Below are positions 1-36,856 of a DNA stretch of 36,856 bases, in pieces. Both the position numbers and the translations under genes were made by a program. The DNA is from Sulfurimonas sp. GTDB lineage: Bacteria > Campylobacterota > Campylobacteria > Campylobacterales > Sulfurimonadaceae. The stretch's first letter is position 1. Every line of letters starts with the position of its first letter. The notes under the pieces were generated by a model that saw only the letters and a list, made by a program, of their open reading frames with translations, did no database searches and was not told the DNA's origin. The DNA lies in NCBI GenBank assembly GCA_015487435.1, contig WFPU01000186.1:1-36856 (forward strand), in the 5' to 3' direction.

Positions 1-11
1 GCTTATTAAAG

Positions 12-1253
12 ATGGAAATCCAAGAAAAAACTATAGAACTAAAAAACACTCTTCTTTATGACAGATTAACTCTTCTACCAAATAGACTTAAACTCATTGA
101 AGATTTAGCAAAAAATAATGGAACAGCTCACTTATCACTAATAAATATAGATAGATTTAAGGATATCAACGATTTATATGGGTATAAAATTGGGGATGAA
201 ATTTTAAAAAAATTAGCTCAAACGATGCAAAAACTCTCAGTAAATGAAGCTACTGTTTATAAACTTCCAACAGATGAATTTGCAATATTTATAACCAAAG
301 AGATTAGTGAAAAAGAATTTTTAAAAACTATTAAAAATTTAATAAATTTAATTCAAGAGACTCCGTTTACAATAGATAAACACTCAATTTTTATAACACT
401 AAGTTGTGGTATAGCATGTAATGATGATTCCTTAATCATTAAAGCAAACTCAGCACTTCAGCTTGCTAAGAGTAAAACTAAAAGTGTTGTGACTTATGAT
501 AAATCATTAGATACTAAAAAGCAAATACTAGAAAATAATGATGCTTTGTTAATGTTAAAAGAGGCTATAAAAAATGATACAATTACTCCATACTTTCAAC
601 CTATTTATAATACTCGTACAAAAAAAATAGAAAAATATGAAGCTTTAGCTAGAATAATATTAAACAATGGTGATGTAGTGGCACCTTTTAAATTTTTAGA
701 GATTGCAATAAAAGCTAAACTATACTCAGAAATCACTCATGCTATGATAAGAAAATCATTTGAGTACTTCAAAGATAAAGAATATGAATTTTCTTTAAAC
801 ATCTCTATATTAGATATAGAAAATAAAAAAACTGTAAACTATCTTTTAGATGCTATAAAAAAATTCCCAAATCCGAGCAGAATTGTACTTGAAATATTAG
901 AGAGCGATAAAGTTGATAACTATGAAAAACTTAAAGAGTTTATAAACAAGATCAAGCAATATGGATGTAAATTTGCTATAGATGATTTTGGTAGCGGATA
1001 TTCTAATTTTGCTCATATTTTTGAGCTAAAGGTGGATTATTTAAAAATTGACGCTTCATTAGTTAAGAATATCACTACAGATGATAACTCAAAAATTATC
1101 ACTAAAACAATTATTAATTTTGCTTCTAGTATGGGGCTGCAAACAATAGCTGAATATGTAGAAGATAAAAATTCTTTAAAAATACTTGAAAAAATGGGTG
1201 TTAACTTTGTACAAGGATATTATATTGGCAAACCTGCGAAAAATATTATATAA
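12..1253 (+). CDS. GGDEF-EAL domain protein, degenerate GGDEF and intact-looking EAL; probably 5'-truncated by the window edge
   Basis: GGDEF-fold motifs (DRLTLLPNR, NIDRFKDIND) with LPTDEF in place of GGDEF. EAL motifs YEALARI, LEILES, AIDDFGSGYSNF, LKIDASLV, AEYVED, VQGYYIGKP. The frame stays open to base 1 (codons tta, tta, aag before the ATG). Confidence 0.9.
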   Translation: MEIQEKTIELKNTLLYDRLTLLPNRLKLIEDLAKNNGTAHLSLINIDRFKDINDLYGYKIGDEILKKLAQTMQKLSVNEATVYKLPTDEFAIFITKEISEKEFLKTIKNLINLIQETPFTIDKHSIFITLSCGIACNDDSLIIKANSALQLAKSKTKSVVTYDKSLDTKKQILENNDALLMLKEAIKNDTITPYFQPIYNTRTKKIEKYEALARIILNNGDVVAPFKFLEIAIKAKLYSEITHAMIRKSFEYFKDKEYEFSLNISILDIENKKTVNYLLDAIKKFPNPSRIVLEILESDKVDNYEKLKEFINKIKQYGCKFAIDDFGSGYSNFAHIFELKVDYLKIDASLVKNITTDDNSKIITKTIINFASSMGLQTIAEYVEDKNSLKILEKMGVNFVQGYYIGKPAKNII

Positions 1254-1382
1254 TTTATTACAAGATTGCCATTTTATAGCAAATAAGTGTATACATTGAA
1301 ACCTATTTCATGAAATATTATGACTAATATTGCATCTAATAACAATATTACTAAAATATATGTTACAATCTCGCAATTATAT

Positions 1383-1502
1383 AATTAAGATTTCCGATTA
1401 TTTAGAAACTAGACCCTAAATCAAGTTTAGGGTGACGCTGTCCCCGTCATTTAGGACTTGATCCAGAATCTAATTTATAATCAATCAGAGAGTTCAATTA
1501 AT
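1383..1502. repeat. Palindromic MITE-like element, copy 1
   Basis: Terminal repeats aattaagatttccgattatttag ... ataatcaatcagagagttcaatt. Internal arms tagaccctaaatcaagtttagggtgacg and cgtcatttaggacttgatccagaatcta. Confidence 0.8.
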
Positions 1503-1536
1503 ATATATGATAACTTTACTATAACGGAAAAAGCTA

Positions 1537-2079
1537 ATGTCTTCAAAAAGTTTATCAAAACTAGATGCTCCAAAAAACATAACTGCTAATGAAAAAATAT
1601 TAAGTAATAATGATTTTATAGTTTCAAAAACGGATTTGAAAGGTAAAATCATTTATTGCAATGAAATATTTATGGAGATAGCAGGTTATTCTGCATCTGA
1701 ATTAATTGGCGCAAACCATAACATTATTCGCCACCCTGATATGCCTCGTATCGCTTTTAAAATAGCTTGGGATCTAATCCAAAACAACAAAGAATTTTTT
1801 GGTTTTGTAAAAAATCTGTGTGCTGATGGTGGATACTATTGGGTATTTACATATATCACTGCTGATTTAGATACGAATGGTAAGATCATTAGTTACACAT
1901 CTATTAGAAGAAAACCTCCCCAATCTGCAATTGATACCATAATACCTGTATATAAACTATTACAAGCTGCAGAAAAAAGTGGTGGGATGGATGCTTCAGA
2001 AAAAGTTTTAAATAATTTTCTAGAAGAAAATAAAACAACTTACGATGAACTTGTTATAAATTTACAAAATGGAGCTTAG
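1537..2079 (+). CDS. PAS-domain protein, Aer/CetB-like redox/energy-taxis sensor
   Basis: PAS core [44 protein letters not shown]...[12 protein letters not shown]. Sits directly upstream of an MCP gene. Confidence 0.85.
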
Positions 2080-2081
2080 AT

Positions 2082-3404
2082 ATGGTTTTTTTTAATAAAC
2101 AAAAAAATAATGACACTGAATTAATGCAACAGATATCTAATGTTTTAAATGATGTCAAAAACGGTAAACTTGCTTCTCGTATCATATTATCAACAAATGA
2201 AACACCCTTAGAATCTATCGCTTGGGATATAAACAATTCCCTTGATCAAATGGAGGTTATACTTAGAGAAAGTCGTAACAACATTATCGCTATTAGCAAT
2301 GGTCAAATGTATAGAACTATGTTCTCTGCAGGACTTAAAGGTGAGTTTAAAGATACTGCAAGTACAATCAGTAAAACCATGGCATCTATGAAAGCTAATG
2401 AAAAATATAAAATTATGGGACAACTATCTAGTGAATTTAGCAGTTTTAATAATGGAATGGAGGGAAATTTTGATGTTATAACATCTGGAATAAACAAAGC
2501 CGAAGTCTCCCTTCAAGAAGTTGCAACAAAAACCTCTGAGGCTGCAGAATCAGCTAAATTAACCTTTAGCTCTGTTGAAAATACAACCGTAGAAATTTCA
2601 AATTTAAATGAACTTATTGTAAATACAACTAGTTCAATTTCTGAGCTTGATGATAATGTTGGAGATATTACAAATGTTGTTAACCTAATCAAAGATATAG
2701 CTGATCAAACAAACTTACTCGCTTTAAATGCAGCAATAGAAGCAGCGCGAGCAGGTGAGCATGGTCGTGGTTTTGCCGTAGTTGCTGATGAAGTTAGAAA
2801 ATTAGCAGAACGCACTCAAAAGGCTACAGGAGAGATAAGTATAACTATCCAAAATCTTCAACAACAATCAAATACCATCTCTGAAAATGCTACCACTATG
2901 AACGAAATAGCGCAAAACACAACTGAGACTATGGATATATTTTCAAACACAATGAATAAATTTACCGATGATTTATCTAAAACATCACAAATATCAAATG
3001 AAAGTAGTTTTGCACTATTTTTATCTAATTATAAGATAGATCACATCTTATTTAAATCATCTGCTTATTCATCTGTTGTTAATGGTACGGCCTCAGATAA
3101 GCTTAAAAAAGATCATAAGCATTGTGGTTTTGGTGCTTGGTATTATGGCTCAGGGCAAAAACTATTTGCTTCTAATCAAACATTTAAAAATATGCAACAT
3201 CACCATCAAGAATTTCACAATCTCATAAATAAGAATATTGAATGTGCGTTAAGTGGTAGTTGTATGAGTGAAAGCAAAAATAGAAAAAAGATTATGCAAC
3301 AATTTCAAGATGCTGAAGAACATTCAAACAAATTATTTGTGTTGCTAGACGATTTAGCTAATGAGATTGGATCAACCATAGATATGCGCGAAGTTATTAG
3401 TTAA
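2082..3404 (+). CDS. Methyl-accepting chemotaxis protein, apparently soluble, with C-terminal CZB zinc-binding domain
   Basis: MCP signalling hairpin [37 protein letters not shown] motif [15 protein letters not shown]...HHHQEFH. No clear transmembrane segment. Confidence 0.9.
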
Positions 3405-3409
3405 AAAAA

Positions 3410-4411
3410 CTATTTTATTATTCTTTTTATATATGGTTTTAATGAAGTTAAAACCTCATAAGAGATTGTCTCTGCTTTTTTTGCAGGGATATTTGCATCA
3501 TCAAAAATTAAAAGTTCATCTTCTTCACTTATAAATGAAGAATTATCCATTGAGATTCTACCTATTAACTCTTTCTCATTTGGCGTTATGAAATTATTTG
3601 ATAGTGAGCGTAAAAAACCATCCCCGTAACCAAAATCATAACTAGAGATTACACAATCTTTTTTCATTTCGTAAGTAGCTCCATAACCAATTCTATTACC
3701 CTTTTTTACTTTGCGTGATGATTTTTTAATAGCAGTTAATGAAAGAACTGGTTTAAATCCATCAACATCGCAAGCATCACTTAGTAGGCATCCATAAGCA
3801 GCAATTCCTACTCTTGCCATATCTTCATTAAAATTATCATAACGCATTAATGAGGCTGAATTTGCTGAATGAAATCTAATTTTATTTAAACCAGAGGCTA
3901 AAACTATTTTTTTTACTTTTTTGAAATTTTTGTTTTGAGTGAACCACTCTGAAGTTAATTCATCGGCACTTCTGTGATGAGTAAAAACAGCTTCAAGAAT
4001 AAGCCCCTGCTCTTTTATGAGTTCTATCGCTTTTTCAATTTCACTCATATCAATGCCATTTCGATGCATAAGTGTATCTACTTTTAATTCTACCTTTGTA
4101 CCCTTTGGAAACTTTTTTATAGTTTTAATATCGTTGATTGTATATCTGATTTTATCACTACTTTGTAATGGAATTTCAGCCAAAACAAGTATGTACTCAA
4201 AATAATCTTTAACCATATCAGCTTCAACTTGGCAACGAACAATCGCTTTAGTAATTCCATATTCTTTTGCCATAGTTGCTACTTCTACCAAGCCGTGACC
4301 ATAAGCATTATCTTTTAAAACTATTGCAATTTTATCTTTACTTTTAGTTTTGTTTGTAATAATATCGAGGTTGTTAAAAAAATTATTTTTATTTAGAGTT
4401 ATGTAAGCCAT
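3410..4411 (-). CDS. alr: Alanine racemase
   Basis: PLP lysine motif IAIVLKDNAYGHG; catalytic tyrosine region RIGYGATYE; DFGYGDGF. Confidence 0.93.
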   Translation of the reverse strand: MAYITLNKNNFFNNLDIITNKTKSKDKIAIVLKDNAYGHGLVEVATMAKEYGITKAIVRCQVEADMVKDYFEYILVLAEIPLQSSDKIRYTINDIKTIKKFPKGTKVELKVDTLMHRNGIDMSEIEKAIELIKEQGLILEAVFTHHRSADELTSEWFTQNKNFKKVKKIVLASGLNKIRFHSANSASLMRYDNFNEDMARVGIAAYGCLLSDACDVDGFKPVLSLTAIKKSSRKVKKGNRIGYGATYEMKKDCVISSYDFGYGDGFLRSLSNNFITPNEKELIGRISMDNSSFISEEDELLIFDDANIPAKKAETISYEVLTSLKPYIKRIIK

Positions 4412-4425
4412 AAAGGAATTATACT

Positions 4426-5427
4426 ATGAAATGTTTAATTGGGGAATTTGAGGAACAAAGTTTTACACAAATCATATTTCCACATACCAATACTGATTGG
4501 AATTGTTGTTTAGCTGAGGCTCAAAATACATTTATAAATATCATAAACACAATTATAAAATATCAAAAGTGTTTAGTAGTTTGTGCAGATTTAGAAGATA
4601 CTAAAAAAAGATTTGAGATAAATGATAATCTATATTTTGTAAAGTATAAAACTAATGATTGTTGGGCAAGAGACACCTCAGCACTTTGTGTAAAAGATAC
4701 AAAAAGAATCAAACTACTAGATTTTGAGTTTAATAGTTGGGGAGATAAGTTTGAGTTTAATCTTGATAATGCTATGACAAAAAATATACAAAAAATTTAC
4801 TCAAAAAAAACTTCACATATTGACTTTATTCTTGAGGGTGGAGCTATTGAGAGTAATGGGATTGATACAATTTTAACAACCTCAAAATGTATGTTAAATA
4901 AAAATCGTAATCCAAATTTAAATCCAATAGAGATAACCCAAAAACTAAATAAATACTTTGGAGCTACAAAAATACTTTATCTAAATTATGGACACTTGTG
5001 CGGTGATGATACTGATTCACATATAGATACACTAGCACGATTTATAAACAAAGACACCATAATGTATGTGGAATGTAAAGATGAAGATGACGAACATTAT
5101 TTAGAGTTACAGATGATGAAAAAAGAGTTAGAGATAATGGCTATTGAGAATAATTTTAACTTAATTGCCCTTCCATTTCCAGATGCTATATATGATGAGG
5201 AGGAGGAAAGGCTACCTGCCACTTATGCTAATTTTCTTTTTGTAAATGGGGCTGTATTAGTTCCAACTTATGGAGTAAAAGAAGATACCTTGACTATAAA
5301 AATATTTAAAGATACTTTTAAAGATTTAGATGTAGTTGGAGTTAATTGTTCTACTCTCATAAAACAACATGGCTCACTTCACTGTGTTTGTATGAATTTC
5401 GCTAGTGGAATTGGAATCAACACTTAA
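4426..5427 (+). CDS. Agmatine deiminase family (PAD-like) protein
   Basis: Motifs NDCWARDTSAL, GGAIESNGIDTIL, HIDTLARF and catalytic Cys region GSLHCVCMNF. Confidence 0.9.
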   Translation: MKCLIGEFEEQSFTQIIFPHTNTDWNCCLAEAQNTFINIINTIIKYQKCLVVCADLEDTKKRFEINDNLYFVKYKTNDCWARDTSALCVKDTKRIKLLDFEFNSWGDKFEFNLDNAMTKNIQKIYSKKTSHIDFILEGGAIESNGIDTILTTSKCMLNKNRNPNLNPIEITQKLNKYFGATKILYLNYGHLCGDDTDSHIDTLARFINKDTIMYVECKDEDDEHYLELQMMKKELEIMAIENNFNLIALPFPDAIYDEEEERLPATYANFLFVNGAVLVPTYGVKEDTLTIKIFKDTFKDLDVVGVNCSTLIKQHGSLHCVCMNFASGIGINT

Positions 5428-5517
5428 CATTGCAATACCACTCATAATCAAATAGGTCGCAAGACCAAAACCTAACGCTATTAAAACCATTTTTTTTATT
5501 TTTTCAAATTTACTCAT
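5374..5517 (-). CDS. Putative 47-aa small membrane protein
   Basis: Hand translation: MSKFEKIKKMVLIALGFGLATYLIMSGIAMLSVDSNSTSEIHTNTVK*. One hydrophobic helix after a basic N-terminus. Overlaps the agmatine deiminase 3' end tail-to-tail. No strong SD. Confidence 0.4.
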   Translation of the reverse strand: MSKFEKIKKMVLIALGFGLATYLIMSGIAMLSVDSNSTSEIHTNTVK

Positions 5518-5553
5518 AATGAAATTTTAGCAAAATAATGATAATTTACTATT

Positions 5554-5670
5554 AATTGGACTCTCTGAACAATTAGTTATTAGATTCTGGATCAAGTCCA
5601 AAATGACGTAACTATATTTATTCCAAACTTGACTTGGAATCTAACTTATAATTAATCAGAGGTCTCAATT
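5554..5670. repeat. Palindromic MITE-like element, copy 2
   Basis: aattggactctctgaacaattag ... tagattctggatcaagtccaaaatgacg ... attccaaacttgacttggaatcta ... ataattaatcagaggtctcaatt. Confidence 0.85.
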
Positions 5671-5677
5671 AAATATT

Positions 5678-6988
5678 TTAAGCATTAAGATATTTATAGC
5701 AAACTTTATTTCTCCCGCTATCTTTTGCTCTATATAGTTCTTCATCAGCAAGTTTATAAATATCGTTCATATCTAAGGTTATATTTGCTGGTAAAGAAAA
5801 CTTTATACATACTAAACCTATAGATACACTTAGTACTGGAACTACTTTACTAGTTTTATGCTCTATCTTAAGATCAACAATCGCCTTACATAAATTATTA
5901 GCAATTTTACTAGAATCTGCAAAAACATTAGTTGTGTATATTACACCAAACTCTTCTCCACCAATTCTAAAAACCAAATCTTCAATACGAAGTAACTGAC
6001 TCTTTAATGTTTTTGCCACTTTTTTTAGTACTTCATCTCCGGCTTGGTGGCCATAAGTATCATTATACTGCTTAAAATAATCAATATCCAGCATCATAAA
6101 AGATAGAGAATAACCTGTACGAATTGATCTTTTAATCTCTCGTGGAAAAACTTCATTAAAATATCTACGATTATAAATATCAGTTAATTGATCCGTTATT
6201 GCCATGCCTTGGACTATCTTTTCATTTGTTATATCTTGTCTGATAGCCGTATAGCCATAGATAGTATCTGTAGCATCATATATCGGTGATATAACAACAT
6301 AAGTCCAAAAGTATCCACCATTTTTTCGCTTGTTCTTAACCTCACCCTCCCAATTTTTACCTTTTAAAAGAGTATCCCATAGATTATTATAAACATCATC
6401 CGCTGTATCTTCATGACGCATAATATTATGCTTTTTACCTATCAATTCTTTTTTAGTATAACCTGAAAGACGACAAAATGCTTCGCTAACTTCTGTAATA
6501 ACACCATTTAAATCAGTTGTTGAAAAGCTAACATGTTTATTAACTAATTCTATTCTTTTTTCTAAATCTTTTTGCATAAAAGAGATCGAGAGTTGAGTGT
6601 AAATTCTTGCTAACAACTCTTTTGGTATAAAGGGTTTTATAATGTAATCCATAACACCAGCTTTATATGCCATATCAATACTCTCTTCATACGCAGTAGA
6701 TGTTAAAAATATAACTGGTATATTTTTTGATTTTTTATTATTTTTAAGTTGCTTTAAAACTTTATAGCCATCTATTTCAGGCATAAAAATATCAAGTAAA
6801 ACTAAATCAATATGCTCTTTTTTTACTGTTTTTATGGCATTTACTCCACTAACTGCTTCTATAACATTGTATCGGTCTAATAATTTTGAGAGGTGATAAC
6901 GATTTGTATTACTAGCGACAACAATTAATATGGTAATTTTACTATTATCTATATTTTTTAAAGCGTTTAGCAAAGTATCTATATCCAT
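5678..6988 (-). CDS. Receiver (degenerate)-PAS-GGDEF diguanylate cyclase
   Basis: REC-like N-terminus with LVLLDIFMPEIDG and YIIKPF. PAS domain with FSTTDLNGVITEVSEAFCRLSGYTKKELIGKKHNIMRHED. GGDEF core RIGGEEFGVIY. Confidence 0.93.
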   Translation of the reverse strand: MDIDTLLNALKNIDNSKITILIVVASNTNRYHLSKLLDRYNVIEAVSGVNAIKTVKKEHIDLVLLDIFMPEIDGYKVLKQLKNNKKSKNIPVIFLTSTAYEESIDMAYKAGVMDYIIKPFIPKELLARIYTQLSISFMQKDLEKRIELVNKHVSFSTTDLNGVITEVSEAFCRLSGYTKKELIGKKHNIMRHEDTADDVYNNLWDTLLKGKNWEGEVKNKRKNGGYFWTYVVISPIYDATDTIYGYTAIRQDITNEKIVQGMAITDQLTDIYNRRYFNEVFPREIKRSIRTGYSLSFMMLDIDYFKQYNDTYGHQAGDEVLKKVAKTLKSQLLRIEDLVFRIGGEEFGVIYTTNVFADSSKIANNLCKAIVDLKIEHKTSKVVPVLSVSIGLVCIKFSLPANITLDMNDIYKLADEELYRAKDSGRNKVCYKYLNA

Positions 6989-7070
6989 TCATTATTTAAT
7001 TATAAAAACAATATCATAGCTACTTAATATTTAAAGCACTCTTTTATCACAAAAAAGATAAAATCTTTTT

Positions 7071-8132
7071 ATGATAAAAAGAATACAAACTAAAAAAATA
7101 TATGTCGGAGATGTGGCAGTTGGTGGAGATGCACCAATAACTACACAATCAATGACATACTCCCAAACTGCCGATACAGAAGCTACAGTTGCTCAGATAA
7201 AACGCCTGCATTTTGCAGGTTGTGACATAGTTCGTTGTGCAGTACCAAATATGGAAGATGCACTAGCACTAAAGTTTATAAAAGAACAGATTGAGTTACC
7301 ACTTGTTGCAGATATTCACTTCAACCATAAACTAGCTCTTGTAGCTGCTGAAGTTGTTGATTGCATCCGTATAAATCCTGGAAACATTGGCTCAAAAGAA
7401 AAAGTAGCCGAAGTTGTAAAAGCTTGTCAAAATCGTAATATTCCAATAAGAATTGGTGTTAATGCTGGAAGTTTAGAAAAAGAATTTTTAAACAAGTATG
7501 GACAAACAGCAGAGGGGATGGTAGCATCAGCTGAGTACAACATCAAATATCTTGAAGATTTAGGATTTAATGACATAAAGATTTCACTTAAAGCTAGTGA
7601 TGTGCAAAGAACAGTAGATGCATATAGAATGCTTAGACCTAAAAATAACTACCCTTTTCATCTTGGAGTTACAGAAGCTGGTACTCTTTTTCATGCTACT
7701 GTAAAAAGTTCTATTGGACTAGGTACCCTTTTACTTGATGGCATTGGTGATACAATGCGTGTAAGTATTACAGGCGAACTAGAAGAAGAGATAAATGTAG
7801 CCCGTGCAATACTCAAAGACAGTGGAGCTATGCCTGATGGACTCAACATCATCTCATGCCCAACTTGTGGAAGAATTGAAGCTGATTTAGTTCGTGCCGT
7901 AGCAGAGATAGAAAAAAGAACAGCACATATAAAAACACCTTTAAATGTTTCAGTTATGGGATGTGTTGTAAATGCCATAGGTGAAGCCGCACACTCTGAT
8001 GTTGCCATAGCTTATGGCAAAGGTAAAGGTTTGGTTATGCTAAAAGGTGAAGTTGTGGCTAACCTTGATGAAAGTGAACTTGTAGATAGATTTGTGCGTG
8101 AAGTTGAAAAGATGGCAAAGAAAGTAGATTAA
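7071..8132 (+). CDS. ispG: 4-hydroxy-3-methylbut-2-enyl diphosphate synthase
   Basis: [54 protein letters not shown]. Confidence 0.97.
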
Positions 8133-8245
8133 ACTAAAATTGATATAAAAATAATATGCTAAAATAAGGTTATTCATGTATAATGGAAATAAATTAATTA
8201 GAGTTAAATCTATACAAAAAAACTAAACTCAATTGAGAAGAATTA

Positions 8246-9694
8246 ATGACAGATAATCTATACAACCTAGCTTTTGAGCGAAGTATTTTAAGCTCAATAG
8301 TGTTTGAACCAGAACAGTTCGATGAACTAAGCACAACACTAAAAAAAGATGACTTTTATCTTCCCGCTCATCAAGATATATTTACTGCTATGATAAATCT
8401 TATGCAAAAAGATGAGCCAATTGATGAAGAGTTTATAAAAAAAGAACTTTTAAAAATCAAGAAGTTTGACGAATCGGTTATGCTTGAAATACTTTCAGCA
8501 AATCCCATATCAAATACAAAAGCTTATGTAAATGAGATAAAAGACAAATCACTAAAGCGTCATCTTTTAACACTTACAACTGAGATAAAAAGAGTTACAG
8601 TTGAAGAGGAACTTCCATCTACTGAAGTTATCGATATAGTTGAGAAAAAACTTTATGAGATAACTCAAGAAAACCAAACAAGTGATTTTAAAGACTCTCC
8701 AAGAATGACCTACGATACGATGGAGTATATCAAAGAGATGAAAGCTCGTGGTAACTCTGTACTTGTTGGTGTAGATACAGGATTTCATGAACTAAACAAA
8801 ATGACTACTGGCTTTGGTAAGGGTGATTTAGTTATTATTGCCGCGAGACCTGCAATGGGGAAAACTTCTTTTATTTTAAACACAGTAAATTCACTAATAA
8901 AAAAAGGTAAAGGTGTAGCATTTTTTTCTTTAGAGATGCCTGCTGAACAGTTGATGCTTAGACTTTTATCAGTTCAAACCTCAATACCACTTCAACAACT
9001 CCGTCTTGGCGATATGAATGATGATCAATGGACTTCCCTTGGTGGTGCTATTGATAAGATGAATGAAGCCAAACTTTATGTTGATGACCAAGGTAGTATA
9101 AATATAAATCAGCTTCGCTCAAAATTGCGTAAGCTTAAAAATCAACATCCTGAGATTGAGATAGCTGTAATTGATTACTTACAAATTATGCAAGGTGTTG
9201 GTCACCAAGATAGGCACCTGCAAGTATCGGATATATCTCGTGGATTAAAGATGCTAGCTCGTGAGCTTGAGATGCCAATAGTAGCACTTTCTCAGCTTAA
9301 CCGTGGATTAGAATCTAGAAACGATAAAAGACCGATGCTAAGCGATATTCGTGAGTCTGGTTCTATTGAACAAGATGCTGATATTATTCTTTTTGTATAT
9401 CGTGATGATGTATATCTTTATAAAGAGGAAAAAGAGCGTGAAAAAGCTGCAAAAGCTGAAGGTAAAGAGTTCTTTTCAGAATATATTGAAAAAGAGGAAG
9501 AGGCTGCTGAGATAATCATCGGAAAACAAAGAAATGGTCCAACTGGACATGTAAAACTTATTTTTCAAAAAAAACTTACTCGCTTTATTGAGCCAAGTCC
9601 ACATGTCATTGAAACCTCTTATGAAAATATAGATACCTCATCAGCAAATATTGATATTGGAGTTAACGATACTATCTCGGCTCCCATGATTTAA
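8246..9694 (+). CDS. dnaB: Replicative DNA helicase
   Basis: FERSILSSIVFEP N-terminal domain; Walker A ARPAMGKTSF; VIDYLQIM; LSQLNRGLESR; DIRESGSIEQDADIILF. Confidence 0.97.
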   Translation: MTDNLYNLAFERSILSSIVFEPEQFDELSTTLKKDDFYLPAHQDIFTAMINLMQKDEPIDEEFIKKELLKIKKFDESVMLEILSANPISNTKAYVNEIKDKSLKRHLLTLTTEIKRVTVEEELPSTEVIDIVEKKLYEITQENQTSDFKDSPRMTYDTMEYIKEMKARGNSVLVGVDTGFHELNKMTTGFGKGDLVIIAARPAMGKTSFILNTVNSLIKKGKGVAFFSLEMPAEQLMLRLLSVQTSIPLQQLRLGDMNDDQWTSLGGAIDKMNEAKLYVDDQGSININQLRSKLRKLKNQHPEIEIAVIDYLQIMQGVGHQDRHLQVSDISRGLKMLARELEMPIVALSQLNRGLESRNDKRPMLSDIRESGSIEQDADIILFVYRDDVYLYKEEKEREKAAKAEGKEFFSEYIEKEEEAAEIIIGKQRNGPTGHVKLIFQKKLTRFIEPSPHVIETSYENIDTSSANIDIGVNDTISAPMI

Positions 9695-9695
9695 T

Positions 9696-10976
9696 ATGAT
9701 ACAAAAAGTCCAGCTTTTTAACACTAAGCAAGACTTTTTTACTTTTTCACTTATTTGTGTTTTCATACTACTTTACTCTCTTCTAATAGAGTTTAATAAT
9801 TACAAAAACCTTACTAGATTTGACTCTAGTATCATAGATGCTACAGTTTTAAAACAATACGAAAAAACTAAACTTACTAAAAAAAACAGATTAAAAACTT
9901 ATCAGGTACTAAAGCTAAAAAATAAAGAAGATTTTACTTTTTACACAACAGCAAAAAAACCATTACCACCATCAATTGGAAAAAAACTCAAACTTGAAGT
10001 ATGGGTTGGAAATATTAGTTTTTATGAGTATATGACAAATTTTTATAGCTTTTCAAAAATAATACACACATACAAATCGCAAACTTCAAAACAAAAACTA
10101 AACACTTTTATATCATCCAAACATGAAGATAAAAATATAACTCACATATATCAAGCACTCTATACTGCTACTCCAATGCCATCAACTTTACAAACTATTT
10201 TCTCAAATCTTGGAGTATCACATCTTTTAGCTATTAGTGGTTTTCATTTAGGAGTATTAGCTACTCTTCTTTACTTTTTATTTAAACTGCCGTATAAGTA
10301 TTTACAAAATAGATATTTTCCATATAGAAGTTATAAAATTGATTCATTTATCTTTATCTCTGTTGTATTGCTAGGTTATCTTCTATTTTTAGAAAGCCCA
10401 CCATCTCTTCTTCGCTCATATGCTATGTTAATAATTGGATTTATACTCTATGATAGAGGATATAAAATAATCTCTATGCTTACACTCGTTTTAACAATCT
10501 TTTTATTGCTATCATTTTTCCCAAGACTTGTTTTTTCTTTAGGATTTTGGTTAAGTGTAAGTGGAGTATTTTATATTTTTTTATTTTTAATTCACTTCAA
10601 AAATTTAAGTAAGTTTTGGCAATTTATCTTAGTTCCAATTTGGGTTTATATTATGATGTTACCGCTATCGTTAGTTATTTTTGAAAACTTTAGTATCTAT
10701 CATCCATTATCAATTATTTGGACATCTCTTTTTACACTTTTTTATCCACTTTCTATATTGCTACATATGATAGGCTTTGGTAATTTTTTTGATTCTAGTT
10801 TGCAAAGCTTGATAGATCTAGGGCAAAATAATGCTTTAGTGGTAGTGTTTGGATTTAAAATATTTGTTTTTCATGTAGGTTTATCTTTACTATCGGTTTA
10901 TAATAAAAATCTTGCATATATATTGATAATATTTAGCATATTAATATTTTTTAGCATTTATCTTTTAAATTTATAA
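9696..10976 (+). CDS. ComEC/Rec2-family membrane protein (short form)
   Basis: LLAISGFHLGVLATLLYFLFKL competence-domain signature with multiple transmembrane helices. Confidence 0.85.
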   Translation: MIQKVQLFNTKQDFFTFSLICVFILLYSLLIEFNNYKNLTRFDSSIIDATVLKQYEKTKLTKKNRLKTYQVLKLKNKEDFTFYTTAKKPLPPSIGKKLKLEVWVGNISFYEYMTNFYSFSKIIHTYKSQTSKQKLNTFISSKHEDKNITHIYQALYTATPMPSTLQTIFSNLGVSHLLAISGFHLGVLATLLYFLFKLPYKYLQNRYFPYRSYKIDSFIFISVVLLGYLLFLESPPSLLRSYAMLIIGFILYDRGYKIISMLTLVLTIFLLLSFFPRLVFSLGFWLSVSGVFYIFLFLIHFKNLSKFWQFILVPIWVYIMMLPLSLVIFENFSIYHPLSIIWTSLFTLFYPLSILLHMIGFGNFFDSSLQSLIDLGQNNALVVVFGFKIFVFHVGLSLLSVYNKNLAYILIIFSILIFFSIYLLNL

Positions 10977-11113
10977 TTGAACTCTTTGGAGAGTTAGCTA
11001 TTAGATTCTGGATCAAGTCCAGAATGACGAAACTATCGTCATTCCAAGCTTGTACAATAAGGGCATCACTTCGATCATTTTAAATCTAATTATAATTGAG
11101 ACCTCTGATTAAT
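10975..11113. repeat. Palindromic MITE-like element, copy 3a (long-loop type)
   Basis: aattgaactctttggagagttagctattagattctggatcaagtccagaatgacg ... attccaagcttgtacaataagggcatcacttcgatcattttaaatctaattataattgagacctctgattaatt. Confidence 0.8.
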
Positions 11114-11224
11114 TAGAAACTAGATCCTAAATCAAGTTTAGGGTGACGCTGACTCCGTCATTCTGGACTTGATCCAGAATCTAACTTATAATTAATAAGA
11201 GAGTTCAATTAATCAGAGGTCTCT
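11094..11224. repeat. Palindromic MITE-like element, copy 3b, in tandem with 3a
   Basis: aattgagacctctgattaattagaaactagatcctaaatcaagtttagggtgacgctgactccgtcattctggacttgatccagaatctaacttataattaataagagagttcaatt, plus an extra TIR fragment aatcagaggtctct. Confidence 0.85.
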
Positions 11225-12028
11225 ATTTTGATATACTTGATTTATCAAATAACATAATTTCATACCATATATAAAAATTATCCATGACGCATATATCCAT
11301 AAAAAGAAAAACAACAAAATTGCAAAAGAACCATAAATTGTTGTGTATGATTGGTTTAAAAACACATAATATATAAAACTATTTTTTGCAATGCTAAATA
11401 TTATAGATATTACAAGAGAACTAATTGCGGCAGCTCTAAAACCAACTTTGATATTAGCAGAAAGTTTAAAAAGTACAAAGAATAAGACCCAAATAATTAT
11501 ATATGGGATTATTGGTAATATATTAAATCCAGATGTTATAGAATTTGATGCCATTAAAGTTGCAATATATCCGGTGATATAAAATGCAACACCTAAAGAT
11601 GTAGGAGTTATAATAAGCATCAAAAGATAGACCCTTATACTCTCTAAAAAAGTTCGTTTTGGTGCATGAAAAGCTCTATTTGCAATAAATTCATAATTTT
11701 TAAAAAAGAGCAATAAAGATACTAAAAGCATAACTACACTCACAACACTCATCTCTATAGAGTTTTGTAAAAAATCATTTATATGCCCCATAACAACCTC
11801 TGAATTAACTGGCAAAAGGTTTGAAAATATAAAATCTTGTATTTTTATATAGATATCTGAAAACGATTTGAGTAATGTTAAAACCGTCATTAAAATTAAA
11901 AGCAAAGGTATAAAAGAAAAAATTGTATAAAAACTAAGAGAAGCTGCAAAAAGAGTCAATTCTTTGTCAGCAAATGTATAAAATAAAAATTTAGCATCTT
12001 TAAATAACCCACTCCTTTTATTTACCAT
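11213..12028 (-). CDS. YihY/virulence factor BrkB family membrane protein
   Basis: TLFAASLSFYTIFSFIPLLLILMTVL; polytopic; GSFAILLFFFLWIYASWIIFIYG. Confidence 0.85.
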   Translation of the reverse strand: MVNKRSGLFKDAKFLFYTFADKELTLFAASLSFYTIFSFIPLLLILMTVLTLLKSFSDIYIKIQDFIFSNLLPVNSEVVMGHINDFLQNSIEMSVVSVVMLLVSLLLFFKNYEFIANRAFHAPKRTFLESIRVYLLMLIITPTSLGVAFYITGYIATLMASNSITSGFNILPIIPYIIIWVLFFVLFKLSANIKVGFRAAAISSLVISIIFSIAKNSFIYYVFLNQSYTTIYGSFAILLFFFLWIYASWIIFIYGMKLCYLINQVYQNRDL

Positions 12029-12154
12029 CTACTATTACCCTTGCCATATAATTTATATATATATTATTATGACATAAACCATATTAAGACTTAATATGTA
12101 ATAATATGTTATAATCATAAAAATTCAATTATCTCCCTATATTTAAGGTTCACA

Positions 12155-13993
12155 ATGAGCACAAGACAGAAACTAACACTAACTTTATCAATGATATTTT
12201 TAGTATTTTTAATTATCATGGTTATATTAATCACTTTTAATTTTAGAGATTCTGGAATTAAAAGTGCAGAAAAAAAAGCTATGTTGACATCTGAAATTGT
12301 TAAAAGTGGTTTAACATCACACATGGTTAATGGGATAATGGATAAGCGAGCCTACTTTTTAAATCAAATTGAAAATATAGACAATGTAAATGCATTATGG
12401 ATTGCTCGCTCACCATCCGTTATCAAACAGTTCGGTAAAGGTTTTAACAACGAAATAGCCCGAGATGCAATAGATAAGGCCGTTTTAAATTATGGCGAAG
12501 TTAAAAAAAATATGACAGAGACCACTACTAAAAGTATCATGCGCATAACAATCCCTTTTAAAGCAACAGCTTTTGGAGAAACAAACTGCTTAAGCTGTCA
12601 TAATGCCAAAGAGGGGGAAGTTCTTGGAGCCATTAGTATGGTTTTAGATGTCACTGATATGAGAGGTAGTAGCTTTAGCACAGTTGGCTATGCGGCTATT
12701 GCTATAGCGATACTAATGCTTTTGGTAATATTAACAATAAATAGATATTTCAAACCATACGTTAATATTTTTTACTCTATAAAAGATGTAATGATGGCTG
12801 CGTATGATGGGGATTATTCTAGTAGAGTAGATGGGGGCAACCTTAAAGAAAGCAAAGATGTTGCAAATATGCTTAACTCATTGCTAGATAAATTGCAAAA
12901 AGTCTTTTTAGAGATTGATAAAAAAGTATATATTTTTGTTCAAAATAAAGATAAAGAAATATCAAGAGACCCATTAATAAATATAAATAATACAATTGAT
13001 CAACTCTCAGAAATTTATAAATTTAAACAAACTATAGAGCATGATAAAGATTTAGATGATATTTATAAAAGAATAGCGTTTGTCCTTAAAAATAAGTTTA
13101 ATATTAAGGATTTTAGCATCATTGAAGCAGATACTATTAGCGGGCTTAAAAAAGTTGTTTATTCTGTAAACGGTTGCCATTGTGATATTGAAAAAGGTAA
13201 ATGTCGTGCTAATCGCATAAACTCCATAGTTGATTCTACAATTTTTGATAACTCGTGTCCATTTTTTACTAAAACAGATTTGAATTATTTATGTATACCA
13301 TACTCAGTCTCAAATGAATTAAATATAATTATATCAATTGTTACTCAAAATGAAAAAGAGAACTTAAGGATTAGAGGATTAATAAATCTAATTCTTGATT
13401 ATATTGGAACTGCACAGCCAACAATAGTAAGTAAAAAATTGATGCAAATTTTAAATAAGATGGCAAGAGTAGATCAACTAACTGGTATGTATAATCGTAA
13501 ATATCTTGATGAATTTACAGAAACTGTAATCCCTCAAGCTATAAGGACAAATACACCATATGGTGTTTTAATGATTGATATTGATTTCTTTAAAATGATT
13601 AACGATACTTATGGACATGATGTTGGAGATGAGGGTATAAGAATAGTATCTCATGTTATTAAAGACTCTATTCGTGAAACAGATACAGCTATTAGATTTG
13701 GTGGGGAAGAGTTTATAGTACTTCTTCATAACTGTGATAAGGATTTCATCAAAGAGGTTGCTGAAAAAATTCGTATTAATTTTTCTAAAGAAAAAATATC
13801 TGCTGGATCTGAGTCTTTTAGTAAAACACTTAGTATTGGTGCTGTAATGTTTCCTGATGATAGTGATAGTATTTGGAAGTGTATCAAATATGCCGATATG
13901 TCGTTATATTATGCAAAAGAGCATGGAAGAAATCAAGTTGTGTGTTTTGATAAAAACATAATAAAAGATGATTCTATGCAGGATTCATTTTAA
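12155..13993 (+). CDS. Membrane diguanylate cyclase with periplasmic CxxCH-containing sensor and Cys-rich GAF-like region
   Basis: N-terminal TM, NCLSCHNAKEGEVLGAISMVLDV (c-type haem motif), second TM, Cys-rich CHCDIEKGKCRANR...CPFF...LCIPY, GGDEF core RFGGEEFIVLL. Confidence 0.92.
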   Translation: MSTRQKLTLTLSMIFLVFLIIMVILITFNFRDSGIKSAEKKAMLTSEIVKSGLTSHMVNGIMDKRAYFLNQIENIDNVNALWIARSPSVIKQFGKGFNNEIARDAIDKAVLNYGEVKKNMTETTTKSIMRITIPFKATAFGETNCLSCHNAKEGEVLGAISMVLDVTDMRGSSFSTVGYAAIAIAILMLLVILTINRYFKPYVNIFYSIKDVMMAAYDGDYSSRVDGGNLKESKDVANMLNSLLDKLQKVFLEIDKKVYIFVQNKDKEISRDPLININNTIDQLSEIYKFKQTIEHDKDLDDIYKRIAFVLKNKFNIKDFSIIEADTISGLKKVVYSVNGCHCDIEKGKCRANRINSIVDSTIFDNSCPFFTKTDLNYLCIPYSVSNELNIIISIVTQNEKENLRIRGLINLILDYIGTAQPTIVSKKLMQILNKMARVDQLTGMYNRKYLDEFTETVIPQAIRTNTPYGVLMIDIDFFKMINDTYGHDVGDEGIRIVSHVIKDSIRETDTAIRFGGEEFIVLLHNCDKDFIKEVAEKIRINFSKEKISAGSESFSKTLSIGAVMFPDDSDSIWKCIKYADMSLYYAKEHGRNQVVCFDKNIIKDDSMQDSF

Positions 13994-14027
13994 AGTAGTT
14001 AAAGAAGAAAACTTCCTTAAAAACTAG

Positions 14028-14128
14028 ATTCCGTGTCAAGCACGGAATGACTATATACTCGAACTTTCGTCATTCTGAACTTGCACCCCAAGGGTATTTC
14101 CTATGGGCATTCAGAATCTAGGTTATAC
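14028..14128. repeat. Palindromic element, copy 4 (long-loop type)
   Basis: ctagattccgtgtcaagcacggaatgac and cgtcattctgaacttgcaccccaagggtatttcctatgggcattcagaatctag. Confidence 0.8.
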
Positions 14129-14141
14129 AAGAAGTCTAGTG

Positions 14142-15527
14142 CTAATCTAATCCCATCTTTGCAGGATTTAAAATATTATTTGGGTCAAATGCTTTCTTTA
14201 TAGATTTAAATAAGTTCATCTCTTCATCTGTAAAAGCCATATGCATATATGGAGCTTTTGCAAGCCCTATTCCATGTTCTCCAGATAGTGTCCCACCTAA
14301 ATCGACAGTAGCTTGAAAAACTTCTTCTATCGCTTTATATGCAATTTTAACTTGTTCTGGATCACTCCCATCAACCATAATATTTGTATGGACATTTCCA
14401 TCACCTGTGTGACCAAAACATGGAATATTTATTTTATATTTATCTGCTATAGCGTAAAATTTCTCTAAAAGCTCAGGAAGAACTGCACGAGGTACCGTTA
14501 CATCTTCATTTAGTTTTTTACTTCCATATACACTTAAAGATGGAGATGCATTCCTTCTTGCAAACCAAATATCAGCAGCTTCTTTTTCATCTTTTGCAAC
14601 TTTAAACTCTTTGCACCCATTTTCTTTAAAAACTTTTTCTATTTGCGTGAGTTGATAATTTAAATCATCCTCTAAATTTCCATCAACATCAGTAACTAAA
14701 AGTGCTCCAGCGTCTACAGGAAAACCCTTGTTAAAAGTTTGCTCAACTGCACGAATAGTTAAATTATCCAAAAACTCCATAGCAACTGGTGTAATGCCAC
14801 TTGCCATTGTTTTATAAACAGCCTCCATAGCATCATTTACACTATCAAAAATTCCCATCGCTGTTTTAGTGAGTTTTGGTTTTGGAATGAGCCTAAGAGT
14901 TATCTCACTTAAAACAGCTAAAGTGCCCTCAGAAGCGATTAAAATACCACTAATGTTATAACCAGCTACATCTTTTATAGTACGCTTTCCAGCTTTAATT
15001 ATATCACCATTTGGCAAAACTGCACGAGTAGCCATTACATAATCTTTTGTGATTCCATACTTTGCAGCACGCATACCACCAGCATTTTCACTGACATTTC
15101 CACCTAAAGTTGAGTACTCTTGGCTAGCTGGATCTGGTGGATAAAAAAGACCTATCTCTTCAACTGCACGTTGCAAGTCCATATTTATAACACCAGGCTG
15201 AACAATAGCTACCATATTTTTTACATCAATCTCAAGGATTTTATTCATATGTTTTTCCATTGCAAGAACAATTCCGCCACTACTTGGTAATGCTCCACCA
15301 GTAAAACCACTACCAGCACCACGAGGAACAATAATTATTTTATGCTCATTACAATATTTTAAAATCTTACTTATATCCTCTTCATCTCTTGGAAAAATTA
15401 CCGCATCTGGTTCAAAATGCTCACGAGTAGCATCATAAGAGTATGCTATTAGGTGTGCTTTATCGTCATAAATATTATCATCACCCACAATTGAAGCAAA
15501 TTGTTTTATATGTTTATTGTCTATCAT
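14142..15527 (-). CDS. glcD: FAD-linked oxidase, glycolate oxidase GlcD-type
   Basis: IIVPRGAGSGFTGGALP, DPASQEYSTLGGNVSENAGGMRAAKYG, CFGHTGDGNVHTNI, SGEHGIGLAK. Confidence 0.93.
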   Translation of the reverse strand: MIDNKHIKQFASIVGDDNIYDDKAHLIAYSYDATREHFEPDAVIFPRDEEDISKILKYCNEHKIIIVPRGAGSGFTGGALPSSGGIVLAMEKHMNKILEIDVKNMVAIVQPGVINMDLQRAVEEIGLFYPPDPASQEYSTLGGNVSENAGGMRAAKYGITKDYVMATRAVLPNGDIIKAGKRTIKDVAGYNISGILIASEGTLAVLSEITLRLIPKPKLTKTAMGIFDSVNDAMEAVYKTMASGITPVAMEFLDNLTIRAVEQTFNKGFPVDAGALLVTDVDGNLEDDLNYQLTQIEKVFKENGCKEFKVAKDEKEAADIWFARRNASPSLSVYGSKKLNEDVTVPRAVLPELLEKFYAIADKYKINIPCFGHTGDGNVHTNIMVDGSDPEQVKIAYKAIEEVFQATVDLGGTLSGEHGIGLAKAPYMHMAFTDEEMNLFKSIKKAFDPNNILNPAKMGLD

Positions 15528-16330
15528 AATTCATCCTCTATTTCAAATTCTTTTACCAAAAATTGTAATTTTTCATCACCATTTTGTATAATCTCTAAAA
15601 GATTTTTATTGTTTTTATTATGAGTAACTAAAAGCTCATAATAGTGAGGCGAATAATCTTTTAAATAATCACTTCCCTCACCCCACCAAGCAGCATCAAT
15701 CTCATCAACACGACTATAAAACGGTAATTTAGTATCTTTTTGTTGCATCTTTATATCTGCAATATTTAAAACCTTAAAACTTCTAGCATCGACTGTAAAA
15801 ATTTTATTATCTAAATAAAAAAAATAAAGACCAATAGTTGCAGAAACGCTCATCTTATAAAAATCTTCTTTTAATGGTGTTGGATGCCCATTAGAAGATA
15901 ATGCAGTTGCAAAAATATCAGGATGTATCCACTCTATAGATTTAGCACCCCTTGTTATAGCATGATAAATATCTGCATCAGGTGCAATTAAAATAGCTCG
16001 GGAATATCCAAAAGCAAGTATAGCTGTATCTCCAACTTGAACTTCCCATAAACCACGAGGCAGTGCATTATGTTTCAAATCATCGTATTTACTCATTTTT
16101 AAAACTGCTTGTCTGCTCTCTTTATCAAAACTCTCTACTACTACATTTTTTAATATGCTGGTGTGATTTTTTGTAAATTGGTGGACTATAAAACCACTCA
16201 TTCCAACATCTATTTTTTCTATCTCAATTGTTGCAATATTTTTTTCATTATCTACACTAACTATTTTAGACTCTAAAACTGATGAAAAAAGTTCTAAAAC
16301 AAATAAAACCAATACTAATATGTACTTCAT
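15524..16330 (-). CDS. Exported protein resembling the plasminogen-binding protein PgbA N-terminal (PGBA_N) family
   Basis: Signal peptide then conserved-looking VGMSGFIVHQF...LPRGLWEVQVGDTAILAFGYSRAILIAPD. 4-nt overlap with glcD. Family assignment from memory. Confidence 0.65.
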   Translation of the reverse strand: MKYILVLVLFVLELFSSVLESKIVSVDNEKNIATIEIEKIDVGMSGFIVHQFTKNHTSILKNVVVESFDKESRQAVLKMSKYDDLKHNALPRGLWEVQVGDTAILAFGYSRAILIAPDADIYHAITRGAKSIEWIHPDIFATALSSNGHPTPLKEDFYKMSVSATIGLYFFYLDNKIFTVDARSFKVLNIADIKMQQKDTKLPFYSRVDEIDAAWWGEGSDYLKDYSPHYYELLVTHNKNNKNLLEIIQNGDEKLQFLVKEFEIEDEL

Positions 16331-16422
16331 ATAACTTCTTTTTTATACTATAGGTGCGATTATATCAAAACTCAGCTAATTTTTGTTAAGGTTACGAAAT
16401 AATTTTTTTTTAGGTATATAAT

Positions 16423-17604
16423 TTGTTTCGACTATTAGTGTTATTTTTACTTTCTACTTCACTGTTTGGCTCTAAGATAGACTCCTTTCGTTGGGAAAAT
16501 GGTATATCTTATTTGATGTTTTTACAAAAGCATAACCTGCCAGCAAAAAAACTATATTATGATTTAGATAGATATGATCAAACATTAACTGAAGAGATTC
16601 GTTCTGGTACAAACTACCATGTTTTAAAGGATAATGAAAACAATATTCTACAATTGCTTATCCCTTTAAATGATGAGCTTCAAATTCATATTTACAGATA
16701 TAAAGATGAATACTATTTTGAAATAATTCCAATAATCTCTAACACAAAAAGAGAAGCCTTCGTTTTAAAAATAACACATTCTCCATATTATGACATTATA
16801 AAGAATACAGGAAGTAAAAAATTAGCCCAAATATTTGTAGCAAACTATAAGTACTCACTTAACTTTAAACGAGATTTGAGAAAAGGGGATACTTTAATCA
16901 TGATGTATGATCAAAAATATCGTCTTGGAATCCCTTTTTCTATGCCTATATTAAAAGCTGCTATGATTGAGATGAGAGGAAAAAAGCATTATATTTATCA
17001 TAATGACGATGATAGATACTATAATGAAAAAGCCCATGAAATTGAGGGGTTTTTACTAGCACGCCCTGTTAAAAATGCCAGAATCTCTTCATATTTTACA
17101 AAAAGACGATATCATCCAGTACTTAAAAGATATCGACCACATTTAGGAGTGGATTATGCAGCAAGACGAGGCACACCTATTGTTGCAGCTGGAAGTGGAC
17201 GCATAAGTTTTATAGGCCATACTCGTGGTTATGGTAACCTTATAAAAATTCGTCACTCTGATGGATATACTACACTTTATGCCCATCAAAAATCTTTTAG
17301 AAGGGGGATGAAAAAAGGAAAGTATGTTAAAAAGGGTCAAGTTATTGGTTATGTAGGCTCTACTGGGCTCTCTACTGGTCCACATCTGCATTTTGGGCTA
17401 TATAAACATGGTCGAGCTATAAATCCTCTGCGTGTTGTTCAAGTTACAACAAAAAAATTAAAAGGCAAAGCTAAAAAATCATTTCTTAGATTAAAAGAAA
17501 ACTATGATCAAAGTCTTAATATCCATTTAGCAAATAATACACCTTACATTAAAAAACCAAAACCAAGTAATGTATGTTATTTTCAATGTGAGGAGCATCT
17601 ATGA
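16423..17604 (+). CDS. M23 family metallopeptidase, Csd3/HdpA-like; TTG start
   Basis: HLGVDYAARRGTPIVAAGSGRISFIGHTRGYGNLIKIRHSDGYTTLYAHQ...GSTGLSTGPHLHFGLYKHGRAINP. Start codon at 16423 is TTG. Confidence 0.92.
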   Translation: MFRLLVLFLLSTSLFGSKIDSFRWENGISYLMFLQKHNLPAKKLYYDLDRYDQTLTEEIRSGTNYHVLKDNENNILQLLIPLNDELQIHIYRYKDEYYFEIIPIISNTKREAFVLKITHSPYYDIIKNTGSKKLAQIFVANYKYSLNFKRDLRKGDTLIMMYDQKYRLGIPFSMPILKAAMIEMRGKKHYIYHNDDDRYYNEKAHEIEGFLLARPVKNARISSYFTKRRYHPVLKRYRPHLGVDYAARRGTPIVAAGSGRISFIGHTRGYGNLIKIRHSDGYTTLYAHQKSFRRGMKKGKYVKKGQVIGYVGSTGLSTGPHLHFGLYKHGRAINPLRVVQVTTKKLKGKAKKSFLRLKENYDQSLNIHLANNTPYIKKPKPSNVCYFQCEEHL

Positions 17605-18188
17605 GTAGTATTGATAATATAGACCAACTAACAAATCCAAAATTTATAAAACCCATTAAAATAAACTACACCTACAATGGTAAAAAAAAGGTTTGGGAAG
17701 CAGTTGTAAACAACGACAGCGTCTCAGTTTTACTTTACCACAAAGATAAAGATGCTTTGGTTATAGTAAAACAACTTCGGGTTCCTGTTTTATATATGAA
17801 TAAAACTAATGGTATGATGCACGAACTTTGTGCCGGGTTAGTAGATAAAGACAAATCAATAAAACAAATTGCAAAAGAGGAAGTTTTTGAAGAGTGTGGC
17901 TACGATGTGCCACTAGAAAATATTCAAAAAATTAGTTCATTTTATACAAGTGTAGGTATGAGTGGAGCTTTACAGACTCTTTATTATGCTCAAATTGATT
18001 CTAGTATGAAAGTTAATGATGGTGGTGGATTAGATGAAGAGGATATAGAAGTTATCTATATCCCACTTAAAGAAGCTAAAAAATTTATGTTTGATGAGTC
18101 TTATCAAAAAACGCCTGGATTGATGTTAGGGTTTTATTGGTTTTTTGACAATCAATGTGAGGTAGATTCTGAATCAAGTTCAGAATGA
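17601..18188 (+). CDS. NUDIX hydrolase (ADP-ribose/UDP-sugar pyrophosphatase-like)
   Basis: Nudix box AGLVDKDKSIKQIAKEEVFEECGY. ATGA overlap with upstream M23 gene. C-terminus VDSESSSE* is encoded by a repeat arm. Confidence 0.9.
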   Translation: MSSIDNIDQLTNPKFIKPIKINYTYNGKKKVWEAVVNNDSVSVLLYHKDKDALVIVKQLRVPVLYMNKTNGMMHELCAGLVDKDKSIKQIAKEEVFEECGYDVPLENIQKISSFYTSVGMSGALQTLYYAQIDSSMKVNDGGGLDEEDIEVIYIPLKEAKKFMFDESYQKTPGLMLGFYWFFDNQCEVDSESSSE

Positions 18189-18332
18189 CAAAAAACTCAT
18201 CATCCTGAACAAAACTCGTCATCCTGAACAAACTCGTCACCTGAACAAACTCGTCACCTGAACAAACTCGTCATCCTGAACAAACTCGTCATCCTGAACA
18301 AACTCGTCATCCTGAACTTGATTCAGGATCTA
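18162..18332. repeat. Palindromic element, copy 5, with ~18-bp tandem array (unit tcgtcatcctgaacaaac)
   Basis: gtagattctgaatcaagttcagaatgac, then about seven units of tcrtcatcctgaacaaac (two units 17 nt, tcgtcacctgaacaaac), ending tcgtcatcctgaacttgattcaggatcta. Confidence 0.92.
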
Positions 18333-18339
18333 AATTTTT

Positions 18340-20304
18340 CTAACCAAACTCAATAGGATCCATATCTACCTCTGCTAAATCTACCTTTGATATTTTAATA
18401 GCCTTTATCAACTCAGTAGACTTATCAGCTCGAAGTAAGATCTCAAATCTGTATTTATTAGATATCCTCTCAATTGCACACTTCCCATATCCAACTATCT
18501 CTATCTCATTAAAAGATAAAAGTTTATTTTGCATTATCTCCATAGCCTCTCTAGCTTTTGCCCCATTTTTATGTGAAAATAAAACTCGACATAGTTTTTT
18601 ATATGGTGGGTATAATTTTTTTCTGTACTCTTTTTCTTCTTCTAAAAACTCTTCATAATTATCTATATAGGTATTAAAAAAATCTTCATTAAAACTTTGA
18701 ACTAATACTTTTGCACTCTTTTTTCGTCCACTTCGTCCCGCTATTTGTAAAAGTGAAGATAAAGCCTTCTCACGAGAGTTATAATGAGACATATATAACA
18801 TATTGTCCATGCCTAAAACTACAGCTAAAGTTACACCATGATAATCATGCCCTTTTGAAAGCATTTGAGTCCCTATAAGTATATCTGTTTCTTTATCGTT
18901 AAATCTTTTTAATGCTTTTTTTAATTTTGTAGAGGTTGTTATTATATCTCTATCAAATTGCTCTACTTGTGCATCCACAAACTCTTCTTTTATGTTTTTT
19001 ACAGCTTCTGCTGTACCTAGTCTAGAACTTACTAATGAATTGCCAGCACACTTTAAGCATACTTGTGGTATCGCTTGAGTATAGTTACAGTAGTGACATT
19101 TTAAAGCATTTGATTTGTTATGAATACTCATCCCGATGCTACAAAACACACACTCATAATGGTGACCACAATTTTGACAAATCAGATGTTTAAAGTTCGC
19201 ACGAGTTGGGATAAAAACAATTGATTGCTCTTTTTTATCTAAAGTTGTTTTTAAAGAGTTTAAAACGAGCGGGCTTAATCGTTCTGCACTTTTTTCATAT
19301 ATGAACTCCCTATGAGAATTAAAAAAACCACCTTTAAGTCTTACATATGGAAACTTTACAAACGAGCCTAAAGATGGGGTCGCACTACCTAGTACCACAG
19401 CAATATTATGAATTTTACCCATATAAATTGCTAAATCTCGTGCATTGTATCTTGGACGAGATGATGATTTATAGCTATCATCATGCTCTTCATCTACAAC
19501 TATTAAACCTAAATCTTTTATTGGTAAAAACAGAGTTGAACGAGGTCCTGCTACTATTTTTGCCTCTGCACTTCTTATTTTTACTAAAGCCTCTCTTTTT
19601 TGTTTTGGAGTTAGTTTTGAATGGTACATTACCACCTTATCTCCAAAGTGTTTTTGAAGTCTTATTCCCATTTGAGGAGTAAGAGAGATTTCTGGCATTA
19701 AGAGGATACCTCTCTTATTTAAAGCTAAAATATCTTCAAAGTATTTCATATATATCTCTGTTTTACCACTACCTGTATCGCCAAAAAGAAGAGATACTTT
19801 ATGTTGTTTTAAAAATGCAAGGGCATTTTCTTGTTTTTGTGAGAGTTTTAGGCTAGATTCTGAATCAAGTTCAGAATGACGAAGTTGTTCAGAATGACGA
19901 AGTTGTTCAGAGTGACGAAGTTGTTCAGAGTGACGAAGTTGTTCAGAATGACTACCCTCCGTCATTCCTTGCTTGACAAGGAATCTAGTTTCTGAATCAA
20001 GTTCGTTTTGAGAAGAAGATTCATAGGGAGTCATAATCCCAAAAGCATCACCTAGAGAACAGATATAATAAGCAGAGATAAATTTAGCTAATTTTATCTG
20101 TTTAGATGAAAAATAAAATCCACTAATATTTAAAATTTCATTTGTGTCAAATTCTGGCTCTTGGCATGTGCTAATTATAACACCCTTAACCTCTCTGTTT
20201 TTAACTTTTATATCAACTATTGTGCCAGATTTTATTGTGTTTGTAGATTTGTAGGTATACTCATACAAAGGTGAGCTAATAAGAGATATTTTGTAGTAAT
20301 TCAA
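18340..20304 (-). CDS. priA: Primosomal protein N' (PriA helicase) with in-frame repeat insertion
   Basis: Walker A LLFGDTGSGKTEIYM, DEEHDDSYK, zinc cysteines CQNCGHHYECVFCSIGM...CHYCNY...CLKCAG, GTQMLSKGHDY, QIAGRSGR. Confidence 0.96.
   Translation of the reverse strand: MNYYKISLISSPLYEYTYKSTNTIKSGTIVDIKVKNREVKGVIISTCQEPEFDTNEILNISGFYFSSKQIKLAKFISAYYICSLGDAFGIMTPYESSSQNELDSETRFLVKQGMTEGSHSEQLRHSEQLRHSEQLRHSEQLRHSELDSESSLKLSQKQENALAFLKQHKVSLLFGDTGSGKTEIYMKYFEDILALNKRGILLMPEISLTPQMGIRLQKHFGDKVVMYHSKLTPKQKREALVKIRSAEAKIVAGPRSTLFLPIKDLGLIVVDEEHDDSYKSSSRPRYNARDLAIYMGKIHNIAVVLGSATPSLGSFVKFPYVRLKGGFFNSHREFIYEKSAERLSPLVLNSLKTTLDKKEQSIVFIPTRANFKHLICQNCGHHYECVFCSIGMSIHNKSNALKCHYCNYTQAIPQVCLKCAGNSLVSSRLGTAEAVKNIKEEFVDAQVEQFDRDIITTSTKLKKALKRFNDKETDILIGTQMLSKGHDYHGVTLAVVLGMDNMLYMSHYNSREKALSSLLQIAGRSGRKKSAKVLVQSFNEDFFNTYIDNYEEFLEEEKEYRKKLYPPYKKLCRVLFSHKNGAKAREAMEIMQNKLLSFNEIEIVGYGKCAIERISNKYRFEILLRADKSTELIKAIKISKVDLAEVDMDPIEFG
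19853..20005. repeat. Palindromic element plus exact 18-bp tandem array within priA coding sequence
   Basis: ctagattctgaatcaagttcagaatgac; ttcagaRtgac recurs at 19870, 19888, 19906, 19924 and 19942 (18-nt period); then cgtcattccttgcttgacaaggaatctagtttctgaatcaagttc. Confidence 0.93.
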
Positions 20305-20314
20305 ATTAGATTTT

Positions 20315-20764
20315 TTAATCCACTAAAGCATTACAGTCATTTGTATCAGCTACACAATTAAATGTACCATTAACATCGCTATATGTAAAAACTGTAGTAT
20401 CTGTACCAGAATTAAAATTGTATGTTTTAATTGCATAATTATTTATGCTCCAACCACCAGCTCCAGTACTAGCCCTAATCCCATAATTTAGTAATGTCCT
20501 AGTCCCATCTCCTGTAAAAAGCACAGTAGCAGTAGCCCCCGTGCTTAAATTTGGTATATATCCAGAAACTCCTCTCACTAAGCTACTTTGTCTCTCAGTT
20601 ATAATAGCAGAACGGATAGCTGCAACATCAGATTTTGCATTAGCAAGCTCAGCTGAATTTTTTGCACTCGTAAATTTTGGAACAGCAATGGTAGCTAATA
20701 CACCCAATATTATTACTACAAAAAGTAATTCTATCATTGTGAATCCATTTTTATAGTTTTTCAT
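20315..20764 (-). CDS. Type IV pilin/type II pseudopilin-like protein
   Basis: Prepilin motif NGFTMIELLFVVIILGVLATIAVPKFTSAK. Confidence 0.9.
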   Translation of the reverse strand: MKNYKNGFTMIELLFVVIILGVLATIAVPKFTSAKNSAELANAKSDVAAIRSAIITERQSSLVRGVSGYIPNLSTGATATVLFTGDGTRTLLNYGIRASTGAGGWSINNYAIKTYNFNSGTDTTVFTYSDVNGTFNCVADTNDCNALVD

Positions 20765-20889
20765 ATTTTCTTCTTTTGTTGGTGTTTATTTATAAATTAT
20801 TATACCATGTTTTTCATCTAATGAATTTTTTAATTCAATTGATATAATTTAAATTTGGATAGTTAATTTTTTGAAGAGTGGATTATACA

Positions 20890-20910
20890 TTCCCAAGCGG
20901 GAGCTTGGAA
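20890..20910. repeat. Short palindrome between the two pilin genes
   Basis: ttcccaagcgggagcttggaa; arms CCAAGC/GCTTGG. Confidence 0.6.
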
Positions 20911-20936
20911 ACGGGGTGAAAGTCAGTAATAAATAA

Positions 20937-21410
20937 CTAAATTTTAAGCTTATTAGCACCAACTGAAGCATTCCAATCAGTAGCTGACACTGTAGCACTA
21001 TTAGAGTAAAAGAATCTTGGAGCATTACTTTCATTACCATCATAACAAAATATAAAATAATCGTCAGTTGAAGAAGCACTATTCATTGCTGTTGGCGCAC
21101 CACTAACAACTTGTGTACAATTAGTTGCAACTAATGGACTTGTAATACCTGTTGGGAAATCAGTATCAGTAATGGTAATATTGTACGAAGTAGTAGTACT
21201 TGCTAAAGAACCATTATCATCATTCAATAATGATTGACTCCATTTAGAAGCACCAACAGTACGATTTAGCGTACCAACAAAACCTTTGGCTAAACCCTCT
21301 TCAGCACTATCTTTAACTCCAATAAGTTTTGGAACAGCAACAGATGCTAAAATACCTAAGATAACTATAACGAAAATCAATTCAATCATTGTAAAACCAG
21401 CTCTTTTCAT
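20937..21410 (-). CDS. Type IV pilin/type II pseudopilin-like protein
   Basis: Prepilin motif RAGFTMIELIFVIVILGILASVAVPKLIGVKDSAEEG. Confidence 0.9.
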   Translation of the reverse strand: MKRAGFTMIELIFVIVILGILASVAVPKLIGVKDSAEEGLAKGFVGTLNRTVGASKWSQSLLNDDNGSLASTTTSYNITITDTDFPTGITSPLVATNCTQVVSGAPTAMNSASSTDDYFIFCYDGNESNAPRFFYSNSATVSATDWNASVGANKLKI

Positions 21411-21438
21411 AAGAGATCCTTTTGTAAATAAAATATTT

Positions 21439-21454
21439 GGTTACTCTAGTAACC
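21439..21454. promoter_or_regulatory. Inverted repeat upstream of pilin gene, possible operator or leader hairpin
   Basis: GGTTACT-CT-AGTAACC, 7-bp perfect arms, about 28 nt upstream of the pilin start. Confidence 0.35.
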
Positions 21455-21535
21455 TTAGCAACCATTATGCACTCCAGATTATTAAATTAAGCTTAAATAT
21501 GTCTATTTTATCACTATTTTATCAAACTTATAAAG

Positions 21536-21551
21536 TGGAACTACTTTTGCT
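21536..21551 (+). promoter_or_regulatory. Candidate sigma54 (RpoN) promoter for flgB-flgC-fliE
   Basis: TGGAAC-TACTT-TTGCT matches TGGCAC-N5-TTGCW with correct GG-N10-GC spacing, on the flgB strand. Confidence 0.65.
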
Positions 21552-21570
21552 TAATATATTTTATAAATAA

Positions 21571-21722
21571 TAACTGAACTCTCTGAAGAGTTAACTGCTA
21601 GATTCTGGAACAAGTCCAGAATAACGATAGTTTCGTTACTTCAAGCTTGATTTGGTATGACTGGAGTCAGCGTCACCCTAAACTTGATTTAGGGTCTAGT
21701 TTTTATTAATCAGAGACTCATT
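21571..21722. repeat. Palindromic MITE-like element, copy 7, in flgB 5' region
   Basis: aactgaactctctgaagagtta...ctagattctggaacaagtccagaataacg...cgtcaccctaaacttgatttagggtctagtttttattaatcagagactc. Confidence 0.85.
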
Positions 21723-21736
21723 AGTAAAGGAAAATC

Positions 21737-22168
21737 ATGGCTATCTCCGTTTCTCGAACATCTATATTAGCAAAAGAAGCACTAAATTACCGTGCTGCTC
21801 GTGAGAAGATGATAGCATCTAATATTGCAAATGCAGATACCCCTTTTTATAAACCAAGAGATATTCAGTTTAAAGATTATATGATTCAAAAAAAAGCTGA
21901 AATTATGGGTGATCAAAAAGAGAAGTTAGAGCTTGCTACTACTGATGGTGCTCATATTCCGCTGCAAAAAAATAAATCTGATTCTATGCCAACCACTTTC
22001 TTTCGTGATGGTCACATGGCTAGAAATGATGGAAACAGTGTAGATTTAGATGTAGAAACAACTGAGATGAGTAAAAACTCAATTATGTTTAATGCTCTTA
22101 TTCAAGCGATTAAAAAAGATGGTGCGATATTTAAAAGTGTCATCGAAGCATCAAGTAAAGTGAGTTAG
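21737..22168 (+). CDS. flgB: Flagellar basal-body rod protein FlgB
   Basis: ALNYRAAREKMIASNIANADTPFYKPRDIQF; VDLDVETTEMSKNSIMFNALIQ. Confidence 0.95.
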   Translation: MAISVSRTSILAKEALNYRAAREKMIASNIANADTPFYKPRDIQFKDYMIQKKAEIMGDQKEKLELATTDGAHIPLQKNKSDSMPTTFFRDGHMARNDGNSVDLDVETTEMSKNSIMFNALIQAIKKDGAIFKSVIEASSKVS

Positions 22169-22665
22169 TGATGAGTAATTTTTTAAGTTCATTTGATATA
22201 AGCGGTTATGGTTTAAGTGCTCAAAGAGTTCGTGTAAATGTTATCTCTTCAAACATTGCAAATGCACAAACAACTAGGACGGATGAGGGTGGACCTTACA
22301 GACGAAAAGAGGTTGTATTTAAAGCGATAAACTTTAATGATGAATACAACAAAGCAATTAGTGGTACTACAAATAGTGCCAAGTTTCAAGACCCATTAAA
22401 TGAAGGTAGTTTTGGTAAAGTTGTAAATCCTGCTATAATGAGTGTAGTAGTTGATAAAATATCAAGAGATGATCGTGAACCAAAGATGAAATTTGAGCCA
22501 AATCATCCAGATGCAGATGCTAATGGATATGTTGCGTACCCAAATATTAATCCTGTTATCGAAATGGCCGATTTAGTAGAAGCTACTAGAAGTTATCAAG
22601 CAAATGTAGCTGCATTTCAAAGTGCAAAAGATATGGCAAACTCTGCTATATCATTATTACAATAA
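22168..22665 (+). CDS. flgC: Flagellar basal-body rod protein FlgC
   Basis: FDISGYGLSAQRVRVNVISSNIANAQTTRTDEGGPYRRKEVVF; NPVIEMADLVEATRSYQANV. Confidence 0.97.
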   Translation: MMSNFLSSFDISGYGLSAQRVRVNVISSNIANAQTTRTDEGGPYRRKEVVFKAINFNDEYNKAISGTTNSAKFQDPLNEGSFGKVVNPAIMSVVVDKISRDDREPKMKFEPNHPDADANGYVAYPNINPVIEMADLVEATRSYQANVAAFQSAKDMANSAISLLQ

Positions 22666-22680
22666 GAGAGGAGAGTAAAA

Positions 22681-22725
22681 ATGTTTACATTTTGTAACGA
22701 TAAATCTCCTTGGGAAGGAGATTAG
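22681..22725 (+). CDS. Candidate 14-aa leader peptide MFTFCNDKSPWEGD
   Basis: SD-like AGAGGAGAG (22667-22675) at good spacing from ATG at 22681. Stop TAG at 22723-22725, 4 nt before fliE ATG. Confidence 0.4.
   Translation: MFTFCNDKSPWEGD
22703..22723 (+). promoter_or_regulatory. Hairpin sequestering the fliE Shine-Dalgarno
   Basis: AATCTCCTT-GGG-AAGGAGATT, perfect 9-bp stem containing AAGGAG, 6 nt before fliE ATG. Confidence 0.5.
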
Positions 22726-22729
22726 GATT

Positions 22730-23041
22730 ATGCCAAACGATATAAATAATGTAAATGGTCTTTTTGGCTCTTCTACAACAGAACTTTTAAAACAAAATGC
22801 TTCATCTGATAAATCAGGTGGAGCAGCATTTGCTCAACATCTAAAAGGTGCAATCGAAGAGGTTAATAAACTCCAAGTTGATAAAGAAAAAGCAGTAGCA
22901 GATATTGCAACTGGAGAGGTAAAAGACTTACACCAAGCAGCTCTCTCAATTGGAAAAGCTGAAACAAATATGAAGCTAATGCTAGAAATTCGCAATAAAG
23001 CATTAAGTGCTTATAAAGAACTTGGTCGTACACAGTTATAA
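22730..23041 (+). CDS. fliE: Flagellar hook-basal body protein FliE
   Basis: FAQHLKGAIEEVNKLQVDKEKAVADIATGEVKDLHQAALSIGKAETNMKLMLEIRNKALSAYKEL. Confidence 0.96.
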   Translation: MPNDINNVNGLFGSSTTELLKQNASSDKSGGAAFAQHLKGAIEEVNKLQVDKEKAVADIATGEVKDLHQAALSIGKAETNMKLMLEIRNKALSAYKELGRTQL

Positions 23042-23047
23042 CAATTA

Positions 23048-24808
23048 ATGATAAACCCTAACAAAAGCAAAAAAATATTTTTACTTTACACTATTATATC
23101 TATAGGGTTTATAATATTTTTGGGAGTTATGCTCCTTCTTGTTGTTAAGCCACGTAATCTCCCCTCTCTATATTCAAAAGATAGCTCTAAAGCTATGAGG
23201 GGTAACATAATTAGTGCTGATGGTTTTACAATAGCCTCAACTACAAAACTTTATAAAGCGGTTGTAAATACAAAATATATAGACCCATTAAAAAAAGAGT
23301 TATTTATTGAACTTTTTAGCATTTACTCTGGTATGAAATCTAGTGATGTGAAAAAAAAATTATCTAAACGAAATGGGATTGTAGTTTTAAGTTATAACAT
23401 TGATGAAAAACATGCACAATATCTTAAAAAACTATCATATGAGCTTCGTCGTTATAAAGTTTTTCTTTCACTCACTAATCCAATTTCGAAAATAAAATCT
23501 ATCCATGGATTAAGTATACTTGAAAGTGGAGAAAGCAGAGAATACCCTTATGAAAAACTACTAACTCCAATTATAGGTTATACCCACAAAATTGAAGAGG
23601 ATGGCTATACTAAGATTCGTGGGGTAAAAGGTTTAGAGAGACGATTTGAAGATGAATTAAGTTCAAGAGTAGATGCACTAAGTCAGGGCAAAAGAGATGT
23701 AAACGGGTATATCATTTTAAATAAACAAAGTTTTACTAAACAGCAAATAGATGGTTTAGATATAAAACTAAATATACCAGCCGCCCTTCAAGTAAAAGTG
23801 GAACAGATGTTGGACACAATGAAAATAGAGCTAAAAGCTAAAGAGATAATAATAGTTATTATGGATTCTAAAAATGGGAAAGTTTTATCTGCTGCTAGTT
23901 CAAATAGATATCTTCCAAAAAAGATTAGAAAAAAAGATTATCCATCTTTGAACTCTTCAATCATTGAGTATAGTTTTGAACCAGGTAGTGTTATTAAAAC
24001 TATAACTTTTGCATTACTTTTAGATAAAAAACTCATTAACCCTTATGATTTGGTAAATGGGCATAATGGTCGATTTAAAATTGGTCGTAAAGTGATTACT
24101 GATGAGCATGAATTTGACTGGATCTCTGCTGAAAATGTTATAGTACACTCTTCAAATATAGGGATAGCCCAACTTGCACAAAAATTAAATGGGAGTGAGT
24201 TTAATGAAGGTTTAAAAAGTTTCGGTTTGTCTTCTAAATCTACACCAGACCTAATATATGAAAAAAAAGGATCTATCCCTAATTCTACAAAATTAAATAA
24301 TGAAATTTATAAAGCAACAAGCTCCTACGGTTATGGGATGCACTCTAATCTTATGCAACTAATACGTGCATATTCAGTTTTTAACAACCATGGAAAGATG
24401 ACAACTCCACAAATAGTAGATTCATTTATAGATGAGAATAAAAATGAAATAAAAATTAAAAATGATGAGCCAATACAAGTAATAAGCCCAACAACAGCTC
24501 AAAGAGTAAAAAAAATACTTATAAAAACAGTAAATAAGGGGACTGGCGTTAAAGCGATAAGTGAGGGCTTAATAGTTGGTGGAAAAACTGGAACTGCACA
24601 TAAAGTTAAAAAGGGTCGTTATATAAACAAATATAACACTGTTTTTTTAGGTTTTGTAAATGATGCAACTCATAATTACACAATGGGAGTAGTCGTAAAT
24701 GAGCCTAAAAAAAGTCAATTTGCTGCTCAAACAGCTGTCCCCGTTTTTAAAAAAGCTATTGATATTTTAGTAGATAATGGCTATTTAGAGCCAAAGATTA
24801 TCAAGTAG
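23048..24808 (+). CDS. ftsI: Peptidoglycan transpeptidase, FtsI/PBP2-type
   Basis: SxxK motif PGSVIKTITF, SSN motif, KTGT motif (GGKTGTAHKV); N-terminal TM. Confidence 0.93.
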   Translation: MINPNKSKKIFLLYTIISIGFIIFLGVMLLLVVKPRNLPSLYSKDSSKAMRGNIISADGFTIASTTKLYKAVVNTKYIDPLKKELFIELFSIYSGMKSSDVKKKLSKRNGIVVLSYNIDEKHAQYLKKLSYELRRYKVFLSLTNPISKIKSIHGLSILESGESREYPYEKLLTPIIGYTHKIEEDGYTKIRGVKGLERRFEDELSSRVDALSQGKRDVNGYIILNKQSFTKQQIDGLDIKLNIPAALQVKVEQMLDTMKIELKAKEIIIVIMDSKNGKVLSAASSNRYLPKKIRKKDYPSLNSSIIEYSFEPGSVIKTITFALLLDKKLINPYDLVNGHNGRFKIGRKVITDEHEFDWISAENVIVHSSNIGIAQLAQKLNGSEFNEGLKSFGLSSKSTPDLIYEKKGSIPNSTKLNNEIYKATSSYGYGMHSNLMQLIRAYSVFNNHGKMTTPQIVDSFIDENKNEIKIKNDEPIQVISPTTAQRVKKILIKTVNKGTGVKAISEGLIVGGKTGTAHKVKKGRYINKYNTVFLGFVNDATHNYTMGVVVNEPKKSQFAAQTAVPVFKKAIDILVDNGYLEPKIIK

Positions 24809-25606
24809 TCTGGTGTTAGCAACTTTTACTTCGACTAAAATAATTGTATCTTTTAATTTTACATTTTTTATCTGATTGAACTCTCTATCTAAAATCTCAA
24901 TATATAATATCTCTAAATCATCTAAAAAATCTCTCATCTTTTGTATTATATTTTTTGAATTTAACTCACCATTTTTTATCAAGTTTGAAGCAAGATTTAA
25001 GGAGTTTGGAATTAAAAGAGCTTTATTTCTCTGCTCCTTACTAAGATATATATTTCTACTGCTTAGGGCTAATCCATCTACATCACGAACTGTGTTTACA
25101 GCTACAATCTCTACATTCATAAACAATTGTTTTACCATCAACTCTATAAGGTTTAATTGTTGTGCATCTTTTTTTCCAAAATAAGCACGCGAGGGGTTTA
25201 CTATATTTAAAAGTTTATTTACAACTGTTAAAACGCCATTAAAGTGAGATGGTCTAGTAAAGCCCTCTAAAACATAACCTCGAATATTTGGAGATGATAT
25301 ACTAACTTCATCTTCAGAATAAATATCATCAACATGTGGAAAAAATAAAATATCCACACCAGCGAGTTCACAAATCTTTTTATCAGCATCATCTCGTCTA
25401 GGATATTTGTCTAAATCCTCATCTGCACTAAATTGTGTAGGGTTTACAAATATACTTACTACTATAAAGTCATTCTCTTTTTTAGCTTCTCTAATTAGTG
25501 TTAAATGACCCTCATGCAAAGCTCCCATTGTTGGAATAAAACCTATTGTTTTATCTATAGTTTTTAAATAATTTTTTAATTTTATTGGATTTGATATAAT
25601 CTTCAT
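24785..25606 (-). CDS. panC: Pantothenate synthetase
   Basis: TIGFIPTMGALHEGHLTLIREAK, VSIFVNPTQF, YFGKKDAQQL, SSRNIYLS. Start set at MKIISNPIKL (25606), not the track's 25675. Confidence 0.95.
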   Translation of the reverse strand: MKIISNPIKLKNYLKTIDKTIGFIPTMGALHEGHLTLIREAKKENDFIVVSIFVNPTQFSADEDLDKYPRRDDADKKICELAGVDILFFPHVDDIYSEDEVSISSPNIRGYVLEGFTRPSHFNGVLTVVNKLLNIVNPSRAYFGKKDAQQLNLIELMVKQLFMNVEIVAVNTVRDVDGLALSSRNIYLSKEQRNKALLIPNSLNLASNLIKNGELNSKNIIQKMRDFLDDLEILYIEILDREFNQIKNVKLKDTIILVEVKVANTRLLDNLWL

Positions 25607-25650
25607 TTTAAGCCTAAATTTTATATAATCGCAATTATACAATATACTTA

Positions 25651-25684
25651 CTTCGTCATTCTGAACTTGATTCAAAATGGTGAT
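25651..25684. repeat. Partial/decayed palindromic element arm between panC and prfB
   Basis: cttcgtcattctgaacttgattcaaaatggtgat. Confidence 0.65.
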
Positions 25685-25698
25685 AATCTGGAAACATT

Positions 25699-26796
25699 AT
25701 GGATAACTACGAATATACAGAACTTTTAAAAACTTTATCAATCAGAATGGAAAATATTACTGGAGTTGTTGAACCAGATAAATTACAAATCAGATTAGAT
25801 GAGATAACTGCTCTTGAAAATGATCAAAATTTTTGGAACGATACAAAAAATGCAGCAGTTGTTCAAAAGGAAAAAACACAATTAGAGAGAAAATTAAACA
25901 AATACTCTATCGCAAAAACAACTATAGAAGATGCTAAAGAACTTTTTGAGATGGCTAAAGAGGAAAATGATGATGAATCAATTGAAGCTTTATATAATGA
26001 ATCATCAAACTTGGCTGCCAATATTCAAAAGATGGAGCTTGAAGTCTTACTAAATGGAGAGACAGATGTGAACAATGCTATCCTTTCTATCCATCCAGGT
26101 GCTGGCGGTACTGAGAGTCAAGATTGGGCTCAAATGCTTCTTAGAATGTATAAAAGATGGGCTGAGAGACGAAATTTTAGTGTAGAGGTGCTAGATTATC
26201 AAATTGGGGATGAAGCTGGGATAAAAGATGCCTCTATATTAATAAAAGGTGAAAATGCTTATGGTTATTTAAAAGTTGAAAATGGAATTCATAGACTTGT
26301 AAGAATTTCACCATTTGACTCAAATGCAAAACGGCACACCTCTTTTTGTTCTGTTATGGTCTCTCCTGAGATTGATGATAATATTGATATTGTAATAGAG
26401 GATAAAGATATTCGAGTGGATACATATAGAGCTAGTGGTGCTGGTGGGCAACATGTAAATAAAACAGAATCCGCAGTTAGATTAACTCACATAGAAACAA
26501 ATGTTGTAGTTCAATGTCAAAATGGAAGAAGTCAACATAAAAATAAAGATACTGCTATGAAAATGTTAAAATCTCGTCTTTATGAGCTTGAACTTGAAGA
26601 AAAAAAAGCTAAAGAGGATGGAGTTGCAAAAAGTGAGATAGGATGGGGACATCAAATTCGCTCATATGTAATGCAACCCTATCAACAAGTAAAAGATACT
26701 CGCTCAAACATCCCATACTCTAATATTTCAGGGATACTCGATGGAGATATAGATGAGATAATAGAGGGTGTACTTATAGCTATGAATAAGGTGTAG
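25699..26796 (+). CDS. prfB: Peptide chain release factor 2
   Basis: [48 protein letters not shown]. Uninterrupted frame. Confidence 0.96.
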
Positions 26797-26826
26797 GCGC
26801 CCTTGGGCTTTACTAATTCATCTGAT

Positions 26827-26877
26827 GATTCGTCATCCTGAACTTGATTCGTCATCCTGAACTTGATTCAGGATCTA
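26827..26877. repeat. Palindromic element with two-unit tandem arm duplication
   Basis: gattcgtcatcctgaactt x2 (19-bp unit) then gattcaggatcta. Confidence 0.85.
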
Positions 26878-27201
26878 ATCCCTCTTTTTCACAAAACTAT
26901 ACCCTAAAAACCCAATTCCAAGAACCATAGCTAAAATTAGTACATAACGCATCTGCTTGGCTTGAGTATCTCTATATGATTTCATTATTGGGGTATGGAA
27001 TGGTTTATTCGCTTTTGATACACTAGATGATTCACCAGCCATTCTAATCTCCATTCTTGCTATATTTGCTGCTGCTATCTCATTTTGCGACAATCCCTCT
27101 TTTGGAGTGTTCCAAAAATACATAACAAATCCAATAAGCAACATAAATGAGCCTACCACCCTAAATATTACTATCTGATATCTATTAAAAAATTCTTTCA
27201 T
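26875..27201 (-). CDS. Small two-TM hypothetical protein
   Basis: IVIFRVVGSFMLLIGFVMYFW and YVLILAMVLGIGFLGYSFV helices; stop codon lies in the adjacent repeat. Confidence 0.7.
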   Translation of the reverse strand: MKEFFNRYQIVIFRVVGSFMLLIGFVMYFWNTPKEGLSQNEIAAANIARMEIRMAGESSSVSKANKPFHTPIMKSYRDTQAKQMRYVLILAMVLGIGFLGYSFVKKRD

Positions 27202-27251
27202 AATTCTCTTTTCTTACTTTTCTATAATATTAATTATGTCAAAATCATAAT

Positions 27252-27965
27252 ATGAATGTACTTAAAGAGTTTTTACAAAATGACAAATGCTCATATTTAG
27301 ATGGGTTTGAGCAAAAAACCCATTATAAGATTATAGATAAATGTGCTGATGATAGGTGCCAAGATTTTATTGAACGTGGATTTAGAAGATTTGGAAAGAT
27401 GTTTTTTAGACCAATTTGTGAAAATTGCAATGAATGTCAAAGTATTAAAATAGATGTAAAAAAATTTGAATTTAGTAAATCTCAAAGAAGAGTTTTAAGA
27501 AAAGCCGAACATCTAAAATCAGTTATTCAAAAACCTACACTTACAAAAGAGCACCTAAAATTATTTGAAAAGTATCACCAACATATGAAAATTGAAAAAG
27601 GGTGGCCACATGCTACTACTACAGCTAAAAACTACTATAATTCTTTTGTAGTTGGAGCTGAAAACTACGGCTATGAAGTGTTGTATTTTGATGAAGAGAA
27701 ATTAATAGGTGTAGACTTAATAGATATTTTACCAAATGGAGTATCATCTATATATTTTTATTATGACCCAGATTACAAAAAATATGCACTTGGAAAACTA
27801 TCTATGTATCTACAAATTAGATTTGCCAAAAAAACAAAAAAAGAGTGGGTCTATATGGGCTATTATGTAAAAGATTGTAGTAGTTTATCTTATAAAACAC
27901 ATTATAAGCCTTACTTGACCTTAAAAGGACGACCTAATGAAGAAGATGAATTTAGTTGGTTTTAG
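27252..27965 (+). CDS. bpt: Leucyl (or arginyl)-tRNA--protein transferase, Bpt/Ate type
   Basis: GFRRFGKMFFRPICENCNECQSIKIDVKKFEFSKSQRRVLRK; DILPNGVSSIYFYYDPDY; GYYVKDCSSLSYKTHYKPY. Confidence 0.93.
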   Translation: MNVLKEFLQNDKCSYLDGFEQKTHYKIIDKCADDRCQDFIERGFRRFGKMFFRPICENCNECQSIKIDVKKFEFSKSQRRVLRKAEHLKSVIQKPTLTKEHLKLFEKYHQHMKIEKGWPHATTTAKNYYNSFVVGAENYGYEVLYFDEEKLIGVDLIDILPNGVSSIYFYYDPDYKKYALGKLSMYLQIRFAKKTKKEWVYMGYYVKDCSSLSYKTHYKPYLTLKGRPNEEDEFSWF

Positions 27966-28627
27966 ATTCCAAGTTCTTTTTTTTGCTCTTTTCTAATATT
28001 TATCTTTTTTTTTATAACCTCTTCTTCTAGCAAACGTTCAATCGCTTCTTGAGCAGCTTTATCTTTTTTTCTTATACGGTTTATCTCTATCTTTTCAAGT
28101 TCTGCATTGGTTAAGCCTTTACGCACAGGTTTTTTGTTATGTTCATCAATTATATTTTGAAGAATACCTGTAGCATCTATACTATCTTTATGTGCATAAT
28201 AATATTTTATTATAGCTTTTTTATTTTTATCTATATCTATTAATCCAGAATTTACACTCTTTAGAAATAATATATTATTTTCACTTTTTATAGAGCTAAT
28301 TAAATTATCATTTATCTTATTTATATAATAATCATTTGTTAAAGATAGTTCTCTAAGTGCTTTTAAATAAGTAGCTTTATCTATATTTTTCTCTTTATCT
28401 TGAATTTTAAAACCTATATCTTTTGTTTTTTGTACATCTTTTACATATTTTTTTATTTTATTTTTATCAGCTTCATATTCAAGCATAAATTGTAATTTTT
28501 CAATCTTATTTACATTATTATAAATTTTATTGCCTAATGCAGAATAGATAAAAGGATTTTGTGAAAAATCAGAGCTTTGTGCAAATAGTTGAAGAGTGAG
28601 TAAGGTTGTTATTATTAACTTTTTCAT
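27962..28627 (-). CDS. Exported hypothetical protein
   Basis: Signal peptide MKKLIITTLLTLQLFAQ; long charged helical body; overlaps bpt stop tail-to-tail. Confidence 0.75.
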   Translation of the reverse strand: MKKLIITTLLTLQLFAQSSDFSQNPFIYSALGNKIYNNVNKIEKLQFMLEYEADKNKIKKYVKDVQKTKDIGFKIQDKEKNIDKATYLKALRELSLTNDYYINKINDNLISSIKSENNILFLKSVNSGLIDIDKNKKAIIKYYYAHKDSIDATGILQNIIDEHNKKPVRKGLTNAELEKIEINRIRKKDKAAQEAIERLLEEEVIKKKINIRKEQKKELGI

Positions 28628-28681
28628 AGCGGTATTATAGCAGATGGTATTTTATTTGTATAGGTGTATAAATTAGAAGTT

Positions 28682-28700
28682 GAGTGGCATAATGCCACTC
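28682..28700 (-). terminator. Probable terminator hairpin downstream of fusA
   Basis: GAGTGGCAT-A-ATGCCACTC perfect inverted repeat 16 nt after fusA stop; only moderate T-richness follows on the minus strand. Confidence 0.6.
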
Positions 28701-28715
28701 ATAAATGGTTAAAAA

Positions 28716-30806
28716 TTAACCGTTTCTCTTTTTTTGAATCTCTTCAGATACATTTTTAGGAACCTCTTCATAGTGATCAAATTCCATAGAATATGTAGCT
28801 CTACCTTGAGTAGATGAGCGAAGGTCAGTTGAGTAACCAAACATTTCAGACAATGGAACAAATGCATCAATAATTTTGTTACCAGAGCGGTCACCCATAT
28901 TGTTAACTTGTCCACGACGACGATTAAGGTCACCAATAACATCACCCATATACTCTTCGGGAACTTCAACTTCAACTTTCATAAGTGGCTCTAAAATTGC
29001 AGGACGCGCTTTTCTACAACCCTCTTTAAATGCCATAGAAGCAGCAAGTTTAAATGCCATCTCATTTGAATCAACATCATGGTATGAACCATCATATAAA
29101 GTGATTTCAATATCTTCCATAGGGTAACCAGCAAGGACACCAGCACCCATAGTTTCAGCACAACCTTTTTCAACCGCAGGGATATATTCTTTTGGAATAG
29201 CTCCACCTTTGATCTCGTTGTTAAACACAAATCCAGAATCAGGTTCCCCTGGCTTGATTTTAATGTAAACATGACCAAATTGACCACGACCACCAGATTG
29301 TTTAGCATATTTGTACTCTTGATCAACTTCATCTTTAATAGACTCACGGTATGATACTTGAGGTGCGCCAACTTCAGCTTCAACAGAAAATTCTCTTTTC
29401 ATTCTATCTACAAGAATTTCAAGGTGCAACTCACCCATTCCTGAAATGATAGTTTGACCAGTTTCTTCATCAGTATGAACTCTAAAAGATGGATCTTCAG
29501 CAGCGAGTTTACTTAAGGCTATACCCATTTTTTCTTGGTCAGCTTTAGTTTTTGGCTCAACAGCAACAGAGATAACTGGCTCTGGGAAGTCCATTCTCTC
29601 AAGAACAATTTTTTCTGCAGGATCACATAAGGTATCACCTGTAGTTGTTGTTTTAAGACCAACAACTGCACCGATTTCACCAGCGTAAATCTCTTTAACT
29701 TCTTCTCGTTTAATAGCGTGCATCTTCACAATACGCCCTATTCTTTCTTTTTTATCTTTTGTAGTATTGTGCACATAAGAGCCAGACTCTAACGAACCAC
29801 GGTATACACGGATAAATGTAAGTACACCAACAAAAGGATCAGTCATAATTTTAAATGCTAATGCTGCAAAAGCACCATCATCAGTTGAAGGTACAGCAAC
29901 CTCTACCTCTTCATCATCCATGAGTGTACCAACAATAGCTTCTGACTCAAGTGGTGAAGGCAAGTAATCAACAACAGCGTCAAGTAAAGTTTGAACACCT
30001 TTGTTTTTAAATGCAGTACCTGGAGTCATTGGAACAACAGCCATCCCAATAGTTGCAGATTTGATTGCAGCTTTAATCTCTTCTTGTGAAATCTCTTCAC
30101 CCTCTAAGAATTTTTCAGCAAATTCTTCATTACCATCAACTTCAGAAAGAGTTTCAAGCATTTTTTCTCTATACTCATTTGAGATCTCTTGTAATGATTC
30201 ACGAATATCTTGCTCATTATATGCAGAGCCCATCTCAGCTTCAGCATCCCAAACAATCTCTTTCATTTTAACTAAATCAACTACACCTTCAAACTCAGCT
30301 TCTGCACCGATAGGTAGTTGAAAAGGCATTGGATTACCTTTTAGTCTTTCACGAATTTGTTTTTCAACTTCGTAAAAATCTGCACCAGTTCTATCCATTT
30401 TATTAACAAAAACAATCGATGGAACTTTATAGCGATTTCTTTGTCTCCAAACTGTCTCAGATTGAGGTTGAACACCACCAACAGCACAAAATACTGAAAC
30501 AGCACCATCGAGAACACGCATAGAACGCTCAACTTCAATAGTAAAGTCAACGTGACCTGGAGTATCAATAATATTGATTTGTTTACCAGCCCACTCACAA
30601 GTTGTTGCAGCAGAAGTAATTGTAATACCACGCTCTTGTTCTTGTTCCATCCAGTCCATAGTAGCAGCACCATCATGAACCTCACCGATTTTATGCTCAA
30701 CACCAGTATAGAAAAGAATTCTTTCTGTAGTTGTAGTTTTACCTGCATCAATATGAGCAGCGATTCCGATGTTTCTTACGTCTTTTAAGTCATGTGATCT
30801 TGCCAT
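28716..30806 (-). CDS. fusA: Elongation factor G
   Basis: [58 protein letters not shown]. Confidence 0.98.
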
Positions 30807-30817
30807 AAATTATCCTA

Positions 30818-31342
<525 letters not shown>

Positions 31343-31388
31343 CTAACGATTAATACTCAATGTATTATTCAGCTCTCATGCACTTTAA

Positions 31389-31404
31389 ACGAAACTAGTT
31401 TCGT
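31389..31404. repeat. Perfect 16-bp palindrome in the rpsL-rpsG spacer
   Basis: ACGAAACTAGTTTCGT. Confidence 0.6.
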
Positions 31405-31510
31405 GAGCCCTCTGCTGAAGAGAACCTAGTGTTAACGACATCTCTATTTGAAATAACTTAATGTCATTTTAAATGGAGTAACATCCATTAATAGGACTTA
31501 AACGTTTAAA

Positions 31511-31885
31511 TTACTTTTTAGGTCTTTTTGTTCCATATTTAGAACGTGCAACAGTTCTGTCACTAACACCAGCAGTATCTAATGCACCACGAACGATGTG
31601 ATACTTAACACCAGGTAAATCTTTTACACGACCACCACGAACTAGAACTATCGAGTGTTCTTGAAGGTTATGTCCCTCTCCACCGATATAAGAAATAACT
31701 TCAAAACCTGAAGTTAAACGAACTTTTGCAACTTTTCTTAAAGCTGAATTTGGTTTTTTTGGTGTTGTAGTGTAAACACGAGTACACACACCACGACGTT
31801 GAGGACAAGATAATAACGCTGCAGATTTTGATTTCTTAACAACTCTCTTACGCTCATTACGAATCAATTGGTTGATTGTAGGCAT
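31511..31885 (-). CDS. rpsL: 30S ribosomal protein S12
   Basis: [63 protein letters not shown]. Confidence 0.98.
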
Positions 31886-32006
31886 ACAATTCCTTTACTT
31901 AAATTTTTCCAGTAGAACAACTACTGCTACACATACAGGTATGACTAGCAAAGTTATAAACGCGCAATAGTAGCAAAATTGTATTTAAATGTAGCTTATT
32001 TTAAGT

Positions 32007-32126
32007 ATTGAACTCTCTGATTAATTAGCTATTAGACGCTGAAACAAGTCCACAATGACAAAACTATCCGTCACCCTAAACTTGATTTAGGGTCTAGTTT
32101 CTAATTAATCAGATGTCTCTATTAAT
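32007..32126. repeat. Palindromic MITE-like element, copy 10
   Basis: attgaactctctgattaattag...agacgctgaaacaagtccacaatgac...cgtcaccctaaacttgatttagggtctagtttctaattaatcagatgtctc. Confidence 0.85.
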
Positions 32127-33498
32127 TAATATATATACTAACAATACTAAATAATATTATCGTTAAAAAGGCACTTATTAATGCGTATGGAAGTTGAGTT
32201 TTTACATGTTCAACCACTTCACAATCAGCAGCAAGTGAAGAGATTATTGTTGTGTCAGATATAGGTGAACTATGATCACCAAAGATGGCACCAGAGACAA
32301 CCGCACCTATCAAAAGTGCTACATCTGTACCCATACTAACAGCAATTGGAATTGCTATAGGAAGCATAATTCCGTACGTACCCCAAGATGTACCAGTAGC
32401 AAATGCGGTAATGGCACTCAATAAAAATATTATAGATGCTAAAAAGTGTATATTTAAATTTTCGTTTGCAAAAGAGGCTAAATATTGAGCAGTTTTAAGC
32501 TCCCCTGTAATATCACTAAGCCCAAAAGCAAGTAGCATTACAATAGCTATAGGAATCAAATGAATTGAACCTTTATATGTAGTAACTGCAAAAGTTTTTA
32601 CATCCATAATTTTTTTTGAAACATAATAAACAAACATAAAAGCTAAAGTAGTTAACATTGTATAAAAAACAGAGCTAGAACCACTTCCTTTTAAAATATT
32701 TCCATTACCCGTTATATATAAAAATACAAAAACTGAAATAATCATCAATATTATTGGTAAAATCATCAAATATTTTGAAGCTTTGTTTTCAAACACAATT
32801 TTTTCAGATGGTTCAATAAATATAGATCTTTTCATTGGACCTATATCAATATCAAACCAAATAACCAAAAAAATAACTATCAAAGTTATAATTGCATAAA
32901 AATTATATAAGAGTGAATTTAGTAATAAATCAATTCCATCACCACTAATTACACCTGAATCTATTTGCGTTATTATTAATCCTAGTAAGAGAGCACCATA
33001 TCCATTAAAAACAATGAGTGAGCCTATTGGTGCAGATGTAGAATCACACACAAGTGCCACTTTAGCATTTGATATATTATATTGTTTACAAAAAGCTTTA
33101 CCTACTGCCCCAGATATAAGTGCCGTGATGGAGGTCTCAACAAATATAAGTACACCAATAATATAACTCAATATTAATGCTGAACGTTTTGAACTTACAA
33201 ACTTTTTTTTATTTTGTACATAATCAACAAGACCACCTATCCCACCAGATCTATTAATCAAAGCCATAATCCCACCAACCAAAATTATAAATGCTAAAGT
33301 TTTTAATATCCACATCTGTGAGAGCAAAGAGATAGCCAATTCATAAATAGCAAAAATAGTCTCAGAGATAACATAATTATGTAAGATGAAGATACCAAGT
33401 ACTATGCCACTAAATAAAGATATTGTAACACTTCTAGTTAGAAGTGCTAATATGATAGCTAAAAGCGATGGTAAAAGGGAAAGAGCAGAGTTTTCTAT
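32122..33498 (-). CDS. Na+/H+ antiporter, NhaC-like family; start uncertain (ATA at 33498 or TTG at 33339)
   Basis: Track ORF begins at TTG 33339, but the frame continues upstream as (I)ENSALSLLPSLLAIILALLTRSVTISLFSGIVLGIFILHNYVISETIFAIYE, a typical transporter N-terminus with no ATG/GTG/TTG. Confidence 0.8.
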   Translation of the reverse strand: MENSALSLLPSLLAIILALLTRSVTISLFSGIVLGIFILHNYVISETIFAIYELAISLLSQMWILKTLAFIILVGGIMALINRSGGIGGLVDYVQNKKKFVSSKRSALILSYIIGVLIFVETSITALISGAVGKAFCKQYNISNAKVALVCDSTSAPIGSLIVFNGYGALLLGLIITQIDSGVISGDGIDLLLNSLLYNFYAIITLIVIFLVIWFDIDIGPMKRSIFIEPSEKIVFENKASKYLMILPIILMIISVFVFLYITGNGNILKGSGSSSVFYTMLTTLAFMFVYYVSKKIMDVKTFAVTTYKGSIHLIPIAIVMLLAFGLSDITGELKTAQYLASFANENLNIHFLASIIFLLSAITAFATGTSWGTYGIMLPIAIPIAVSMGTDVALLIGAVVSGAIFGDHSSPISDTTIISSLAADCEVVEHVKTQLPYALISAFLTIILFSIVSIYIN

Positions 33499-33500
33499 GA

Positions 33501-34124
33501 TTAAAACTCTGTTTCTAAAAGTACTAAACCGTTGCGACCAAACTTTTCTCTGTATATTTCACACTCTTTTTGTCTAATCTCTTTAAAACCTAATGTTTTA
33601 TAAAAAAGCAAAGTTTCTAATGATCCTATCTCTACTACTGCTTGAGCAATTCTGTAGCCTTTTAGCCTTGCTGCCAAAAGAGATTTTTGCATAAGTGCTT
33701 TTAATATTCCAACATCAATAAAACCTTCAACTTCTTCCATAAAGTCAAAAATTAGTGTGCACTTATTTTGGTTAAAATCACATTGCTGAAATATCTCTTT
33801 ATATTCATCTGTGTTAACTTCAGAACCTATCTCCTTAAGAGAATCCAAAAAAGCCTCTTGAGTAGCAATTCTAGGTTCATAACTACAAAGTGTGCCAACA
33901 CACTTAGAGTCAATTTCAGCTATTAAAAAGTTACTAAAATGACAATAGTTTTTTATAGTAGTTATTGTCAATTTTTCTATATTTTCAATTAACTTTTCAT
34001 CAGAGATATAATTAAATACAACATCAAATATACCTATTTTTTTATCAGCTCGAGAACTAAGCAAAATCATTTGTGCTAAAAATTTCGCATCTTCTTTGGA
34101 AGCTTTTCTAATTTTAATACTCAT
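33501..34124 (-). CDS. GNAT-family N-acetyltransferase
   Basis: IRKASKEDAKFLAQMILLSSRA...ALMQKSLLAARLKGYRIAQAVVEIGSLETLLFYKTLGFKEIRQKECEIYREKFG. Confidence 0.8.
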   Translation of the reverse strand: MSIKIRKASKEDAKFLAQMILLSSRADKKIGIFDVVFNYISDEKLIENIEKLTITTIKNYCHFSNFLIAEIDSKCVGTLCSYEPRIATQEAFLDSLKEIGSEVNTDEYKEIFQQCDFNQNKCTLIFDFMEEVEGFIDVGILKALMQKSLLAARLKGYRIAQAVVEIGSLETLLFYKTLGFKEIRQKECEIYREKFGRNGLVLLETEF

Positions 34125-34179
34125 AATATTTTCCGTAAAATTTAATCTCTTTCATATTTTAGTAATAGTAACATATCTT

Positions 34180-34863
34180 ATGGTAAAAACTTTCTTAATC
34201 CTTGTAATTTGTAATATGTTTTTATACTCAAATGAGCAAATAATTTTAGTAACTAGTGATTCATTCAACACAAACAAGGCTACTTTGAGCTGTTTTGAAG
34301 ATGGAAAAAAAATTTTCAATGATATTGAAGTAAATATTGGAAAAAATGGTTTAGGTATTGGTTTGGGTCATTTAGAGTTAAAATATCAAAAAGAGGATGT
34401 TTTAAAAGTTGAAGGGGATAAAAAAGCCCCTGTTGGTATTTTTAAATTAACATCTGTTTTTGGTTATGCAGATAGTGAAGAAACTAATATGCCCTATATT
34501 CAAGCTACAAAAGATTTAATCTGTGTAGATGACTCTGATTCAATTTATTATAATCAAATTATCAATATGCCTAAACAAAAACCAAAAAGCTACGAAGATA
34601 TGAAACGAGATGATCATCAGTACGAGCTAGGAATTGTCGTTGAGCATAATAAAAAGCAAACACCACAAGCTGGATCTTGTATATTTATACATGTTCAAAA
34701 AGATGTTAATGTATCAACTGCTGGATGTACAGCGATGAAGTTAAATGATTTAAGAAAGATTGTTAAATGGTTAGATATTAAAAAGAACCCAATACTTATA
34801 CAAGTTCCAAAAAAATATTTAGATGAAGTTAAAAAAATATATCCAGAGTTACCTCTAAATTAA
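34180..34863 (+). CDS. L,D-transpeptidase (YkuD-type) family protein
   Basis: DKKAPVGIFKLTSVFGYAD; catalytic GSCIFIHVQKDVNVSTAGCTAM. Start placed at MVKTFLILVICNMFLYS (signal peptide). Confidence 0.85.
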   Translation: MVKTFLILVICNMFLYSNEQIILVTSDSFNTNKATLSCFEDGKKIFNDIEVNIGKNGLGIGLGHLELKYQKEDVLKVEGDKKAPVGIFKLTSVFGYADSEETNMPYIQATKDLICVDDSDSIYYNQIINMPKQKPKSYEDMKRDDHQYELGIVVEHNKKQTPQAGSCIFIHVQKDVNVSTAGCTAMKLNDLRKIVKWLDIKKNPILIQVPKKYLDEVKKIYPELPLN

Positions 34864-34865
34864 AG

Positions 34866-34968
34866 GCTAGATCCTGAATGACCAAAATAATACCCTTGCG
34901 GTATAAGTTCAGGATGACTAAAGCTCAAATACTCCGTCATTCCAAACTTGATTTGGAATCTAGCTATT
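34866..34968. repeat. Palindromic element, copy 11 (first hairpin long-loop type)
   Basis: ctagatcctgaatgaccaaaataatacccttgcggtataagttcaggatgac...cgtcattccaaacttgatttggaatctag. Confidence 0.8.
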
Positions 34969-34974
34969 AAAGTA

Positions 34975-36600
34975 TTAATCCTCTTGTGTTATTTTAGTTG
35001 CTTCTTTAGACATAAAATCCTTAGCTTCAATACCAAGTAAATAAAGCCCAGTTTTTAGCGAAAGAGCAACTACCATTAATAATTTAAGTAATTTTGCTTC
35101 ATCGTCACGCCCAATAATACGAACATCATAATAAAATTTATGTAAAGATGCAGCTAATGATTGTAAATAATCTGGTAATTTTTGAACCTGTCTTGAATTA
35201 AAAGCATCCTCTACAATTTCGGGTAATAACAATGCATCAAATAAAAGAATATTTGCATTTTCATCAAAACCTTTTAGGGTAGCTTTCATAATTTCATCTT
35301 CACTAAAGTTACTTTTAGAGATTATAGTTTTTATTCTAGCATGTGCATACTGAATATAAAAAATTGGATTTGAGCTATCTTGTTTTTTAAGTTGTTCTAC
35401 ATCAAATTCTAGTGGTGTATCACTTTTTTTAGAAGCAAAAATAAATCTAAGAGCATCTGCACCTATCTCTGCCACTATGTCACTCATTAAGATAACATTC
35501 CCTGCACGCTTACTCATCTTATAAGGTTCACCATCTTTAAGAAGAGATACCATTTGCGAAAGTAAAGTTTCTAATTTATTTGAGTCATAGCCTAAATACT
35601 CAATAGCTGCATTTACACGAGGAATATATCCATGATGATCAGCTCCCCAAATATTGATATAGTGATCATACCCACGCTCAAATTTTTGGTTATGATAAAC
35701 AATATCTCCAGCTAAATAAGTTGGGCGTTTATCTTCACGAACAACAACTCTATCGTTATCATCGCCCTTAACTTCAGAAGATATCCAAAGTTTGCCATCT
35801 TTTTCATAAATAGCATTTTTATCATTTGAATCCATCTTCTGCATAACTCTGTCCCAGTCACTATATAAAGAAGATTCAGTTACAAAAGTATCAAAAGTTA
35901 TGTTTAAATCAGCTAAATCTTTTGTGATTAATTTCATCACTCCATCTTTAGCCCAAAGAGCAAGCTCTTTATAACGACTCTCATCACTAAATATTTCACG
36001 ACCAAATTTTTCTATGGCACCATTAGCTAAGCTTGCTAGATAATCACCACGATAATAAGATTCTGGATACTCTACATCTTCACCAAATATATTTTCACGG
36101 GCATACAAAGCTATTGATAGACCAAGTAAATCTATCTGGTTACCAGCATCATTTACATAATATTCAGCTGTAATATCATAACCCAAGTGTTTAGCTAAAC
36201 GATAAAGAATATTTCCATATACCGCTCCACGAGAATGACCTATATGAAGTGGACCTGTTGGATTTGCACTTACATATTCTAAAAGAATTTTTTGATTATT
36301 TTTTTGTGTTGCAAACTCTTCTGGATTATCTAATGCCCAAGTTCCATAATTATTCAAAAAATCTTCACTAAGATGAAAATTTAAATAACCCTTTACGGCT
36401 TCAACTGATGAAAACATCTCACTATCATCAAAAGAAGATGCAATTTCATCAGCAATAACCATTGGAGACTTTTTTAATTCTTTAGCAAGGGAAAAGGCTA
36501 TTGGCGTTGCAAAATGACCAAAAGTTCTATCACGTGGCTTTTCTAAAACAATTTCACGACCAATTTTGTCTTGAAGATGTATTGATACTTTTTGTTTCAA
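34975..36600 (-). CDS. argS: Arginyl-tRNA synthetase; TTG start
   Basis: FGHFATPIAFSLAKEL; VEYVSANPTGPLHIGHSRGAVYG (HIGH signature); KMSKRAGNV. Confidence 0.97.
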   Translation of the reverse strand: MKQKVSIHLQDKIGREIVLEKPRDRTFGHFATPIAFSLAKELKKSPMVIADEIASSFDDSEMFSSVEAVKGYLNFHLSEDFLNNYGTWALDNPEEFATQKNNQKILLEYVSANPTGPLHIGHSRGAVYGNILYRLAKHLGYDITAEYYVNDAGNQIDLLGLSIALYARENIFGEDVEYPESYYRGDYLASLANGAIEKFGREIFSDESRYKELALWAKDGVMKLITKDLADLNITFDTFVTESSLYSDWDRVMQKMDSNDKNAIYEKDGKLWISSEVKGDDNDRVVVREDKRPTYLAGDIVYHNQKFERGYDHYINIWGADHHGYIPRVNAAIEYLGYDSNKLETLLSQMVSLLKDGEPYKMSKRAGNVILMSDIVAEIGADALRFIFASKKSDTPLEFDVEQLKKQDSSNPIFYIQYAHARIKTIISKSNFSEDEIMKATLKGFDENANILLFDALLLPEIVEDAFNSRQVQKLPDYLQSLAASLHKFYYDVRIIGRDDEAKLLKLLMVVALSLKTGLYLLGIEAKDFMSKEATKITQED

Positions 36601-36603
36601 GAT

Positions 36604-36834
36604 TTACGCTTGTGTGGTTGTTTTTGGAGTTTCTTTTGATGTTACTTCTTCAGTACCCTCAACTTTTTTTGGTTCTGATGATGCCACTTCTTCTGCCCCA
36701 TCTTTCATCTCTTCTTTAAAGTTTTTGATACCTTTTCCAAAGCCTTTAGCTAACTCAGGAATTTTTTTTGCTCCAAATAATAAAACGATAATTCCAAAAA
36801 TTATAAGTAGTTCTTGTCCACCAGGTAATCCCAT
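36604..36834 (-). CDS. tatA: Sec-independent protein translocase TatA/E
   Basis: [43 protein letters not shown]. Confidence 0.95.
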
Positions 36835-36856
36835 AGTATATTTCCTTGTTTAAAAA

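Follow-up and report, generated by a model that had tools for sequence, protein, structure and literature searches.

Comparison of PriA proteins in Sulfurimonas supports independent and repeated invasion of one linker, between the 3′DNA-binding domain and the helicase core, by different palindrome families. One such case lies in the window, the whole 36,856-nt stretch of DNA analysed here, which is a single contig (G000:C186) from a genome (G000) of 2.4 Mb in 323 contigs; the closest relatives of this genome by PriA are Sulfurimonas. The first-pass annotation was right about the position and the reading frame of the repeat block inside priA, which adds 153 nt within an intact 654-aa open reading frame (Table 1).

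Table 1 Positions of the features described. Nucleotide positions refer to the window unless a locus (L) is named.
Feature	Source	Position	Strand	Details
priA ORF	Window	18340–20304	−	654 aa, complete; PriA-specific models above cut-off
PriA 3′DNA-binding domain	Window PriA	aa 13–93		
PriA repeat-encoded linker	Window PriA	aa 100–151		
PriA helicase core	Window PriA	from about aa 152		
PriA Walker A	Window PriA	aa 175–182		GDTGSGKT
Repeat-derived in-frame insert	Window	19853–20005	−	153 nt, 51 codons, multiple of 3
Truncated third REP	Window	19985–20005	−	AACTTGATTCAGAAACTAG; encodes NELDSET; at insert edge
Inverted partner REP	Window	19960–19988	+	Different stem; CGTCATTCCTTGCTTGACAAGGAATCTAG on + strand
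Tandem array	Window	19869–19952	−	18-nt unit CGTCATTCTGAACAACTT, 4.7 copies; encodes (HSEQLR)n
Full CGTC-tagged REP	Window	19853–19881	−	CGTC + ATTCTGAA / CTTGA / TTCAGAAT + CTAG
nudix/priA intergenic element	Window	18163–18332	.	Inverted REP pair (27-nt arms, 93% complementary) flanking a noncoding array
Bifunctional aldolase/short-chain dehydrogenase (SDR)	G000			In-frame REP insert
Glycosyltransferase	L011	998–2026		Several REP-encoded stretches; 24-nt in-frame array, about seven SQAENDNV units
UDP-glucose 6-dehydrogenase	G000			In-frame REP insert
Mannose-1-phosphate guanylyltransferase (ManC)	G000			In-frame REP insert
SdhA/FrdA-like flavoprotein	G000			In-frame REP insert, QVQDDGH x4
dTDP-glucose 4,6-dehydratase	L154	1096–2220		Two separate REP-encoded inserts
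CGTC REPs	Window, G016, G024, G062, G065, G077, L072, L076	PriA linker		
GTCATTGCGAGC repeats	G004, G062, L076, L086	PriA linker		
CATTCCCAAGCGGAGCATGGGAACGA-type repeats	G005, G012, L068, L073, L088, L100	PriA linker		
GGATGTGAGGCTTTAGCCTCACC-type repeats	G019, G026, G072, L083	PriA linker		
ACCCAGACTTCAGTCTGGG-type repeats	G011, G034, L087	PriA linker		
GAGGTTAAAACCTC-type repeats	G033, G034, G060, L064, L069	PriA linker		
RAYT-type Y1 genes	Six Sulfurimonas genomes	L243 1258–1788; L242 1453–1959; L202 123–614; L201 1501–2016; L203 1283–1822; L204 1492–2007		
Y1/HUH gene of G000	L032	ORF 1276–1803		Motif NHVHLLL

On the coding strand, the insert consists of the truncated REP, the inverted REP CTAGATTCCTTGTCAAGCAAGGAATGACG, the 18-nt units CGTCATTCTGAACAACTT (four of them full) and the full REP CGTCATTCTGAACTTGATTCAGAATCTAG, and encodes NELDSETRFLVKQGMTEGS-(HSEQLR)x4-HSELDSESS. 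Its earlier description as a palindrome plus array holds for the palindromic repeat and the array, but the palindrome is not a single one: two different REPs stand in inverted orientation on either side of the array, and a third, truncated REP lies at the edge of the block. The full REP has an 8-bp stem (ATTCTGAA/TTCAGAAT) and a 5-nt loop, CTTGA, and the stem forms in the computed fold. The CGTC tag of the inverted partner faces that of the other REP across the array, each unit of which is made up of 13 nt of REP head and a 5-nt spacer. The array period is exactly 18, as first reported, with 96% match and no indels.

The element between the nudix-family gene and priA is built alike, with two inverted REPs enclosing an array. 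This noncoding array (18193–18317) contains units of 17, 18 and 19 nt; the 17-nt units had been noticed in the first pass, and none occurs in the priA array. That the priA block is a repeat found elsewhere in the window was also borne out, a 25-nt REP core giving 8 matches against 0 in 100 shuffles. In the nudix-family ORF (17601–18188, + strand), the C-terminal residues EVDSESSSE and the stop codon are supplied by a REP (18160–18189). Another CGTC REP, at 25655–25679, overlaps the listed start of a panC-like ORF (24785–25675, − strand). Translation of this ORF probably begins some 24 codons further downstream, and the REP peptide at its N terminus may then result from the choice of start.

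Judged by its sequence, the window repeat bears published hallmarks of CGTC-tagged REPs, namely the CGTC tag, an 8-bp stem starting from AT, a 5-nt loop and a 3-nt unpaired tail. Members of this superfamily carry at one of their ends an unpaired CGTC (or TGTC/CCTC), an 8–9 bp stem starting with AT, a 4–5 nt loop and a 3-nt unpaired tail, mostly CCA, and are scattered mainly through intergenic DNA, predominantly as HH dimers (PMC3733652). The same survey lists Sulfurovum, another member of the Campylobacterota, as a carrier. The window repeat shares the arrangement in inverted pairs, mostly intergenic, but differs from the published elements in its tail, which is CTA, and in the tandem amplification of head and spacer. 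Its tags point inwards; the HH/TT definition is spelled out for GTAG elements, where tags inside correspond to TT. G000 contains 115 matches to a 16-mer of the repeat at ≤1 mismatch (0 in the reversed control) and 177 matches to a 17-mer at ≤2 mismatches (1 in the reversed control). Near-copies number 177 in G000, 141 in G062, 131 in G060, 77 in G077 and 49 in G016, with 0–2 in most other congeners. The repeat is mostly intergenic, 12 of 148 sampled instances in G000 lying in gene interiors, in 7 genes.

The distance from the YY..C motif to Walker A is 96 residues in the window PriA versus 53–60 in most relatives, and alignment with the relatives, which the first-pass annotation had proposed for defining the insert boundaries, showed insert-free linkers to be about 40 aa shorter. 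Disorder of the insert, also raised there, is predicted by AlphaFold2, with pLDDT <50 over residues 96–145 in an otherwise well-ordered model (pTM 0.73). The top fold matches of the window protein are PriA structures, including 6dcr, E. coli PriA with the winged-helix domain deleted. E. coli PriA has about 217 residues before the point that aligns with residue 169 of the window protein, and insert-free relatives are shorter still; from this alignment and these short relatives, a winged helix appears not to fit at the junction, which would therefore need only to join two domains. The best explanation places the insert in a disordered linker, at the position of the winged-helix domain in E. coli PriA.

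The extra DNA of the long Sulfurimonas PriA linkers consists of unrelated palindromes. One of six palindrome families (Table 1) was found in 30 of 86 distinct linkers; the count includes L191, a borderline pattern match that was scored as ‘none’ in the tree analysis, and L066 is likewise borderline. The six families were found in 0 of 705 200-nt chunks of the PriA helicase part and in 0 of 389 neighbouring ORFs (259 kb), with 46 matches in 55.6 kb of intergenic DNA; the enrichment of the linker over neighbouring ORFs has a Fisher p of ~4e-25. A strict inverted-repeat scan requiring 11-nt arms detected only 7 linkers, because REP stems are 8 bp, yet at a density of 0.54/kb versus 0.044/kb in other coding DNA. 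Several families are private. In a set of 37 genomes, GTCATTGCGAGCGAAGCG was found 37 times in G004, with two of these copies in priA, and otherwise twice in G009 and once in G049. GGAACCCAGACTTCAGTCTGGGCTG is confined to G011, where one of its 18 copies lies in priA, and two of the 6 copies of GAGGCTAAAGCCACACATCC in G019 are in priA.

At least 18 changes of presence and at least 24 changes of family state are required on a quick tree of the PriA helicase part, in which several forks are open; most of the genomes compared are MAGs. The window’s clade of four (98% SH-aLRT) comprises one CGTC linker, one KATHP-type linker and two with none, and G077, with an insert, and G032, without one, are close sisters. 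Further families (VRPEPVEG-type, RHSRVGGNPA-type and others) occupy 8 of 15 linkers in Sulfuricurvum. Among individual genes, G060 priA (L085/L194) has a linker region of 119 residues with several different repeats, among the longest seen, and priA of G021 (L054) has an interruption at a homopolymer immediately downstream of its linker repeat, caused by a natural change or an assembly error.

A search of G000 for other reading frames with REP-encoded peptides, a further suggestion of the first pass, yielded six more genes with in-frame inserts, four of them with arrays (Table 1), a lower bound as the genome was read in stretches around REP matches. The aldolase/SDR junction, occupied by a CGTC insert in G000, has repeat-like insertions in G026 and G060, and permissive linkers may generally behave like that of PriA. 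Array periods inside genes are 18, 21, 21, 21 and 24 nt, all multiples of 3, whereas 8 of 16 noncoding arrays are not; this frame bias is only suggestive (p ~0.06). In the sisters G016 and L072 the outer REP pair is common to both and a 21-nt array is present in G016 only, which fits in-frame turnover of arrays after insertion.

Six Sulfurimonas genomes (G005, G007, G009, G011, G063 and G064) carry RAYT-type Y1 genes with palindromes on both sides, of different families, as in published REP/RAYT systems (PMC2817692, PMC3116915). Around the Y1 gene there are repeats of family C in G005, of family E in G011 and of family D in G064; family C stands on both sides in G005, family D likewise in G064, and in G011 both sides hold the palindromes of the PriA insert. 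The flanking family is that of the genome’s own PriA in two genomes, G005 and G011. A Y1_Tnp frame of about 464 aa with one internal stop (L254, G004 C10, locus 777–3022) has GTCATTGCGAGCGAAGCG repeats, a family also found in G004 priA, on both sides. The window’s CGTC family differs from these systems in that a REP pair lies within ~350 nt upstream of a Y1 gene in G000 and G060, on one side only. The other Y1 gene of G000 (L031) has no REP nearby and, from its neighbourhood, looks like an IS200/IS605-type element. A rule that a REP-rich genome has a RAYT fails on the closed genome G077, which has 77 REPs and no Y1_Tnp match. Mobilisation of the CGTC family by a RAYT is likely but unproven, the evidence for this route being weaker for this family given the one-sided pairs, the result in G077 and the lack of CGTC–transposase association in the published survey (PMC3733652).

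The explanation that we favour, and hold to be very probable, is RAYT-type mobilisation of REPs that are tolerated at a disordered PriA linker, with arrays growing in frame-preserving steps. The CGTC-tagged pair would represent non-autonomous repeats, which RAYT-type single-strand HUH transposases probably mobilise and which multiplied in G000 and landed between the 3′DNA-binding domain and the helicase core. Their stop-free hydrophilic frames (RHSELDSES, LNQVQDD) would add a floppy loop and leave the enzyme undisturbed. Insertions elsewhere in genes would mostly be purged and those in the PriA linker tolerated, so that the palindrome family active in a given lineage, whatever it is, would tend to reach it. 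After insertion, slippage or template switching would copy the REP head together with the spacer into a tandem array, in which only changes in multiples of 3 would survive. We infer that a RAYT moved the window’s copy, that the insert is neutral and that slippage built the array; the selfish nature of the repeat and a frame held by selection, both proposed in the first-pass annotation, would likewise fit.

Benefit to the host is the strongest alternative, though in either form an improbable one. The first form, with a small chance of being correct, holds that at this hotspot of Sulfurimonas and Sulfuricurvum the repeat sequence is retained for linker length or partner binding, selfish palindromes having become working protein many times over, each time independently. 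In the second, which we consider slightly less probable again, a longer hydrophilic linker, or a DNA or RNA hairpin in priA, was selected, and recurrent capture is adaptation instead of tolerance. Such a benefit would produce the high frequency at one site (30 of 86 relatives and, in Sulfuricurvum, 8 of 15), which greatly exceeds that in the other sampled genes, but 56 of the 86 linkers lack all of the families, sisters as close as G077 and G032 differ, the peptides of different families share no common sequence, and the second linker, of the aldolase/SDR, is also occupied. The few detected family copies in G005, G019 and G021 include at least one in priA; this was not relied on, since the search patterns were built from priA copies and are biased towards them.

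A mobilising enzyme with a preference for priA DNA, acting beyond what the protein tolerates, is very unlikely. It would account for the extreme enrichment at one linker, but matches within priA are confined to that linker, intergenic sites are freely occupied and the palindrome families involved are unrelated, so that a permissive linker suffices without targeting. More doubtful still is an error of assembly or binning: the source is a fragmented MAG and repeats are where assemblies err, but the insert is short, in frame and bordered by conserved PriA sequence on both sides, and equivalent inserts occur in the single-contig genomes G077 and G011, on which ground the artefact envisaged by the first-pass annotation was rejected. 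Least probable of all is an ancient, fast-evolving linker that merely looks repetitive, its array a product of local slippage, a reading that the diverged sequence at the same position in all relatives only appears to favour, since the insert DNA belongs to a repeat with >100 copies in G000, the occupants elsewhere are unrelated palindromes, several abundant only in their own genome and absent from closely related species, and repeat-free linkers are stable at their shorter length; copy number, private families, census and tree all contradict it and point to recurrent invasion of a permissive site.

Recurrent invasion of a tolerant PriA linker has partial precedents. Rickettsia and other species with REPs are known to carry palindromes in frame within proteins, RPE-4 and RPE-6 have been equated with CGTC-4 and CGTC-1, respectively, and REPs within genes, often DNA repair genes, are already published (PMC3733652). 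As with RPE-4 and RPE-6, palindromes lie in frame in unrelated proteins and are tolerated, here in seven genes of G000; the host phylum is different, and an 18-nt array lies between the two palindromes. The likeness to these protein-invading elements, first drawn from the window alone, is supported by high-copy repeat DNA, shorter linkers in relatives, predicted disorder and arrays in multiples of 3, and by this analogy of behaviour, as opposed to RPE consensus sequence, the insert would work like an RPE. The main text of the CGTC survey does not mention priA or describe one protein site taken by many families across two genera, its nearest case being recB, where two Xanthomonas species have insertions at roughly the same position (PMC3733652). 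No open-access paper was found that reports REPs in PriA or the repeated invasion of a single protein site by different families; the novelty lies in a PriA landing site that is used recurrently and in its combination with in-frame arrays.

One site in a conserved replication-restart protein has thus received many independent arrivals from at least six unrelated families, with more in a second genus and with occupied and unoccupied close relatives. This amounts to a natural experiment, run in replicate, on the way in which mobile non-coding DNA turns into protein, on how arrays grow without loss of frame and on whether inserts that are tolerated are also neutral. The mobilising enzyme is testable too, through the RAYT genes that these repeats flank. 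The PriA linker would be a natural landing pad at which mobile non-coding DNA, in the form of a probably selfish repeat, becomes protein.
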